A DNA stretch of 64,000 bases, from positions 2,806,633-2,870,632 of the forward strand of contig NZ_KB907784.1 in the NCBI RefSeq assembly GCF_000382185.1. The letters run 5' to 3'. Shown here piece after piece: positions 1 to 64,000 of this stretch. The stretch comes from Bordetella sp. FB-8 (lineage in GTDB: Bacteria; Pseudomonadota; Gammaproteobacteria; Burkholderiales; Burkholderiaceae_B). The position numbers were made by a program, and so were the translations under genes. Every line of letters starts with the position of its first letter. Positions within the stretch are counted from its first letter, which is position 1. Below the pieces are notes generated by a model. It saw only the letters and a program-made list of their open reading frames with translations, had not been told where the DNA came from and ran no database searches.

Positions 1-413
1 TGGTCGTGGCCGACGAATCGGTGTCGGCGCTGGACGTCTCCATCCAGGCGCAGATCGTCAATCTGTTACTGGACCTGCAGCGCGAACTGGGCGTGTCCTT
101 CCTGTTCATTTCGCACGACATGGCTGTGGTCGAACGCATCAGCCACCGGGTGGCCGTCATGTACCTGGGCCAGATCGTCGAAATCGGCCCGCGCCAGGCC
201 ATCTTCGAGCATCCGCAGCATCCCTATACCCGCAAGCTGATGGCCGCCGTGCCCATCGCCGACCCGACGCGCCGCCATCGCCAGCGCTCGCTGCTGGTCG
301 ACGAGATTCCCAGCCCGGTGCGCAGGGTGGGGGATGACCCGGTGGTGCGGCCTTTGACGCAGGTCGGCCAGGACCACTTCGTGGCGCGCCACCCGATAGG
401 CGTTTACGCCTGA
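1..413 (+). CDS. ABC transporter ATP-binding protein, C-terminal part (GsiA/DppF-type)
   Basis: This is the end of an ABC ATPase that supplies energy for peptide-type import at the inner membrane. The reading frame is already open at the left edge, so the Walker A and signature motifs lie outside the window. Visible are the Walker B/D-loop stretch ([13 protein letters not shown]) and the H-loop ([12 protein letters not shown]), then the oligopeptide-family C-terminal motif [12 protein letters not shown]. The tail ([11 protein letters not shown]) resembles the end of the glutathione importer ATPase GsiA more than DppF or OppF. Family assignment is firm. The GsiA subtype is inference from about 20 residues. 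No permease genes follow, so the rest of the transporter should lie to the left. Confidence 0.85.
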
Positions 414-522
414 GGTACGATTCGCCGCGCGCAAGACGCGGGGGCTGATCCATTGCCATTCCTACCCGCTGACGGTAGTCTTGGCGCTATACCGAATCGT
501 CGGCTTATTCGGCACACTCGAT

Positions 523-1644
523 ATGCCGCCCACCTATACCGCTGCCAAAGCCGTGGACCAGCCTTGCAAGACTTCGCGTCGTTTTATCAAGCGGGAAAAG
601 AAGATTTCCTTTGCGGCGTTCGCCCTCCTCATGAGCTGCGCCGCTCATGCCCAAACCGGTCCCGACGAGCCGATCAGGCTGCAGATCATCGGCGGGCTTG
701 CCGGGGTGACCCAATATACGAAGATCGAACGGCCTTTCTGGCAGTCTGGGATAGACAAGCTGTCAAAGGGCAGGATCAGCGCCACGATCCGGCCGCTCGA
801 TGCCGGAGGGTTGCGCAGCCAGGAGATGCTGCAGCTGCTGCGGCTGGGCGTGGTGTCGTTCGGCACCGCCATCGTGTCCGAAGTCGGGGATGATGCGCCG
901 GAACTCAATGCCGTCGACCTGCCCGCACTCAATCCCGACGTGGCGACGTTGCGCCGGTCCGTCGACGCATTTCGCGGACATATGCGCCAACTGCTGCGGG
1001 ATCGCTACGGCATCGAACTCCTGGGCGTCTACGCATACCCGGCGCAGGTACTGTTCTGCGCCAAACCCTTCAAGGGGCTCGATGACCTTGCTGGGCGCAA
1101 GGTGCGCACCTCCTCGGTGGGACAGTCTGAATTGATGGCTGCGCTGGGCGCCTTGCCCATGATTCTGCCTTTTTCCCAGACCACCGCGGCCTTGCGCGAC
1201 GGCATTGCCGACTGCGCCATTACCGGAACGCTCAGTGGCTACGAAATCGGACTGCCGAACGTGACCACCGCCGTCCATACCTTTGCCATAAGCTGGGGGG
1301 TATCGATCTTCGGCGCCAACCAAGACTATTGGCATTCGCTGCCGGCATACGCGCGCGCAGTCATCCGGCGTGGCGTGAGCCAGCTCGAGAATGAAATCTG
1401 GTCGCAGGCGCAGGCCGATACGCAGCGGGGGCTGGCATGCGATGCCGGTACGGCGGCCTGCTCCGGCAAGCCTGAGCGACCGATGACCATCGTGCCGACT
1501 TCGCCTGCCGACCAAGAGCGGCGCCGGCGCCTGCTGACCGAGGTCGTCCTGCCACGCTGGTTCGAGCGCTGCGGCCAGGACTGTGTTTCGTCCTGGAATA
1601 CCTATTTGAGACCGATCTACGCCATCCAGGCCAATGCGCCTTGA
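523..1644 (+). CDS. TRAP-type periplasmic solute receptor (DctP-like)
   Basis: Predicted secreted protein of about 373 aa resembling the DctP receptors of TRAP transporters, which bind carboxylates in the periplasm. The N-terminus has a basic stretch (KREKK), a hydrophobic core and an AHA-Q signal-peptidase site. The central part has family-typical segments, such as the LRLGVVSFGTA region and a FKGLDDLAGRKVR segment. A TTG at 481 lies in the same frame, but the ATG at 523 is preferred. No TRAP permease (DctQM) is present. Instead the stop codon overlaps the start of a GGDEF-EAL gene (TGATG at 1642-1646). The pair may therefore work as a ligand sensor rather than an importer; that role is inference. 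Confidence 0.75.
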   Translation: MPPTYTAAKAVDQPCKTSRRFIKREKKISFAAFALLMSCAAHAQTGPDEPIRLQIIGGLAGVTQYTKIERPFWQSGIDKLSKGRISATIRPLDAGGLRSQEMLQLLRLGVVSFGTAIVSEVGDDAPELNAVDLPALNPDVATLRRSVDAFRGHMRQLLRDRYGIELLGVYAYPAQVLFCAKPFKGLDDLAGRKVRTSSVGQSELMAALGALPMILPFSQTTAALRDGIADCAITGTLSGYEIGLPNVTTAVHTFAISWGVSIFGANQDYWHSLPAYARAVIRRGVSQLENEIWSQAQADTQRGLACDAGTAACSGKPERPMTIVPTSPADQERRRRLLTEVVLPRWFERCGQDCVSSWNTYLRPIYAIQANAP

Positions 1645-4376
1645 TGCGTCTGCTGCGCCTGCTGCGAGTGTCAATGCTCAACCGGTTTAAGCTCATGGTC
1701 GGAGTCGGGATGGTGGCCATATTGCTGGCCGTCGTTGCGGGGACCGCGCACCTCATCGAGCAGAGAAAACAGATGGCATGGCATGCCGCGCAGCAGTCGC
1801 TGGAAAGCTCCGCGGTGGCCGTCGACAATGCGCTCGACCGGCAATTGCTGCAGGTCGACGGAGCCCTGGCCAGCTTTGCCACCTTGTTCGACGTGGCGCG
1901 GATTTCGCCCAGCCAGAGCGGGCCCGCCAGCACGTTGCTGCGCGGTCTGAACTTTCAGACCATGGCATTTCGCGATCTGTTGCTGGTCGGGCCGCAGGGC
2001 AACATCATTGCCTCTGCCAGGCCGAACGGCATGCGCCATGCGCTGGCGCCGCAAGTGGCGACGGCCGGACGCACGCCCACGCACCTTATCGGTCCGCTGC
2101 GCAACGCCATTACCGGCGATTGGTCGCTCTATCTCGCGCGCAGCGTCCCGGGTTGGAACGGTATCGTGCCGGTTGCCGAGATTCCTCTGTCCTCGCTCAT
2201 GAACCTGCTGGCGCAGACCGGCGTCCGGCCCGGCACGCGGATATTTCTGGAGCGCGCCGACGGCAGGATCGTCGCCACGTGGCCCTATGACGAAATGCGG
2301 ATCGGCAAACCCATGGCCTTCGGGCCGCCCGGCAATCTGGAAAACGGCATGGCCTTCGTGCATGAGGCGCAGAACGGCGCAACCCACCTGAATGTGGTCC
2401 GCACCTCGCTTTACGGCAATATCCGGGTCGTTCTGTCCACGAGCAGCGCGACCGCTCTCGCGGACTGGCGCAAGGACCGCGACAGGACGATCCTGGCGAG
2501 CGCGATCGCCGTCCTGCTCATGACGGCTTTCTCCGCGGCGATGTATCTGGTCATCCGCCAACGCGAGCGCGCGGACGCCGAGCGCAGACGGGCTGCCGTC
2601 ATCCTGCACAACGCGATCGAGGCCATGTCCGACGGCTTCGTCATGTGGGACAAAGACGACCGGCTGGTCACTTGCAATCAGCGCTATCGCGACCTCTATG
2701 CCTTGAGTGCGCGCTTCATGACCGTCGGCGCGCGTTTCGAAGACATCGTCCGCGGCGGCGCCGAACTGGGACAGTACCCGCAGGCCACCGGGAGCATCGA
2801 CCAGTTCACCAAGGATATCGTCACCTGGCATCGGCAGAGCAGCGGCATTATCGAGCGCCTGCTGCCCGATGGCCGGTGGCTGCTCATCACGGAGCGGCGC
2901 ACGGCGGACGGTGGCATCGTCGGCATCCGCACCGACATTACCGCGCTCAAGGCGGCTTTGGCCGAATTGGCCGACGCCAACGAGCGCGCGAACGAGGCGG
3001 TTGGCAAAGCACAGCGGCAGAATGTGGCTTTGCTTGAGCAGGAAAGCCGCATCCGCTACCGGGCGCTGCACGACGATCTGACGGGCCTGCAGAATCGCCT
3101 AGCCTTCCGCGGCCAAATCGCGCAGGCGCTGCCGCGCACGGGGTATGGCCGCGACCCGGTCGCCCTGCTGTTTCTCGACCTGGACCGCTTCAAGGACGTC
3201 AACGACACGCTTGGGCATCCGGTCGGGGATCTGCTGCTGCTTTCGGTCGCAGAGCGCCTGCTGGGCTGCGTGCAGGACAAGGAGTGCGTCGCCCGTCTTG
3301 GCGGGGACGAGTTCGCGATACTCTGCCTTGATCGCAGTCAGCCGGAGCAGGCTCAGGCATTGGCCGCCCGCATCATCGACGCCGTCGGCCAGCCTTATTT
3401 CGTCCAGGAGCGGACGATCTCCATTTCGACCAGCATCGGCATCGCCGTCGCCAAGAGTCCGGACGTCGATGCCGACTTGCTGCTCAAACAGGCCGACCTC
3501 GCGCTCTATCAGGCCAAGGCCCAGGGGCGGGGCGTGAGCTGCGTCTTCACCGCCGAGATGGACCAGAGGCTGCGCACCCGCCTGGCCATGGAAGCGGATC
3601 TGCGCAGGGCTATCCCGCAGCGGCAGTTCAAACTGTCGTACCAGCCGGTCTACGAATTGAAGTCGCATAAGTTATGCGGGGTCGAAGCGCTGCTGCGCTG
3701 GCATCATCCGGTACACGGCCTGATCGGACCGGCGGACTTTGTTCCGCTGGCGGAAGAAACCCGGCTGATCGTCGAAATCGGCGAATGGGTCATCCGCCAG
3801 GCCTGCGCGGACGCTATGCGGTTTCCCGAGTTGGCGCGAGTCGCCATCAATCTGTCGCCTGTGCAATTGGTCTACGGCGATACGGCTGCGATCTTGCGTG
3901 GCATTCTGGGCGAATCAGGACTGAACCCCGGCAGGCTTGAGTTCGAGATCACCGAGACCGCGCTGCTGGCCAACGACAACCTGACGCTGGAAACGCTCAA
4001 GAGCCTCAAGAGTCTGGGCGTGCGCATCGTGCTCGACGACTTCGGCACGGGCTATTCCAGCCTGAGCCATCTGCGCATCGTTCCCCTGGACAAGATCAAG
4101 ATCGATCGCTCGTTCGTGCACGACATGACGGTCCGTCCGGATTGCGCCGCGATTGTCGCTTCCATCGCAGCGCTCGCAACCGAACTGGGCATGACGACCA
4201 CGGCGGAGGGTGTCGAAACGCTGGATCAGCTCGATGCGGTGCGGCGGGCGGGCTGCACGGAAGTCCAAGGCTATCTGCTGGGAAAACCGAGGCCGCTTGG
4301 GCAAACCGGCTTTGCGCCGTACTTCGATGCGTCAGGCGGCTCCGGGCCGGGGCAGAACGTTGTCCCTGCGCCATAG
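1644..4376 (+). CDS. Membrane GGDEF-EAL protein (c-di-GMP synthesis/breakdown)
   Basis: Predicted bifunctional c-di-GMP enzyme of 910 aa. Order of parts: a first membrane helix (about residues 14-34), a periplasmic Cache-like sensor region to about residue 280, a second helix (about 285-305), a PAS domain (about 320-435), GGDEF (about 475-630) and EAL (about 645-890). The cyclase site is canonical (RLGGDEFAIL, near residue 551). The phosphodiesterase motifs are intact: GVEALLRWHHP, FEITETALL, LDDFGTGYS, DKIKIDRSF and TAEGVET. Both halves could be active; which dominates cannot be read from sequence. The start is the ATG overlapping the upstream stop; an adjacent in-frame TTG at 1641 is the alternative. 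Coupling to the receptor gene suggests the receptor presents a ligand to the Cache region. Confidence 0.9.
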   Translation: MRLLRLLRVSMLNRFKLMVGVGMVAILLAVVAGTAHLIEQRKQMAWHAAQQSLESSAVAVDNALDRQLLQVDGALASFATLFDVARISPSQSGPASTLLRGLNFQTMAFRDLLLVGPQGNIIASARPNGMRHALAPQVATAGRTPTHLIGPLRNAITGDWSLYLARSVPGWNGIVPVAEIPLSSLMNLLAQTGVRPGTRIFLERADGRIVATWPYDEMRIGKPMAFGPPGNLENGMAFVHEAQNGATHLNVVRTSLYGNIRVVLSTSSATALADWRKDRDRTILASAIAVLLMTAFSAAMYLVIRQRERADAERRRAAVILHNAIEAMSDGFVMWDKDDRLVTCNQRYRDLYALSARFMTVGARFEDIVRGGAELGQYPQATGSIDQFTKDIVTWHRQSSGIIERLLPDGRWLLITERRTADGGIVGIRTDITALKAALAELADANERANEAVGKAQRQNVALLEQESRIRYRALHDDLTGLQNRLAFRGQIAQALPRTGYGRDPVALLFLDLDRFKDVNDTLGHPVGDLLLLSVAERLLGCVQDKECVARLGGDEFAILCLDRSQPEQAQALAARIIDAVGQPYFVQERTISISTSIGIAVAKSPDVDADLLLKQADLALYQAKAQGRGVSCVFTAEMDQRLRTRLAMEADLRRAIPQRQFKLSYQPVYELKSHKLCGVEALLRWHHPVHGLIGPADFVPLAEETRLIVEIGEWVIRQACADAMRFPELARVAINLSPVQLVYGDTAAILRGILGESGLNPGRLEFEITETALLANDNLTLETLKSLKSLGVRIVLDDFGTGYSSLSHLRIVPLDKIKIDRSFVHDMTVRPDCAAIVASIAALATELGMTTTAEGVETLDQLDAVRRAGCTEVQGYLLGKPRPLGQTGFAPYFDASGGSGPGQNVVPAP

Positions 4377-4559
4377 CGGGCCGGTCCGCCGCAGCGATTG
4401 GCATCCAAGCAAATCGCAAATCGCATGTTGCTGATGTGAAGACCGCGCAGGCACAGCGCCCGTTGACACGAAAAAGAGCCAGACACTGGTCGGTAATGGA
4501 GCGGCAAGCCAGCAGCGCAGGGGGCGGCGTGCCGGCACCAAGGTATGATTGCGCCCACT

Positions 4560-5093
4560 ATGGCCCTGCGCGCAATCATCTACAAAGCCGAACTACACAT
4601 CGCCGACGGCGACCGCCATTATTACGGCAGCCACTCGCTGACTATCGCTCGGCATCCGTCCGAGACCGACGAACGCATGATGGTGCGGCTACTGGCCTAC
4701 GCCTTGAACGCTCGGGAAGACCTGGTTTTCACCAAGGGCCTGAGCGACACCGACGAACCCGATATCTGGCGCAAGGAATTGCACGGCGACATCGCGGACT
4801 GGATCGAGATCGGCCAGCCCGAGGAGCGCCGCATACTGAAGGCCTGCGGCCGCGCCGAAAACGTGCGGGTCTATTGCTACAACCATGCCAGCAATATCTG
4901 GTGGAACAGCATCAGGAACAAGCTGGAGCGCGCCCGCAACCTGCACGTGGTTCATTTCCCTTCGGAGCAGGCCCAGGCGCTGGGCGCCCTGGCCGAGCGC
5001 ACCATGCAGGTCCACGTCAACATCCAGGACGGCGAGGCCTATGTCTCGAGCGACAAGGGCCAGGTGACGGTGCGGCCGGAAAGCTGGCGTTGA
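4560..5093 (+). CDS. yaeQ: YaeQ family protein
   Basis: Protein of 177 aa matching the YaeQ family over its whole length, with the typical start MALRAIIYKAELHIAD and the PD-(D/E)XK-like core around KELHGDIADWIEIGQP. Its cellular role is not settled; E. coli YaeQ was first described as compensating for loss of RfaH. An ATG 15 bases upstream (4545) is in frame, but YaeQ proteins normally begin at the MALxA motif, so 4560 is chosen. The last 70 bases and the following 20 bases recur in diverged form beyond the next gene, at 7102-7191. Confidence 0.9.
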   Translation: MALRAIIYKAELHIADGDRHYYGSHSLTIARHPSETDERMMVRLLAYALNAREDLVFTKGLSDTDEPDIWRKELHGDIADWIEIGQPEERRILKACGRAENVRVYCYNHASNIWWNSIRNKLERARNLHVVHFPSEQAQALGALAERTMQVHVNIQDGEAYVSSDKGQVTVRPESWR

Positions 5094-5113
5094 TCCTCGG
5101 TTGATTGGCTTAA
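5024..5113 (+). repeat. Imperfect direct repeat, copy 1 (yaeQ 3' end)
   Basis: A 90-base block covering the last codons of yaeQ and 20 bases beyond. It aligns without gaps to 7102-7191, with 71 of 90 positions identical by hand count. The two copies bracket the AT-rich region and the chemoreceptor gene. This copy belongs to the intact gene. Confidence 0.8.
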
Positions 5114-5368
5114 GAAAAAGCGCCTGCTAAGGCTGCGAAATAAGAGTCCAGTGAAGGCCAGCTAAAGCCGCGGACTCTGAGGTTGTCTACGCGATTTTGC
5201 GGGTTCGGCCATCAAGGTGTCGCCTACATTGGGCTTGCACTTATCTTAATATTTTTAAAAAATAAGGGTTCTTACTTAGTTATACAGTTTATTTTTTACT
5301 TGTCCAAGGTAATGCTGTTTTGGGCTGTATATTTAAGATTCTTTTTGTAAAAATTCACGCAAAAAATC
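5114..5368 (+). promoter_or_regulatory. AT-rich upstream region of the chemoreceptor gene
   Basis: This 255-base gap contains no gene. Its second half (about 5230-5360) is strikingly A/T-rich compared with everything around it, with runs such as TTAATATTTTTAAAAAAT. It presumably holds the promoter of the chemoreceptor gene. I could not find a convincing sigma-28 or sigma-70 promoter by eye. No strong ribosome binding site precedes the ATG at 5369. The composition fits DNA of foreign origin. Confidence 0.4.
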
Positions 5369-7042
5369 ATGATGAAATCGATGAGAATAGGTCAGAAGCT
5401 CGGTGGCGCGTTCGGGATCGTCGTGTTGATATCGTTGCTTGGAAGCGCAGTTTCTATTCTCAATTTTCTTAAGCTGAACGAGGCCAACGGCTGGAATATT
5501 CACAGCTATAACGTACTGCGCGCGAACGACAGCATGTTGACCAGCATGGTAAACATGGAGACGGGCGTGCGCGGATATGTGATCACAGGCGACGACAATT
5601 TTCTGGAGCCTTATCGCGAAGGCCAAAGCCAGTTCACCAAATCGTTTGACCTCATTCGGTCGCTCACTTCCGATAATGCAGCGCAACAAAACCGGCTGGC
5701 AACGCTGCAAGAGATGCGACAAAAGGTGGGTGAAGTCAACGATACGTTGATTAAGCTGAGACACGACGTCAATACCGATGCGCAGAAGCAAAATGTATTG
5801 AATGCTTACGTGAAGCAAGGCACGCAAAAAGTTTTCATGGACCGCTTTCGTGCTGTGTCTTCCAAGATCGCCGACGCCGAGCAGGTTTTGCTCGATCAGC
5901 GTTCCAAGGAGGTGGTTACGATGGCCGCCTCAACGAAATTTTCTTTGGCCATTGCCGGCTTTTTGACGGTTGTTCTTTCGATCGTGTTGGGCACGGTAAT
6001 TACTCGAGGAATTATTCGATCGCTGGGCGGTGAACCGACCGAAGCGGCAAGCGTGGCCAGCCGTATAGCGCAGGGTAATCTCGCAGTGTCAGTGTCAGTG
6101 TCCCCCAAGGATCGAACCAGCCTGATGGCTTCTTTGGAGTCGATGAGGCGGCAACTCAGAGGTATCGTTTCTGGAATCCAGGTTTCCGCTGAAGCAATAA
6201 GGGCTTCGGCTGGGGAAATCGCCCAGGGGAACCAGGATCTGTCGCAACGGACCGAAGAACAGGCCGCTTCGTTGGAAGAGACCGCGGCGAGCATGGAACA
6301 GTTGACGACGACGGTTCGTCATAACGCCGAAAGCGCAAAGCAGGCCAACATGCTCGTAACTAATGCCTGCGACGTAGCCTTACGGGGTGGAACAGTCGTA
6401 AACCAGGTCGTGGAGTCGATGCAGGCAATTTCGGAGAGCTCGGGTAAGGTGACGCAGATCATTACTGTGATCGAAGGCATTGCGTTCCAGACGAATATTC
6501 TTGCGTTGAATGCTGCGGTCGAGGCTGCGCGCGCCGGCGAACAGGGACGTGGCTTTGCGGTCGTCGCTGGCGAGGTCCGCACGCTTGCACAACGTAGCGC
6601 CAGCGCCGCCAAAGAAATCAGGGATCTTGTTATGAGTTCGGTTGAGCGCGTGGCGGCTGGCTCAGAACAGGTCGAACAAGCAGGGGCTACCATGTCTGAA
6701 ATCGTTAAGTCAGTGCGGCAAGTGACCCAAATCATGGGCGAAATTGCGTCGGCATCCGATGAGCAGGGGACTGGAATCGAACAGGTGAACACGGCAGTAG
6801 GGCAGATGGATACGGCCACGCAACAGAATGCGGCATTGGTCGAGCAAGCATCGGCTGCCGCGCAGGCAATGGCCGAACAGGCTTCCGCACTGCGTGACGC
6901 AGTAGCGTTCTTTAGAATTGGTCAGGCTGACGAACGAACGCGCGATGCGCAGGGAGAGGACCTGCGTCTTTCGTCAGGCTCTTGGAACACAGTTTACGAA
7001 TCCACTTCCCCTGTAGTGCTTATGTCTCATACTTCGGGATGA
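5369..7042 (+). CDS. Methyl-accepting chemotaxis protein with CHASE3-type sensor
   Basis: Inner-membrane chemoreceptor of 557 aa that would signal to CheA/CheW. Order: a transmembrane helix at about 10-32; a periplasmic four-helix sensor with CHASE3-like motifs ([18 protein letters not shown], about 66-85); a second helix at about 190-212; a HAMP domain; and the cytoplasmic signalling domain with the conserved hairpin [19 protein letters not shown] and [10 protein letters not shown]. The C-terminus has no CheR/CheB-tethering pentapeptide. Its codon use is visibly less GC-biased than its neighbours. It lies between two copies of the yaeQ 3' end, so it was probably acquired by insertion. ATGs at 5369 and 5372 are equally possible starts. 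Confidence 0.92.
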
Positions 7043-7087
7043 GAGTACGCATCGGGTTGAGCGCGGACTCGTGAGCCGGCGCCCGCG

Positions 7088-7191
7088 ATGCATGGTTATA
7101 GCCAGGACAGCGAAGCTTATGCATCGAGCGAAAAGGGCGAGCCGACGGGTGCGCCGCAAAGCTGGCGTTGGTCCTTGGTTCGTCGGCTTAA
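7088..7191 (+). pseudogene. Diverged remnant of a yaeQ 3' end
   Basis: Translated in the yaeQ frame this reads QDSEAYASSEKGEPTGAPQSWR, next to QDGEAYVSSDKGQVTVRPESWR in the intact gene. The yaeQ stop codon TGA is TGG here. The 90 bases from 7102 to 7191 align without gaps to 5024-5113 (71/90 identical). The similarity continues into the non-coding bases after the stop, so this is shared ancestry of the locus and not chance. There is no upstream yaeQ sequence, so it cannot make a YaeQ protein. Confidence 0.75.
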
Positions 7192-7231
7192 AAGAGCGTA
7201 AAGCCCTTTCAGCTTAAAAACCTCGACACGC

Positions 7232-9880
7232 TCAACGCCCGCAAACCGGTCCGTCCAGCATCCGACGGGCGGCCTTGACGATGCTGTCGGCATCGACGTG
7301 GAAGAACTGGCGCAGCATCGCCCGCGTATCGCTGCGGCCGAAGCCATCGGTGCCCAGCGTCAGATAGCGGGCGCCCGCAGGCAGATAGGCGCGCACCGTT
7401 TCAGGCACCGCCCGCACGTAATCGCTGGCCGCGATCACCGGCCCCGCGAACGAACCGAGCTGCTGTCGCAGGAATGGCATCTCAGCGGGGTCTCCCGGTT
7501 TGCCGTCGAGCGCGGCCGCCTCGCACGCCGCGCCGTCGCGTGCCAGCTCGCTCCAGCTGGTGACGCTGTAGACGTCCACGCTGATGCCTTGCGCATGCAG
7601 CTGTTCGGCCGCCTTGACGACCTCGGTGAGGATGGCGCCCGATCCCATCAATACCACCTGCGCCGAGGCGGCGCCGGCAGGCAGGCGCAGATGGCGATAG
7701 CAGCCTTTCAGGATCTGCTCGTGCAAAGACGCGTCCACGTCCGGCTGCGCGTAGTTCTCGTTCATCAGGGTGATGTAATAGAACACGTCCTTCTGTTCCA
7801 CCATCATCTCGCGGATGCCCGCGTCCACGATCACCGCCATCTCGCCCGCGAAGGCCGGATCATAGGACTTGCAATTGGGAATCGTGGCGGCAACGAGGTG
7901 GCTGGTGCCGTCCTGATGCTGCAGGCCTTCGCCGCCCAGGGTCGTGCGTCCCGACGTGGCACCGAGCAGGAAGCCGCGCGGGCGCTGGTCGGCGGCTGCC
8001 CAGATCTGGTCGCCCACGCGCTGGAAGCCGAACATCGAGTAATAGATGTAGAAGGGCAGCATGGCCAGGCCATGCACGCTGTAGCTGGTCGCGGCGGCGG
8101 TCCAACTGGCGATGGCGCCGGCTTCGCTGATGCCTTCTTCCAGGATCTGCCCGTCCATGGCCTCGCGGTAACTGAGGATGGAGTCGATGTCTTCGGGCGA
8201 ATAGCGCTGGCCCACGCTGGAATAGATGCCCGCCTGCTTGAAGAGGTTGGCCATGCCGAAAGTGCGCGCCTCGTCGGCGACGATGGGCACGATGCGCGGC
8301 CCGAGCGCCGGGTCCTTGAGCAGGGCGCCCAGCATCCGGACAAAGGCCATGGTGGTGCTCATGGGCTTGCCGCCGGCCTGGACCGCGAATTGCGCGTAGG
8401 CCTCGAGCGCCGGCTTTTGCACCACGGCCGCGGCGGTTTCGCGCCGGGGCATGAAGCCGCCGAGCGCCGCGCGGCGGGCTTTCAGGTAGGTGACCTCGGG
8501 GCCGTTCTCCTCGGGCTTGATGAATTCCAGCGCCGTGGCCTGCGCGTCGTTCAGCGGCAGGTTGAAGCGATCGCGAAAGCCCAGCAGGTCCGAGGCTTCG
8601 AACTTCTTTTGCGAGTGCGTGGTCATGCGACCCTGGCCGGCGCTGCCCATGCCGTAGCCCTTTTTGGTGTGGGCCAGGATTACGGTGGGTTGGCCGCGGT
8701 GGCTGGCCGCCGCCGCGTAGGCGGCATAGATCTTGACTAGATCGTGCCCGCCGCGCTTGAGCCGGTCGATCTGCTCGTCGCCCATGTTCTGCACCAGCCG
8801 CGCGAGCTGTTCGTTCTGGCCGAAGAAGCGTTCGCGGTTGAAGCGCCCGTCCTTGGCCGCGAAAGTCTGCATCTGCCCATCTACCGTCGCGGCCAGGGCC
8901 TTGATGAGCGAGCCGTCTTCGTCCTGGGCGAAGAGGCTGTCCCAGTCGGAACCCCACACCAGCTTGATGACGTTCCAGCCCGCGCCGGAGAACAGCAGCT
9001 CCAGTTCGTCGATGATGCGTCCGTTGCCGCGCACCGGGCCGTCCAGGCGCTGCAGATTGCAGTTGACCACCCAGATGAGGTTGTCGAGCTTTTCGCGCGC
9101 GGCCAGGGTCAGAGCGCTCATCGATTCGGGCTCGTCCATCTCGCCGTCGCCGAACACGCCCCAGACTTTGCGGCCGCCGCAATCGAGTAGATTGCGATGC
9201 GTGAGGTAACGCATGAAGCGCGCCTGATAGATCGAGCTGATCGGGCCTATGCCCATGGAACCCGTGGGAAATTGCCAGAAGTCCGGCATCAGGTACGGAT
9301 GCGGGTAGCTCGACAAGCCACGCGCGCCTTGCGCCGCCGCTGTGATCTCTTGCCGGTAGTGCCGCAGGTCGTGTTCGCTCAAACGGCCTTCCAGGAAGGC
9401 GCGGGCGTAGACGCCCGGAGAACTGTGCGGCTGGAAGAAAACCAGGTCGCCGCCGTGCCGCGCATCCCGGGCATGGAAGAAATGGTTGAAACCGACTTCG
9501 AACAGGTCGGCGGCGCTGGCGTAGCTGGCAATGTGCCCGCCCAGTTCACCGTAGGCGGAATTGGCCCGCACCACCATCGTCAACGCATTCCAGCGAATGA
9601 TGGCGCCCAGCCGCTCCTCCATGTCCAGGTCGCCGGGAAAGGCGGGCTGCTCCTGCACCGGAATGGTGTTTACATAGGGGGTGGACGCGCGCGCCTTCCA
9701 GCCAACGTTTCTTTGTTGGGAAAGCTGCTGCAAGAGATCGAGCATCTGTCTGACCCGTTCGGGGCCTTCGCAGGCCAGCAGCGCGAGCAGGGCTTCGCGC
9801 CATTCCGCGGTTTCTTGCGGATCGGAGTCGGCAAGGCCGGATTCGTTCGTATTCGAGAGAAACTGCTCGGGCGCGTTCAT
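7232..9880 (-). CDS. mdeB: MdeB: 2-oxobutyrate/pyruvate dehydrogenase E1 component
   Basis: Homodimeric-type, thiamine-diphosphate-dependent E1 of 882 aa, paralogous to the AceE encoded at 26.7 kb. The ThDP site is intact (GDGEMDEPES with the following VVNCNLQRLDGPVRGNG). It lies downstream of a methionine gamma-lyase gene on the same strand. That matches the mdeA-mdeB arrangement described in Pseudomonas putida, where MdeB handles the 2-oxobutyrate released from methionine. No E2 or E3 is encoded beside it, so it probably shares AceF and LpdA. The gap to mdeA is 207 bases, so it may have its own promoter. The specific substrate is inferred from context. Confidence 0.85.
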   Translation of the reverse strand: MNAPEQFLSNTNESGLADSDPQETAEWREALLALLACEGPERVRQMLDLLQQLSQQRNVGWKARASTPYVNTIPVQEQPAFPGDLDMEERLGAIIRWNALTMVVRANSAYGELGGHIASYASAADLFEVGFNHFFHARDARHGGDLVFFQPHSSPGVYARAFLEGRLSEHDLRHYRQEITAAAQGARGLSSYPHPYLMPDFWQFPTGSMGIGPISSIYQARFMRYLTHRNLLDCGGRKVWGVFGDGEMDEPESMSALTLAAREKLDNLIWVVNCNLQRLDGPVRGNGRIIDELELLFSGAGWNVIKLVWGSDWDSLFAQDEDGSLIKALAATVDGQMQTFAAKDGRFNRERFFGQNEQLARLVQNMGDEQIDRLKRGGHDLVKIYAAYAAAASHRGQPTVILAHTKKGYGMGSAGQGRMTTHSQKKFEASDLLGFRDRFNLPLNDAQATALEFIKPEENGPEVTYLKARRAALGGFMPRRETAAAVVQKPALEAYAQFAVQAGGKPMSTTMAFVRMLGALLKDPALGPRIVPIVADEARTFGMANLFKQAGIYSSVGQRYSPEDIDSILSYREAMDGQILEEGISEAGAIASWTAAATSYSVHGLAMLPFYIYYSMFGFQRVGDQIWAAADQRPRGFLLGATSGRTTLGGEGLQHQDGTSHLVAATIPNCKSYDPAFAGEMAVIVDAGIREMMVEQKDVFYYITLMNENYAQPDVDASLHEQILKGCYRHLRLPAGAASAQVVLMGSGAILTEVVKAAEQLHAQGISVDVYSVTSWSELARDGAACEAAALDGKPGDPAEMPFLRQQLGSFAGPVIAASDYVRAVPETVRAYLPAGARYLTLGTDGFGRSDTRAMLRQFFHVDADSIVKAARRMLDGPVCGR

Positions 9881-10087
9881 AAGGGAAGGGACTGGATCTG
9901 CGTATCGGTTCGGAGATACTTCAAAAGCGGTAGGCCGGGAGTTTATGGGCTATCCGGACAACTCTGCAAAGGAAGTACGCGGGTCTGCGGTTTTTACCCG
10001 AGTTTCACATTGAGCGTGCGTTTCGCGCAATGCGGCCATTTTCTCCCAACCCGATGGTTGCTCCGGATTTTTCCGGTGGTCGGCGAT

Positions 10088-11284
10088 TTACAGGGAGCAC
10101 CTTTCCAGTGCCTGACCGATGTCCTGGATGAGATCGGCGCAATCTTCCAGTCCCACCGAGAGACGCACCAGACCGTCCGAGATGCCGTGCGCGGCCCGTT
10201 CTTGCGGCGTATAGGTGGAGTGCGTCATGGTAGCCGGATGCTGGGCGAGAGACTCGCAGTCTCCGAGGCTCACGGCTCGCGCGAACAGCGTGAGGGCATT
10301 CATGAAGCGCCTGCCGGCTTGCACGCCTTGCGTGAGTTCGAAGGCGATCATGCCGCCGTAGCGGCGCATTTGCCGCGTCGCAAGCTCGTGCTGCGCAAAC
10401 GAAGGCAAGCCGGGAAAATACACCTTGGACACCGCGGGATGCTCGTCCAGCATCGCCGCCAGCTCGGCGGCGCTGTCGCAATGCCGTTCCATGCGGATCG
10501 CCAAGGTCTTGAGTCCGCGCAGCAGCAGAAAAGCGTCCTGCGGCGACATGACGGCGCCGGTCATGTCCTTGAGGCCCTTCAGGCGTATCGGGTCGATGAT
10601 TTCCCGGCTGGAAATGGCGATGCCGGCGGTGATGTCGCCATGGCCGCTCAGGTATTTCGTCGCCGAATGCACCACGATGTCGGCCCCCAGTTCCAGGGGG
10701 CGTTGCAGATAAGGCGTGCAATAGGTGTTGTCGACGACCACCTTGGCGCCGACGCGCCGGGCCAACTGGGCGATGGCGGCAATATCGACCAGGCTCATGG
10801 AAGGGTTGGCGGGCGATTCGAAATAGGCGATCTTGGTTTGAGGCGTGAGCGCCGCAGCCACGGCATCAAGATCCGACATGTCGACGTATCGCACACGCAC
10901 GCCGAACTGGCCCACCCCGTGCTCCAGAAAGGCGAAGGTGCACCCGTACAGCGTCTTGTCCGCCAGGATTTCGTCGCCGGGCCGCACCAGCGGCCAGATT
11001 GTGGACGTAATAGCCCCCATGCCCGAGGAGAAGGCCACCGCCGCTTCGCCGCCTTCCAGCGAGGCCATGCGCGCTTCCAGCAGCTGCAGCGTCGGATTCG
11101 AGATGCGAGTGTAGAAATGCCCTTTTTCTTCGCCCGAAAAGCACTGGGCTCCATACTCCACCGTCGGAAAGGCAAAGGTTGCTGACAGGTAGATCGGCGG
11201 GATCAGGGCACCCTGGTTGTTCAAAGGATCGTAGCCGTGATGGATGGCTCGCGTGGCGAAGCCTTTGGCTTTCAGCTTGGACAT
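10088..11284 (-). CDS. mdeA: Methionine gamma-lyase (MdeA)
   Basis: PLP enzyme of 398 aa that splits L-methionine into methanethiol, 2-oxobutyrate and ammonia in the cytoplasm. The fold is that of the Cys/Met metabolism family, with the PLP lysine at K210 in SATKYLSGHGD. The marker that separates true methionine gamma-lyases from cystathionine lyases, an active-site cysteine in the loop TLYGCTFAF, is present at C115 (C116 in the P. putida enzyme). An E1 gene follows downstream and a divergent Lrp-type regulator gene lies upstream. The intergenic region contains a clean palindrome. Confidence 0.92.
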   Translation of the reverse strand: MSKLKAKGFATRAIHHGYDPLNNQGALIPPIYLSATFAFPTVEYGAQCFSGEEKGHFYTRISNPTLQLLEARMASLEGGEAAVAFSSGMGAITSTIWPLVRPGDEILADKTLYGCTFAFLEHGVGQFGVRVRYVDMSDLDAVAAALTPQTKIAYFESPANPSMSLVDIAAIAQLARRVGAKVVVDNTYCTPYLQRPLELGADIVVHSATKYLSGHGDITAGIAISSREIIDPIRLKGLKDMTGAVMSPQDAFLLLRGLKTLAIRMERHCDSAAELAAMLDEHPAVSKVYFPGLPSFAQHELATRQMRRYGGMIAFELTQGVQAGRRFMNALTLFARAVSLGDCESLAQHPATMTHSTYTPQERAAHGISDGLVRLSVGLEDCADLIQDIGQALERCSL

Positions 11285-11335
11285 TCCGGTCTCCGTAATT
11301 TTTTATGACTATGGAATTGTCTTTTCCTTTGTGAG

Positions 11336-11354
11336 AAAATTTATTCCAAATTTT
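11336..11354. promoter_or_regulatory. Palindrome in the mdeA-mdeR intergenic region (candidate MdeR operator)
   Basis: AAAATTTATTCCAAATTTT: perfect 7-base arms (AAAATTT/AAATTTT) around a 5-base centre. An AT-rich palindrome of this kind is typical of Lrp/AsnC operators. It lies 52 bases from the mdeA start and about 40 from the mdeR start, well placed to control both. Confidence 0.55.
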
Positions 11355-11393
11355 GCTGCAACAAGCCATTTTTGAGCATTGTTCGAGCAAAAA

Positions 11394-11912
11394 ATGTTTT
11401 CTTTATGGATGTTTATGCCTATGGGCTTTCGGCTTGCTCTGGATCGGACCGATTGCGCGTTGCTGCAGGCGCTTCAAGGCAACGCCCGGCTGACGGTCGC
11501 CGAACTGGCCGATCGGGTGTCCCTCACGCCGTCGCCGTGCTGGCGCAGAATCAAACGCCTGGAAGATTCGGGGCTGGTGCGAGCCTATCGGGCCATCCTT
11601 TCATCCGAAGGGCTGGGTTATGGCGTAACAGCATTCGTCAATATCATGATGGGCAGCCACGACAAGGACACGTCCACGCGCTTCGAGCAGCGCCTGACCG
11701 AGATCCCCGAAATCATTTCCTGCCATCACGTCTCGGGCAAGTACGACTTCCTGCTGGAAGTGGTGGCGGTCGATCTGCAGGCCTTCGGCGAATTCACGCG
11801 CGATGTATTGCAGGCGCTGCCGGGCGTCAAAGAGATTTACTCCAGCTTTTCGATGAAGGTACTCAAGGACGACCGGGTGCTTCCGGTGACTGCGGGCGCG
11901 AATTTAGATTGA
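11394..11912 (+). CDS. mdeR: Lrp/AsnC-family regulator (MdeR-like)
   Basis: Leucine-responsive-type transcription factor. It has an N-terminal winged helix-turn-helix (LTVAELADRVSLTPSPCWRRIKRLEDSGLV) and a C-terminal RAM ligand/oligomerisation domain (ISCHHVSGKYDFLLEVVAVD). It is transcribed away from mdeA, as MdeR is in P. putida, so it probably activates or controls mdeAB in response to methionine. The start is uncertain. TTG 11379 and ATGs at 11394, 11409 and 11415 are all in frame, and the conserved part begins only at LDRTDCALL, so the first 15-20 residues may not be real. Confidence 0.85.
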   Translation: MFSLWMFMPMGFRLALDRTDCALLQALQGNARLTVAELADRVSLTPSPCWRRIKRLEDSGLVRAYRAILSSEGLGYGVTAFVNIMMGSHDKDTSTRFEQRLTEIPEIISCHHVSGKYDFLLEVVAVDLQAFGEFTRDVLQALPGVKEIYSSFSMKVLKDDRVLPVTAGANLD

Positions 11913-11982
11913 AGCGGCCCAGGGCGGCCGTCTGCCTTCGTGGCTTTTCCATCCCCCCCAAAATTGCGGGATGGATGTCGAT

Positions 11983-12546
11983 TCAGCCTGAGATGCCGCG
12001 CCAGAACCCCGGCACGAAACATTCGGCCACCAGGAGCGGTAGGCCGTGGCGCCAGAACACCGAGCGGCGCGCCCACAGCGGCGCGCGTGCGTAATCGGCG
12101 TGCACGCCCAGCACCGTGCTGTGCAGCGCCAGCGGATGCGCCAGGCGCGCGCAGGCGAAGGGCGAGCGCCGTATGGTCCGGTCGTGATAGAGCATGTCGG
12201 CCAGCGGCCGCGTGCGCAGGCGGCGCATGTTCTGCCAGACGCCGTGCGAGGCAGGCAGAGGGGTGAGGCTGCGCGCCACCACGGCATCGCGGCCGTCGAT
12301 CGCCATGGCGATCTCGCGCACCCAGACCGGCGTACCCGGCGCGAGCCGCATGCCGTGGGCCTCGTCGGCCGGCGCGCCCGAGGCGTATTCGGCCAGCACC
12401 CGCAGTTCCATCTTGCCCAGGGCGCGCAAGCCCGCGGTCAGCGCCCCAGGGCGCAACAGCCAGGTCTTGTGGCCAACGGGCAGGGACGGGGGCAGCGCGG
12501 GACGCCAGCCCAGGGCGCTGACGGGAGGCAGGGAGCGGTACGTCAT
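11983..12546 (-). CDS. ubiC: Chorismate pyruvate-lyase UbiC
   Basis: Protein of 187 aa catalysing chorismate to 4-hydroxybenzoate plus pyruvate, the first committed step of ubiquinone synthesis. It carries the family's conserved blocks: [38 protein letters not shown] and the C-terminal [19 protein letters not shown]. The length is near that of known UbiC proteins. It runs convergently with mdeR and divergently from the pseudouridine synthase gene, with only 71 bases between the two starts. Confidence 0.88.
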
Positions 12547-12617
12547 GGCTGCGTATTATGGCCCAGGCAGGGTCAGCGTGTTGCCGGACCTTCGGTTCCC
12601 GCTCCTACCGCCGTAAA

Positions 12618-13358
12618 ATGCCGCCCATGGAAAAAGTGCGCATCTCCAAATTGATGTCCGAGCGCGGCCTGTGCTCGCGCCGCGAAGCGGACGCCTACAT
12701 CGAGCGCGGCTGGGTCAAGGTCGACGGCATGGTGGTCGCCGAGCTCGGCGCCAAGGCTTATCCCGACCAGCAGATCACGCTGGAACGTGCCGCCCAGGCG
12801 CGCCAGACGGCGCGCGTCACCATCCTGGTCAATAAGCCTGTGGGCTATGTCTCGGGCCAGGCCGAGAAGGGCTACACCCCGGCCGTGGCGCTCATCGAGG
12901 CGCGCTCGCGCTATGCCGGCGACCGCGTGGCGCGCCGTTTCGAGCGTTCGCACCTGCAGGGCCTGGCCGTGGCCGGCAGGCTGGACATCGACTCGCAGGG
13001 GTTGCTGGTCCTGACCCAGGACGGGCGCATTGCGCGCCATCTCATCGGTGAAGACTCCGACGTCGACAAGGAATATCTGGTGCGCGTCCAGGGCCGCCTG
13101 AGCGAAGGCGGCCTGGCGCTACTCAACCACGGCCTGTCGCTGGACGGCAAGGCCTTGCGGCCCGCTCAGGTGCAATGGCAGAACGCCGACCAGTTGCGCT
13201 TTGTGCTGCGCGAAGGCAAGAAGCGGCAGATCCGCCGCATGTGCGAGATGGTGGGGTTGAAGGTGGTGGGATTGAAGCGCGTGCGCATTGGCCGTGTCTC
13301 GCTGGGCGACCTGCCGGTGGGACAGTGGCGCTACCTGCGCGATGAAGAGCGGTTCTGA
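12618..13358 (+). CDS. Pseudouridine synthase, RsuA/RluB/E/F family (RluF-like)
   Basis: rRNA-modifying enzyme that converts uridine to pseudouridine. An N-terminal S4 RNA-binding domain ([21 protein letters not shown]) is followed by the catalytic domain with its aspartate in [18 protein letters not shown] and the [16 protein letters not shown] motif. The S4 segment is closest to E. coli RluF (23S U2604) among the proteins I can recall, but RluB/RluE/RsuA cannot be excluded. ATGs at 12618 and 12627 are both plausible starts; the longer upstream extension to 12558 lacks family similarity. Confidence 0.82.
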
Positions 13359-13368
13359 GCGTCGGCTC

Positions 13369-14313
13369 TCAGCCGTCCCGAGCCAGGTCCTCAACGGTTT
13401 CGAACACGCCCGGGACCGCCGCGCCGCTGTCCAGGCGCTGCATCAGGAATTCGATGAAGATCCGGGTCTTGGCCGGCAGTAGCCGGCTTTCGGTCACCGC
13501 GTAGACCGGATAGGGGCCGGCATGCCATTCGGGCAGCACGCGCTGTAGCCGGTGCGCAGCCAGGTCGGCCTGCAAGCTGCTGACGCGCGCCATGATGCCT
13601 ATCCCTGCGCCTTGCACGGTCAGGCTGTGCATCATCGTCATCGTGTTGATCGAGAATCGGCTGCGGGGCGCGAATTCGATCAGGGCATCGCCGTTGCTCA
13701 GAGGCCAGCGCGCAATGCGGCTGTTTTCCGCGCGATACGTCAGGCACTGGTGGCGGGCCAGGTCGCTGGGATGCCTGGGCTCGCCGTGGCGAGCCAGGTA
13801 AGCGGGCGATGCGTACAGATAGCCGTACAGCACGCCCAATTGCCGGGCGATGCGGGTCGAGTCGGGGCGTTCGCCGATTTCGATGGCGATGTCGCAGCTC
13901 TGGAAGACGCGGCTGGCGTGCTCGGGGTTGGCCTGGTCCAGGTGGAAGCAAACCTCGGAATACCGATCTGAGAAGTCGGTGAAGACTTCGGTGAGCAGTC
14001 CGGTGCCGAAATCGGACGGCATGTTCACTCGCAGCAGGCCGGAAGGTGTTTCAGCCAGATTCTGCAACTCTTCGTGGGCCACCTGCGCTGCCGCGATAAT
14101 GCGCCGGCAGCGCTCGAAGTAGAGTTGACCGGCATCGGTCAGCTCGACCTTGCGGGTGGTCCGGCTGAGCAACTGCACACCGACGGCCCGCTCGAGCTCG
14201 GCGATCTGGCGCGACAGCGTGGACTTGGGTATGCCCAGCAATTCGGCGGCCCGGCTGAAGTTGCGGGTCTTGGCGACTTCGACGAACAGATAGATGCCTT
14301 GCAGCGGGTGCAT
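13369..14313 (-). CDS. LysR-family regulator, divergent from the RND efflux operon
   Basis: LysR-type transcription factor of 314 aa. It has an N-terminal helix-turn-helix (FVEVAKTRNFSRAAELLGIPKSTLSRQIAELE) and a periplasmic-binding-protein-like effector domain. The frame extends upstream to 14424, but the usual LysR start lies at the ATG at 14313 (MHPLQGIYLFVEV). It is divergent from the efflux genes with 167 bases between starts, so it is probably their local regulator. Pumps of the AcrAB/MexAB class more often have TetR or MarR regulators; LysR is more typical of MexEF/BpeEF-type pumps. Confidence 0.88.
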   Translation of the reverse strand: MHPLQGIYLFVEVAKTRNFSRAAELLGIPKSTLSRQIAELERAVGVQLLSRTTRKVELTDAGQLYFERCRRIIAAAQVAHEELQNLAETPSGLLRVNMPSDFGTGLLTEVFTDFSDRYSEVCFHLDQANPEHASRVFQSCDIAIEIGERPDSTRIARQLGVLYGYLYASPAYLARHGEPRHPSDLARHQCLTYRAENSRIARWPLSNGDALIEFAPRSRFSINTMTMMHSLTVQGAGIGIMARVSSLQADLAAHRLQRVLPEWHAGPYPVYAVTESRLLPAKTRIFIEFLMQRLDSGAAVPGVFETVEDLARDG

Positions 14314-14404
14314 CGCAATAGGGGGCGACGGATGAATCGCCTGATTGTCCCATATGCGGAATAATGTTTTCGTTTTTATCCCTATGCTTGCGTATCGAGA
14401 TGTC

Positions 14405-14422
14405 GCAAAATGCCCGTTTTGC
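14405..14422. promoter_or_regulatory. Inverted repeat upstream of the efflux operon
   Basis: GCAAAATGCCCGTTTTGC: perfect 6-base arms with a 6-base spacer. It lies between the divergent LysR and efflux genes, 59 bases before the efflux adaptor start. It is a candidate regulator-binding site. It is not a textbook T-N11-A LysR box. Confidence 0.35.
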
Positions 14423-14480
14423 ATCGCAATATGCCCCTTTAAGGGCCGGGGTGTGCGGCTGTTTTCAGGATATTTCTAGC

Positions 14481-15686
14481 ATGAAAAAATCGAGTCTGAT
14501 TCTGCGCGTGTTGGCGCTGGCGCTTTCTTTGTCCATGGGTTTGACGGCTTGTGGCAAGAAGCAAGCAAGCGCCCAGGCGGGAGCCAAGCCCGAGGTCTGG
14601 GTGGTCACGCTCAAGCCGCAGGCGGTCAATCTCACCACGGAACTGCCGGGCCGCACGTCGGCCTACCGCGAGGCCCAAGTGCGGCCCCAGGTCAACGGCA
14701 TCGTGCAAAAGCGCCTGTTCATCGAGGGCGGCGAGGTCAAGGCGAACCAGCAGCTCTACCAGATCGATCCAGCCCTCTACCAGGCCCAGTACGACAGCAG
14801 CAAGGCCGCCCTGGCCAAGGCCATCGCGACGCAGCGTTCGGCCGCTGCGCTGGCCCAGCGCTACAAGCCCCTGGTCCAGAGCCACGCCGTAAGCCGCCAG
14901 GCCTACGACGACGCCGTGGCCGCCGCCCAGCAGGCCGCGGCCGACGTGCTGTCGGCCAAGGCCGCGGTTGAAACCGCGCACGTCAACCTGGTCTATACCA
15001 AGGTGCTTTCGCCCATTAGCGGCATCATTGGCCGATCGAGCGTGACCGAAGGCGCGCTGGTCACCGCCAACCAGGCCGATCCCATCGCCACGGTTCAGCA
15101 GATCGACCCCATGTACGTCGATGTGGCCCAGTCCAGCATGCAGTTGCTGCGTCTGAAGCAGGCCCTGGCCGACGGCCGGATCAAGAGCAGCAACGGCAAG
15201 CAGGCCGAGGTCAGGCTGACGCTCGAAGACGGCACGCCGTATCCACTGCCTGGCAAGATGGAGTTTTCGGAAGTCACGGTCGATCCGACGACAGGCTCGG
15301 TCATCGTCCGGGCTCGGTTCCCCAATCCCGACCACATGCTCCTGCCCGGTATGTTCGTGCGCGCCACCCTGAGCGACGGCGTGGCGCCCCAGGGGCTTCT
15401 GGTGCCGCAGCGCGGCGTCACGCGCGACCAGCGCGGCGAACCCACTGTGCTGATGCTTACGCCCGAGAACAAGGTCGAGCTGCGCGTCATCAAGACCGAC
15501 CGCGCCATCGGCGACCAATGGCTGGTGACCGGCGGCTTGAAGGCCGGCGACCGGGTCATTGTCGAAGGCGTGCAGCGCGTGCATCCGGGTGTCGTTGTCA
15601 ATCCGCAAGAGTGGAAGCCGTCCGCTCCCGTGCAGGTCGAGATCCAGGGCCAGGTCCAGGGCCAAGCCGCGCAGCAAGCGAAGTAA
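14481..15686 (+). CDS. RND efflux adaptor lipoprotein (AcrA/MexA family)
   Basis: Periplasmic membrane-fusion subunit of about 401 aa, linking the inner-membrane pump to the outer-membrane channel. It begins with a lipoprotein signal (GLTACGKK; the cysteine would be lipidated). Family segments follow: LPGRTSAYREAQVRPQVNGI, a coiled-coil hairpin region rich in Ala/Gln, and the barrel segment VLSPISGIIGRSSVTEGALV. The frame is open upstream to 14364, but the lipoprotein signal fixes the start at 14481. It is the first gene of a three-gene operon, 12 bases before the pump gene. Confidence 0.9.
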   Translation: MKKSSLILRVLALALSLSMGLTACGKKQASAQAGAKPEVWVVTLKPQAVNLTTELPGRTSAYREAQVRPQVNGIVQKRLFIEGGEVKANQQLYQIDPALYQAQYDSSKAALAKAIATQRSAAALAQRYKPLVQSHAVSRQAYDDAVAAAQQAAADVLSAKAAVETAHVNLVYTKVLSPISGIIGRSSVTEGALVTANQADPIATVQQIDPMYVDVAQSSMQLLRLKQALADGRIKSSNGKQAEVRLTLEDGTPYPLPGKMEFSEVTVDPTTGSVIVRARFPNPDHMLLPGMFVRATLSDGVAPQGLLVPQRGVTRDQRGEPTVLMLTPENKVELRVIKTDRAIGDQWLVTGGLKAGDRVIVEGVQRVHPGVVVNPQEWKPSAPVQVEIQGQVQGQAAQQAK

Positions 15687-15698
15687 GAGGAGCCGACC

Positions 15699-18600
15699 AT
15701 GGCCAAGTTTTTCATCGACCGGCCGGTCTTCGCCTGGGTCATCGCCATTGTGCTGATGCTGGCGGGCCTGCTATCCATCCACACCATGTCGGTGGCGCAG
15801 TATCCCAGTATCGCGCCGCCGTCCATCGCCATCCAGGCGACCTATCCGGGCGCCTCGGCCCAGACCGTGCAGGATGCGGTGGTGCAGGTGATCGAGCAGC
15901 AGATGAGCGGCCTGGATCACCTCGAGTACATGTATTCCGAGAGCAACGGCGATGGCAGCATGACCATTACGCTGACCTTCGCGCAGGGTACCAACCCTGA
16001 CATCGCGCAGGTGCAGGTGCAGAACAAGTTGTCGCTGGCGCAGCCCCTGCTGCCGCAGGAAGTGCAGCAGCAGGGCCTGCGGGTCAACAAGGCCACCAAG
16101 AACTTCCTGACCGTGGCGGCCTTCATCTCGCGCAACGGCTCCATGGACCGGGCCGACCTGGCTGACTACGTGGCCTCGTACGTGCAGGATCCGATCAGCC
16201 GCACCGAGGGCGTGGGCGACTTCCAGCTGTTCGGCTCGCCCTATGCCATGCGCATCTGGCTCGACCCGACCAAGCTGGCGGGCTACAAGCTCACGGCCAT
16301 CGACGTATCCAACGCCATCAAGGACCAGAACGTCCAGATCGCCGCGGGCCAACTGGGCCAGCAGCCTGCCTTGCCCGGCCAGCAGCTCACCGCTACGGTG
16401 GTCGGCCCTTCGCGCCTGAACACGCCCCAGGAGTTCGGCAAGATCTTGCTCAAGGTCAACCCTGACGGTTCGCGGGTGCTGCTGCGCGATGTGGCGCGCA
16501 TCGAGCTTGGGGCGCAGATCTACAGCATCGATACCGCCTATAACGGCCAGCCGGCCGCGGGCCTGGCCATCAAGCTGGCGCCGGGCGCCAATGCGCTCGA
16601 TACCGTGCAGAACGTGCATAAGACCATCGACCGCCTCAAGCCTTTCTTCCCGCCAGGCATGGACGTGGTCTATCCCTACGACACCACGCCCTTCGTAAAG
16701 CTGTCCATCGACGACGTGGTCCAGACGCTGATCGAAGCCATCATCCTGGTGTTTCTGGTGATGTATCTGTTCCTGCAGAACATCCGCGCCACGCTGGTGC
16801 CGACGCTGGCGGTGCCGGTGGTGCTGCTCGGTGCCTTCGCCGTGCTCAATGCGTTCGGCTTCACTATCAATACGCTCACCATGTTCGGCATGGTGCTGGC
16901 CATCGGCCTGCTGGTCGACGACGCCATTGTGGTGGTCGAAAACGTCGAACGCGTCATGCACGAGGAACACCTCACGCCGTTGCAGGCCACGCGCAAGTCC
17001 ATGGAGCAGATCACCGGTGCGCTGGTCGGCATCGCCATGGTGCTGGCGGCGGTGTTCATTCCCATGGCCTTCTTCGGCGGCGCCACCGGCGTGATCTATC
17101 GACAATTCTCCATCACCATCGTGTCCTCGATGGCGTTGTCGGTGCTGGTGGCCATCGTGTTCACGCCGGCATTGTGCGCCACGATCCTGCAGCCGCCTTC
17201 GCATGCGCCGCGCAGGGGTTTCTTCGGCTGGTTCAACCGCAGTTTCGAACGGGCCAGCAACAACTACGGCGCCACCGTGTCTCGGGTGCTGGGCAAGGTC
17301 AAGCGGGTATACCTGATCTATGCGCTGATCGTGCTGGGTATGGCCTATCTGTTCGCGCACATCCCCACGTCGTTCCTGCCCAACGAAGACCAGGGCATTC
17401 TATTTGCCCAGGTCTCGGCGCCACCCGGCGCCACCACCGAGCGCACGCGCAGTTCGGCCAACCAGGCCATCAATTACCTGCTCAACCAGGAGAAGGACGC
17501 CGTGGATGCCGCCTTCCTGGTGACGGGCTTTAATTTTGGCGGACGCGGCCAGAACGCGGCCATCATATTCATCAAGCTCAAGGACTGGAAGCAGCGCAGG
17601 GCGTCCAGCATGCACGCCGCCGCGATCGCGGCCCGGCTCAATGCCGTGTTCGCCCGCGACATCCACGATGCCCAGATCGCCGTGTTTGCCCCGCCCGCCG
17701 TGATGGAACTGGGCAACGCCACGGGCTTTGACTTCATGCTCGAAGACCAGGCCGGCCTGGGACACCAGGCGCTGCTGGCGGCGCGCAACCAGTTGCTTGC
17801 CGAGGCCATGCGCGATCCCAAGCTGATGGCCGTGCGGCCCAATGGTATCGAGGACGCGGCGCAGTACAAGCTGAACATCGATCGCGAAAAGGCCAAGGCT
17901 CTGGGCGTGTCGGTGGCCGACCTGGACAACGTGCTGTCCATCGCCTGGGGGTCGTCCTACGTGAACGACTTCATCGACCGCGGCCGGGTCAAGAAAGTCT
18001 TTCTCATGGGCGATGCCAGCGGCCGGATGCTGCCGCAGGACCTGGACAAATGGTATGTGCGCAACGCCAGCGGCGCCATGGTGCCGTTCTCGGCGTTTTC
18101 CAGTGGCACCTGGCAGTTCGGCCCGGAAAAGCTCAACCGCTACAACGGCGTGCCGGCCTTCGAGATCCAGGGCATGCCCGCGCCTGGGTACAGCTCGGGC
18201 GAAGCCATGTCCGAGATGGAGCGCATCGCCGCCAAACTGCCCAAGGGCATAGGCTACGAATGGACCGGCCTGTCGTATGAAGAAAAGGCGGCCGGCCAGC
18301 AAGCGCCGGCGCTCTACGCCATTTCCCTGCTCGTGGTGTTCCTGTGTCTGGCCGCGCTGTACGAAAGCTGGAGCATCCCCACGGCGGTGATGCTGGTGGT
18401 GCCGCTGGGCGTGGTCGGCGCGCTGCTGGCCACGCTGTTGCGGGGCCTGTCCAACGATGTCTACTTCCAGGTGGGTCTGCTTACCACGGTGGGTCTGGCA
18501 GCCAAGAATGCCATCCTGATCGTGGAGTTCGCCAAGGAGCATTTCGAGCAGGGCGGCAGTCTGGCCGAGTCGGCCATCCACGCGGCGCGGCAGCGACTTC

Positions 18601-18875
18601 GCCCCATTCTCATGACGTCCATGGCCTTTATTCTGGGCGTGCTGCCGCTGGCGCTGGCTAACGGTGCGGGCTCGGGCAGCCAGAATGCCATCGGCACCGG
18701 GGTGATTGGCGGCATGTTGACGGGTACCTTGCTGGTGATCTTCTTTGTGCCCACTTTCTTCGTCACGGTGCTCAAGTGGTTCAAGGTCACGCGCATCAGC
18801 GAAAGGGTCGACAAGCACGCCAAGCCCGGCACTTCCGAGCCGTCAACCGATACGACCTCCGGAGACCATTCGTGA
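15699..18875 (+). CDS. RND multidrug efflux pump (AcrB/MexB family)
   Basis: Inner-membrane proton-driven drug exporter of 1058 aa, close to the normal AcrB length. It opens with the family start [20 protein letters not shown]. The proton-relay aspartates are intact in [17 protein letters not shown], and the partner lysine is in [16 protein letters not shown]. Two groups of six membrane helices flank two large periplasmic loops. The C-terminal tail is hydrophilic ([17 protein letters not shown]). The stop overlaps the next start (TGATG), so the outer-membrane channel is made together with it. The drug range cannot be predicted. Confidence 0.95.
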
Positions 18876-20362
18876 TGAGGTTTTCGATGAGAAAGGCGAA
18901 TCTGTCCCTGTTCCTCGCCCTGGCCGGCATGCTGGCCGGTTGCACCCTGGCGCCTGTCTATCACCGGCCCGCTGCGCCGGTGGATGCCAGCTACCCTAGC
19001 GGCCCAGGCTACACGCATGCGTCCAAGGACCAGGGCAAGCCTGTCCGGGGGCCGGCCGCCGATGTGGGCTGGCGCGACTTCTTCCAGGATCCGCTGCTGC
19101 AGCACCTGATCGCGCTGTCGCTGAAAGACAATCGCGACCTGCGCGTGGCCGTGCTCAACGTCCAGGCGTTGCAGGCGCAGTACCGCATCCAGCGCGCCAG
19201 CCTGATGCCTTCGGCGGCCGTCTCAGGCACGGAAACGGCGCAGCGCATTCCGGCCAGCCTGACCGCGTCCGGCAACAAAGCCAGTACTCAGGATTGGCAG
19301 GTGGGTCCGAGCATTTCCTGGCAGATCGACCTGTTCGGCCAGGTCCGGAGCCTGACCAAGGCCGCCCTGGAAAACTACCTGGCGCAGGACGACACGCGTG
19401 TCGCCGCCCAGCTCAGCCTGATCTCCCAGACGGCCACGGCCTACTTCACACTGCGCGCCGACCAGGAACTGCTGGACCTGACGACGGGCACGCTCAAGGC
19501 CCAGCAGGCTTCCTACGATCTGATCAAGCAAAGCTATGACCAGGGCGTGGACAGCGCGCTCGACTTGACCCAGGCCGAAACCACGCTGCGTACGGCCCAG
19601 AGCAATCAGGCCCAGTACCTGAGGCGGGTGGCGCAGGACCGCAATGCCCTGGCGCTGCTGGTGGGCGAGCCTTTGCCGGCCGATATCGCGGCCCAACTGA
19701 ACCGGGCGCGCCGCCTGCCCGACGATGCCTTGCCGCTGGAACTGCCCGCCGGACTGCCTTCGGATCTGCTCGAGCGCCGACCCGACATCCGCGCGGCCGA
19801 GCATCAGCTGCTTGCAGCCAATGCCAATATCGGCGCGGCGCGCGCGGCCTTCTTTCCTTCGATTTCGCTCACGGGTTTCGCGGGTACGGCCAGCAATAGC
19901 CTGACGGGCCTGTTCATGCCGGGATCGGAAGCCTGGAGTCTGGTGCCCAAGATCAACCTGCCCATTTTCCAGGGCGGTTCGCTCCTTGCCAATCTGGACC
20001 TGGCCCATGTGCGCAAGAAAATCCAGGTCGCAACCTACGAAAAAGCCATCCAGACTGGTTTTCGCGAGGTGGCCGACGCGCTGGCCGGGCGCGGCACGCT
20101 GGACGATGAGATCCGCGCGCAGCGCAAGCTGGTCGATGCCAGCCAACTGGCGCTCAAGCTGTCGCAGCAGCGCTTCGACTCCGGGGTGGACAACTACCTC
20201 AGTGTGCTGGATTCGCAGCGCTCGCTCTATGCGGCCCAGCAAGGCCTGATCGCCACGCGTCTGGCGCGGCTGGACAATCAGATCAACCTGTACAAGGCGC
20301 TGGGCGGCGGCTGGACCGGGAAGTCGGTCGCCGCGCCGCCGCCAGCCGCACCGCGCTCATAG
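18875..20362 (+). CDS. RND efflux outer-membrane channel lipoprotein (OprM/NodT family)
   Basis: TolC-like outer-membrane factor of about 495 aa. It has a lipoprotein signal (LAGMLAGCTLAPVYHRP) and two repeated OEP halves, including the RPDIRAAEHQLLAANANIGAARAAFFPSIS-type signature. It completes the tripartite pump with the two preceding genes. The ATG at 18875 overlaps the pump stop; an ATG at 18887 is the alternative. A strong terminator follows 27 bases after the stop, closing the operon. Confidence 0.92.
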   Translation: MRFSMRKANLSLFLALAGMLAGCTLAPVYHRPAAPVDASYPSGPGYTHASKDQGKPVRGPAADVGWRDFFQDPLLQHLIALSLKDNRDLRVAVLNVQALQAQYRIQRASLMPSAAVSGTETAQRIPASLTASGNKASTQDWQVGPSISWQIDLFGQVRSLTKAALENYLAQDDTRVAAQLSLISQTATAYFTLRADQELLDLTTGTLKAQQASYDLIKQSYDQGVDSALDLTQAETTLRTAQSNQAQYLRRVAQDRNALALLVGEPLPADIAAQLNRARRLPDDALPLELPAGLPSDLLERRPDIRAAEHQLLAANANIGAARAAFFPSISLTGFAGTASNSLTGLFMPGSEAWSLVPKINLPIFQGGSLLANLDLAHVRKKIQVATYEKAIQTGFREVADALAGRGTLDDEIRAQRKLVDASQLALKLSQQRFDSGVDNYLSVLDSQRSLYAAQQGLIATRLARLDNQINLYKALGGGWTGKSVAAPPPAAPRS

Positions 20363-20389
20363 GCTGAACCGGGGCGCAGGGCGAAAACC

Positions 20390-20422
20390 AAACGGCCGGT
20401 GGATCGCTCCACCGGCCGTTTT
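20390..20422 (+). terminator. Rho-independent terminator of the efflux operon
   Basis: 14-base perfect stem (20390-20403 with 20408-20421), loop TCGC, ending in a short T run. It could work in both directions because the other arm begins with AAA, so it may also terminate the minus-strand gene that ends at 20467. Confidence 0.85.
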
Positions 20423-20466
20423 CCTGCTTGGGGAAATTGGCATGGTCTGGGGGCTGTTGACAGACC

Positions 20467-20721
20467 CTAGCGGCGCATCGACCTGTGAATCAGGCCCACC
20501 ACCAACAGGACGATGATCGCGCCGATTACCGAGCCTATGAATCCGGCAGCCTGGCCAGGGCCATACCAGTGCATGGCTTGGCCCAGATAGTTCGCGACCA
20601 CGGATCCGATGATGCCCAGGATCGTGGTCATGATGATGCCCATGCTCTGGTTGCCCGGCATGATGGCGCGCGCGATCAGGCCGACAATAAAGCCGACGAC
20701 GATCATGATGATAATGTGCAT
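20467..20721 (-). CDS. GlsB/YeaQ/YmgE family membrane protein
   Basis: Small inner-membrane protein of 84 aa with three hydrophobic helices and the family's glycine-rich pattern (GFIVGLIARAIMPG, TTILGIIGSVVANYLG, GFIGSVIGAIIVLLVVGLI). Members of this transglycosylase-associated family respond to stress in some bacteria, but their biochemical role is unclear. The longer frame upstream has no similarity; the ATG at 20721 matches the family start. It is a single gene between the efflux terminator and prlC. Confidence 0.88.
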   Translation of the reverse strand: MHIIIMIVVGFIVGLIARAIMPGNQSMGIIMTTILGIIGSVVANYLGQAMHWYGPGQAAGFIGSVIGAIIVLLVVGLIHRSMRR

Positions 20722-20819
20722 GCGTATGCTCCTGATAGAAGAGGAGTGAAAGGGTGCAAGGATGATACCCAAGCCGCCGAGCATAACCCCGTCCGAGATG
20801 TAACAGCCTCTGGGTGGAG

Positions 20820-22883
20820 TCAGGCCTGGACGACCATGCCGCTGTGGCGCAGCAGAGCATCGATGCTGGGTTGCCGGCCGCGGAAGGCCTGGAAGGATTC
20901 GGCAGCCGGCCGGGCACCGCCCACGGCCAGGATCTCCCGGCGAAAGCGCTGTCCGGTCTGCGCATCCAGCGGACCCTGACCTGACGTCTGGGCGGCCTCT
21001 TCGAAGGCGGCATAGGCATCGGCCGAAAGCACCTCGGCCCATTTGTAGCTGTAGTAGCCCGCGCCGTAGCCGCCTGCGAACAGATGCGAGAAGTTGTGCG
21101 GCATGCGATGCCAGGCGGGCGGAAAGAGCACGGCCACTTCCGCGCGCACCTGCTCTAGCAGGTCCAGCACTTGGGGCGTGGTCGGCGCCTGGTCGCGGGC
21201 GTGCATGAGCATGTCGAAGAGCGCGAATTCAACCTGCCGCACGGTCTGCATGCCGCTCTGGAAATTGCGCGCGGCCAGGAGTTTGTCGTACAGCGCGCGG
21301 GGCAGCCCGCGGCCGTCGCCCACATGGGCCGACAGCTTCTGCAGCACCGGCCACTCCCAGCAGAAGTTCTCCATGAATTGCGAAGGCAGCTCGATGGCAT
21401 CCCATTCGACGCTGGCGAAGGCCGCGGCGCCCGGTTCGTCCACTTCGCTGAGCAGGGCATGCAAGGCATGGCCGGTTTCGTGAAAGAGGGTGATGACGTC
21501 GTCGTGGGTCAGCAGGGCGGGGTTGCCGGCGGCGGGTTTGGCGTAATTGCAGTTCAGGTACGCGACCGGCGTTTGCAGCCGACCGGCGACCTTGCGGCGA
21601 TTGCGCTCGCCGTCGACCCAGGCGCCGCCCTGCTTTCCAGCGCGCGCGTACAGGTCCAGATACAAATGCCCCACCAGATCGCCGGACGTGTTCTCGACGC
21701 GTACGCCGCGCACATCGGGATGCCAGGCCGATACCTCGGTTTCGCGCAGCCGTACTCCGAATAGCGATTCGATCACTTCGAACAGGCCCGCCAGTACGCG
21801 CGGCTCGGTGAAGTACTGCTTGAGCTCGTCTTCGGAGTAGGCGTAGCGCGATTCGCGCAGCCGCTCGCAGGCATAGGGGATATCCCAGGGCTGCAGATCA
21901 TCCATGCCCAGTTCGCGAGCGGCGTATTCGCGCAGTTGGGCCAGGTCGCGCTGGGCATAGGGCTTGGCGCGGCGCGCCAGGTCGCGCAGGAACCTGATCA
22001 CTTCCTCGGAAGACCGCGCCATGCGGGTCTGCAGGCTCAGGTCGGCGAAATCGCGGTAGCCCAGCAGTCGGGCCTCCTCGCTGCGCAGGGCCAGCAGCTC
22101 CTCGATGAGCGGGGAATTATCGTATTGCGGGTCGCCCTGTTCAGAAGCGATGGTGCCGTAGGCGCGGTACAACTTCTCGCGCAATGCCCGGTCGCGCGCA
22201 TACTGCATCACCGGGATGTAGCAGGGCATCTTCAGCGTGAGCATGTGGCCGGATTTGTCTTGCGCCTGCGCCGTCTCGCGGGCGGAGGCAAGCACGTCGG
22301 CGGGTAAGCCTTCAAGACGGTCGGCATCTTCGATGAGCAGCGACCAGGCATCGACCGCGTCCAGCGTGTTTTCGGAGAATTTCTGCGAAGTTTGCGCTTG
22401 GCGCTCTGAAATCTCGGCATAGCGTTCGCGATCGGCCCCTTGCAGCTCGACGCCGCTCAATCGAAAATCGCGCAGGGCTAGATCGACCACGCGCCGTCGC
22501 ACTGCCGGCCAGGCAGCGTAGCCCGGGGCCTCGTGCAGGCGACGGTATTGGCGGTACAAACCTTCGTGCAGCCCCACCCATGTAGAGAACTCGGTGATCC
22601 TGGGCAGCGCGGCGTTGTAGGCCTGGCGCAACTCGGGCGTATTGACCACGGCGTTGAGGTGGCCCGCCACCGACCAGGCCCGCCACAGCCGCTCTGAGGC
22701 GCTATCCAGCGGCTCGACCACGGCTTCCCAGCTGGCAGGCAGCGCGGGGTCGGCCGCATGATCCACCGCCTTGCGGGCCAGTTCCAGCAATTCGTCCACG
22801 GCGGGGGCGATGTGCTCGGGGCGGACGGCGGCATAGTCGATCAGGTCGGCTACGGGAGCGAGCAGGGGATTGGAGGCAGTCAT
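20820..22883 (-). CDS. prlC: Oligopeptidase A (M3 metallopeptidase)
   Basis: Cytoplasmic zinc peptidase of about 687 aa that degrades short peptides, including cleaved signal peptides. The HExxH zinc site is present in TLFHETGHALHALLS. Downstream lies the M3 substrate region NFSHLFAGGYGAGYYSYKWAEVLSADAY. The length agrees with E. coli PrlC. The ATG at 22883 (MTASNPLLAP) is preferred; an ATG at 22901 is in frame. folD follows upstream on the same strand, an arrangement I have the impression recurs in Betaproteobacteria. Confidence 0.92.
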   Translation of the reverse strand: MTASNPLLAPVADLIDYAAVRPEHIAPAVDELLELARKAVDHAADPALPASWEAVVEPLDSASERLWRAWSVAGHLNAVVNTPELRQAYNAALPRITEFSTWVGLHEGLYRQYRRLHEAPGYAAWPAVRRRVVDLALRDFRLSGVELQGADRERYAEISERQAQTSQKFSENTLDAVDAWSLLIEDADRLEGLPADVLASARETAQAQDKSGHMLTLKMPCYIPVMQYARDRALREKLYRAYGTIASEQGDPQYDNSPLIEELLALRSEEARLLGYRDFADLSLQTRMARSSEEVIRFLRDLARRAKPYAQRDLAQLREYAARELGMDDLQPWDIPYACERLRESRYAYSEDELKQYFTEPRVLAGLFEVIESLFGVRLRETEVSAWHPDVRGVRVENTSGDLVGHLYLDLYARAGKQGGAWVDGERNRRKVAGRLQTPVAYLNCNYAKPAAGNPALLTHDDVITLFHETGHALHALLSEVDEPGAAAFASVEWDAIELPSQFMENFCWEWPVLQKLSAHVGDGRGLPRALYDKLLAARNFQSGMQTVRQVEFALFDMLMHARDQAPTTPQVLDLLEQVRAEVAVLFPPAWHRMPHNFSHLFAGGYGAGYYSYKWAEVLSADAYAAFEEAAQTSGQGPLDAQTGQRFRREILAVGGARPAAESFQAFRGRQPSIDALLRHSGMVVQA

Positions 22884-23029
22884 GATCGTGAAGGCAGGCA
22901 AGAGCGGCGAGGCCGCGTGAACGAGGCGTGATTATGGTCCATATCGGCACCCTTCATATGGGGGCTGATTCCGGTTGCGTCAAGGTGCCCGGCGGTTCCC
23001 GGTTCTCTGAGCGCTCCTCAGCCATGCGG

Positions 23030-23881
23030 CTATGCCGCGGTGCGCTCGGCAGCCTCGACGGTATTGACCAGCAGCATCGCGATGGTCATGGGTCCCACGC
23101 CACCCGGCACGGGCGTGATCGAACCGGCCACTTCCACCGCCGAGGCGAAGTCCACGTCGCCGCACAGCTTGCCGTCCGGGCCGCGGTTGATGCCCACGTC
23201 GATCACCGCCGCGCCCGGTTTGATCATGTCGCCGGTGACCATGCCGCGCTTGCCGGTGGCGACCACCAGCACGTCGGCGCGGCGCGTCTGGGCGCCCAGG
23301 TCGCGGGTCTTGGAATTGCAGATCGTCACCGTGGCGCCGGCCTGCAGCAGCAGCATGGCCATGGGCTTGCCCACGATATTGCTGGCGCCTACGATCACGG
23401 CCTCGGCGCCGCGCAGCGTCACGCCGTCGGCTTCCAGCATCTTCATCACGCCGTAGGGTGTGCAGGGCCGAAACAGCGGCTGGCCGGTCATGAGCATGCC
23501 TGCGTTGCTGACGTGAAAACCGTCCACATCCTTCTCGGGCGCGATGGCCTCGATGACTTTGTGCGCGTCCATGTGCTTGGGCAGGGGCAATTGCACCAGA
23601 ATGCCGTGTATGGAAGGGTCGGCATTGAGCGCGTCGATGCGGGCCAGCAACTGGGCTTCGCTCATGTCGGCCGGATACTGTTCCTTGACCGAATGCAGCC
23701 CGGCCTTCTGGCAGGCCTCTACCTTATTGCGGACATAGACCTGGGACGCCGGATCTTCTCCTACCAGCACCACAGCCAAGCCGGGCGTGACGCCCTTGGC
23801 CTTCAGGGCCGCGACGCGCTCGGCGACTTCTTCGCGGATTTTCGCGGACAGGGCTTTCCCATCGATGATGTGTGCAGACAT
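23030..23881 (-). CDS. folD: Methylenetetrahydrofolate dehydrogenase/cyclohydrolase FolD
   Basis: Bifunctional cytoplasmic one-carbon enzyme of 283 aa that interconverts 5,10-methylene-THF and 10-formyl-THF using NADP. Family motifs are complete: [18 protein letters not shown] with the catalytic lysine, [11 protein letters not shown], and the NADP-binding [17 protein letters not shown]. The frame stays open far upstream to 24064 through a structured non-coding element, but only the ATG at 23881 gives a normal FolD N-terminus ([19 protein letters not shown]). Confidence 0.95.
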
Positions 23882-23925
23882 CGTATTTCTCTTGTCTTGG
23901 TATGAATTGGATGGAGATGCTTTAA

Positions 23926-24057
23926 GCATCGGCGCCGCGGGCGTAAAGCGCAGGCGCCTAAGTGACGGGGCAGTCCCGCAGGGACTTCGGCCGCCTAAGG
24001 CGGCGGCCGAACCCGGCACTTCGAAGCCGGAGCACTTTATGCCCGCGGCGCCGATGC
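23926..24057. repeat. 132-bp structured element: long inverted repeat enclosing hairpins
   Basis: The ends form a 26-base stem (23926-23951 with 24032-24057; two mismatches, both G-T wobble-compatible). Inside are at least three smaller hairpins: AGTCCC/GGGACT (23972-23986), CGGCCGCC/GGCGGCCG (23988-24009) and CCGGC/GCCGG (24013-24030). The result is a cloverleaf-like arrangement. It lies between the end of the response-regulator gene (24081) and the start of folD (23881), in the direction of folD transcription. It could be a folD leader or terminator, or a palindromic mobile repeat. I do not recognise it as a known riboswitch. Confidence 0.65.
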
Positions 24058-24080
24058 GGCTCAAGAACTCAAGCCACCGA

Positions 24081-24704
24081 TCAAGCCGTCTCGGGCTTGG
24101 CCAACGCCACCTTCATCAAATCGGCCACCGTCGTCACCTCGAGCTTTTCCATGATGTTGGCCCGGTGCGCTTCGACGGTCTTGATGCTGATGCCCAGATC
24201 GTCGGCGATCTGCTTGTTAAGGCGGCCCGCCACGATGCGTCCGAGCACTTGCTGCTCGCGCGCCGTCAGGCGGGCCAGCATGGCTTCATGGTCGCGTTGC
24301 GCCTGGTATTGGCTGATGCGCTGCGCCGCCTGTTCGAGCATGCGGGCCACGGTATCGCGCAGATCGGCCTCGTTGAAAGGCTTCTCGAGAAAATCGACCG
24401 CGCCCTTCTTGATCGTGGACACCGCCATGGGCACGTCGCCGTGACCGGTGATGAAGACGATGGGCAGCGGCGCCTTGCGTGCGATCAACTGCTCCTGCAG
24501 CTCCAGGCCGCTCATGCCCGGCATGCGCACGTCGACGATCAGTACGCCGATCTGTCCAGGGTCGTACTCGTCCAGAAAGGTCTCGGCGCTGGCGTAGGGG
24601 CGCACCCGGTAGCCGTTGGCTTCGAGCAGCCAGCGCAGCGAATCGCGCACGGCTTCATCGTCGTCGACGATGAAGACGGTGCTGGGCGTGGAGGGGGAGG
24701 TCAT
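24081..24704 (-). CDS. Two-component response regulator, FixJ/NarL type
   Basis: Response regulator of 207 aa. The receiver domain has the acidic pair in [10 protein letters not shown], the phospho-accepting D58 in [10 protein letters not shown], and the [11 protein letters not shown] lysine motif. A LuxR-type helix-turn-helix output domain follows ([40 protein letters not shown]). Its start overlaps the stop of the kinase gene by four bases (ATGA), so the two form an operon and a cognate pair. Together they are divergent from aceE and are candidate regulators of pyruvate dehydrogenase; that target is inference from position only. Confidence 0.92.
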
Positions 24705-26452
24705 GCGTGCAACTCCTCGGACTGATCGTGCTGCAGTGGGTTTTTGGGATCGACGGTCGGCAGGGTGAACCTGAAGATCGTGCCGCCGGCCGGGTTCGGG
24801 TCCGCCCAGAGGCGGCCATGGTGGGATTCGATAATGGTACGGCAAATATTCAAGCCCATGCCCAGGCCCTGGGTTTTGGTGCTGAAGAAAGGCTCGAACA
24901 GGCGCTCGGGATCGGTGATGCCGTGGCCGCGGTCGACCACGGCCACTTCCAGCTGCTGCTCGTGCGGGATCACGACGACCTTGAGCTCGTCCGGCTCGCG
25001 CTTTTCCATGGCCTCCATGCCGTTCTTGATCAGGTTGAGCAGCACTTGTTCGATGAGTATCGGGTCGGCCAGCACGTCGGGGGCATCAGAAGGGATGAAG
25101 TTGTCGATGCGGATGCGGCGCTTGCGTGCGTCGATCTCGGCGAAACCGATGGCGTTGTCGACGATGCGGCGGATGGGCACGGCCTGGCGGCGCGGTTCGC
25201 TGCGTTTGACGAACTCGCGGATGCGGCTGATGATTTTGCCCGCTCGCTCGGCCTGGGCGGCCGCCTTCTCCAGCGCGGGCAACAGCATATTCGGGCTGGT
25301 GTGGCCGGCCTTGACCAGGGCTACCGCACCCATGCTGTAGTTGTAGATGGCCGTTAGCGGCTGGTTCAGTTCGTGCGCCAGCGAGGAGGCCATCTCGCCC
25401 ATGGTGGTCAGGCGGCTGGTGATTTGAATCTTTTCCTGCTGGACGCGCGAGGCTTCCTCGTGCTTGCGGCGCTCGGTGATGTCGCGCGCCACTTGCATGC
25501 GTACGCGGCGCCCGTCGGTCCAGGCCAGCATGCGGTGATGCACCTCGAACCAGCGCTGCACCGAGGGGGCGAACACTTCCACCGACTCGTCGGTGAAGCG
25601 GCCGCGGCGCCCGGCCAGCAACTCGTCGTGGCCGCCCGTCTGCGCACCGAAGATGCGCCGGTAGGTGCGGTTGGCAAAGAGCAGTTCCAGGCTGTCGTGT
25701 GTGTCGGCCGTTACCGAAATGGCATCGTCCAGGCCTTCGAGCACCGTCATGAAGCGCTCGTGCGCAGCCGTCAATGCCTCGCGGATGCGTTTGGGTTCGG
25801 TAATGTCGGTCATGGAGGTCATCCAGCCGATCTGGTTGCCGTTCGGGTCCAGCAGCGGCGATACATACAGGCGTGCGGCAAAGCGCGAACCGTCGCGGCG
25901 CTGGGCTTGCAGTTCCAGGCCGCTGTTGGGCGCCTTGCCCGACATCAGTACTTCCAGCGTGTGCTGGTGTTGGTCGTGGCGGCCGGGCACCCAGTAGGGG
26001 TAGGGCGCGGAGCGGCCCACCAGGTCTGCCTCGTTCCAGCCGATCATGCGGCAGAAGGCCGGATTGACATAGGCGATGCGGCCTTCCATGTCGAGCACGC
26101 GCATGCCGGTGGACATGGAGTTTTCCATTGCGCGGCGAAAGGCGGTCTCGGCGATCAGCGCGGCCTCGGCCGTGGAGCGAAAGCGGGTGTAGCGCCACAG
26201 CATCAGCAGGCTCACCACGATCACGCAGGACAGCGCGATCACCACCCACATCAGCCGCTGCTGGCGCATCTCCTGGTCGATGGTGACGAACATGACGCTG
26301 TCGTCGCGGATGCGCTGCAGCCAGAAGAACGCGCCCATCACGCACAGGTACAGCACGAGCACGATCGCCGGCGTCAGCCAGTACAGGCCGCGGCGGCGCA
26401 TGCGGGCCTGGTCGTGGAACGGCGTGGGGATGAGGGACTTGGGGTTGGACAT
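24701..26452 (-). CDS. PAS-domain sensor histidine kinase
   Basis: Membrane sensor kinase of 583 aa. Two helices (about 25-47 and 68-88) enclose only a short periplasmic loop, so the signal is probably sensed inside. Two PAS domains follow (about 105-230 and 235-350). The first has FRRAMENSMSTGMRVLDMEGRI-type features. The HisKA box is SLAHELNQPLTAIYNYS, and the ATPase domain has LLNLIKNGMEAM and GLGMGLNICRTIIESHHG. It resembles the FixL/DctB-like class that lacks a large periplasmic sensor. It is co-transcribed with the regulator gene downstream. Confidence 0.92.
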   Translation of the reverse strand: MSNPKSLIPTPFHDQARMRRRGLYWLTPAIVLVLYLCVMGAFFWLQRIRDDSVMFVTIDQEMRQQRLMWVVIALSCVIVVSLLMLWRYTRFRSTAEAALIAETAFRRAMENSMSTGMRVLDMEGRIAYVNPAFCRMIGWNEADLVGRSAPYPYWVPGRHDQHQHTLEVLMSGKAPNSGLELQAQRRDGSRFAARLYVSPLLDPNGNQIGWMTSMTDITEPKRIREALTAAHERFMTVLEGLDDAISVTADTHDSLELLFANRTYRRIFGAQTGGHDELLAGRRGRFTDESVEVFAPSVQRWFEVHHRMLAWTDGRRVRMQVARDITERRKHEEASRVQQEKIQITSRLTTMGEMASSLAHELNQPLTAIYNYSMGAVALVKAGHTSPNMLLPALEKAAAQAERAGKIISRIREFVKRSEPRRQAVPIRRIVDNAIGFAEIDARKRRIRIDNFIPSDAPDVLADPILIEQVLLNLIKNGMEAMEKREPDELKVVVIPHEQQLEVAVVDRGHGITDPERLFEPFFSTKTQGLGMGLNICRTIIESHHGRLWADPNPAGGTIFRFTLPTVDPKNPLQHDQSEELHA

Positions 26453-26535
26453 GACTTCTGGGCGGCAATCGCGTGATTTTAATGCGTGCCGGATTCCCGC
26501 AGGCGCGCAAGGAAGGAGATCATGATTTGACGTTG

Positions 26536-26574
26536 AATTTCACATTACAAAATGCCGTACCGCAACATGAAATT
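26536..26574. promoter_or_regulatory. AT-rich inverted repeat upstream of aceE
   Basis: AATTTCACAT (26536-26545) and ACATGAAATT (26565-26574) form an inverted pair with 8 of 10 bases matching, in the kinase-aceE intergenic region. This 219-base gap has no gene. It is otherwise unremarkable apart from a good ribosome binding site (GGAG) just before the aceE ATG. A binding site for the adjacent regulator is possible but unproven. Confidence 0.25.
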
Positions 26575-26671
26575 TTCTGTGCGGCGCGGTAAGCTTGCGC
26601 CCCATGTAAGCTCAAGCCGTCACGTCCGCGCTGTATCGGGCGTGGCAACTACTTTATAACGGAGACAGCAC

Positions 26672-29356
26672 ATGTCCGCTTCGCTTCCCCAAGACGACGA
26701 TACCTTAGAAACTCAGGAATGGCTTGAGGCACTGGCGGCGGTCCTCGATCGCGAAGGTCCCCAGAAGGCCCATTTGATCATCGAAAAGCTGATCGACCAG
26801 GCGCGTCGCTCCGGGACCCACATTCCGTATTCGCCCAACACGGCCTACGTCAATACCATTCCGACCGCAATGGAGCCGCCGCATCCGGGCAATCTCGAAC
26901 TCGAGGCCCGCATCCGCGCCTACATCCGTTGGAACGCCATGGCCATGGTCGTCAAGGCGAACAAGCACAACCCGGCGGACGGCGGCGACCTGGGCGGACA
27001 CATCGCTTCCTTCGCCTCGCTGGCCACCATGATCTCCGTCGGCCAGAACCATTTCTGGCATGCCGAGACCGACGAGCACGGCGGCGACCTGGTTTATTTC
27101 CAGGGCCACACCTCGCCCGGCATGTATGCGCGCGGCTTCATGGAAGGGCGCTTCACCGCCGAGCAACTCGACCATTTCCGCCAGGAAGTCGACGGCAAGG
27201 GCCTGTCCTCCTACCCGCATCCCAAGCTGATGCCGGACTTCTGGCAATTCCCCACCGTGTCCATGGGCCTGGGCCCGCTGATGGCTATCTACCAGGCGCG
27301 TTTTCTCAAATACCTAGAGGCCCGCGGCATTGCCAAGACCGCCGGACGCAAGGTCTGGGTCTTCTGCGGCGACGGCGAGATGGACGAGCCTGAATCCCTG
27401 GGGGCCATCGCTCTGGCCGCGCGCGAAAAGCTCGACAATCTGATCTTCGTCGTCAACTGCAATCTGCAGCGCCTGGACGGCCCGGTGCGCGGCAACGGCA
27501 AGATCATCCAGGAGCTGGAAGGCGACTTCCGCGGTTCGGGCTGGAACGTCATCAAGCTGATCTGGGGCGGCTACTGGGATCCGCTGCTGGCCGCCGACAA
27601 GGAAGGCATCTTGCGCAAGGTCATGGAAGAGACCGTCGACGGCGAATACCAGGCCTACAAGGCCAACGACGGCAAGTTCGTGCGCGACCACTTCTTCGGC
27701 AAGCATCCCAAGCTGCTGGAAATGGTCGCCCGCATGAGCGACGAGGACATCTGGCGCCTGAACCGTGGCGGCCACGATCCCCACAAGGTCTTTGCCGCCT
27801 TCGACGCGGCCAGCAAGCACGTGGGGCGGCCTACCGTCATCCTGGCCAAGACCATCAAGGGTTACGGCATGGGCCAGGTGGGCCAGGCCAAGAACCCCAC
27901 CCATCAGCAAAAGAAGCTGGAGTTCGATTCCATCCGCGAATTCCGCGACCGCTTTGGCATTCCCATTTCGGACGACCAGCTCGAAAAGATCCCGTACTTC
28001 AAGCCGGCCGAGGATTCGCCCGAGATGAGGTATCTGCACGAGCGCCGCAAGGCCCTGGGCGGTTATCTCCCCCGCCGTCGCATGAAAGCCGACGAGAAGC
28101 TCACGGTGCCCAAACTGGACGCTTTCAAGGCCGTGCTCGATCCCACGGCTGAAGGCCGCGAGATCTCGACCACCCAGTCCTTCGTGCGCGTGCTCAACCA
28201 GTTGCTGCGCGATAAGGAAATCGGTCCGCGCGTGGTGCCCATCCTGGTCGACGAGTCGCGCACCTTCGGCATGGAAGGCCTGTTCCGCCAGATCGGCATC
28301 TACGCGCCCGAAGGACAGAAGTACATTCCGGTCGATAAGGACCAGGTGATGTATTACCGCGAAACGGTCGACGGCCAGCTGCTGCAGGAAGGCATCAACG
28401 AGGCGGGCGGCATGAGCTCCTGGATCGCGGCGGCCACGTCGTATTCGAGCAATAACCGCATCATGGTGCCGTTCTACGTCTACTATTCGATGTTCGGCTT
28501 CCAGCGCATCGGCGACCTGGCCTGGGCCGCCGGCGACATGCAGGCGCGCGGCTTCCTGCTGGGGGGCACCGCAGGGCGCACGACGCTCAACGGCGAAGGC
28601 CTGCAGCACGAAGACGGCCACAGCCACATCCTGGCCGCGACCATCCCGAATTGCGTGGCCTACGACCCGACCTTCGCCCACGAAGTGGCGGTCATCATCC
28701 AGCACGGCATGAAGCGCATGGTCGAGAACCAGGAGAACGTCTATTACTACCTGACCCTGATGAACGAGAACTATCCCCAGCCCGGCCTGACCGCCGGCGA
28801 CGAGGAAGGCATCATCAAGGGCATGTACAAGCTCAAGTCGCACGGCACGGGCAAGCTGCGCGTGCAGCTCATGGGTTCGGGCACCATCCTGCGCGAAGTC
28901 ATGGCCGCCCAGGAGTTGCTCGAGGCTGACTGGGGCGTGGCGTCCGACATCTGGAGCGTGACCAGTTTTACCGAACTGCGCCGCGAAGGCCTGGATGTCG
29001 AGCGTTACAACATGCTCAATCCCGAGGCCAAGCAGCAGGTGGCCTATGTCACCCAGCTGTTGGCGGGCACGCAAGGCCCCATCGTCGCATCGACCGACTA
29101 CATGAAGCTGCTGGCCGACCAGATTCGTCCTTATATGCCGGCCGGCCGCACCTACAAGGTGCTGGGTACCGACGGCTTCGGCCGCTCGGACTTTCGCAGC
29201 AAGCTGCGCGAGCACTTCGAGATCAATCGCCATTTCGTGGTCCTGGGCGCGCTGCGCGCCCTGGCCGACGAGGGCAAGCTGCCCCTGTCCAAGGTGGCTG
29301 AAGCGATCAAGAAGTATGGCATCAATCCGGCCAAGGCCAACCCCCAACACGCTTGA
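26672..29356 (+). CDS. aceE: Pyruvate dehydrogenase E1 component AceE
   Basis: Homodimeric ThDP-dependent E1 of 894 aa that decarboxylates pyruvate and transfers the acetyl group to the lipoyl arms of AceF. It has the family N-terminus (TPYVNTIP-like YVNTIPTAMEPP), the ThDP/Mg motif GDGEMDEPES near residue 230, and the AWAAGDMQARGFLLGGTAGRTTL region. The ribosome binding site GGAG lies 8 bases before the ATG. It is first in the aceE-aceF-lpdA operon and divergent from the PAS kinase genes. It is clearly paralogous to the MdeB protein at 7.2-9.9 kb. Confidence 0.97.
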   Translation: MSASLPQDDDTLETQEWLEALAAVLDREGPQKAHLIIEKLIDQARRSGTHIPYSPNTAYVNTIPTAMEPPHPGNLELEARIRAYIRWNAMAMVVKANKHNPADGGDLGGHIASFASLATMISVGQNHFWHAETDEHGGDLVYFQGHTSPGMYARGFMEGRFTAEQLDHFRQEVDGKGLSSYPHPKLMPDFWQFPTVSMGLGPLMAIYQARFLKYLEARGIAKTAGRKVWVFCGDGEMDEPESLGAIALAAREKLDNLIFVVNCNLQRLDGPVRGNGKIIQELEGDFRGSGWNVIKLIWGGYWDPLLAADKEGILRKVMEETVDGEYQAYKANDGKFVRDHFFGKHPKLLEMVARMSDEDIWRLNRGGHDPHKVFAAFDAASKHVGRPTVILAKTIKGYGMGQVGQAKNPTHQQKKLEFDSIREFRDRFGIPISDDQLEKIPYFKPAEDSPEMRYLHERRKALGGYLPRRRMKADEKLTVPKLDAFKAVLDPTAEGREISTTQSFVRVLNQLLRDKEIGPRVVPILVDESRTFGMEGLFRQIGIYAPEGQKYIPVDKDQVMYYRETVDGQLLQEGINEAGGMSSWIAAATSYSSNNRIMVPFYVYYSMFGFQRIGDLAWAAGDMQARGFLLGGTAGRTTLNGEGLQHEDGHSHILAATIPNCVAYDPTFAHEVAVIIQHGMKRMVENQENVYYYLTLMNENYPQPGLTAGDEEGIIKGMYKLKSHGTGKLRVQLMGSGTILREVMAAQELLEADWGVASDIWSVTSFTELRREGLDVERYNMLNPEAKQQVAYVTQLLAGTQGPIVASTDYMKLLADQIRPYMPAGRTYKVLGTDGFGRSDFRSKLREHFEINRHFVVLGALRALADEGKLPLSKVAEAIKKYGINPAKANPQHA

Positions 29357-29384
29357 GCCCAGCACAGCATAGGATGGTGAGACG

Positions 29385-31034
29385 ATGAGCAATACTGTGG
29401 AAATCAAGGTTCCCGATATCGGCGACTTCAAGGAGGTCGAGGTCATCGAAGTGCTGGTCAAGGTCGGCGAGACGATCAAGGCCGAGCAAAGCCTGATCAC
29501 GGTCGAGTCCGACAAGGCCTCGATGGAGATTCCGGCCTCGCAGGGCGGCGTAGTCAAGTCCATTTCGGTCAAGGTGGGCGACAAGGTGGCCGAAGGCAGC
29601 GTGGTCCTGGCGGTCGAAGACTCCGGGGCTGCCCCGGCTCCGGCGCCTGCCGCGGCGGCTCCCTCTGCGCCGGCTCCCGTCGCGCCAGCTCCCGCCGCTG
29701 CGCCAGCTCCCGCCGCCCCGGTCTCCGGTGGCGGCTCGGTCGATCTGGTCGTGCCCGACATCGGCGACTTCAAGGAAGTCGAAATCATTGAGGTGATGGT
29801 CGCCGTGGGCGATACCGTCAAGGCCGAGCAAAGCCTGATCACGGTCGAATCCGACAAGGCCTCGATGGAGATTCCCGCCTCGCAGGCCGGCGTCATCACG
29901 GCGCTCAAGGTCAAGGTGGGCGACAAGGTGTCCAAGGGCTCTTTGCTGGCTGTGGTGCAAGCTGCCGGCGCCGCGCCGGCGCCTGCTGCTGCCTCCTCCG
30001 CTGCCGCACCGGCTGCGGCCGCTTTTACGCCGGTGGCCGTGGATGCTGCGGCTCCCGCACCCAAGGCGACTCCCGCTTCCCCCGTGGTGGAAGATCCGGG
30101 CCTGGCTCCCGGCAAGCTGCCGCATGCCTCGCCTTCGGTGCGCAAGTTCGCGCGCGAGCTGGGGGTGAACCTGAGCCGCGTCGGGGGCACCGGCCCCAAG
30201 GGTCGCATCCTGTTCGACGACGTGCGCAATTTTGTCAAGCAGGCCCTGGCGGGCGGCTCGGGGTCGGCCGCGGCCTCGTCTGGCTCGGCCGACGGCGCCG
30301 CGCTGGGTCTGCTGCCTTGGCCCAAGGTCGACTTCGCCAAGTTCGGGCCGATCGATCCCAAGCCGCTGTCGCGCATCAAGAAGATATCGGGCGCCAACCT
30401 GCACCGCAACTGGGTCATGATCCCGCACGTCACCAACAACGACGAAGCGGACATCACCGACCTGGAAGCCCTGCGCGTCACGCTCAACAAGGAGCACGAG
30501 AAGGCGGGTGTCAAGTTCACCATGCTTGCCTTCGTCATCAAGGCCGTGGTCGCTGCCCTGAAGAAATTCCCCGAGTTCAACGCATCGCTCGACGGCGATA
30601 ACCTGGTTCTGAAGCAGTACTACCACATCGGCTTCGCGGCCGATACGCCCAACGGGCTGATGGTGCCGGTACTGAAGGACGCCGACAAGAAGGGCATCAT
30701 CGACATCGCCAAGGAAATGGGCGAGCTGGCCAAGAAGGCCCGCGACGGCAAGCTCTCGCCTGCCGAAATGCAGGGCGGTTGCTTTTCGATCTCGTCCTTG
30801 GGCGGCATCGGCGGCACGCATTTCACGCCCATCATCAACGCGCCCGAAGTGGCCATCCTGGGGCTGTCGCGCTCGTTCCAGAAGCCCGTGTGGGACGGCA
30901 AGCAATTCGTGCCGCGCCTGACCATGCCGATGTCGCTGTCGTATGACCACCGCGTCATCGACGGTGCCGCGGCCGCGCGCTTTAATGCCTACCTGGCCTC
31001 GCTGCTGGCCGATTTCCGCCGCGTCGCGCTGTAA
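29385..31034 (+). CDS. aceF: Dihydrolipoamide acetyltransferase AceF (PDH E2)
   Basis: E2 core of pyruvate dehydrogenase, 549 aa. It has two lipoyl domains (about 1-75 and 121-196), each with the modified lysine in [11 protein letters not shown], joined by long Ala/Pro linkers. A peripheral-subunit-binding domain follows ([19 protein letters not shown], about 246-283). The catalytic domain ends in [18 protein letters not shown] with the active histidine. Nearly the whole first lipoyl domain (29401-29601) is identical at DNA level to the start of lpdA downstream, with two silent differences. Confidence 0.96.
29401..29601 (+). repeat. Near-identical lipoyl-domain DNA, copy 1 (aceF)
   Basis: These 201 bases align to 31139-31339 in lpdA with only two differences, at 29435 (GAG/GAA) and near 29552 (GTA/GTG). 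Both are silent. The second lipoyl domain of the same gene is clearly more diverged from either. Confidence 0.9.
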
Positions 31035-31045
31035 AAGGGAGAAAA

Positions 31046-31129
31046 ATGACGACCCCCACACCCATTACGTTCGCTGCCTTCCCAGGGGGCTTGCGCTCCC
31101 TTCGGGCAGCCGTGCGGAGGCTGATATGA
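31046..31129 (+). CDS. Possible 27-codon leader ORF coupled to lpdA
   Basis: Short ORF in the aceF-lpdA gap beginning [20 protein letters not shown] strong Shine-Dalgarno (AAGGGAGA) lies about 5 bases before its ATG. Its TGA overlaps the lpdA ATG (ATGA at 31126-31129), the classic geometry of translational coupling. The peptide itself has no recognisable domain. The ORF contains a short GC hairpin (AGGGGGC/GCTCCCT). It may only deliver ribosomes to lpdA. Chance cannot be ruled out. Confidence 0.35.
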
Positions 31130-32904
31130 GCAATGTGCAAATCAAGGTTCCCGATATCGGCGACTTCAAGGAAGTCGAGGTCATCGAAGTGCTGGTCAAG
31201 GTCGGCGAGACGATCAAGGCCGAGCAAAGCCTGATCACGGTCGAGTCCGACAAGGCCTCGATGGAGATTCCGGCCTCGCAGGGCGGCGTGGTCAAGTCCA
31301 TTTCGGTCAAGGTGGGCGACAAGGTGGCCGAAGGCAGCGCCATACTCGAGGTGGATGCCGCGGACGCTGGGGCTGCCGCGCCCGTGGGCGCAGCAACGGC
31401 GCCCGCCGCGGCGCCTGCCGCCGCGGCTGTCACGCCGGCACCGGCCGCAGCGCCGGCCCCCCAGGCTGCCAGCTACTCGGGTTCGGCCGATCTTGAATGC
31501 GACGTGCTGGTCCTGGGCGCAGGTCCTGGCGGCTATTCGGCCGCCTTTCGCGCTGCCGACCTGGGCTTGAACACCGTGTTGGTCGAGCGCTACTCGACGC
31601 TGGGCGGCGTGTGCCTGAACGTGGGCTGCATCCCGTCCAAGGCGCTCCTGCACAATGCCGCGGTGATCGATGAAGTCAAGGCCCTGGCCGCGCACGGCGT
31701 GGATTTCGGCACGCCCAAGATCGACCTGGACACGCTGCGCGGCTACAAGGACAGCGTGGTGGGCAAGCTCACCGGCGGCCTGGCCGGCATGGCCAAGGCG
31801 CGCAAGGTCACCGTGGTGACCGGCGTGGGCGAATTCGCCGATCCGCATCACATGGCGGTCAAGTCCGCCGACGGCAAGACGCAAACCATCCGCTTCAACA
31901 ATGCCATCATCGCCGCCGGCAGTCAGTCGGCCAGACTGCCGTTCCTGCCTGAGGACGACCGCATCGTTGATTCCACCGGCGCGCTGGAACTCAAGAGCGT
32001 GCCCAAGAAGATGCTGCTCGTGGGCGGCGGCATCATCGGCCTGGAAATGGGTACGGTGTATTCCACGCTGGGAGCCCGTCTTGACGTGGTCGAGATGCTG
32101 GACGGCCTGATGCAGGGCGCCGACCGCGACCTGGTGAAGGTGTGGCAGAAGGTCAATGCCCACCGCTTCGACAACATCATGCTCAACACCAAGACGGTGG
32201 CTGCCCAGGCCAAGCCGGACGGCATCTACGTCACCTTCGAGGGCGAAGGCGCGCCGAAGGAGCCGCAGCGCTACGACCTGGTCCTGCAGGCTGTGGGCCG
32301 CACGCCCAACGGCAAGAAGATCGGCGCCGACAAGGCCGGCGTGTCCGTGTCCGACCGCGGCTTCATCGCGGTGGACAAGCAGATGCGTACCAACGTGCCG
32401 CACATCTACGCCATCGGCGACGTCGTGGGCCAGCCCATGCTGGCGCACAAGGCCGTGCACGAGGGACATGTGGCCGCCGAGGCCATCGCCGGCGAGAAAT
32501 CCTACTTTGACGCGCGCGTCATCCCGGGCGTGGCCTATACCGACCCCGAGGTGGCTTGGGTGGGCCTGACCGAGGACGAGGCCGGCAAGCAGGGCATCAA
32601 AATAGAGAAGGGCGTGTTCCCCTGGGCCGCCTCGGGCCGCGCGATCGCCAATGGCCGCGACGAGGGCTTCACCAAGCTTATCTTCGACGCCCAGACGCAT
32701 CGCATCCTGGGTGGCGGGATCGTCGGCACCCATGCCGGCGACATGATCAGCGAAGTGGTGCTGGCCATCGAAATGGGCGCGGACATGGTCGACATCGCCA
32801 AGACCATCCACCCGCATCCCACGCTGGGAGAATCGGTCGGCATGGCTGCCGAAGTGGCCGAAGGCGTGTGTACCGATCTGCCGCCCGTGCGCAAGAAGAA
32901 GTAG
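31126..32904 (+). CDS. lpdA: Dihydrolipoamide dehydrogenase LpdA with N-terminal lipoyl domain (PDH E3)
   Basis: FAD enzyme of 592 aa that reoxidises dihydrolipoyl groups of the PDH complex with NAD. The N-terminal ~75 residues are a lipoyl domain ([11 protein letters not shown]), followed by an Ala/Pro linker, the FAD-binding [17 protein letters not shown], the redox disulfide [16 protein letters not shown], and the C-terminal HPHPTLGES with the catalytic His-Glu. A fused lipoyl domain on E3 is known from Neisseria and several Betaproteobacteria. Frames starting further upstream (30943) are excluded because the lipoyl domain begins at this ATG. A terminator follows. Confidence 0.96.
31139..31339 (+). 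repeat. Near-identical lipoyl-domain DNA, copy 2 (lpdA)
   Basis: Partner of 29401-29601: 199 of 201 bases identical, in direct orientation 1738 bases apart. The identity includes third codon positions, which points to recent duplication or gene conversion and not selection on protein alone. Confidence 0.9.
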
Positions 32905-32915
32905 GCGTGCAGTGG

Positions 32916-32945
32916 ATAAAAAGCGGCCTTCGGGCCGCTTTTTAT
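32916..32945 (+). terminator. Rho-independent terminator of the PDH operon
   Basis: 13-base perfect stem (32916-32928 with 32933-32945) with a TTCG tetraloop and a five-T run, 11 bases after the lpdA stop. The symmetrical A and T runs allow termination in both directions. Confidence 0.92.
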
Positions 32946-33070
32946 CGCTGGATCTTTAACTAGCGCTCGCTTGTTTTTTTGAGCTCTTTAGTCGCCCGAG
33001 CTTGCCCTGATAGGCCCAGCACACAGGACTCCCAGGAGCATAGGCATCCGAGCTGAAAATACGCTGGGCG

Positions 33071-33205
33071 CTATTTCCGCGGCGTGGAAACATGGCTGCC
33101 CACCAGCCCCGTATCCACGGTGCCGTAGACGTTGTATTGCGTGCAGCCGGCCAAACCGGCGAGCAGAAGGGCGGCGGCGCGGATAAGGTTGCGGCGTATT
33201 TTCAT
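33071..33205 (-). CDS. Small predicted lipoprotein, unknown function
   Basis: Protein of 44 aa with a complete lipoprotein signal: basic start MKIRRNLIRAAA, hydrophobic core LLLAGL, lipobox LAGC. The mature peptide is about 26 residues (begins CTQYNVYGTVDTGLVGS). The gene starts five bases after the tag stop codon, so the two are probably one transcript. I know no family for it. Very small lipoproteins of this sort are often missed in annotation. The ORF extends upstream to 33253 inside tag, but the signal sequence fixes the start. Confidence 0.5.
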   Translation of the reverse strand: MKIRRNLIRAAALLLAGLAGCTQYNVYGTVDTGLVGSHVSTPRK

Positions 33206-33209
33206 GAAA

Positions 33210-33776
33210 TCAGGCCGATGCGCAGGCATCGCGGCGAAAGCAGTGCGCGGCATGGTCGTTGACCATGCCTATCGCCTGCATCCAGGCATAGGCGATGGTC
33301 GGGCCGACGAACTTGAAGCCGCGGCGTTTGAGTTCTTTTGATATCTGCTCAGACAGCGGCGTGCTGGCGACGCGGGTGCCGCCATCGCTGGGCAAGGTCT
33401 TGCCTTGGGTGAACGACCAGCAAAAATCGCTGAATTGCAGGCCGTTCGCCTGCATATCGCAGTAAATCCGGGCGCCGCCTAGGGTTGCTTCGATCTTGGC
33501 GCGGGAGCGGATAATGCCAGGGTCGGCCATCAGGCGCAGCACCTCCTCCTCGCCATATCCGGACACCACGACAGGGTCGAAATCGGCGAAGGCCGCCCGT
33601 AGCGCCTCGCGTTTATGCAGCACGACCCGCCAGGACAGGCCCGCCTGGAAGCTCTCGAGCATCAGGCATTCCCACAGCGCACGGCTGTCGCGCAGGGGTA
33701 CCCCCCATTCGCCGTCGTGATAGTCGCGCATAAGCGGATCGTCACCGGCCCAGTCGCAGCGATGTCGTTCGGTCAT
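33210..33776 (-). CDS. tag: DNA-3-methyladenine glycosylase I (Tag)
   Basis: DNA repair enzyme of 188 aa that removes 3-methyladenine. It has the family start RCDWAGDDPLMRDYHDGEWGVP with zinc ligands Cys and His, the catalytic-site stretch LMLESFQAGLSWRVVL, and the C-terminal zinc ligands in NDHAAHCFRR. The length is the same as E. coli Tag. The ATG at 33776 is chosen over an in-frame start at 33839 because Tag begins just before the zinc-binding cysteine. It is divergent from the murI homologue. Confidence 0.93.
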   Translation of the reverse strand: MTERHRCDWAGDDPLMRDYHDGEWGVPLRDSRALWECLMLESFQAGLSWRVVLHKREALRAAFADFDPVVVSGYGEEEVLRLMADPGIIRSRAKIEATLGGARIYCDMQANGLQFSDFCWSFTQGKTLPSDGGTRVASTPLSEQISKELKRRGFKFVGPTIAYAWMQAIGMVNDHAAHCFRRDACASA

Positions 33777-33883
33777 GCCCGTCTCCATGTAAGCGATGCT
33801 CGGGATATTGGAACATAATAGAATCCCGCCGGTAGGCATCCCCGGCTTTTCAATCGCTGACCATCCAACGCCAGTACACAGTC

Positions 33884-34693
33884 ATGTCCAACGGGATTGC
33901 GCCCATCGGCGTTTTCGATTCAGGCTTGGGAGGCATGTCCGTCGCCGCCGCCATCCACCGGCGGCTGCCCGGCGAGGCCATCGTCTACGTCGCCGATTCC
34001 GGATTCGCGCCCTATGGCGAAAAGACCGATGCGTTCATCAAGACGCGCAGCCGGACGCTGGCGCAGTGGCTGATCCGGCGCGGAGCGAAGGCGCTGGTCG
34101 TCGCATGCAATACGGCGACGACCCAAGCCATATCGCTGCTGCGCAGCGAGTTCGCCATTCCTGTCATCGGCGTCGAACCCGGCATCAAACCGGCGGTCCA
34201 GTCCTCGGCTGCAAAAGTCGTCGGCGTGCTGGCCACGGCGGCGACGCTGCGTAGCGGCAGGCTGCAGGAGCTGCTGTCCAGCCATGGCCGGGACTGCCGT
34301 TTCGTATGCCAGGCCGGGCATGGCCTGGTGGAACTCATTGAGCAGGGAACCGTTGCCGGGGCGTGCGTCGATGCGCTGCTCGATAAATACCTGGCGCCCA
34401 TGGCCGAGGCGGGCGTGGATACCCTCGTGCTGGGTTCGACCCACTATGCGTTTCTCATGCCGAGCATCACGCGGGCGTTCGGCGACCAGTTCCATTTGGT
34501 CGAGACCGGCAGCGCCATCGCCCGCCGGGTCGAAGACAGGCTGACCGAGCACGGGCTGCGAGCCGATGCAAGCGTTGCCAATCCGGCCTTGCATCTTTAT
34601 TCGACCGCTTCCGAGACCCGGCCGCTGCAGCGGCTGGCGCACGCGCTTTGCCTTGTCGGAAGCGAGGTCGCCAGCGTCAGTGTGGACATGTGA
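33884..34693 (+). CDS. murI: Glutamate racemase homologue MurI with a Cys-to-Ser change
   Basis: Member of the Asp/Glu racemase family, 269 aa, expected to make D-glutamate for peptidoglycan. Visible motifs are FDSGLGGMSV, APYGEK and the first catalytic cysteine C75 in VVACNTATT. The second catalytic cysteine, normally in the motif GCTHYP, is serine here: LGSTHYAFL (S185; codon TCG). The following Pro is also changed to Ala. In studied glutamate racemases the two cysteines each deprotonate one enantiomer, so this protein may be weak, one-sided or altered in substrate. The rest of the fold appears intact. Confidence 0.8.
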   Translation: MSNGIAPIGVFDSGLGGMSVAAAIHRRLPGEAIVYVADSGFAPYGEKTDAFIKTRSRTLAQWLIRRGAKALVVACNTATTQAISLLRSEFAIPVIGVEPGIKPAVQSSAAKVVGVLATAATLRSGRLQELLSSHGRDCRFVCQAGHGLVELIEQGTVAGACVDALLDKYLAPMAEAGVDTLVLGSTHYAFLMPSITRAFGDQFHLVETGSAIARRVEDRLTEHGLRADASVANPALHLYSTASETRPLQRLAHALCLVGSEVASVSVDM

Positions 34694-34727
34694 CGGTCGC
34701 GTTTGCCGGCCGATAACGAACTCGGAT

Positions 34728-35258
34728 ATGACCATGCCGTTTTTGCATAGACATCGAAGTCGCCTTGCCGGGTTGGGTTTGCGCGTATTGATCGGCACTT
34801 CCCTGGCGCTGGCGGTCCAGTGCGCTAACGCTTATTCCGGCGACGCGCGGCAATGCCGGGCGTCCGGCGGTACGCTGCGCGATGGCCAGGTGATAGCTCA
34901 ACCCAGATTCAGCCATGGCAGGTACCGCAAGGGCATCGAGCTGTCGCACACGCATTTGAAAATTCGGGGCCAGGACGGCCGCGTGTACAAGGTGGCGATC
35001 GACAATGTTTTCGCATCGGGCTACCGGCCGGGCATGAAAACCGTGCCCGCGCCGCTCAATGCCATCGCGGTAGGCGCTAAAGTCCAGGCTTGCGGCATCC
35101 CCTTTCGCGGCGGCATCCACTGGGTCCACGACAACTGCGGCGACACGCCCACCCGCTCGGACCCGAACGGCTGGATCAAGTTGGTCCAGGCCGACGGCCG
35201 TGCCGGCCCGAATCTTGAGGCCAGCCGAACCTACTGCTATCTCTGGCCACGCCATTGA
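34728..35258 (+). CDS. Secreted protein of unknown function (DUF3465-like)
   Basis: Predicted exported protein of 176 aa with a cleavable signal ending near ANA-YSG. The mature part has several cysteines. A motif near the middle-to-end ([10 protein letters not shown] followed by PNGWIKL) recalls the IHWTHHDP...DGWI pattern of DUF3465 proteins, whose function is unknown. That resemblance is from memory and short. It follows the murI homologue by 34 bases and precedes kynU by five bases, suggesting one transcript. Confidence 0.6.
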
Positions 35259-35263
35259 AAGCG

Positions 35264-36514
35264 ATGCAAACCCGCGAGTCCTGCCTGCAAGCCGATGGGC
35301 AAGATCCCCTGGCGCGGCTCAAATCGCATTTCGCGTTGCCGCCGGGCGTGATCTATTTGGATGGCAACTCGCTGGGCGCGATGCCCAGAAGCGCCCATGC
35401 CCGAAGCGCCCGGGTCATCGAGCAGGAGTGGGGCGTGGGCCTGATACGCAGCTGGAACAGCGCCGACTGGTTCGAGCTGCCTTCCCGCCTGGGCAACAAG
35501 CTGGGCCGCCTGATCGGCGCGGGCGACGACGAAGTGGTCGTCACCGACACGACCTCGCTCAATATCTTCAAGTCGCTGGCGGCCGCCTTGCGGATCCAGC
35601 GCCAAGCCCATCCCGCGCGCCGCGTGATCGTCTCCGAGCGCGACAATTTCCCGACCGATCTCTACATGATCCAGGGCATGATCGATCTGCTGCAGCAAGG
35701 CTATACGCTGCGGCTGATCGACGCGCCAGACGGGCTGGAGCAGGCGATCGACGAGGACGTCGCCGTGCTGCTGCTGTCCCACGTCAATTACCGCACCGGC
35801 TATATGCACGACATGGCGGTGACCACCGCGATGGCTCACCGGTGCGACGTGCTGACGATATGGGATCTGGCGCACTCGGCCGGCGCGGTGCCGGTCGATC
35901 TTGCCCGCGCGCAGGCCGATTTCGCCGTGGGTTGCACCTATAAATACCTGAATGGCGGCCCTGGCGCGCCCGCCTTTATATGGGTTGCCGCGCGGCACCG
36001 GGATCGATTCTGGCAGCCCCTGTCGGGCTGGTGGGGGCACAGCCACCCCTTTGACATGGCCGCCGACTACCAGCCAGCCGACGGCATCCGCCGCTATCTC
36101 TGCGGCACCCAGCCTGTCGTTTCGATGGCGCTGGTCGAGTGCGGCCTGGATATCGCGCTTGAAGCCGACATGTCCCAGGTGCGTGAAAAGTCGCTGGCGC
36201 TGACAGACCTGTTCATCTCGCTGGTGCAGGCGCGTTGCCACGGCCATCCGCTCATCCTGATCACGCCCCGCGATCACGCCATCCGCGGCAGCCATGTCAG
36301 CTTGCGCCATCCGCAAGGCTTTGCCGTGATGCAGGCCCTGATCGCGCGCGGGGTGATCGGCGACTACCGCGAACCGGGTGTGCTGCGTTTCGGGGTCACG
36401 CCTCTCTACCTGGGCTATGCCGATATATGGGATGCCGTCGAAATCCTGAAAGACATACTCGATACCGGCAGCTGGGACCGGCCTGCCTTTCATCGACGCG
36501 CTCGGGTAACGTAG
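35264..36514 (+). CDS. kynU: Kynureninase
   Basis: PLP enzyme of about 416 aa cleaving kynurenine to anthranilate and alanine in tryptophan breakdown. Family features: [13 protein letters not shown] at the start, [14 protein letters not shown] with the PLP-pairing aspartate, the PLP lysine in [12 protein letters not shown] (around residue 227), and LRFGVTPLY near the end. An in-frame TTG at 35255 overlaps the previous stop, but the ATG at 35264 is preferred. The usual partners kynA (tryptophan dioxygenase) and kynB (formamidase) are not in the window. Confidence 0.93.
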
Positions 36515-36562
36515 ATCGCCGTATTCTGTGTCGTGAACGAAGCCAAAATTGGCAGCCGCATC

Positions 36563-37102
36563 ATGTTTAAAAGAATCGCATGGACTTTAGGTTTGTTAGC
36601 GGTACTGAGCCTGTGCCGCGGCGCCGCAGCGGCTGACGCGGCCCCTGCGGACCAGGCCCCCGATCCCGCTGTCGCCCAGCAGGGCGGCGCACTCCTGGAC
36701 CGCATGATGCCCTCGAGCTTTAACGCCCTGTGGTTGGACAACACCGACGGGGTCGCCGCGCTGCATGCCTGCGAGGCCTACGTCTCGCCCTCGGCGTTGC
36801 AGGCATGGCCCGGCCTGGTCGATTTTCCCTACGCCACCCAGCCTGGCGCGATCCTGGCCTACTTGCCCTACGACACGCCCTATGGGCAGGACGTCTTCCA
36901 GGCGGTGCGGCAGGGCGACGGAAAATGGAAAGTGACCAAGGCCCAGGGCGCCATCGCAACGGCCAGCCCGTCGCCGGCCGGTATGCAGGCATTGATCGAA
37001 TCCTGCCTGGCGCATTTCGGGGCCATTTCCCCGAACTTGGTGTATCCCACCGTTTATACGCTGGCGATATGGCCGCCGCGCGTGACGCGGGCGGCGCAAT
37101 GA
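36563..37102 (+). CDS. Secreted protein of unknown function
   Basis: Predicted exported protein of 179 aa with a clear signal peptide (MFKRIAWTLGLLAVLSLCRG, cleavage near AAA-ADA). The mature part contains two cysteines and proline/aromatic-rich segments, but no domain I recognise. A GTG at 36533 is in frame; the ATG at 36563 directly precedes the signal. It lies after kynU on the same strand and ends about 75 bases from the convergent HD-GYP gene. Confidence 0.65.
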   Translation: MFKRIAWTLGLLAVLSLCRGAAAADAAPADQAPDPAVAQQGGALLDRMMPSSFNALWLDNTDGVAALHACEAYVSPSALQAWPGLVDFPYATQPGAILAYLPYDTPYGQDVFQAVRQGDGKWKVTKAQGAIATASPSPAGMQALIESCLAHFGAISPNLVYPTVYTLAIWPPRVTRAAQ

Positions 37103-37177
37103 CGCGACGCCGACGGGGCGGTCGACTTGAATTCAAGACCGGATACGCGGGAAATGCCCGCGCAATCGAATGCTGGC

Positions 37178-38035
37178 TCAGGCCGGCCTTGTTCCCAGGA
37201 CGGCGTCGATGTCCGGCTCGTCGATCTGCTCCGGTTCCATGAACTGCCGCGCATACTCGCGCCAGATGCCCTCGGTCAGGAAGAGATCCAGCAGATCGGG
37301 ATCGAGGTGCCTGTCGCGCTTCATCGATTCCATGATGTGCACCGCCTCGCTTAGCCTCTTGGCCTTCTTGTAGGGCCGGTCGCCCGCGGTCAGCGCCTCG
37401 AAGACATCGGCGATGGCCATGGCGCGCGCCACCACGCTCATATCGTCGCGCCGCAGTCCCTTGGGATATCCCGTGCCGTCCATTTTCTCGTGATGCCCGC
37501 CGGCGAACTCGGGAACCTGCCGCAAGGCGCCTGTCAGCGGCAGGTCGCGCAGCATGAGAATGGTGTGGTTGATGTGCTTGTTGATCTCGTACCGTTCCTC
37601 GTCCGTCAGCGTGCCCCGGCGGATGCGGAGGTTGTGGCGCTCGCCCAGGTTCATGCGGTATTGCGGCGGTTTCATGTTGAATCCTGCCTGGCTTTCCTGT
37701 GTGTTCAGGTAACTGGCATGGTGTTCGATGAGATGGTCGGCGCGGTCTTCCAGCAGTTTTTCCTCGGTTGGCAGCGCCGGAGCGGGCGTGCGGCGCTTGC
37801 GCCGATTTTCTTCGCGCGAAATTCCGATGCGGTCATCGAGCGTGCGTATCCAGGTTCGCTCGCCTATGGCGTGCAGGCGCTCGATATCCTGGGAGGCCAT
37901 CTCTTCGCCGCCTTCATTGCAACGGGCCACGAATGCAAAATCGGCATCCAGCGCGGCCAGCTCCGCGTCGCGGATGGCGGCCAGCGCCTGCGGCTGTGCG
38001 CCTGCGGCTGTGCGCCTGCGGCCACGCCGCGCCAA
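37178..38035 (-). pseudogene. HD-GYP phosphodiesterase, 3' part, out of frame with its 5' part
   Basis: Encodes the second half of an HD-GYP c-di-GMP phosphodiesterase: helix INKHINHTILMLRDLPL, then the GYP motif HHEKMDGTGYPKGL and the tail ADVFEALTAGDRPYKKAK. It has no natural start; the first possible codon is TTG inside a tandem repeat region. It continues the gene at 37864-40146 in a different frame. The frames switch within the 14-bp repeat at 37984-38022. Removing one 14-base unit would give one ORF of 984 codons across 37178-40146. As sequenced, the catalytic domain is split and should be inactive. Confidence 0.8.
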
Positions 38036-40146
38036 TAAGCCACCCAGGCGCCGGACTTGAGCAATTCGAACCGCATGCGGATTTCGTGCAGCCGGTTATA
38101 GAGGCTTTCGAGCTTGGTGGCCTTGTCGACGATGTATTCGGGGGTGGTCAGTTTGCCGCAGTCATGCAGCCAGCTCGCAACCTTGACCGCCTCCCAGTCG
38201 TCCGGCGTGAGCGTGAAATCCGCGAAAGGGCCGCTGCGCGACCGGCTTGCGGCCCGCACCAGCGACATTGCCAGCATGGGCACACGTTGGCAATGTCCGC
38301 CGGTATAGGGGGACTTGGCGTCGATGGAATTGGCGATCATGCGCACCACGGCATCGAGCAGCGACTTGCGCGCCTTGAGCAGCAGGGTCATCTCGATGGT
38401 CATCGCCGCCGTCGCCGACAGGACCTGGATCAGGTCGAGGCTGGCATCCGACGCCTGCATGCCGGCTTTGCCGCGCGCTGCCAGCAGCAATCCGCCCACC
38501 ACGTCGCCGGCCCGGTTGAGCAGGGGAACGACCGAGAACCGGAATACCTGGTCGGCCGGCAGCGGCGTCGCCTCGACCAATCCGGCCAGGAACGGCGGCA
38601 ATGGAGTTCTGGCATGGTCGAAATGCGCAACCGTCTTGCCTTGAATGGCCGCAAGCACTTGTGCGTCGACGTCGAGCCGGTCCACCGTCCGGGGTTCCGC
38701 GTCTTCGGCCGATGTGTCGCGATCGATGACCGACAGTTTTTCGCCTTCGTCTTCGCTCATCAACAGAAGGCCGCCCTCCGCTTCGGCGATATTGACGGCC
38801 TCGCGCAGCAGCCGAACCATCAGTTTTGTGGGGTCGCGCTCGGCCGAAAGTGCCTGGCCGACTTCGGTGAAGCGCTGGATGGTCAGTCCGGCCTGGCGCA
38901 TGGACTGCGACAAGGTCCGGATTTCCCGAACGGACGAATCGACTTGGGCGAATCCGGGTTCGAACTGGAAACGCTGGATGCGTTCTGCGTCCTGGGCCAG
39001 TTGCGTCAGGGGCCGGCTGACCGCCCGGGCCACGACCTGGACCACGGCCATGGCGGCAAGCGCCATCGCCACGCCCAGCCAGAGCAGCGTCGAGGTCAGC
39101 CTGCGGGCGCCTGCCAGCATTTCGTTGTCCGGCGTGGCCACGGCCATGCGAAAAGTCCAGGGGCCCGAATGCAGCGGCACCGTGCGCATCACCCAGGTGA
39201 CATTGCTGTTGTTTACCGTGCGGGTCGTCGCCTGTCCGCCGTCCGAGTCCGATGCCACCCGCAGCAGGTGCGTCGCCATGGACGAGGCCGGCCATGGCGA
39301 TCCGGCGTTCGGCGTGTCCGGTCCTATCGGCACGCTGCTGGCGACGACCTCGTTTTGGGCATTGACGATCATCAGTATCGACGACTTGGTGCTTTTCATC
39401 TGTCTGAGCGCCTGCGACAAATCGGCCAGGCCCAGATCCACGCCCACCACGCCATGGCCCGACGCCAGGCGCCGGGCCATGGTGATACCGCGCTCCTGCG
39501 TCAGAAAAAACCAGTAGGGATTCGTAATGACGGCGTTTTCGCTGCCGATTCCCATGCGATACCAGTTGCGTGTGCGCGGATCATAGGGCGGGTCGGCCGG
39601 CGCAAGCGCGGCGCCCACGGGCTGCAGCGCGTCGTCCAGAAACGTAAGCGCCATCGTCGCGGTCCCGGCCGCAGCAGCCCCGGTTCCGGCGCGTACGGTT
39701 TCCAGGTAATAGCTCGCCGCATCGGGCGCCTTGAGCTGTTCCCGGGCGACTGGCGAAGTGAGCCGGCGCAGCAGTACGAAGCTGCCGTCCTCGTAACCCA
39801 CATAGAGGGCCGACACCATGGGAGAGGCCTGCAGCGAGAGGCTCATGCGGCGGATAAATGCATGCCGGGATGCGCTTGCGAAATCGTTGGCCTGGGGGTT
39901 GGTCGCATAAAGGCTCAGCAGCCCGTCGACCTTGCTGACATTGTTGTCAATCTGGTTGCGGCTTTCGGTCGCGATATGGTCGAACAGCGTGCGTGACGCA
40001 TCCTGGACGATGCCGATTGCCTGGTGGTTGACGTAGAAGACGATGCCCAGCATGGCGGCCAGCACCGTCAAGCCGAACGCCAAGGTCAGATGTGCCGCCA
40101 AGCTCTCGGGCCTGCACATCGAAGCAAGCTTCTTGATCATCGCCAT
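37864..40146 (-). CDS. HD-GYP phosphodiesterase, 5' part (Cache-HAMP-GAF-HD), truncated by frameshift
   Basis: N-terminal 760 codons of a membrane c-di-GMP phosphodiesterase. It has a membrane helix (about 18-40), a periplasmic dCache domain (DPRTRNWYRMG), a second helix (about 330-355), HAMP, a GAF domain (about 410-570), and the first half of HD-GYP with the HD pair in VASWLHDCGKLTTPEYI. After RFELLKSGAWVAYWRGVAAGAQPQ-like residues it enters the 14-bp repeat and leaves the true frame; the last ~55 residues are frameshift noise. It follows the GGDEF gene by 52 bases on the same strand, probably as one operon. Confidence 0.82.
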   Translation of the reverse strand: MAMIKKLASMCRPESLAAHLTLAFGLTVLAAMLGIVFYVNHQAIGIVQDASRTLFDHIATESRNQIDNNVSKVDGLLSLYATNPQANDFASASRHAFIRRMSLSLQASPMVSALYVGYEDGSFVLLRRLTSPVAREQLKAPDAASYYLETVRAGTGAAAAGTATMALTFLDDALQPVGAALAPADPPYDPRTRNWYRMGIGSENAVITNPYWFFLTQERGITMARRLASGHGVVGVDLGLADLSQALRQMKSTKSSILMIVNAQNEVVASSVPIGPDTPNAGSPWPASSMATHLLRVASDSDGGQATTRTVNNSNVTWVMRTVPLHSGPWTFRMAVATPDNEMLAGARRLTSTLLWLGVAMALAAMAVVQVVARAVSRPLTQLAQDAERIQRFQFEPGFAQVDSSVREIRTLSQSMRQAGLTIQRFTEVGQALSAERDPTKLMVRLLREAVNIAEAEGGLLLMSEDEGEKLSVIDRDTSAEDAEPRTVDRLDVDAQVLAAIQGKTVAHFDHARTPLPPFLAGLVEATPLPADQVFRFSVVPLLNRAGDVVGGLLLAARGKAGMQASDASLDLIQVLSATAAMTIEMTLLLKARKSLLDAVVRMIANSIDAKSPYTGGHCQRVPMLAMSLVRAASRSRSGPFADFTLTPDDWEAVKVASWLHDCGKLTTPEYIVDKATKLESLYNRLHEIRMRFELLKSGAWVAYWRGVAAGAQPQAHSRRRWPPSATRSWPRWMPILHSWPVAMKAAKRWPPRISSACTP
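37984..38022. repeat. 14-bp tandem repeat at the HD-GYP frameshift (about 2.8 units)
   Basis: Unit GCGCCTGCGGCTGT (plus strand), two full copies and 11 bases of a third. The unit is not a multiple of three, so each gain or loss shifts the frame of the gene that crosses it. By arithmetic the ORF is continuous with one unit fewer or two units more than seen here. Confidence 0.9.
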
Positions 40147-40198
40147 CAGATGCCCTGCTTGAGGTTGTCATGCCGGTCATCCGGTGGCATGGGCCGGT

Positions 40199-41731
40199 TC
40201 AGAACTGCGCGGCCAGATCCGCTGCGCTACATACGCGATTACGGCCGTCCTTCTTTGCTTGGTAAAGCGCCTCGTCCGCCTGCGTCAGCAGCCGATCGGG
40301 GTCGTCGGTTTCTTGCACGGCCTGGAAGGCGCCGACTCCGGCGCTGAGTGTAACGATGCCGGCAGGACTGCCTGTGTGCGGTATGCCCAGCGACTGCACC
40401 GCGGCGAGGATGCGCTCGGCCACCATCACGGCACCGCCCGTGTCGGCGCCGGGAAGCAGCACCACGAATTCTTCCCCGCCATAGCGGGCGAGTATATCGC
40501 CAGGCCGCTTTGCCGCAACCGAGCCGATTGCGCGCGCGACGCGCTTGAGGCACTCGTCTCCGGCCTGGTGGCCATACCGGTCGTTGTATTGTTTGAAGAA
40601 ATCGATGTCGAACATGATGGTCGCCAGCGGATAGGCGTGACGTTTCGCCAGGCTGAATTTCTCGGCAAGGGCGATATCGAAATACCGGCGGTTCGCGACG
40701 CCGGTCAGGCCGTCGTGCATTGCCATGTTTTGCAGAGCCTGATTGGCCTGGAACAATTCGTTTTCGACATGGTCGCGCAGCGCGATCTGCTGCATCAGCC
40801 GTACGCTGAACCAGCTGATCAGCACGGCAACGGCGATGCAGGCGATCGCGTGCGCAATCGTATCGCGCCACCAGGACAGGTACGCCTCATGCACCGACAT
40901 TCCAACTAGGACAAATACCGGGTAGTGATCGAGCTTGCGGAAGCTGAAATGCCGGACGGTTCCGTCCATCGGTGAGCTTATCGTGCGGGATCCCTGATCG
41001 CCTTCCTGCAGGACAGCCTGAAACAGGCTCGACTGGGAGAAATTCCTGCCTAAGGCGTCGTCCGTTGTCGGCCAGTGCATCAACAATGTTCCGTCCTCGA
41101 GAATGATGTCGACGACGCTGTCGGCTCCGAGATTCATCCGGCTGTAGAACTCCGCCAGGGAGTCGAAATTTATATTGACTGCCGCAACGCCGGCGAAGCT
41201 GCCGTCCGGATGGTCGGTGCGTATCGTCAGGGGCAGGACCCAGCGGTGCGATATGCGGCTGATCAACGGAGGGTTGATGCGGATGCGCTGGCCGGCATGC
41301 GTACGGTGATAGACGAAGTATCCCCGATCGGCGACATTTATCCCGGCAGGCGAGGAGTTGCCGGACGTCGCCACCAGATTGCCCTGTTCATCGAAAAGAA
41401 TCAGGTTGTCCAGTTGCGGCAGATCGGCTTCTGCAAGACGCATCTCACCGGTGATTTCCGCTATCGACGCGGCGTCCATGGCATGACGAGCAGTCTGACT
41501 GCGTAGTGTCTGCAATAGCATGCCGGCCACTTGCATCGTGTCCTGCAATTGCTGCGCAACGATATCCGCCGCGCTGCGGGTGGTCTGCGCCAGTGTCTGA
41601 TTCTGGTGCTTGTAGGCATTCCAGCTGTACCACGCACTCAGGCCTATCAAGGCGGCACATATCGGAAAGACGGGGAGAACGATACGCCAGTTGAGCGTTA
41701 GTCTCGATAGGTCAGCCGGTTTTTTTAGCAT
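40199..41731 (-). CDS. Membrane diguanylate cyclase (Cache-GGDEF)
   Basis: Predicted c-di-GMP synthase of 510 aa. It has a membrane helix (about 15-38), a periplasmic Cache-type sensor (about 45-280, including GYFVYHRTHAGQRIRINPPL), a second helix (about 285-310) and a C-terminal GGDEF domain. The active site is GGEEF (ARYGGEEFVVLLPG), and the DIDFFKQYNDRYGHQAGD substrate/metal region is intact. The ATG at 41731 has a good ribosome binding site (GGGAGG); the longer frame to 41824 lacks one. It is upstream of the HD-GYP gene, so synthesis and breakdown enzymes are made together. Confidence 0.9.
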   Translation of the reverse strand: MLKKPADLSRLTLNWRIVLPVFPICAALIGLSAWYSWNAYKHQNQTLAQTTRSAADIVAQQLQDTMQVAGMLLQTLRSQTARHAMDAASIAEITGEMRLAEADLPQLDNLILFDEQGNLVATSGNSSPAGINVADRGYFVYHRTHAGQRIRINPPLISRISHRWVLPLTIRTDHPDGSFAGVAAVNINFDSLAEFYSRMNLGADSVVDIILEDGTLLMHWPTTDDALGRNFSQSSLFQAVLQEGDQGSRTISSPMDGTVRHFSFRKLDHYPVFVLVGMSVHEAYLSWWRDTIAHAIACIAVAVLISWFSVRLMQQIALRDHVENELFQANQALQNMAMHDGLTGVANRRYFDIALAEKFSLAKRHAYPLATIMFDIDFFKQYNDRYGHQAGDECLKRVARAIGSVAAKRPGDILARYGGEEFVVLLPGADTGGAVMVAERILAAVQSLGIPHTGSPAGIVTLSAGVGAFQAVQETDDPDRLLTQADEALYQAKKDGRNRVCSAADLAAQF

Positions 41732-41924
41732 CACCTTATCGTTCCTCCCGAGTGAAGATTTTTCTCGACTGTGAGGCATAGGTGGCAGCCGCATTTCTCG
41801 CTCAATGGTCTTCCATGTGCCCATCCATTGTCAATGTTCGCCGGCATCGCCGCAGTACCGGCAGCCCCAAGGCCCGGCCCGATGTGATGGGGAAGGGGAT
41901 GAAAGCTTATTCGAGAGAAATCGA

Positions 41925-42812
41925 CTACTTTATGTCGCTTGGCCTGCCCAACGCCTTGGCCAGCTCGTGCCTCGGTTGGTCCCAGCCCGACTCGGGAATG
42001 GTCTGTCCGGCCTGCTCCCACGCTTGCTCAAAGCGGTCGTGCAGTGCTTGCGTGGCATCTTCTGTGTCGGCGATGTGGATTCCTCGCGTCATCGTAATGT
42101 GGGCGCATTCGAAGCTGCCGCCACCGGCCAGGAGAATCGTGCGGGTGGGGGCGTCATCGTCCACCAGCGCGACCAGTCCAGGACTGACGCGCTCAGGAGT
42201 GAGGATTTGCGCAGCTTGTGGCGGCAGCAGATCCGAGGTCATGGCAGTGACTGCGCTGGGCGCAAGGCAGTTCACGCGTATATTGTGCTTGGCACCCTCC
42301 AGCGCCAGCGTCTGCATCAAGCCGACCAAGGCCATCTTGGCGCTGGCATAGTTCGACTGGCCAAAGCTGCCGTATAACCCCGACGAAGAGGTGGTCATGA
42401 CAATACGGCCGTGGCGCTGCGATTGCATGTGGGGCCAGACAGCCTTGGTGGCGTTGACCGATCCCATGACGTGTGTTTCCAGCACCAGGCGAAAGTCGTC
42501 CAGCGGCATCTTGGCAAAGGTTCGGTCGCGCAGGATGCCGGCATTGTTCACCAGAATATCGATGCGGCCGAAAGCGGCCATGGTCTGGGCAACCATGCAC
42601 TGCATCTCGTCATACCGCGCTACGCTGCCTGCATAGCCTGCGGCCGCGCCGCCCATTTGACGTATTTCCTGGGCAACCGCGTGGGCGGTCTCGCTTATGT
42701 CGTTGACCACGACCCGGGCTCCCTGGCGCGCCAGTTCCAGAGCGTGGGCGCGGCCTAATCCACCTCCCGCACCGGTGACTATGGCCACTCTGCCTTGCAG
42801 TCGTTTCAGCAT
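41925..42812 (-). CDS. Short-chain dehydrogenase/reductase (3-hydroxyacyl-CoA dehydrogenase-like)
   Basis: NAD(P)-dependent SDR of 295 aa. The cofactor motif is VTGAGGGLGRAHALELARQGA, the NNAG motif is present, and the catalytic Ser-Tyr-Lys is in SSSGLYGSFGQSNYASAK. The pattern RAHALELARQGARVVVND resembles the dehydrogenase part of multifunctional beta-oxidation enzymes. It is downstream of a thiolase gene and an acyl-CoA synthetase-like gene on the same strand. That suggests it oxidises a 3-hydroxyacyl-CoA in the same pathway. The frame extends to 42851, but the ATG at 42812 gives the family start. Confidence 0.88.
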   Translation of the reverse strand: MLKRLQGRVAIVTGAGGGLGRAHALELARQGARVVVNDISETAHAVAQEIRQMGGAAAGYAGSVARYDEMQCMVAQTMAAFGRIDILVNNAGILRDRTFAKMPLDDFRLVLETHVMGSVNATKAVWPHMQSQRHGRIVMTTSSSGLYGSFGQSNYASAKMALVGLMQTLALEGAKHNIRVNCLAPSAVTAMTSDLLPPQAAQILTPERVSPGLVALVDDDAPTRTILLAGGGSFECAHITMTRGIHIADTEDATQALHDRFEQAWEQAGQTIPESGWDQPRHELAKALGRPSDIK

Positions 42813-42851
42813 GAATGTATTCCTTCGCAGATCGGCCGATTCCCGGGTCAA

Positions 42852-44036
42852 TCATGTTCTTTCGAAAATGGCGGCTATTCCCTGGCCGCCGCCGATGCAC
42901 ATTGTCACGAGGGCGTAGCGTCCGCCAATGCGCTGCAGCTCGTGGATCGCTTTAGTGGCGATGATCGCTCCGGTGGCGCCCACCGGATGACCCAGCGAGA
43001 TGCCGGAGCCGTTTGGATTGACTTTTGCTGGATCAAACTCCAGTTCGCGGCTCACCGCGCAGGCCTGTGCCGCGAAGGCCTCGTTCGATTCAATAACGTC
43101 CAGATCCGACACCTTCAATCCGGTGCGCGCAAGAAGCTTTTGCGTGGCGGGGATGGGACCCATGCCCATGAGCGCCGGATCCACGCCCGCGTAGGCGTGT
43201 CCTACAAGGCGGGCCAGAGGCGTGAGGCCCTGGGCCTTTACGGCCGATGCGCCAGCCAGAACCAGAGCGGCCGCGCCGTCATTGATGCCTGATGAATTGC
43301 CCGCGGTGACGCTGCCGCCTTCGCGCTTGAAGATGGGCTTCATGGCGGCCAGTGTTTGCAGGTCGGTGTCCGGTCTGACATGTTCGTCCGTGTCAAACAG
43401 GATGGTGCCCTTGCGGGCGACAATCCGCAGCGGGACGATTTGTTCCTTGAATCGGCCGGCTCGAATCGCTGCTGCGGCGCGCTGATGACTGGCGACAGCC
43501 AATTCGTCCATCATGCGGCGCGTGATGCCAAAGCGCTGCGCCACGTTCTCGGCTGTCATGCCCATATGGATGCCGTGGAAGGGGTCATGCAAGGCGTTGA
43601 GCATCAGGTCGAGCATGACCGCATCGCCCATGCGGGCGCCCCAGCGCGCGGCGGGCGTCAGGTAACCTGCCCGCGACATGGATTCGGCGCCGGCGCCCAC
43701 GGCGACATCGCAGTCTCCGGCCGCGATGGCCTGCGCGGAGGACACGATGGCCTGCAGGCCCGATCCGCACAGACGATTGACGTTGAATGCCGATACCGAA
43801 TGCGGCAGGCCCGCCTCGATCGCGGCGATGCGGCTCAGATAGATGTCGCGGGGTTCCGTGGCGATGACCGTACCCATCGAGACGTGTCCCACGGTGTCCG
43901 GCGCCGCGCCGCTGCGGGCCACGGCCTCGCGCACGACCGTGGCTGCCAGGTCGGCCAGGGGCATGTCCTTCAGCGTGCCGCCGAAGCTGCCGATGGCGGT
44001 GCGCAGGGCGCCGACGACGTAGATGTCCTGTTCCAT
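42852..44036 (-). CDS. Thiolase family acetyl-CoA acyltransferase
   Basis: Thiolase of 394 aa. Catalytic residues are all present: Cys90 in NVNRLCGSGLQAIVS, the His in LGHPVGATGA, and the second Cys in VTMCIGGGQGIA. It may cleave a 3-ketoacyl-CoA (degradative) or condense acetyl-CoA; the surrounding catabolic genes favour the former. It lies 15 bases downstream of the fused synthetase gene and 39 bases upstream of the SDR gene, so the three are almost certainly one operon. Confidence 0.92.
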   Translation of the reverse strand: MEQDIYVVGALRTAIGSFGGTLKDMPLADLAATVVREAVARSGAAPDTVGHVSMGTVIATEPRDIYLSRIAAIEAGLPHSVSAFNVNRLCGSGLQAIVSSAQAIAAGDCDVAVGAGAESMSRAGYLTPAARWGARMGDAVMLDLMLNALHDPFHGIHMGMTAENVAQRFGITRRMMDELAVASHQRAAAAIRAGRFKEQIVPLRIVARKGTILFDTDEHVRPDTDLQTLAAMKPIFKREGGSVTAGNSSGINDGAAALVLAGASAVKAQGLTPLARLVGHAYAGVDPALMGMGPIPATQKLLARTGLKVSDLDVIESNEAFAAQACAVSRELEFDPAKVNPNGSGISLGHPVGATGAIIATKAIHELQRIGGRYALVTMCIGGGQGIAAIFERT

Positions 44037-44051
44037 GCAAAGTCCTTCGCG

Positions 44052-47000
44052 TCAGTCCGCCCGGCGCACCGGTGGGTATTCGAACGTGCTGTCCAGGTGC
44101 GCGCGTCCAGGCTGGTACAGGCGCAGGGTCAGATAGAAACCCGCGCCCGCTGGCGCGGGCAGCCAATTCTTTTCCGGGCCGGGATCTTCGGTCTGTATGT
44201 AAATGCTCAGTCCGCCGTCGGCGTCGCGCCGCAGGCCGTGGGTCCGATCGCCGATGGAATGCCGACCCATGGGATTGACCACCAGGAGACAGTCGCTGCG
44301 CCGGTAGAGCGTGATCGACCAGAACGCGCCGACCTGCGGCTCGGCCTGCGGCGCGAAGCGCAGGACATAGCGCCTTGCGCCGGTGAGCGCCTGGCCGTCA
44401 GCGTCCACTTCGGCCATGATGTACATGGCCTCCTCGGTGCCGAGCGTGCCAATCCAGTTGCGCGCCACCCGCGCGCGCGCGAGGATGTCGTCGCCGAAGT
44501 TTCTGCGTACCGAGACTGCCGTGGTCCAGCCGCCGCCCAGTTCCGAGGGGTGAGCCACGTCGCGCAGCTCCGCGTAGACCTGCGCCAGGGCCGGCTGCAG
44601 GTCCTGCGGTGCCGGCGGCCAACCCGGCAGGGGCCGCGGCGACGGGTTGCGGGCCAGCATGGATTGCAGCACGCGCAGGTATTCCGCGGCGGTGGGCGTG
44701 CCGGTGCCGGGGTCGTCGATCAAGGTGTCGATGCGCGCGAGCGCCGGTGTGCCGTCGGGCCTGCGAATGGCGAAGCAGTCTTGCAGGGTGTGGACCCGCG
44801 TCAGATCCTCGTCGTCGTGGTCGGCCAGAATGCGGCCGATGACCCAGACGTCGTCGCTCGGTGCGCTGATGCAGTGCATGTCCGCCGGCGCGTCGCCCGT
44901 CCAGGCGGGGCCGTGCACGAACAGGCGCTGCGCATCGCCGCCGGTGGTGCGGCGCCCGGCATAGGCCCACGGGTTGGTCCAGGCGTCCAGAAAGCCCAGC
45001 ACCCAGTAACGCTCGCCCATGGCCGGAACATCGATGACCAGCGGACCCGTCGAAAGGTCCAGCCAGGCATTGGTGAACAAGGTGTCGTTGTTGGGCGTGA
45101 CGACTTCCCTGTCCTGCGGGCCGCGCAGGCGCCGGGTGTGGGTGAACAGGTTGACCCAGCGCATGCGCGAGGCCGGACTCTCGCCAGCAAAGCCTCGCAC
45201 GGCGTGCTTGCGTGGGGTGTTCACGGCACGCATGCGCGCCATCTCGAACAACGGCAGCGTCGTGATCACCGTCTGTCGCATGTCGTCCGGGTCGGCTCTG
45301 AACTGCAGGAAGGCGTCCAGCGCCAGGGCGCCCTGGCCGCGCGGCAGCACCGCGAAGGGATTCAGTTCCACCGACTCCAGTGCATCGCCGGCTGCGATGG
45401 CAAAATGGGAAAGGCGCACGATCGCCTCGGCCAGGGCGGGTTCGTCGGCCATCGGCGCGCCACGGAACCCGCGCAGCATAGGCGCGGTCTTGAGCTCATC
45501 GATCATCGCGTGTGCTTGTGCGAGGTCCACCGGCGCCAGGCGCAGAGCGACGTCACCCAGCAGTTCGACGTTCACGCCGCCCGATCCCAGCATCACCACC
45601 ACGCCCAACGCGGGGTCCCGCCGCGCCCCGAGAATGCATTCCACGCCACCTCGGATCATCGGTGCGACCAGCACGCCGTCCAGATGCGCGGCAGGCGCCG
45701 CACGGCCTGCGGACTGCAGTATCCGGTCGTGTGCCGCGCCCGCTTCGTTCTCATCACGTATGTTCAGGATTACGCCGCCGACATCGCTCTTGTGCGGGAT
45801 GTCCGCCGACAGCACCTTCATGGCCACCGGAAAGCCCAGCGCGCGCGCATGGACGACTGCCTCGTCGCGGGATGCCGCGCGGCGCGTCGGCACCGCCGGG
45901 ATGCCCGATTCGCGCAGCAGCGCCATGGCGTCGGCTTCGTTATACGGACCGGGCTGCAAGACCAGGGCGGCCACAGGCGCGGCGGCGATCGCCGGCTGGC
46001 TTGTGCGCGTCCGGAAAAAATTCATCGCGGCCAGGACGCGGATCGCGCGGGCGGGATCCGCAAAGCTCAGGCAGCCGGATGCTTCCAGAGCCTGCTGCTG
46101 CTCGGAACCGGTCAGCGCGCTGAAGATCACCAGTCTTCCCGGGAAATCGCGGTGCAGGTTACGTGCCATGTTCCGCTGGATTTCCTGCATGGCGGGCATG
46201 GCGCCGAACGCCGCCAGGAAAATGAGCAGACTGCCGTGGCCGGCGTCACCGAGCATGATGCGGGCGGTCGTCTCCAGCAGACCGGGCTCCGCAGTGACCT
46301 GTCCGGTGATATCGACTGGGTTGCGCGTGGCAGCCAGAGGTATGCGGGCACGGATCTTCGCTTGTGCGGCGGGCGGTAGCGCCGGAACGTCCAGGCCCGC
46401 CTCGGCAGCGTCATCGGCCATCATGACGCCGACGCCGCCGGAGACGGTCAGCAGGCCGACCTGCGGGTTTGCCGGCAGGCCCGCCACGGCCAGGCTATGG
46501 GCGATGTCGAAGAATTCCTCGATGCTGCGCGCGCGCCAGGCTCCGTGCTGGCGCAGCAGTGCATCGAAAGCCGCGTCGTCACCGGCCAGCGCGGCGGTGT
46601 GCGAGGCGGCGGCGCTGGCGCCCAGGGCGGTGCGGCCGACCTTGACCGCCACCACAGGCTTGCCGGCGGCACGCGCCAGATCCAGGGCCCGGCGCAGACT
46701 GGCGCCGTCGCGGCAGCCTTCCAGATAGGCCATGATGATTTTCGTGGCCGGATCGTGCGCCATCCAGGCGATGCAGTCCGCCACGCTGATGTCCGATTCG
46801 TTGCCCGTGGTTACCCACATTGAAAGTCCCACGTCGCGCTGGCGCGCCATGGCATACGCATAGGCACCGAAGGCGCCGCTCTGGCTCACCAGTCCGACGC
46901 CGCCGGGCCTGGCCAGGCCGGTCGAGACCACCGGAGAAAAAGTCGCGTACACCGACCGGGCCACATTCATGAAGCCCAGGCAGTTCGGACCCAGCACCCG

Positions 47001-47384
47001 GATGCCGGCCTCGCGCGCTTTTCCGGCGAATCGGCGCTGGGCTTGCTCGCCCTGTTCATCCATTTCCGCGAATCCGGCGGAGAACACGACGAGGTTCTTC
47101 ACGCCCGCCTGGATCGCATCTTCGAGAGCGGCGTGCGTACCTGCGGCTGGGATCGCAAAAATCGCCAGGTCGATCGGCCGGCCCACCGCCCGCAGGGTGG
47201 CATAGGCGCGCCGGCCCTGGATTTCCCCGGCGCGCGCGTTGATGGGATAAATCTCGCCGGGATAGCCCTGTTCGATGAGATAGCGCACTGGGACGGCGCC
47301 GATCTTGCCGGGTGTGGCGGAGGCGCCGACGACGGCGATCGATGCGGGAGAGAGGAATGAGTCGAGGTCTTCTGGCAAAGTCAT
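44052..47384 (-). CDS. NDP-forming acyl-CoA synthetase fused to DUF1254/DUF1214 domains
   Basis: Unusual 1110-aa protein. Residues 1-700 are an ADP-forming acyl-CoA synthetase: CoA-binding domain (SIAVVGASATPGKIGAVP), succinyl-CoA-ligase-like domain with the phosphohistidine in SAAASHTAALAGDD, and ATP-grasp domain (VAMKVLSADIPHKSDVGGVI). From about 700 onwards it matches DUF1254 (VTPNNDTLFTNAWLDLSTGP) and then DUF1214 (WSITLYRRSDCLLVVNPMGR near 1050), normally a separate protein of unknown function. No frameshift or internal stop marks the junction. It heads the thiolase-SDR operon, so it probably activates the pathway's acid to its CoA ester. The role of the extra domains is unknown. Confidence 0.85.
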   Translation of the reverse strand: MTLPEDLDSFLSPASIAVVGASATPGKIGAVPVRYLIEQGYPGEIYPINARAGEIQGRRAYATLRAVGRPIDLAIFAIPAAGTHAALEDAIQAGVKNLVVFSAGFAEMDEQGEQAQRRFAGKAREAGIRVLGPNCLGFMNVARSVYATFSPVVSTGLARPGGVGLVSQSGAFGAYAYAMARQRDVGLSMWVTTGNESDISVADCIAWMAHDPATKIIMAYLEGCRDGASLRRALDLARAAGKPVVAVKVGRTALGASAAASHTAALAGDDAAFDALLRQHGAWRARSIEEFFDIAHSLAVAGLPANPQVGLLTVSGGVGVMMADDAAEAGLDVPALPPAAQAKIRARIPLAATRNPVDITGQVTAEPGLLETTARIMLGDAGHGSLLIFLAAFGAMPAMQEIQRNMARNLHRDFPGRLVIFSALTGSEQQQALEASGCLSFADPARAIRVLAAMNFFRTRTSQPAIAAAPVAALVLQPGPYNEADAMALLRESGIPAVPTRRAASRDEAVVHARALGFPVAMKVLSADIPHKSDVGGVILNIRDENEAGAAHDRILQSAGRAAPAAHLDGVLVAPMIRGGVECILGARRDPALGVVVMLGSGGVNVELLGDVALRLAPVDLAQAHAMIDELKTAPMLRGFRGAPMADEPALAEAIVRLSHFAIAAGDALESVELNPFAVLPRGQGALALDAFLQFRADPDDMRQTVITTLPLFEMARMRAVNTPRKHAVRGFAGESPASRMRWVNLFTHTRRLRGPQDREVVTPNNDTLFTNAWLDLSTGPLVIDVPAMGERYWVLGFLDAWTNPWAYAGRRTTGGDAQRLFVHGPAWTGDAPADMHCISAPSDDVWVIGRILADHDDEDLTRVHTLQDCFAIRRPDGTPALARIDTLIDDPGTGTPTAAEYLRVLQSMLARNPSPRPLPGWPPAPQDLQPALAQVYAELRDVAHPSELGGGWTTAVSVRRNFGDDILARARVARNWIGTLGTEEAMYIMAEVDADGQALTGARRYVLRFAPQAEPQVGAFWSITLYRRSDCLLVVNPMGRHSIGDRTHGLRRDADGGLSIYIQTEDPGPEKNWLPAPAGAGFYLTLRLYQPGRAHLDSTFEYPPVRRAD

Positions 47385-47514
47385 GAGGCGGCTTGGCGGG
47401 ATTCGGGGCTACTGCCCGTAGACACCGCGGACGTCCGCATTGCTCGCGGTCGCCGGGTACGATCGTTCAAGATACCGGCCTGGCTTTTATCAGACAAGAC
47501 GCAATTTTAGAATG

Positions 47515-47530
47515 TTTTATAGGTTTATCT
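47515..47530 (-). promoter_or_regulatory. Shared 16-bp motif, copy upstream of the synthetase operon
   Basis: Minus-strand AGATAAACCTATAAAA, lying in the 145-base gap upstream of the fused synthetase gene, against the stop of the LysR gene. It matches 13 of 16 bases with the motif at 48511-48526 upstream of the Bug receptor gene. Both transcription units border the same LysR gene, so this is a candidate LysR binding site. Confidence 0.4.
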
Positions 47531-48468
47531 TATTTATTGTGATGCTGTTTCGTCTTGGGTGTCGGTCGGCTGCCATCCCAGGTCGCCGCCATGTCGAGCG
47601 CGTAGTCTAGGAAGCTTTCCACGGCGGGCGACAGCGCGTCCCTTTGGCGCGCGAAGATCGCAATGCGCCAGGTGACCGCAGGCTGGCGCAGAGGCAGGAA
47701 GGCCAGACCGAAGCCTTCTACCAGCGACCGTGACATGGAAGGGCAGATGACATAGCCCGGCCTGAATTTCAGCAGGGCGAGTGCCGTATTGACGCGGTGC
47801 ACCGGCACAACGTTCCCGGGGTGGTGGCGCTGCGGAACGTGGCTCAGGACGTTGAGCGCCAGGTTGGGCATATAGTTGATGAGCGCTCGTTCACGCAGGT
47901 CCTGCCAACTCACCGAATCACTGGCCGCCAGCGGGTCGTCCCGGCGCAACGCGGCCCAGAGCGGGTCGACCCGGATCATGTGGGCCTCCACCGCGTCGTC
48001 CGCCAGAACGCCGGCCGGACCAAAGCCCAGATCCGAGCTGCCGCTATGCAGATTGGACAACACTTGCTCGATCGGCACATCGTCGAATCGGACATCGACA
48101 CCCGGATAGCGCTCGACGTAGCCGGCGATCAGTTCGGGCAGCAAGGTGCACGATAGCGGTTCGGGGGCGGCTACCCGGATCAGGCCGCGGCGCAGGTCTT
48201 TCAGATTGGTCACGCTTTGTACTGCGTCTTCTGTCGCGGCGAGCACGCGGCGGGCCATGGGCTCGAATGCGGATCCGACTACGGACACGCCGACGCTGCG
48301 TGTGTTGCGGTCCAGCAGGCGTACACCGAGCCGGCCTTCCAGTTCCTTGATCAACCCGCTGAGTGCCGCCTGCGAAAGGTGCATGGTTTGAGCCGCTTCC
48401 GAGAAGCTGCCGGAATCAAGCACGGCAATGAAGGCGCGCAGTTGTCTCAGTGTAATGTCCAGTGGCAT
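47530..48468 (-). CDS. LysR-family regulator of the thiolase/Bug cluster
   Basis: LysR-type transcription factor of 312 aa. It has an N-terminal helix-turn-helix (FIAVLDSGSFSEAAQTMHLSQAALSGLIKELEGRLG) and an effector-binding domain. It lies between the synthetase-thiolase-SDR operon (same strand, downstream) and a divergent Bug-type receptor gene. A pathway-specific activator responding to the substrate or its CoA ester is the natural reading, but the inducer is unknown. Confidence 0.9.
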   Translation of the reverse strand: MPLDITLRQLRAFIAVLDSGSFSEAAQTMHLSQAALSGLIKELEGRLGVRLLDRNTRSVGVSVVGSAFEPMARRVLAATEDAVQSVTNLKDLRRGLIRVAAPEPLSCTLLPELIAGYVERYPGVDVRFDDVPIEQVLSNLHSGSSDLGFGPAGVLADDAVEAHMIRVDPLWAALRRDDPLAASDSVSWQDLRERALINYMPNLALNVLSHVPQRHHPGNVVPVHRVNTALALLKFRPGYVICPSMSRSLVEGFGLAFLPLRQPAVTWRIAIFARQRDALSPAVESFLDYALDMAATWDGSRPTPKTKQHHNK

Positions 48469-48510
48469 GCAAGCCCTCGCTGGTGATCGGAGAAGGAAAA
48501 TTTATATATT

Positions 48511-48526
48511 AGATAATCCTATTAAT
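48511..48526 (+). promoter_or_regulatory. Shared 16-bp motif, copy upstream of the Bug receptor gene
   Basis: AGATAATCCTATTAAT in the 230-base LysR-Bug intergenic region, which is very A/T-rich from about 48498 to 48560. It pairs with 47515-47530 (13/16 identical, opposite strand). It lies 42 bases from the LysR start, a typical place for an autoregulatory LysR site. No other gene is seen in this gap. Confidence 0.4.
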
Positions 48527-48698
48527 TATAAATAAATTGAAATTTGATTTGATATATAACGCCTCCTATCATGGGGCGTCCTACTTTGGGCTCGACGGGA
48601 ATCGTCAAGCCCAAACAGAGTGGGACGGGCGTGTGCGCCGATGTTCAGGTGCGCCGGCCGGCACCGACGCATATTCGAATAAATCAGGAGACAAAACC

Positions 48699-49679
48699 AT
48701 GAGCGTGAACCGAAGGGCGCTGCTGCGCGCAGCCACTGCAGGTCTTTTTTGCGGCATCGTGCCGCGTGTGTTTGCGCAGGGACGCTGGCCCTCCCATACC
48801 GTAAGAATCATCTCCCCTTATGGGGCCGGCGGACCCAATGACATCTCGGCACGAATCATCGGGCAATATGTCGGACATCGCCTGGGCCAGTCTTTCATTG
48901 TCGAGAACAGGGCGGGCGCGGGCACCCGCGTAGCCAACGAGTACGTGGCTCATGCGTCCGCCGACGGATACACTTTTCTGTACGCTGCTGCGCCCTATGC
49001 GACGCTGGAGGCGCTGTACGGCAAGCTGGGCTACGACCCCAGGAAAGATCTGAAACCGGTCGCCATGACCGCAACGGTTCCGCTATTTCTGGTCGTCAAC
49101 GCGAAGCTGCCGGTGAAAACGGCGCAGGATCTGGCCGCTTACGGCAAGTCGCGCCCCGACGGATTGACTTTCGGGTCGCCTGGCAACGGCTCGCTGCCAC
49201 ACCTGGCTGCGGAGCTGTTTCTGCGCGAAGCCGGCGTGAAAGGGGTCGTGGTCCAGTACCGGGGCGATGCCATGGCCTATACCGATCTGCTTGCAGGCAG
49301 GCTTGACGCGACGCTCACGGCCATCACCGTCGCGCTGCCTTACATTCAGTCTGGCAAGCTGCGGGTGCTGGGCGTTGCTTCATCCGAGCGCAGCAGGATC
49401 TATCCCCAGGCTCCCACGTTGCGCGAGCAGGGGCTGTCCAGCGTGGTCGCCTCCGCCTGGTACGGCTTCATGGCGCCGTCCGGCGTGCCCGATGCCATCG
49501 TCGGCCGCATGGATAAAGAGGTCAACCGCGCTCTGCGCGACAAGGACGTGCGCAGCAAGTTCATATTGCAGGGTATGGAACCCCACGGCACCAGCGCCGC
49601 CGAATTCGGCAAGTTTATCGATTCCGAAATGGTCAAATGGGGCGATGTCATCCGCAACGCGCACATAAAGGGAGATTGA
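48699..49679 (+). CDS. Bug-family (TctC-like) periplasmic solute receptor
   Basis: Tripartite tricarboxylate transporter receptor of 326 aa, secreted to the periplasm. The signal peptide carries a twin arginine (NRRALLRAATAG) and ends near VFA-QGR, so Tat export is possible. Family features are the PYGAGGPNDISARIIGQYV segment, the GNGSLPHLAAELF pocket loop and the C-terminal APSGVPDAIVGRMDKEVN. Large numbers of such orphan receptors are typical of Bordetella relatives. No TctAB permease genes are near. The ribosome binding site CAGGAG supports the start. It probably binds the acid handled by the divergent operon. Confidence 0.9.
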   Translation: MSVNRRALLRAATAGLFCGIVPRVFAQGRWPSHTVRIISPYGAGGPNDISARIIGQYVGHRLGQSFIVENRAGAGTRVANEYVAHASADGYTFLYAAAPYATLEALYGKLGYDPRKDLKPVAMTATVPLFLVVNAKLPVKTAQDLAAYGKSRPDGLTFGSPGNGSLPHLAAELFLREAGVKGVVVQYRGDAMAYTDLLAGRLDATLTAITVALPYIQSGKLRVLGVASSERSRIYPQAPTLREQGLSSVVASAWYGFMAPSGVPDAIVGRMDKEVNRALRDKDVRSKFILQGMEPHGTSAAEFGKFIDSEMVKWGDVIRNAHIKGD

Positions 49680-49803
49680 CTTGTGTCGCCCGATACGGGT
49701 TTGGGGATGCGGGACGCAGGGCCGCCTGCATGGCGGTTTCCTGTCTTCGCGGTCCATGCCGCCATATGGCCTTGCGCATCTGCGCGAGACTTCCGTAGGC
49801 AAC

Positions 49804-49839
49804 AAAAAGCCCCAGACCAGTGAAATCTAGGGCTTTTTT
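49804..49839. terminator. Bidirectional terminator between the Bug gene and the tRNA genes
   Basis: Arms AAAAAGCCC and GGGCTTTTT, extended by AGA/TCT across one mismatch, with a loop of about nine bases. The T run on each strand suits both the plus-strand receptor gene and the minus-strand tRNA operon, which ends 37 bases away. Confidence 0.75.
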
Positions 49840-49876
49840 ATCAACGTCCATCCAAAACTACGGACGTCTTTGCTAT

Positions 49877-49953
49877 TGGTAGGCGGTATTGGAATCGAAC
49901 CAACGACCTCCACGATGTCAACGTGGCGCTCTAACCATCTGAGCTAACCGCCT
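49877..49953 (-). tRNA. tRNA-Val (GAC)
   Basis: 77 nt including encoded CCA. The acceptor AGGCGGT pairs with ACCGCCT, the anticodon arm is CCACG-TTGACAT-CGTGG with anticodon GAC, and the T arm contains GGTTCGATTCC. It is second in a tandem with tRNA-Leu, 10 bases downstream of it on the minus strand. Confidence 0.96.
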
Positions 49954-49963
49954 AGAAATTCTG

Positions 49964-50048
49964 TGGTGCCCAGGAGAGGACTCGAACCTCCACACCTTGC
50001 GGCACATGGACCTGAACCATGCGCGTCTACCAATTCCGCCACCTGGGC
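49964..50048 (-). tRNA. tRNA-Leu (CAG)
   Basis: 85 nt including encoded CCA. The acceptor GCCCAGG pairs with CCTGGGC, the D arm is TGGCGGAATTGGTAGACGCG, and the anticodon arm is CATGG-TTCAGGT-CCATG with anticodon CAG. A long variable arm marks it as class II. First gene of the two-tRNA operon. Confidence 0.96.
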
Positions 50049-50196
50049 ACTGTTAGCGCGTCACGCTGGGGGTTGTGATACGCTTCGCAGCACATTCACG
50101 ACCTGCAAAAAGCAGGCTTTTCAGCGGTACATTCTATTCAGTGTCTAGCCTTGGGCTGGCCACAGAAGCTGCGCATTATAAACAGGATTTTTAGCT

Positions 50197-52809
50197 TTGG
50201 CAAAACGACCGAACAGCGGCACGCACAAACCATCCGTTCTCCTGGGAGGCCTGAAGAATCCGCAGGAGGACCCGCTCGCCGAACCGAGTGGCATGGCCGA
50301 ACAGGCCAAGCCGCAAGCGCGTTCCACCCAAGCGGACGAATCGCCCAAAGCCGCCGCGCCGCGCGCCGCAAGGACGTCCGGGCCGGCCAAGGTCGTGCCG
50401 CAAACGCCGCCCGAGTTCGACCCGGACGTTCCTTCGCGTGAGGCCATATTGAACGCCTTGCGCTCGGCTCCCGCGCCCTTGTCGGCCGATGACCTGGCTC
50501 AGCGCATGAGCGTCGAGCGCGAGGCCACGCGCGTGGGCTTTGACCGCCGGCTCTCCGCCATGGAGCGGGACGGCCAGCTGATGCCCAACCGCAAGGGCTT
50601 GCTGCTGCTTGCCAACAAGCTCGATTTCGTGGCGGGCAAGGTGCAGGGGCACCGCGACGGCTTCGGCTTTCTGCTGCGCGACGATGGCGGGCCGGACCTC
50701 TTCCTGGCGCCGCGCGAGATGCTCAAGGTGCTGCACGGCGACCGCGTGCTGGCCAAGCCTTCGGGCGACTACCGCGGCAAGCCGGAAGGCACGATCGTCG
50801 AAGTCATCGAGCGGCGCACCAACAAGCTGGTGGGCCGCTTTCTGCACGAGCATGGTCTGTCCATCGTGGTGCCGGAAGATCAGCGCATCAAGCACGACAT
50901 CCTCATTCCTCCCGGAGATACCAACGGCGCGCAGCACGGCCAAGTGGTGTCGGTGCAGATCATCGAGCAGCCCACCCGGCACACTCAGCCCCTGGGCCGC
51001 GTCTCCGAGGTGCTGGGCGAGATCGACGATCCCGGCATGGAGATCGAGATCGCGGTGCGCAAGTTCGACGTGCCGGTCGATTTTTCCGAGGCGGCGCACA
51101 AGCAGGCCGGACGCCTGCCCGACGTGGTGCGCAAGCCGGATCTGAAGGGCAGGGTGGACCTGCGCGACGTGCCGCTCATCACCATCGATGGTGAAGACGC
51201 GCGCGATTTCGACGACGCGGTCTATTGCGAACCCGTGGACCTGGGCACGGGCCAGCGCAAGCGCCCGGGCTGGCGCCTGCTGGTGGCTATCGCCGACGTC
51301 AGCCACTATGTGCAACCCGACGAGCCGCTGGATGAAGACGCACTCGAGCGTGGCACTAGCGTGTACTTCCCGCGCCGGGTCATACCCATGCTGCCTGAGT
51401 CGCTGTCCAACGGCCTGTGTTCATTGAACCCGCAGGTGGATCGGCTGGTGCTGGTGTGCGACATGATCATCCCGGCCAGCGGCGCCAAAGCCGGCACGGT
51501 CACGGCCTACCAGTTCTACAACGCGGTCATGTACTCGCATGCGCGCACGACCTATACCAATGTATGGGCTGCGCTGCAGCAGCCGGGAGGGCCGGCGGCC
51601 AATGCGCTGCAGGGCGTGCTGCCGCAGATCCGCAATCTGCACGAGATCTACCTGCAGCTGGCCCAAGCGCGCAAGAAGCGCGGCGCCATCGATTTCGAGA
51701 CGGTCGAGACCAAGATCGTCTGCAACCAGTTGGGCCGCATCGAACAGATCGTGGGCGTGGTGCGCAACGAGGCGCACAAGCTCATCGAGGAGTGCATGCT
51801 GGCGGCCAATACCTGTGCGGCGGACTTCATGTCGCGCAGCAAGCATCCCGGCCTGTATCGCGTACACGAAGGCCCCACGCCGGAACGCCTGCAGTCGCTG
51901 CGCGAATTCCTGCGCACCGTGGGGCTGTCCATGGGGGGGGGCGACGAACCCACTGCGGCCGACTACGGAAAATTCATCGACTCGGTGCGCGGTCGGCCCG
52001 ATTTCCCGCTGCTGCAGACCATGTGCCTGCGTTCCATGCAGCAGGCCATCTACAGCCCCGACAACGTCGGCCACTTCGGCCTGGCCTACCCGGGTTACTC
52101 GCATTTCACTTCACCCATCCGGCGCTATCCCGACCTGTTGACGCATCGCGTCATCAAGGCCTTGATCGAAGGCCAGCGCTATGTGCCGCGGCTCGAAGGC
52201 CAGCCCGTCATCAAGGGGGAGTCGCAGGGCGAGCACGAGCACGCGGTCTGGGAAAAACTCGGCCTCATCCTTTCGGCCACCGAGCGCCGCGCCGACGAGG
52301 CTTCGCGCGATGTGGAGGCCTGGCTCAAATGCTGGTTCGTCAAGGAACGCGTGGGCGAGGACTTCAGCGGCACGGTCACGGGCGTGGCGAGTTTCGGCAT
52401 CTTCGTCACGCTGGACACACTGCACGTCGAAGGCTTGGTGCATGTGTCGGAACTGGGAGGCGAGTACTTCCAGTTCAACGAGGCCCTTCACGAATTGCGC
52501 GGCGAGCGCACCGGCATGCGTTATCGCTTGACCGACAAGGTGCAGGTGCAGGTCGCGCGCGTGGATTTGGAAGCGCGCCGCATCGAGTTCCGCCTAGTCA
52601 AAGGCACCAGTTTCGAGACCTTGCGCAAGGAGTCCACGCGCCGCGCCGACGAACCGCGCAAGATCAAGCGCGCCGCCGCGCCTAAGCCGCTGGCTCTGAA
52701 AGGCCAGACTGCCAAGCAGCGCCGGGCCGAGGCCAAGAAGGCCAGCAAACCTGTCCAGCCGGTGAAGAAACCGGTCAGGGCAGGGAAGAAGGCAGCGCGG
52801 CCGCGCTGA
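50197..52809 (+). CDS. rnr: Ribonuclease R
   Basis: 3'-to-5' exoribonuclease of 870 aa that degrades structured RNA and takes part in RNA quality control. N-terminal helix-turn-helix and cold-shock regions precede the RNB catalytic domain (ITIDGEDARDFDDAVYCE near residue 327; HFTSPIRRYPDLLTHRVIK). An S1 domain (FSGTVTGVASFGIFVTL, about 722) and a Lys/Arg-rich tail follow. The proposed start is TTG at 50197 with AGGA nine bases upstream; the next ATG (50293) would remove 32 residues. A run of nine G lies inside the gene at 51933-51941. Confidence 0.93.
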   Translation: MAKRPNSGTHKPSVLLGGLKNPQEDPLAEPSGMAEQAKPQARSTQADESPKAAAPRAARTSGPAKVVPQTPPEFDPDVPSREAILNALRSAPAPLSADDLAQRMSVEREATRVGFDRRLSAMERDGQLMPNRKGLLLLANKLDFVAGKVQGHRDGFGFLLRDDGGPDLFLAPREMLKVLHGDRVLAKPSGDYRGKPEGTIVEVIERRTNKLVGRFLHEHGLSIVVPEDQRIKHDILIPPGDTNGAQHGQVVSVQIIEQPTRHTQPLGRVSEVLGEIDDPGMEIEIAVRKFDVPVDFSEAAHKQAGRLPDVVRKPDLKGRVDLRDVPLITIDGEDARDFDDAVYCEPVDLGTGQRKRPGWRLLVAIADVSHYVQPDEPLDEDALERGTSVYFPRRVIPMLPESLSNGLCSLNPQVDRLVLVCDMIIPASGAKAGTVTAYQFYNAVMYSHARTTYTNVWAALQQPGGPAANALQGVLPQIRNLHEIYLQLAQARKKRGAIDFETVETKIVCNQLGRIEQIVGVVRNEAHKLIEECMLAANTCAADFMSRSKHPGLYRVHEGPTPERLQSLREFLRTVGLSMGGGDEPTAADYGKFIDSVRGRPDFPLLQTMCLRSMQQAIYSPDNVGHFGLAYPGYSHFTSPIRRYPDLLTHRVIKALIEGQRYVPRLEGQPVIKGESQGEHEHAVWEKLGLILSATERRADEASRDVEAWLKCWFVKERVGEDFSGTVTGVASFGIFVTLDTLHVEGLVHVSELGGEYFQFNEALHELRGERTGMRYRLTDKVQVQVARVDLEARRIEFRLVKGTSFETLRKESTRRADEPRKIKRAAAPKPLALKGQTAKQRRAEAKKASKPVQPVKKPVRAGKKAARPR
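51933..51941 (+). repeat. G9 homopolymer inside rnr
   Basis: Nine consecutive G residues after an A-T, encoding Met-Gly-Gly-Gly. The frame is intact in this sequence. A slip of one base here would truncate RNase R within the RNB domain. Confidence 0.85.
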
Positions 52810-52868
52810 GCGCCGGACCGCCGGACCGCCATGCCGGCATCGCGCAGGCTGCGGTTCGGTCCTGGCTT

Positions 52869-53633
52869 TTATTTGTCGTCGAAAGACGCAATCTTCTCGA
52901 TCAATTCGACGGTCTTGCGGTAGTGCTCGGTCAGCAGGCGGACCGCCCGTTCGGCGTCGCGCGTCAGCGCGGCATCCATCAACGCCTGATGCTCCTTGCC
53001 CACGTCGCGGTCCATGCCGCCAAGAGCCGGGCGGATGCGCAGCATGGGGCGGCGATAGCGCTCGGTATGGGTGTACATCTGCATGGACAACTCCATCAGC
53101 CAGCGCGAATCGCAGGCGCTGATCAGCGCCCGATGAAATCCCAGATGGCACTGTTCGAGCCGTTCATCGCCCTGTTCCATCGACCCGTCTTCTTGCGGGA
53201 GGGCTTGGCGCCGCCTTGCCGCCAGGGTCAGCGCATGAAATGCCGTCACCAGCGCGGTTTCCCAGGCGTCGTCCCCATTGCTGAGCGAACGACGCATGGC
53301 TTCGCAGTCGATCAGTATGCGGGTCTCGGCGGCATCATGCATTTCGGCGCGCGAAAACGGCGCCGCGCGAAAGCCACGCGACGTGGTCGATGCCACCATC
53401 CGTTCGCTTTGCAAGCGATTGAGCGCCTCGCGTATGGGTGAAAAGCTGCTCCCGTAGCGCTGCTTGAGAAACTCCAGGCGTAGCGATTGGCCTGGCGCGA
53501 TCTCCCCCGCGATGAGGTCGCGCCGCAATAGCCGGTAGACGCGCTCGGCGAAGGTAATGTTCTCGACCTGGTCGCCAGCGGCTTCGTAAGGCAGCCCGGC
53601 GTCTTGTCGAGCAACCTTCAATCGGGGTTTCAA
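52869..53633 (-). CDS. GntR-family regulator (FCD type)
   Basis: Transcription factor of 254 aa. It has an N-terminal winged helix (AERVYRLLRRDLIAGEIAPGQSLRLEFLKQRYG, then SFSPIREALNRLQSERMV) and an all-helical FCD effector domain with the metal-binding pattern including FHRALISACDSRWLMEL. It is the last gene of the nitrilase/gentisate dioxygenase operon, and its start overlaps the nitrilase stop by four bases. It is probably a substrate-responsive repressor of its own operon, acting at the palindrome at 56810-56823. Confidence 0.9.
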   Translation of the reverse strand: MKPRLKVARQDAGLPYEAAGDQVENITFAERVYRLLRRDLIAGEIAPGQSLRLEFLKQRYGSSFSPIREALNRLQSERMVASTTSRGFRAAPFSRAEMHDAAETRILIDCEAMRRSLSNGDDAWETALVTAFHALTLAARRRQALPQEDGSMEQGDERLEQCHLGFHRALISACDSRWLMELSMQMYTHTERYRRPMLRIRPALGGMDRDVGKEHQALMDAALTRDAERAVRLLTEHYRKTVELIEKIASFDDK

Positions 53634-54664
53634 ACCTGCTGCTCCTCTTTCGGGTTGGGCGCGGCAAGCAGTGTATCGAACTCGTCTTGGGCCGCGGGTT
53701 CATCATCCAGGAAGCGGGCCGGATTCAGCTTGCGTCGGTTGATCCGCAGATCGAACACGTCGAAGCGGTTGTAGTGCCCGGTGATGTCGTGCATCTGGCG
53801 GGGCTGTATGCAGCGTCCCAGATCGATGTCCGCGTAGACGATGCCCTCCCGATCGATGAGCGGATCGCCGATCACCCGGCCGTCCGGGCCGAGAATGCCT
53901 GAGAACGCGCTATTGGGGCGGCGCAGCATTTCACGGGCCTGCGGATGCGTGGCGCTCATTGCCTGCACGATCTCGTCCGATATCGTGGAGCACGACACGA
54001 CGGTGTAGACCTTGCCTTCAAAAGAATGAGCCGCCGAACGCACCCGTATGGCTTCGGTCATGTCGTAATCCGCCGGGGCCACGGGAAGCGAGATGTAGCT
54101 GGCTACGTGGACGAGTTCGCCCTGCGCCAGCAGCGCGAAGCGCGCAAGCGTATTGGTGTTCTCGCCGCACGCCAAGGCGCCCAGCGGGCCGATCGCCGTA
54201 TCATGCACGCGCAGCGAAGAGCCGTCGCCGTTGGCCCACGTCAGTTTTTCCGCCCAGGTGGGCACCAGTTTGCGGTGCCTGCCCAACAGCCGGCCGTCCG
54301 GGCCGAGGGTGACGAGGGTGTTGTAGAGGGTGCCTATGCCAATCGGGGAACGCTCGTTCACGCCCACCACGACATGAACTGCGTGAGTCCGCGCAGCGGC
54401 CGCGATTCGCCGGATTTCGGGGCCCGGTATCTCGATGGCGCTGCGGCAGAGCTTTTCGAACCAGGGACTCCCTTCGACGGGATTCATGATCCAGTTCCAA
54501 TACGGGTATCCCGCCACAAAGACCTCGGGGAACGCGATGAGTTCGGCGCCGTTGGCGGCGGCCTGCTCAATCAGCGCGCACACTTTGTCGACGGTGGCAT
54601 CGGTGTCCAGAAAGACGGGCGCGGCCTGTACCGCGGCCGCCTTGAAGCGGGGAAGGTTCAACAT
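53630..54664 (-). CDS. Carbon-nitrogen hydrolase (nitrilase superfamily)
   Basis: Hydrolase of 344 aa with the full Glu-Lys-Cys triad: E47 in IAFPEVFVAGYP, K132 in GRHRKLVPTWAEK and C166 in GALACGENTNTLARFAL. The GYPYWNW and CGENTNxLAR patterns place it near aliphatic nitrilases and their relatives, which have CWEH at this position in classical members. Whether it attacks a nitrile or an amide cannot be decided by eye. It lies between the hydrolase and regulator genes of the operon, so its product presumably feeds the ring-cleavage step. An in-frame ATG at 54682 is the alternative start. Confidence 0.85.
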   Translation of the reverse strand: MLNLPRFKAAAVQAAPVFLDTDATVDKVCALIEQAAANGAELIAFPEVFVAGYPYWNWIMNPVEGSPWFEKLCRSAIEIPGPEIRRIAAAARTHAVHVVVGVNERSPIGIGTLYNTLVTLGPDGRLLGRHRKLVPTWAEKLTWANGDGSSLRVHDTAIGPLGALACGENTNTLARFALLAQGELVHVASYISLPVAPADYDMTEAIRVRSAAHSFEGKVYTVVSCSTISDEIVQAMSATHPQAREMLRRPNSAFSGILGPDGRVIGDPLIDREGIVYADIDLGRCIQPRQMHDITGHYNRFDVFDLRINRRKLNPARFLDDEPAAQDEFDTLLAAPNPKEEQQV

Positions 54665-54712
54665 GGTCGAGGCTCCTGGCAAGAAGGGATCAGAGTTCCT
54701 GGAGGTGGGTTT

Positions 54713-55624
54713 TCAGGCTGCGACGACGGGATGGCGCAGATCGCCTATTTTTTCCACGGTGGCCACCACCACGTCGCCCGGCCAGAGCCATTCCTGCGGC
54801 GTGCGGCCCGCGCCTACGCCCGCGGGCGTGCCAGTGGCGATGATGTCGCCCGCTTCCATCGTCATCGCGGCGCTGATGTCGGCGATCAGGTGCGGCACCT
54901 TGAACAGCATGTAGCGGGTGTTGGAGCTTTGCTTAGTCACGCCGTTGACGGTCAGCGACAGGTCCAGTACGTGCGGATCGGGGATTTCGTCCGCCGTGAC
55001 GATGCACGGGCCGAACGGGCCGTAGGTGTCCTGTCCCTTGGAGTAGATCCATTGCCCGGCGCGCCGGCAGTCGCGCGCGCTGACGTCGATCATCACGCTG
55101 TAGCCGAATACGTAGTCCAACGCGTCGGCCTCGGCCACGCGGTGCGTGCGCCGGCCCATGATCACGGCCAGCTCCACCTCCCAGTCCAACTGCTGGGTGA
55201 TGTCCTTGTTGTGCTCGATCGCCTCGCCCGGGCCGATCACGCAGGTGGGCGGCTTGGAGAAGATCACCGGCTTGGTGGGCAGGTCCTTGGAGGTGTCTAG
55301 CGTGCGGCTGGATTCGGCCACGTGCTCGACGTAGTTCAGGCCGATGCCGAAGATGTTCTTGCGCGGACGGGGAATGGGCGCCAGCAGGCGGGCGTTTTCG
55401 AACGGGATGGCCGTGCCTACCGGCCACCTGCCGGCGTGGGATTCGAGCATCTGTGTCGCGGCGGATACGGCGTCCGGACCCAGATCGATGAAGGCCAGCA
55501 TATCGTCGGGCAGCGGCACCCCGGCTACGGAACCCAGGCGGGCCAGGTCTACGACCCGATCTCCCGCCACGGCTCCCAGGCGGGCTTGTCCGGCGGGCGT
55601 TGTACGGTACGTCACGAGACGCAT
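54713..55624 (-). CDS. Fumarylacetoacetate hydrolase family protein
   Basis: FAH-family enzyme of 303 aa. It has the metal/substrate pattern NIFGIGLNYVEHVAES, the glutamates in DWEVELAVIMGRRTHRV, and the KGQDTYGPFGPCIVTADEI and DIIATGTPAGVGAG blocks. Next to a gentisate-type dioxygenase it would act as maleylpyruvate or fumarylpyruvate hydrolase, releasing pyruvate from the ring-cleavage product. No maleylpyruvate isomerase is in the operon, so direct hydrolysis of the cis product is possible. Confidence 0.88.
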   Translation of the reverse strand: MRLVTYRTTPAGQARLGAVAGDRVVDLARLGSVAGVPLPDDMLAFIDLGPDAVSAATQMLESHAGRWPVGTAIPFENARLLAPIPRPRKNIFGIGLNYVEHVAESSRTLDTSKDLPTKPVIFSKPPTCVIGPGEAIEHNKDITQQLDWEVELAVIMGRRTHRVAEADALDYVFGYSVMIDVSARDCRRAGQWIYSKGQDTYGPFGPCIVTADEIPDPHVLDLSLTVNGVTKQSSNTRYMLFKVPHLIADISAAMTMEAGDIIATGTPAGVGAGRTPQEWLWPGDVVVATVEKIGDLRHPVVAA

Positions 55625-55677
55625 TTCTTCTCCTTAAGATCGCCGCGAGGGCGACAAAAAGCCTGTGCGCCGTGCGC

Positions 55678-56799
55678 CTAGGCAATGATCGGTTGGTGGC
55701 CGCCGTTGTCCGCCAGCGCCTCTTCGCGATAGAGCTTGAGCGCCCGCATTACCGGCAGGTCGTGAAAGCAGAACAGGCAGGCATCGTCCGTGGCGGATCC
55801 GTTGACATGTTCGTGGAAGGCCCACGACGGCACGCAGAAAATGTCGCGTTCGCTCCAGTCGTAGCGCTTGCCGTTGATGATGGAATGGCCGCTGCCCTTG
55901 GCCACCTGGTAGAGAAAGCTGCCTACCTGGCGGTGCGCCTTGGTGTGCTCGCCCGGGCGCAGCATCTGCATGCTGGCGCCGATCGTGGGCATGACCGCGC
56001 CGCCGGTGGCAGGATTGATGTAGTTCATGAGCACGCCATCGAAAGGGCTGCCTTCGGTCGCCCTGGCATGGCGCTGCAGTGCTTCGTAGGTCGGCGCCCA
56101 TTCGTATTTGAGCAGTGGCGAGTAGGGCTTGGACCATGCGTCTCCGGCAGGCAGCAGCGCCGCATTGCCCCAGGTAAGCGTGGCGTCGTCTACCGGGTGT
56201 GTCACGGCTTGCCGCAGCTCGGGATGCACCTGATAGAAACCGGCTTCCAGCGCATTGACCAAGGGGATGTCCAGTCCATCCTGCCAGATGCAGGGCGTGC
56301 CGTCCGCGCTGACGCCGTGTTCGTGCCATGTGCCGTTGGGCGTCAGGACGAAGTCATTGGCGCCCAGGGTCATCTTGTGGCCGTCGACGATGGTGTAGGC
56401 GCCGCGGCCCTCCATGATGAAGCGCAGGGCGCAGGCGGAATGCCGATGGGCCGATGCCGCTTCGCCAGGCCGCATGACTTGCAGGCCCGAGTACAGCCAG
56501 CCTACCGCCGCGGCGACTTCGCGCCTGCCCGGGTTGTTCAGATAGATGACGCGGCGGCCCGCCTCTTCCGGCGTGACCAGGTCGATCGAACGCAGCACGT
56601 GCTCGCGCAAATCCTGGTAGCGCCAGACGACGGGGACCGACTCGGACCTCGGTTCCCAGGGCTCGATCTTGTTGGCTACTGTCCAGAGCGCCGCGGTGTC
56701 GAACCGCTCGAGTTCCTGGTAGTAGGCCACCCGTTCCGGTGTATCGCCCACATTGGCGCGCCCCATGACCTCTTCCCGATAAGCATCGTGCCGGCTCAT
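55678..56799 (-). CDS. Gentisate 1,2-dioxygenase-like bicupin
   Basis: Non-haem iron dioxygenase of 373 aa with two cupin domains. The first holds the iron ligands in SAHRHSACALRFIMEG and WHEHG; the second has the paired segment GEHTKAHRQVGSFLYQVAKG. The length and motifs fit gentisate 1,2-dioxygenases, which open the ring to maleylpyruvate. Salicylate- or substituted-salicylate dioxygenases belong to the same family and are a real alternative. It is the first gene of the operon, with SD TGAGG and a palindrome directly upstream. Confidence 0.88.
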   Translation of the reverse strand: MSRHDAYREEVMGRANVGDTPERVAYYQELERFDTAALWTVANKIEPWEPRSESVPVVWRYQDLREHVLRSIDLVTPEEAGRRVIYLNNPGRREVAAAVGWLYSGLQVMRPGEAASAHRHSACALRFIMEGRGAYTIVDGHKMTLGANDFVLTPNGTWHEHGVSADGTPCIWQDGLDIPLVNALEAGFYQVHPELRQAVTHPVDDATLTWGNAALLPAGDAWSKPYSPLLKYEWAPTYEALQRHARATEGSPFDGVLMNYINPATGGAVMPTIGASMQMLRPGEHTKAHRQVGSFLYQVAKGSGHSIINGKRYDWSERDIFCVPSWAFHEHVNGSATDDACLFCFHDLPVMRALKLYREEALADNGGHQPIIA

Positions 56800-56809
56800 T
56801 TCAACCTCA

Positions 56810-56823
56810 TATTTTATAAAATA
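56810..56823. promoter_or_regulatory. Palindrome at the start of the gentisate/nitrilase operon
   Basis: TATTTTATAAAATA, a perfect 14-base palindrome 10 bases upstream of the dioxygenase ATG and just before its ribosome binding site. A repressor bound here would block the transcript start. The GntR protein encoded at the end of the operon is the likely ligand. Confidence 0.5.
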
Positions 56824-56993
56824 CGATTAGTTTTCGAAATATTAGTCAGGCTCAATACCGAGGACAAGTAAGAATTAATAAGGGTTTACCCGCTACGAGT
56901 GTGCTGCCGAGCACAGTGCTTTGCTGCAAAATACGGCATGGACAAGCGAGAGAACTGCACCATAAAGACCTGCGCGTGCCTGGAGCGGGCGAC

Positions 56994-58847
56994 ATGGTGA
57001 ACCCGCCCTTCGTGCTGCTCGATGACGCCTCGTCGGCCGGGCAGACTCCGAGCAGCCGGCTGTACACCGGCTTTGCCAGGGAACTGCGCTGCTGCGAACC
57101 CGCGACCCTCGAAGCGGTCTGGCTGCAGGCCGAGCGGGCGATGCGGGCAGGCTTGCACTGCGTGGTCACGGCCGACTACGAGTGGGGAGCCAAGCTGATG
57201 CGGGCCGGCCATCACAATCTCGCGGCCGACGACGGCAGCGCGCTGCGCCTGCTTTTCTTTCGCAGCCTGGCGCGTCTGTCGCGTGACGAAGTCTCGACCT
57301 GGCTGGCCGGGCAGGAAGGCCGTGTCGACCCGGCGCCCGCCGGCGTGCTGCCGATGCGGCCTTCGGTCGACCGCGCGGCATTCGGCTGCGCGATCGACCG
57401 CGTGCGTGAACTGATACGGGCCGGGGAAACCTACCAGGTCAATTACACCTACCGGCTGGCTGGCGAGGCGATCGGCTCGCCTATTGCGCTATATCGCCGC
57501 CTGCGCGCGCGCCAACCGGTGCCGTTCGGCGCGCTGCTGGCGCTGCCCGACGACGAGGGCACCGATCGCTGGGTGCTCTCGTGTTCGCCGGAACTGTTCC
57601 TCGCCCACCGGGACGGCAGTCTGGCCGCTCGCCCCATGAAGGGGACCGTCCGGCGCGAGGCCGATCCCGCGCGCGACGCGCAGGCGGCGGCCTGGCTGTC
57701 GCGCGACGAGAAGAACCGTTGCGAAAACCTCATGATCGTCGATCTGCTGCGCAACGACCTGAACGTCGTGTCAGTCGCGGGTTCAGTCAAGGTATCGAAA
57801 CTCTTCGCGGTGGAAACCTACAGCACGGTGCACCAGATGACCTCGACGATCGAGTCAGAAATCGATCCGCGGACCACGCTCCCGGACATTCTGCGCGCGC
57901 TGTTTCCCTGCGGCTCCATCACGGGCGCGCCGAAATTGCGGACCATGCAGCTGATCGCCGGTCTGGAGACTACGCCGCGCGGAATCTACACCGGGGCTAT
58001 CGGTTGGCTGGACGCGCCGGCGCCGGGGCGCCGCTGCGGCGACTTCAGCCTGTCGGTGGCCATACGCACGCTCGCGATCGGCCCTTCGCGCGGCGGCCTG
58101 CGCTCGGTCGAACTGGGTGTGGGGGGCGGCATCGTGATTGATTCGTCGCCGCAATCCGAATACGAGGAGACCCGCCTGAAGGCGCATTTCGTTGAAGGCA
58201 TGGACCCGGGCTTCACGCTGTTCGAAACCTTGCGGCTGCGGCCGGGAGGCCGGCTGTTGCGGCTCGATGCGCATCTCGCGCGTCTGGAAAACAGCGCCGC
58301 TTCGCTCGGCTTTCTCTGCGACAAGACAGCCATCCGGCAGCAGGTGAGCGAGCATGTGCTGAATCTGCCGGCCGACGGCACGTACCGGATCCGCCTGGAC
58401 TTGGCGCACGATGGCCGCTGCCGCGTGGCTTCGTCGCCGACGCGTGCATTCACGCGCGGCGGCCGCGTCGGACTCATGCTGTCTCATGCGCCTGTGCCGC
58501 GCGAAGAGGCTGTGCTATCGCATCACAAGACTTCTCTGCGCACTCATTACGATGCCGCCATACGTGAGGCCGAAGCGCAGGGTGCGTTCGATACCCTGTT
58601 CTTGAACGAGCGCGCAGAACTGACCGAAGGGGCCAGAAGCAATGTGTTCGTCAAGCGCGGCGGCCGGTGGTGGACACCGCCGCTCGCAAGCGGCCTGCTG
58701 CCGGGTGTGATGCGCGCGCGGCTCGTGCGCCGGCTCGGCGCAGCCGAACGGTTGCTGTCGCGCGACGATCTGTCGGCGGCCGATGACATGCTTGTGTGCA
58801 GTTCGCTGCGCGGTGTGTCGCGCGCCTATCTGACAGGAACGCCTTGA
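56994..58847 (+). CDS. pabBC: PabB-PabC fusion (aminodeoxychorismate synthase component I and lyase)
   Basis: Folate-pathway protein of 617 aa. Residues 1 to about 390 are the chorismate-using synthase: ETYQVNYTYRLAGEA, RPMKGTVRR with the nucleophilic lysine, and GSITGAPKLRTMQLI. The C-terminal part is a class IV PLP lyase (GFTLFETLRLRPGGRLLRLDAHLARL, HHKTSLRTHYDAA with the PLP lysine, LNERAELTEGARSNVF). Together they turn chorismate plus glutamine-derived ammonia into p-aminobenzoate. Such fusions are common in Proteobacteria. The frame is open to 56901, but the ATG at 56994 begins the conserved part. Confidence 0.92.
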   Translation: MVNPPFVLLDDASSAGQTPSSRLYTGFARELRCCEPATLEAVWLQAERAMRAGLHCVVTADYEWGAKLMRAGHHNLAADDGSALRLLFFRSLARLSRDEVSTWLAGQEGRVDPAPAGVLPMRPSVDRAAFGCAIDRVRELIRAGETYQVNYTYRLAGEAIGSPIALYRRLRARQPVPFGALLALPDDEGTDRWVLSCSPELFLAHRDGSLAARPMKGTVRREADPARDAQAAAWLSRDEKNRCENLMIVDLLRNDLNVVSVAGSVKVSKLFAVETYSTVHQMTSTIESEIDPRTTLPDILRALFPCGSITGAPKLRTMQLIAGLETTPRGIYTGAIGWLDAPAPGRRCGDFSLSVAIRTLAIGPSRGGLRSVELGVGGGIVIDSSPQSEYEETRLKAHFVEGMDPGFTLFETLRLRPGGRLLRLDAHLARLENSAASLGFLCDKTAIRQQVSEHVLNLPADGTYRIRLDLAHDGRCRVASSPTRAFTRGGRVGLMLSHAPVPREEAVLSHHKTSLRTHYDAAIREAEAQGAFDTLFLNERAELTEGARSNVFVKRGGRWWTPPLASGLLPGVMRARLVRRLGAAERLLSRDDLSAADDMLVCSSLRGVSRAYLTGTP

Positions 58848-58970
58848 GCGCGCACTCAGGCTGGGCGTCTGCCTGGCGTGACCAAACCGTCCATGCGCAC
58901 ATGTACGTCTAGCCCTTAGCCTTCGCGCGTCCGATCATGCGCCTCGATGTCATTTCCGATCGAGGTTTGC

Positions 58971-59864
58971 ATGGTGCGCATCATCAGTCTGCTGTGCCTG
59001 GCCTTGCCCGCTGGCTGCGCTTTTCAGGGCGGCGCGGCGTTCGAGCCGAGCGCTGCCGGGCAATACGATTTCAATTGGCGCCTGTCGGGCGATCGGGCCG
59101 TCGCGCCGTTGCAGGTATTCGGGACCGGGCGGCAAATATGGCTGCAGTTCGCGGCCGGGCAGCAGGTGCCTGCGATATTCGCCAGTACCGCGCAAGGAGA
59201 TGCCCCCGTCGCCTATCGGCGCCAGGATCCATACGTGGTCATCGACGGCGCATGGCAATCCCTGGTCTTGCGAGGCGGCCGCTATGCGGCGCGCGCCGTG
59301 CGCCAGGACGCCGCCACAAGCGCGGCGGCGCAGGCGCATCAAGTGGCGCCGAAGACCGAGCGCAATGTGCCGCAGGATCAGTCCGCCGCTGCGCTGGCCG
59401 GACAGCAAGGCGCGCTGCAATCCAGGCCGATCCTGGGCCAGCATGCGCCTTTGACCCAGATCGCCATGGCGCCGGCGGCATCCCCTTCCCAGGCATCGCC
59501 TGCCCCGGTTCGGCAAGCGTCGCCCGCGCAGGCCGAGCCCGTGAAAGCGCGTCTCGCTCCCGCGCAGCAGGCGCTGCGCGCCGGGCCGCCCGATGCAACG
59601 CTGCGCGGCGTTCTGGCGCGTTGGGCAGCCTCGTCCGGCTGGACTTTCGAACCCCAGCATTGGGCGGTCGATGTCGACATTCCGTTGGCGGGAGCAGCGC
59701 AGTTTTCAGGCGATTTCAAGCAGGCGGTGCGGGCGCTGTTGGCCGCCACTGAGTTGTCCGAACGGCCGGTGCAGCCCTGCTTCTACGCCAACCAGGTCTT
59801 GCGTGTCGTGGCCTATACCCAGGTATGCGACCGCTCCACTGTGCCCGCCGGAGCCGCATCGTGA
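58971..59864 (+). CDS. Pilus assembly lipoprotein-like protein, VirB9-like N-terminus and TcpQ/PilL C-terminus
   Basis: Exported protein of 297 aa that opens the pilus locus. Signal MVRIISLLCLALPAGC contains a possible lipobox. Residues about 25-120 resemble the VirB9/TrbG beta-domain (PLQVFGTGRQIWLQFAAGQ). A disordered Ala/Gln/Pro linker follows, then the TcpQ-type domain (TLRGVLARWAASSGWTFEPQ, then FKQAVRALLAATEL). This C-terminal module is found in PilL of plasmid R64 and TcpQ of the toxin-coregulated pilus, where it helps localise the secretin. The ATG has a GAGG site ten bases upstream. Confidence 0.72.
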   Translation: MVRIISLLCLALPAGCAFQGGAAFEPSAAGQYDFNWRLSGDRAVAPLQVFGTGRQIWLQFAAGQQVPAIFASTAQGDAPVAYRRQDPYVVIDGAWQSLVLRGGRYAARAVRQDAATSAAAQAHQVAPKTERNVPQDQSAAALAGQQGALQSRPILGQHAPLTQIAMAPAASPSQASPAPVRQASPAQAEPVKARLAPAQQALRAGPPDATLRGVLARWAASSGWTFEPQHWAVDVDIPLAGAAQFSGDFKQAVRALLAATELSERPVQPCFYANQVLRVVAYTQVCDRSTVPAGAAS

Positions 59865-61456
59865 ACCGCCGTCCCGCATGCGCGGTGCTGGGCATCGCCT
59901 GCATGCTGAACGGCTGCGCGCTGCCGCAGAAAATCGCGGCTTTGCAGGGCAGGACCGGCGACGCTGGGCAGTTGATCGAGACGCAGCAGCGCCGCTTCAA
60001 GCAGAGGCTGGTCGACACCGAAGCGCGCAAGGCCGCACAGGAGGTGGCCAAGCCGTGGCTGGCCGGGCCGGCGCAGCCCCTGGCGCGGGAGGTGTTGCTG
60101 CCTCCCGCTTTGCGTGCCAACGTTGACATTACTCTGCTTTTTGCTGGACGCATGGATCTTCCCGGCATTGCCGAGCGCCTGTACCGTGCCACGGGCATCG
60201 CGGTGCGGGTCCATCCCGATGCCTTGCTGCCGCACGAGATGTTTCTTCCCAGATTGGCCGAGAAGACTGCGCTGGTGGTGTCCGGCGCCACGCGTATCGA
60301 GGTTCAGAGCGGCCCGCGTCCGTTGGCCGATACGCTCGATGCGCTGGCTGCACAACTCTATCTGCACTGGCGCTATCGCCAGGGTGCCATCGAGTTCTAC
60401 CGGACACAGACTCGTGTTTTCGACGTGCGCGCCATGACGCTGTCCACCCGGGTCGATGCCCGCCTGGGACGTACGGCCAACCCGCAGAGCGGCGGGTTCG
60501 AGAGCAGTTCCAGCACGGCGCTCAGTTCGGGCGAGCACCAGGCATTGCAGGCCGTGCGCAACAGACTGGAACCTTTCCTGACGCGATCGGGCGTCATCGC
60601 CGAGCTCGACAAAGGGGGGACTTCTCTGGTGGTGACCGACATACCCGACGTGCTGGATCGCATCGCCAAATTCATCGAGCGCGAGAATCGTGTGCTGACG
60701 CGTCGGGTACGCCTGGTGTTCGAGGAAATCACCCTGGCCTCCAAGGACACGTCGCAAGCCGGTCTGGACTGGTCCGCCATCTACGCCAGCCTGCGCGGTA
60801 TGGCCGAGGGTGGCATGGCGTCGGGCGCGGGGGCGATCGCGACGGCCGGGTCCGTGCAGGCCGGCGTTGCCGCGGGGCCGTTCCAGGGATCGCGCGCGAT
60901 TGTGTCCGCGCTGAGCGAGCGCGGCGCCGTGCTGCGGCATGCCAGTATTCCGCTACTGACGCTGAACCGCCGCCCCGTCACGCATGCCGTCCGCTCGACC
61001 TTTACCTATATCGACCAGGTGCAGAGCGTAGCCTTGGCTTCGGCATCCAGCACAGTGACCGCAGCCTTGCCTTCGGTTTCGATTTCGCAGAAACAGGAGA
61101 CGGTCGGCACCTTGTTGACGCTGGTGCCCGATGCCCAAGACGATGGCAGCATCCTGCTTTCGGTGTCTTACGACAATACCGTGGCGCAGCCGCTCAAGTC
61201 GGTTTCATTCGGCGAGAAGGGCAATCAGTTGCAGGTCCAACAGCTCAACGTGGACGGCAACGGCGTAGTGCAGCAGGTCGAGTTGCGGCCCGGTGTGCCG
61301 GTCATCCTCTCGGGTTTCGATCGCCGCGAGGATGAATTCGAGCGCCGCCGTCTGACGCCGGATGCGCCTTTGCTTGCGGGCGGCCTGGACAAAGGCGGCA
61401 GGCAGCGCCTGACCACGTTGGTGCTCATTACAGCTCAAGTCGAGGACGGCCTGTGA
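59861..61456 (+). CDS. pilN: Type IVb pilus secretin PilN (R64-like)
   Basis: Outer-membrane secretin lipoprotein of 531 aa that forms the pilus exit pore. It starts at GTG overlapping the previous stop (GTGA). The lipoprotein signal ends in CMLNGCALP. The N-terminal secretin domains contain NVDITLLFAGRMDLPGIAERL and RLVFEEITLASKDTSQAGLDW. The C-terminal secretin core has RSTFTYIDQVQSVALASAS, ETVGTLLTLVPDAQDDGSI and VELRPGVPVILSGFDRRED. Order and content match R64 pilN. Confidence 0.85.
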   Translation: MNRRPACAVLGIACMLNGCALPQKIAALQGRTGDAGQLIETQQRRFKQRLVDTEARKAAQEVAKPWLAGPAQPLAREVLLPPALRANVDITLLFAGRMDLPGIAERLYRATGIAVRVHPDALLPHEMFLPRLAEKTALVVSGATRIEVQSGPRPLADTLDALAAQLYLHWRYRQGAIEFYRTQTRVFDVRAMTLSTRVDARLGRTANPQSGGFESSSSTALSSGEHQALQAVRNRLEPFLTRSGVIAELDKGGTSLVVTDIPDVLDRIAKFIERENRVLTRRVRLVFEEITLASKDTSQAGLDWSAIYASLRGMAEGGMASGAGAIATAGSVQAGVAAGPFQGSRAIVSALSERGAVLRHASIPLLTLNRRPVTHAVRSTFTYIDQVQSVALASASSTVTAALPSVSISQKQETVGTLLTLVPDAQDDGSILLSVSYDNTVAQPLKSVSFGEKGNQLQVQQLNVDGNGVVQQVELRPGVPVILSGFDRREDEFERRRLTPDAPLLAGGLDKGGRQRLTTLVLITAQVEDGL

Positions 61457-62736
61457 AGCGCATCATCAAACAAGTTTCCAGCCATACCTGCATTCTGCGG
61501 CACGAGGACTCGGAGCCGTCGCTGGTTTTCGGTCTGACCTGGTTCGCCCTGGTGGGCAGCCATGTTGGGGCCATGGCCCGCGCCCGCGCGCGACAGCTCA
61601 ACGCCACCCATTACGTGGCCGGAGGCTTGCGCGCCGCGGCGGGAGGATGCGTGCGCCTGGCCCGCGGCATGCGGCGCGGGCAGTTGCACGCCGCGGCCCA
61701 GGCGTATGCTCAGTTGCATGCCGACGGACCGGTTTGCAGCGTGCTGGCCTTGCCGGACGGCCGGCACTGGCTGGTTGCCGCCCAGGATGGCGCGGTCATG
61801 TCGCGTGGCGACCACCTCTACGCCAGCCGCGAAGCGGCGCAGCAGGCAATGCACGCATTGCAGGCGCAGCGGCCGGCGCTGCGCCTGGTCGACGACGCCG
61901 CTCTGCTGGAACGCATGCTTCAGACGCTCGACGCCCAGTCGCGTCTGCTGCCTGTGGACACGCGCTGGGGCGGCCTGCCGTGGCCCGTGCGCGCCTGCAT
62001 CCTGGGAGCCGCCTTGTCGCTGCTGGTGCCGCAGGCCTGGGAGCGCTGGCGCGCCTACCGTGCACCGATGTCGTCTGCTCCGGACCCGGCGGCCGCGCGG
62101 CAAGCAGCGCTCGATGCCTGGCGCGACAGCGTGCGCATCCATACGCCGGAGGACCTCAGGCGCCTTACCGAGTCGCTGCATCGTATTCCGCTGGCATTGC
62201 GTGGCTGGGCCTTGCAGCACATCGCCTGTGAACCGCGAAGCCAGGATTGGCAGTGCACGGCCCATTATGCGCGCACGCAATCTCAGGCGACTTTCGAGTC
62301 TTTCGCGGCCGCGGCGCCGCAAGGCTTGAAGGCCGAGTTCGATGCCTTGGACCGCAGCATCCTGCGCTGGCGGGTGCAGGGCGCAAGCACGACGCTGGCC
62401 AAGGTGGCCTTGCCCAGGCGCCCTCCGCAGGCATTCCTGGGCAATCTGCAACGCATCTATCCCGCTTTTTCAGAGGTCAGGCTGGGCCTGCCGGTGGAAC
62501 CCGCCGTTGCTGCGGATCGGACGCGACCTGGCGCAATCAAGTCCGGCCTGCCTGGTCTGCGCACGCGCGCATTGTCAGTTTCGGGGCCCTTGCGCTCCTT
62601 TGGCGTGCTGGCCTTGCACAGCACGGTGGCTTCCTGGTCGTCCTTCACGCTACGTCTGGACGCGGGCCGACCCTCCGTGCTGGCGGGCAGCGTACTGCTT
62701 GCCCAACTTCAAGGGACTGTCTATGAGCTGCATTGA
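61453..62736 (+). CDS. pilO: Type IVb pilus assembly protein PilO2-like
   Basis: Protein of 427 aa, start GTG overlapping the pilN stop (GTGA). It has an N-terminal cytoplasmic domain with LVFGLTWFALVGS, a single membrane helix near residues 178-198 (PVRACILGAALSLLVP) and a periplasmic C-terminal part. This is the topology of R64 PilO, an inner-membrane scaffold protein of the assembly machine. Sequence similarity in this family is low, so order in the operon and topology carry most of the weight. It overlaps pilP by 14 bases. Confidence 0.75.
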   Translation: MKRIIKQVSSHTCILRHEDSEPSLVFGLTWFALVGSHVGAMARARARQLNATHYVAGGLRAAAGGCVRLARGMRRGQLHAAAQAYAQLHADGPVCSVLALPDGRHWLVAAQDGAVMSRGDHLYASREAAQQAMHALQAQRPALRLVDDAALLERMLQTLDAQSRLLPVDTRWGGLPWPVRACILGAALSLLVPQAWERWRAYRAPMSSAPDPAAARQAALDAWRDSVRIHTPEDLRRLTESLHRIPLALRGWALQHIACEPRSQDWQCTAHYARTQSQATFESFAAAAPQGLKAEFDALDRSILRWRVQGASTTLAKVALPRRPPQAFLGNLQRIYPAFSEVRLGLPVEPAVAADRTRPGAIKSGLPGLRTRALSVSGPLRSFGVLALHSTVASWSSFTLRLDAGRPSVLAGSVLLAQLQGTVYELH

Positions 62737-63292
62737 ATATTTCCGGAACGCGCAGCGCAGCTGCGCAGTCGCGTTCTTTTTCGCAATTTGGCCGGGACTG
62801 GCGCATGCGCTTGAACAGGGGGCCGGGACGGCGGCGGAAAAGACAGGGGCGGCCGATGCCGCTCTGGCGCAGTCGCCTTGGCCGGAATCCGACACCGTGC
62901 TGGATCTGCTGCGGGCCGATGCACGGGCGGCGACGGTTGGCAAGCGCCTCGAGCGTGCCCAGGACTGGCTTGCCACGCCGCAGAGTTTCGTGCCGCCTCA
63001 TGCATCGCTCCAGGCCGCGCCGGTCGTGCGCTCCGACCCTTCCGGCGACGCGGGCGATCGTCTGGATGTGTTGGCCATCTACGGCGTTGGGCGGTCACTC
63101 TACGCCGACATCGCGATCAACGGAGCGTTGTGGCGCTATCGCCAGGGCCGGCATTGGCCGCAAGGCGTCGACGATGCGACCGGCGAACCGCGCTACAGCC
63201 TGGTGCGCATCGAGCAGCCGTGCGTGCGTCTGAGTTGGCGGAAAACGCAGCGCACGGCATGTCTGCGCAGAGAGGGAGCAAGGAATGATTGA
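62723..63292 (+). CDS. pilP: Type IVb pilus assembly protein PilP-like
   Basis: Exported protein of 189 aa with a signal peptide (core CAVAFFFAIWPGLAHALE, cleavage near AHA-LEQ). The C-terminal domain contains the pattern LAIYGVGRSLYADIAINGALWRYRQG. This recalls the PilP/GspC-type beta domain of R64 PilP, proposed to link inner-membrane components with the secretin. Its end overlaps the next gene by eight bases. Confidence 0.72.
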   Translation: MSCIEYFRNAQRSCAVAFFFAIWPGLAHALEQGAGTAAEKTGAADAALAQSPWPESDTVLDLLRADARAATVGKRLERAQDWLATPQSFVPPHASLQAAPVVRSDPSGDAGDRLDVLAIYGVGRSLYADIAINGALWRYRQGRHWPQGVDDATGEPRYSLVRIEQPCVRLSWRKTQRTACLRREGARND

Positions 63293-64000
63293 GCCGCGCA
63301 TTGCCGAATCGGCCGATGGCCGGCTCTATGCGGTGTCGCAATCGGCGGCACCGGCCTGGCCTGTACTGGAGTCGCCAGACGACCTGGCGACCCTGGCGCC
63401 GCGCTTCGTGCGTTCCCTGGGCGCCGATTTCGACCTGGCCGCCCTGGCCGGCCGGGTCTGTCCGATTCTTCTGGAGGATGGCCGCACCGCCTTGTTCGCC
63501 CTGGCCGACTATGTCGACGGCGATCAGGCCGACGAACTTGCGCGCATGCTGCTGCGTCGGGGCTTGCATATGGCGCAGCCGCAGCGCTATGTCGTTGCGC
63601 CTTCGTTGTTGCTCATGGTGGCGCGCGGCCAGATTCTCGGGGCGAGGGCCGATCGCGCGGGCATGCCGGCTCCCGGGGCGAGGCGTTCGGCGCTGGCCTC
63701 GATGTTCTCGGAATTCGTGCGCTGGGGCGTGCGCGCGGGCGCGAGCGACCTGCACATCAATGTCGACGAGCGAGGAGGGCGCTCGCAGGTGCGCTACACC
63801 ATCAATGGCGCCTATGTGGCGCCCGATTGCTTCGAAGGCATCGCGGCCTCGACCCTGCATGAAGTGCTGGCCGTTGCCTGGATGGACGTGCGCGGCGGCA
63901 ACGGCGCCGTGTTCGACCCGCGCATCGAGCAGCAGGGGCGCATCGCCATGCAGGTGGACGGTGCGCCTTTCACGCTGCGCTGGGCCTCGCTGGCTGCCGA
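63285..64000 (+). CDS. pilQ: Type IVb pilus assembly ATPase PilQ-like, cut by window end
   Basis: First 238 codons of a GspE/PilB-family ATPase, open to the right edge. The ATG at 63285 has the site AGGGAGCAAGGA and lies inside the end of pilP. The hallmark WGVRAGASDLHINVDER (about residues 146-162), found at the start of the ATPase N2 domain, is present. The Walker boxes would lie beyond the window. In R64 the ATPase PilQ follows PilP, as here. It would power pilus extension from the cytoplasmic face. Confidence 0.82.
   Translation, partial: MIEPRIAESADGRLYAVSQSAAPAWPVLESPDDLATLAPRFVRSLGADFDLAALAGRVCPILLEDGRTALFALADYVDGDQADELARMLLRRGLHMAQPQRYVVAPSLLLMVARGQILGARADRAGMPAPGARRSALASMFSEFVRWGVRAGASDLHINVDERGGRSQVRYTINGAYVAPDCFEGIAASTLHEVLAVAWMDVRGGNGAVFDPRIEQQGRIAMQVDGAPFTLRWASLAA

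What the first reader, a model, noticed from the sequence alone, without database searches (positions are those of the whole stretch)
37178..40146. HD-GYP phosphodiesterase gene split exactly at a 14-bp tandem repeat: candidate phase-variable c-di-GMP switch
The gene's two halves are both well conserved (HD motif in one frame, GYP motif in the other). The frame change falls inside 2.8 copies of GCGCCTGCGGCTGT at 37984-38022. The shift needed (2 mod 3) equals loss of one 14-base unit: 2969 minus 14 is divisible by three, giving 984 codons. Gain of two units would also restore it. Slipped-strand repair at such a repeat would switch the enzyme on and off. I know of no HD-GYP gene described as switching this way.
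Basis: partly seen in the sequence, partly recalled or inferred. Interest (0 to 1): 0.82.

Follow-up and report, generated by a model that had tools for sequence, protein, structure and literature searches.

The report
Signalling enzyme gene broken at repeat
A Bordetella gene for an enzyme predicted to destroy the signal molecule c-di-GMP is thrown out of frame by a short DNA repeat of a kind that can slip back, and a related gene in another Bordetella is broken at a different repeat; whether either is a true on/off switch is not shown.

Summary
On the minus strand, 40146..37178, a dCache-HD-GYP gene is split into two overlapping frames, and the frame changes inside a perfect 2.8-copy array of a 14-bp unit (37984-38022) that is beyond chance and whose double unit occurs once in the genome. 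The nearest relative found (about 90% identity, same neighbours) is one open frame of 985 aa, 14 bases shorter here and without a perfect array. dN/dS against it is alike in both halves (0.154, 0.151), so the break looks recent.

A second congener (G006, almost certainly Bordetella pertussis) has a homologue broken at a different, 8-bp, array in the same insert of the protein. Public proteins show three length states of that array on nearly identical backgrounds, only one of them keeping the enzyme whole.

Best reading: a recent slippage-made OFF allele, potentially reversible. A selected switch is possible (about 25%) but unproven; no second strain or reads of the window's species could be examined. 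Phase-variable c-di-GMP phosphodiesterases are known by other mechanisms; my searches found no repeat-frameshift HD-GYP.

The parts
37864..40146 (-). ORF 1, 760 aa: 5' part of the split gene (dCache-like sensor region and HD half with HDCGK), ending out of frame
   Evidence: dCache_1 residues 180-331 at 34.3 bits, below Pfam's cut-off of 45; aligned open frame in L001
37178..38035 (-). ORF 2, 285 aa: 3' part of the split gene (GYP half); the protein database holds a 240-aa prediction of it (P0021)
   Evidence: HD_5, E 3.4e-40; P0021
37984..38022 (.). Perfect tandem array, 14-bp unit, 2.8 copies; place of the frame change
   Evidence: chance control; genome uniqueness; one unit longer than the homologous stretch of L001
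40199..41824 (-). Adjacent diguanylate cyclase gene (dCache + GGDEF), 52 bp upstream of the split gene, same strand; intact
   Evidence: the end of a GGDEF gene also lies in front of the intact gene in L001

Best explanation
The locus is a predicted c-di-GMP phosphodiesterase of dCache-HD-GYP type behind a diguanylate cyclase gene, in an OFF allele. A direct repeat that encodes the turn of a helical hairpin in the insert between the HD and GYP halves gained one 14-bp copy, most likely by slipped-strand replication. That shifts the frame and parts the metal ligands of the HD half from those of the GYP half, so the enzyme should be inactive and the neighbouring cyclase unopposed by it. The array can in principle slip back, so the allele is potentially reversible, but it most likely arose recently in this lineage and is not a shown or selected switch. 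Shown: split, array, shorter intact relative, no decay. Inferred: slippage, loss of activity, reversibility, effect on c-di-GMP.
For: Array at the break, beyond chance and its double unit unique in the genome. Intact 985-aa relative with the same neighbours and no perfect array. 17 of 20 homologous proteins found with the 5' half carry HD_5; the three without are the window's own P0001, P0017 (600 aa, named partial) and the distant P0020. dN/dS 0.154 (708 codons) and 0.151 (274 codons). H619, H662, D663, K666 lie in ORF 1 and H854, H881, H882, G889, P891, D910 in ORF 2 (L001 numbering), all invariant in 32 aligned sequences. The repeat maps to the turn between helices 676-710 and 715-738 of the L001 model, local pLDDT about 96. 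The G006 homologue is broken at another short array with several length states in public proteins.
Against: Polarised substitutions lean, without significance, towards relaxation of the 3' half: window-only against L001-only 12:6 in 3' and 22:27 in 5' with outgroup P0003 (p 0.17), 8:5 and 8:18 with P0003+P0004 (p 0.09), 2:2 and 3:9 with five outgroups (p 0.55). Only one assembly of this species was available, so a sequencing error is not excluded. Activity of the intact enzyme is not demonstrated.
Confidence: 0.6

Rival explanations
1. A true contingency locus: array length varies reversibly among cells and selection maintains on/off switching of the phosphodiesterase.
For: Perfect array with a unit that is not a multiple of three inside a constrained gene. 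Three length states of the 8-bp array in the G006 homologue on nearly identical backgrounds. Both arrays fall in loops of the same insert.
Against: No perfect array at the site in L001/G012 or G013. Only 2.8 copies. No second strain or read data of the window's species. The length states in the second case could be fixed in lineages; the organisms behind P0141 and P0142 are not named. 33 of the 35 genomes with a match at E <= 1e-40 show no split by my reading of the table.
Confidence: 0.25
2. Assembly or sequencing error: the real chromosome has another number of units and an open frame.
For: Only one assembly of the species was available; the sequencing method is unknown; all other close homologues seen are open.
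Against: A 39-bp array fits within a single short read (inference), and the genome is scored 99.09% complete in two contigs.
Confidence: 0.1
3. A working split enzyme: the two ORFs are translated separately and the HD and GYP halves assemble.
For: A 240-aa second protein is predicted in the database; both halves are constrained.
Against: The predicted start, the Met of MASQDIERL, is an ordinary in-frame codon of the intact L001 gene, so nothing points to a start evolved for this. ORF 1 ends in an out-of-frame tail. The constraint mostly reflects time before the break.
Confidence: 0.05

Closest known systems
PdeE (BB1564/BP0880) of classical Bordetella; review PMC12805831, passages seen
   Same: Cache domain plus HD-GYP domain; the B. 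pertussis variant is said to lack its C-terminal 170 residues, most of the HD-GYP domain. G006's gene, broken at an 8-bp array, is probably this gene.
   Different: The passages mention no repeat and treat it as a mutated gene. The review gives PdeE a QD-GYP motif, whereas G006's gene reads HDCGK, so the assignment is tentative. The window gene is only about 45-51% identical over its HD-GYP part and lies in other surroundings.
C. difficile pdcB/pdcC, phase-variable c-di-GMP phosphodiesterases (PMC9286219, PMC11868660; passages)
   Same: On/off variation of a c-di-GMP phosphodiesterase.
   Different: EAL-type enzymes switched by inversion of a promoter element through site-specific recombination; here an HD-GYP frame changed at a coding repeat, with switching not shown. 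PMC11868660 also tells of an E. coli phosphodiesterase switched epigenetically with a fimbrial operon.
Repeat-frame contingency genes, and frameshift phase variation of B. pertussis (listed for 1989, Stibitz et al., in PMC11868660)
   Same: Frame of a coding sequence set by small length changes at a slippery tract.
   Different: Known cases show reversibility. Here a 14-bp unit with 2.8 copies in a c-di-GMP phosphodiesterase gene, one allele seen.
HD-GYP phosphodiesterases of known structure: 4mcw (Metal dependent phosphohydrolase), 5z7c (3'3'-cGAMP-specific phosphodiesterase 3), 4r8z (Cyclic di-GMP phosphodiesterase)
   Same: Aligned H, HDxGK and HHExxDGTGYP residues (4mcw, 5z7c); 4r8z over the GYP part.
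   Different: In this family about 160 residues are inserted between the two matched stretches (query 683 to 842 with 4mcw); both arrays lie in that insert.

Membership tests
HD-GYP c-di-GMP phosphodiesterase | HD_5/HD-GYP domain match | tested here: met
   ORF 2: HD_5 138 bits, cut-off 27.2. Intact relatives carry it.
HD-GYP c-di-GMP phosphodiesterase | H, HD, K ... H, HH, GYP, D residues present | tested here: met
   Invariant or (Y890) nearly invariant in 32 aligned intact sequences; in the window they are divided between two ORFs.
HD-GYP c-di-GMP phosphodiesterase | Hydrolyses c-di-GMP | not testable with these tools
   Needs an enzyme assay.
Repeat-mediated (slipped-strand) phase-variable gene | Tandem array whose unit is not a multiple of three, inside the coding frame | tested here: met
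   14-bp unit, 2.8 perfect copies, at the frame change.
Repeat-mediated (slipped-strand) phase-variable gene | Array length varies between strains or within a culture | not testable with these tools
   One genome per species; no reads. In the homologue of G006 three length states are seen in public proteins, which is not a test of the window's array.
Repeat-mediated (slipped-strand) phase-variable gene | Array kept in orthologues as a conserved feature | tested here: not met
   No perfect array at the site in L001/G012 or G013.
Repeat-mediated (slipped-strand) phase-variable gene | Reversible change of phenotype | not testable with these tools
   Needs cultures.
Decayed pseudogene | Extra stops or relaxed constraint beyond the first lesion | tested here: not met
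   No further stop in the aligned 3' part; dN/dS 0.151 against 0.154. A weak, non-significant lean to relaxation.

The most novel reading that the evidence does not exclude
The dCache-HD-GYP phosphodiesterases of Bordetella are contingency genes: slippery repeats of unrelated unit length (14 bp here, 8 bp in the pertussis-type congener) arise repeatedly in loops of the insert between the HD and GYP halves, and their length changes switch a c-di-GMP module on and off within populations.
Probability: 0.2. Interest if true: 0.75.

Novelty: new variant of a known kind. Interest (0 to 1): 0.5.

Why it matters
c-di-GMP governs the choice between motile and attached life. A phosphodiesterase that cells can lose and regain by repeat slippage would add a heritable bet-hedging layer to that choice. 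The known phase-variable c-di-GMP phosphodiesterases in the review I opened use promoter inversion or epigenetic switching; frame slippage in an HD-GYP enzyme would be another route. The second case, at a different repeat in a homologue with several length states in public data, makes the idea testable on existing reads. If both are simply dead alleles, they still show where this family breaks and that two Bordetella lineages lost it in a similar way.

Tried and rejected
Conserved switch: not supported for the window's array. Of 22 family loci given, the HDCGK pattern was found on the + strand in 12; over 240 codons from there TRF gave an array of score 30 or more in 5 (L029, L034, L036, L041, L051), and only the one in L051 (G006) goes with a frame break. 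The other 10 loci were not scored because the motif pattern missed.

Old pseudogene: not supported, with the weak contrary lean told above.

Other frame-shifting arrays: in the 464 kb sampled, one further perfect array of at least 2.5 copies has a unit that is not a multiple of three, the 11-bp array in L062; it lies between probable genes.

Separate-gene idea: the search with ORF 2 gave 2533 proteins, 120 listed; many short ones come from small contigs, so they do not tell whether similar splits occur elsewhere.

Names: the genome search gives none. I did not name the window's species; a paper search on a guessed strain name was not followed up.

Literature: HD-GYP + phase variation + tandem repeat, 2 papers with one mention each; phase variable + c-di-GMP + phosphodiesterase + frameshift + repeat, 5; HD-GYP + slipped-strand, 0; four of five terms c-di-GMP, tandem duplication, reversible, frameshift, wrinkly, 6; Bordetella + HD-GYP + c-di-GMP, 40, of which 20 listed; B. 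pertussis + phase variation + simple sequence repeats + frameshift, 12; three of four terms B. pertussis, tandem repeat, c-di-GMP, pseudogene, 63, of which 20 listed; HD-GYP + phase variable, 1; diguanylate cyclase + slipped-strand mispairing + phase variation, 3. Opened, passages only: PMC12805831, PMC11868660, PMC9286219, PMC6324874 (in the last the slippage and phase-variation terms occur only in the reference list). The rest were seen as listings. The library lacks most subscription papers, so absence here is weak.

Full report
What is there. On the minus strand the window holds a gene pair: a diguanylate cyclase gene (dCache + GGDEF, 41824..40199) and, 52 bp behind it, a large dCache-HD-GYP gene running from 40146 to 37178 in two frames: ORF 40146..37864 (760 aa) and ORF 38035..37178 (285 aa). 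The dCache match of the first ORF (34.3 bits) is below Pfam's cut-off of 45. The change of frame lies in a perfect array of 2.8 copies of a 14-bp unit at 37984-38022. The finding's coordinates, unit, copy number and arithmetic are right.

More than chance. The array scores highest of 39 tandem-repeat rows in the window, and its exact double unit occurs once in the 4.08-Mb genome. The run of positions matching 14 bases on is 25 long; 100 dinucleotide shuffles of the window gave at most 14 for any period from 7 to 30. In 20 further 20-kb stretches of the genome, 4 of 20 had runs of 25 or more with periods 7-30, all with periods divisible by three (9, 15, 18, 30). Of 46 arrays of score 50 or more in these 464 kb, 38 have a period divisible by three; some of the 8 others are second descriptions of 15-bp arrays. 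One other perfect array of at least 2.5 copies has a unit not divisible by three, the 11-bp array in L062, between probable genes.

The relatives. The nearest relative found (L001, the same contig as G012's, titled Bordetella sp. isolate clean401; 89-90% identity) is one open frame of 985 aa with the same neighbours: the end of a GGDEF gene in front, and behind it homologues of the window's ORFs 36533..37102 and 35255..36514 (the latter is probably kynureninase, a name I recall). At the homologous place it is 14 bases shorter and has no perfect repeat; G013 has none either. The peptides of P0003 and P0004 at the site have the same length as L001's. Of 20 proteins found with the 5' half, 17 carry HD_5; the three without are the window's own P0001, P0017 (600 aa, named partial) and the distant P0020. 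So the window's allele is one unit longer than the state of its intact relatives.

Age and constraint. Compared half by half with L001, dN/dS is 0.154 over 708 codons of the 5' part and 0.151 over 274 codons of the 3' part. No stop interrupts the aligned 3' part. With outgroup P0003, window-only against L001-only changes are 22:27 in the 5' part and 12:6 in the 3' part (Fisher p 0.17); with P0003 and P0004, 8:18 and 8:5 (p 0.09); with five outgroups, 3:9 and 2:2 (p 0.55). The break looks recent on this scale; a slight relaxation of the 3' half cannot be excluded.

What the break does. H619, H662, D663, K666, H854, H881, H882, G889, P891 and D910 (L001 numbering) are invariant in the 32 aligned sequences, and Y890 nearly so. 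The first four fall in ORF 1 and the rest in ORF 2, so neither product alone has the whole metal site (which residues bind metal is recalled from the family). Solved HD-GYP proteins 4mcw and 5z7c align on both sides of an insert of about 160 residues, and 4r8z over the GYP part only. In the model of L001 (mean pLDDT 78.8, pTM 0.46, local pLDDT about 96) the repeat encodes the turn between helices 676-710 and 715-738 of this insert: a place that should tolerate a change of length but not of frame. The genome has three other HD_5 loci (four in all, five matches), so the loss would not remove HD-GYP activity altogether.

A second case. In the family-wide search 35 of 268 genomes had a match at E <= 1e-40, with three candidates per genome scored. 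By my reading of that table two have the gene in two overlapping frames on one contig: the window's genome and G006, both of the genus. G013 is cut by contig ends; a short separate frame in G233 was not examined. G006's break lies about 70 residues further on, inside another array: 8-bp unit, 4.1 copies, 96% matching, 3% indels (L051 2287-2320), which maps to a loop at L001 residues 783-789. G006 is a 4.0-Mb single contig with 150 scored IS481-family matches, the list being capped, and two HD_5 loci, so almost certainly B. pertussis. Its gene is then probably PdeE/BP0880, which a 2025 review calls mutated and short of its C-terminal 170 residues (PMC12805831, passages); the passages mention no repeat. 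The review's QD-GYP motif does not fit the HDCGK seen here, so this assignment is tentative.

Length states in the second case. Of 58 public proteins found with G006's 5' ORF, 56 carry HD_5; P0142 and the 617-aa P0191 do not. P0141 (954 aa, intact) stands for 247 member sequences; P0142 (960 aa, running on in the third frame) is one sequence from 6 contigs. Before the array they differ from G006 at 2 and 1 of 742 residues; beyond it P0141 equals G006's enzyme frame over 204 residues and P0142 its other frame over 211. So three length states of one array exist on nearly the same background, and only one keeps the enzyme whole. Arrays this short should survive assembly with 31-base words (inference). 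This shows that an array in this protein family has changed length in nature. It does not show switching: the states could be fixed in lineages, and the organisms behind P0141 and P0142 are not named.

What it most likely is. A recent slippage-made OFF allele of an otherwise maintained phosphodiesterase gene (0.6). A selected, reversible switch is the main rival (0.25), then an assembly error (0.1) and a working split enzyme (0.05).

Novelty. Phase-variable c-di-GMP phosphodiesterases are known: C. difficile pdcB and pdcC by inversion, and a phosphodiesterase in an epigenetically switched E. coli fimbrial operon (PMC11868660 and PMC9286219, passages). Repeat-frame contingency genes are known, and frameshift phase variation of B. 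pertussis is listed for 1989 in PMC11868660. A repeat-frameshift HD-GYP enzyme was not found in searches, of which 37 and 43 list 20 of 40 and 20 of 63 papers. I file it as a new variant of a known kind, conditional on switching being shown.

Noticed in passing
L051 2287-2320 (G006, near C1:1595450): The homologous gene of a pertussis-type genome is out of frame at an 8-bp array; public proteins show three length states.
   Followed up: partly
L062 8231-8261 (G000:C1, near 708240): Perfect 11-bp array of 2.8 copies between two probable genes, the nearest other case of a perfect array with a unit not divisible by three in the sample; could affect a promoter.
   Followed up: no
window 29621-29716: Cluster of overlapping 15- and 18-bp repeats, of in-frame unit length; perhaps an Ala/Pro-rich linker (not checked).
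   Followed up: no
L064 16212-16739 (G000:C1, near 1116212): Array of a 216-bp unit, 2.5 copies, 90% matching, the highest-scoring array in the sample.
   Followed up: no
L067 9438-9522 and 10968-11023 (G000:C1, near 1709438): Two 15-bp arrays (5.6 copies at 94%, 3.7 copies perfect) within 1.6 kb.
   Followed up: no
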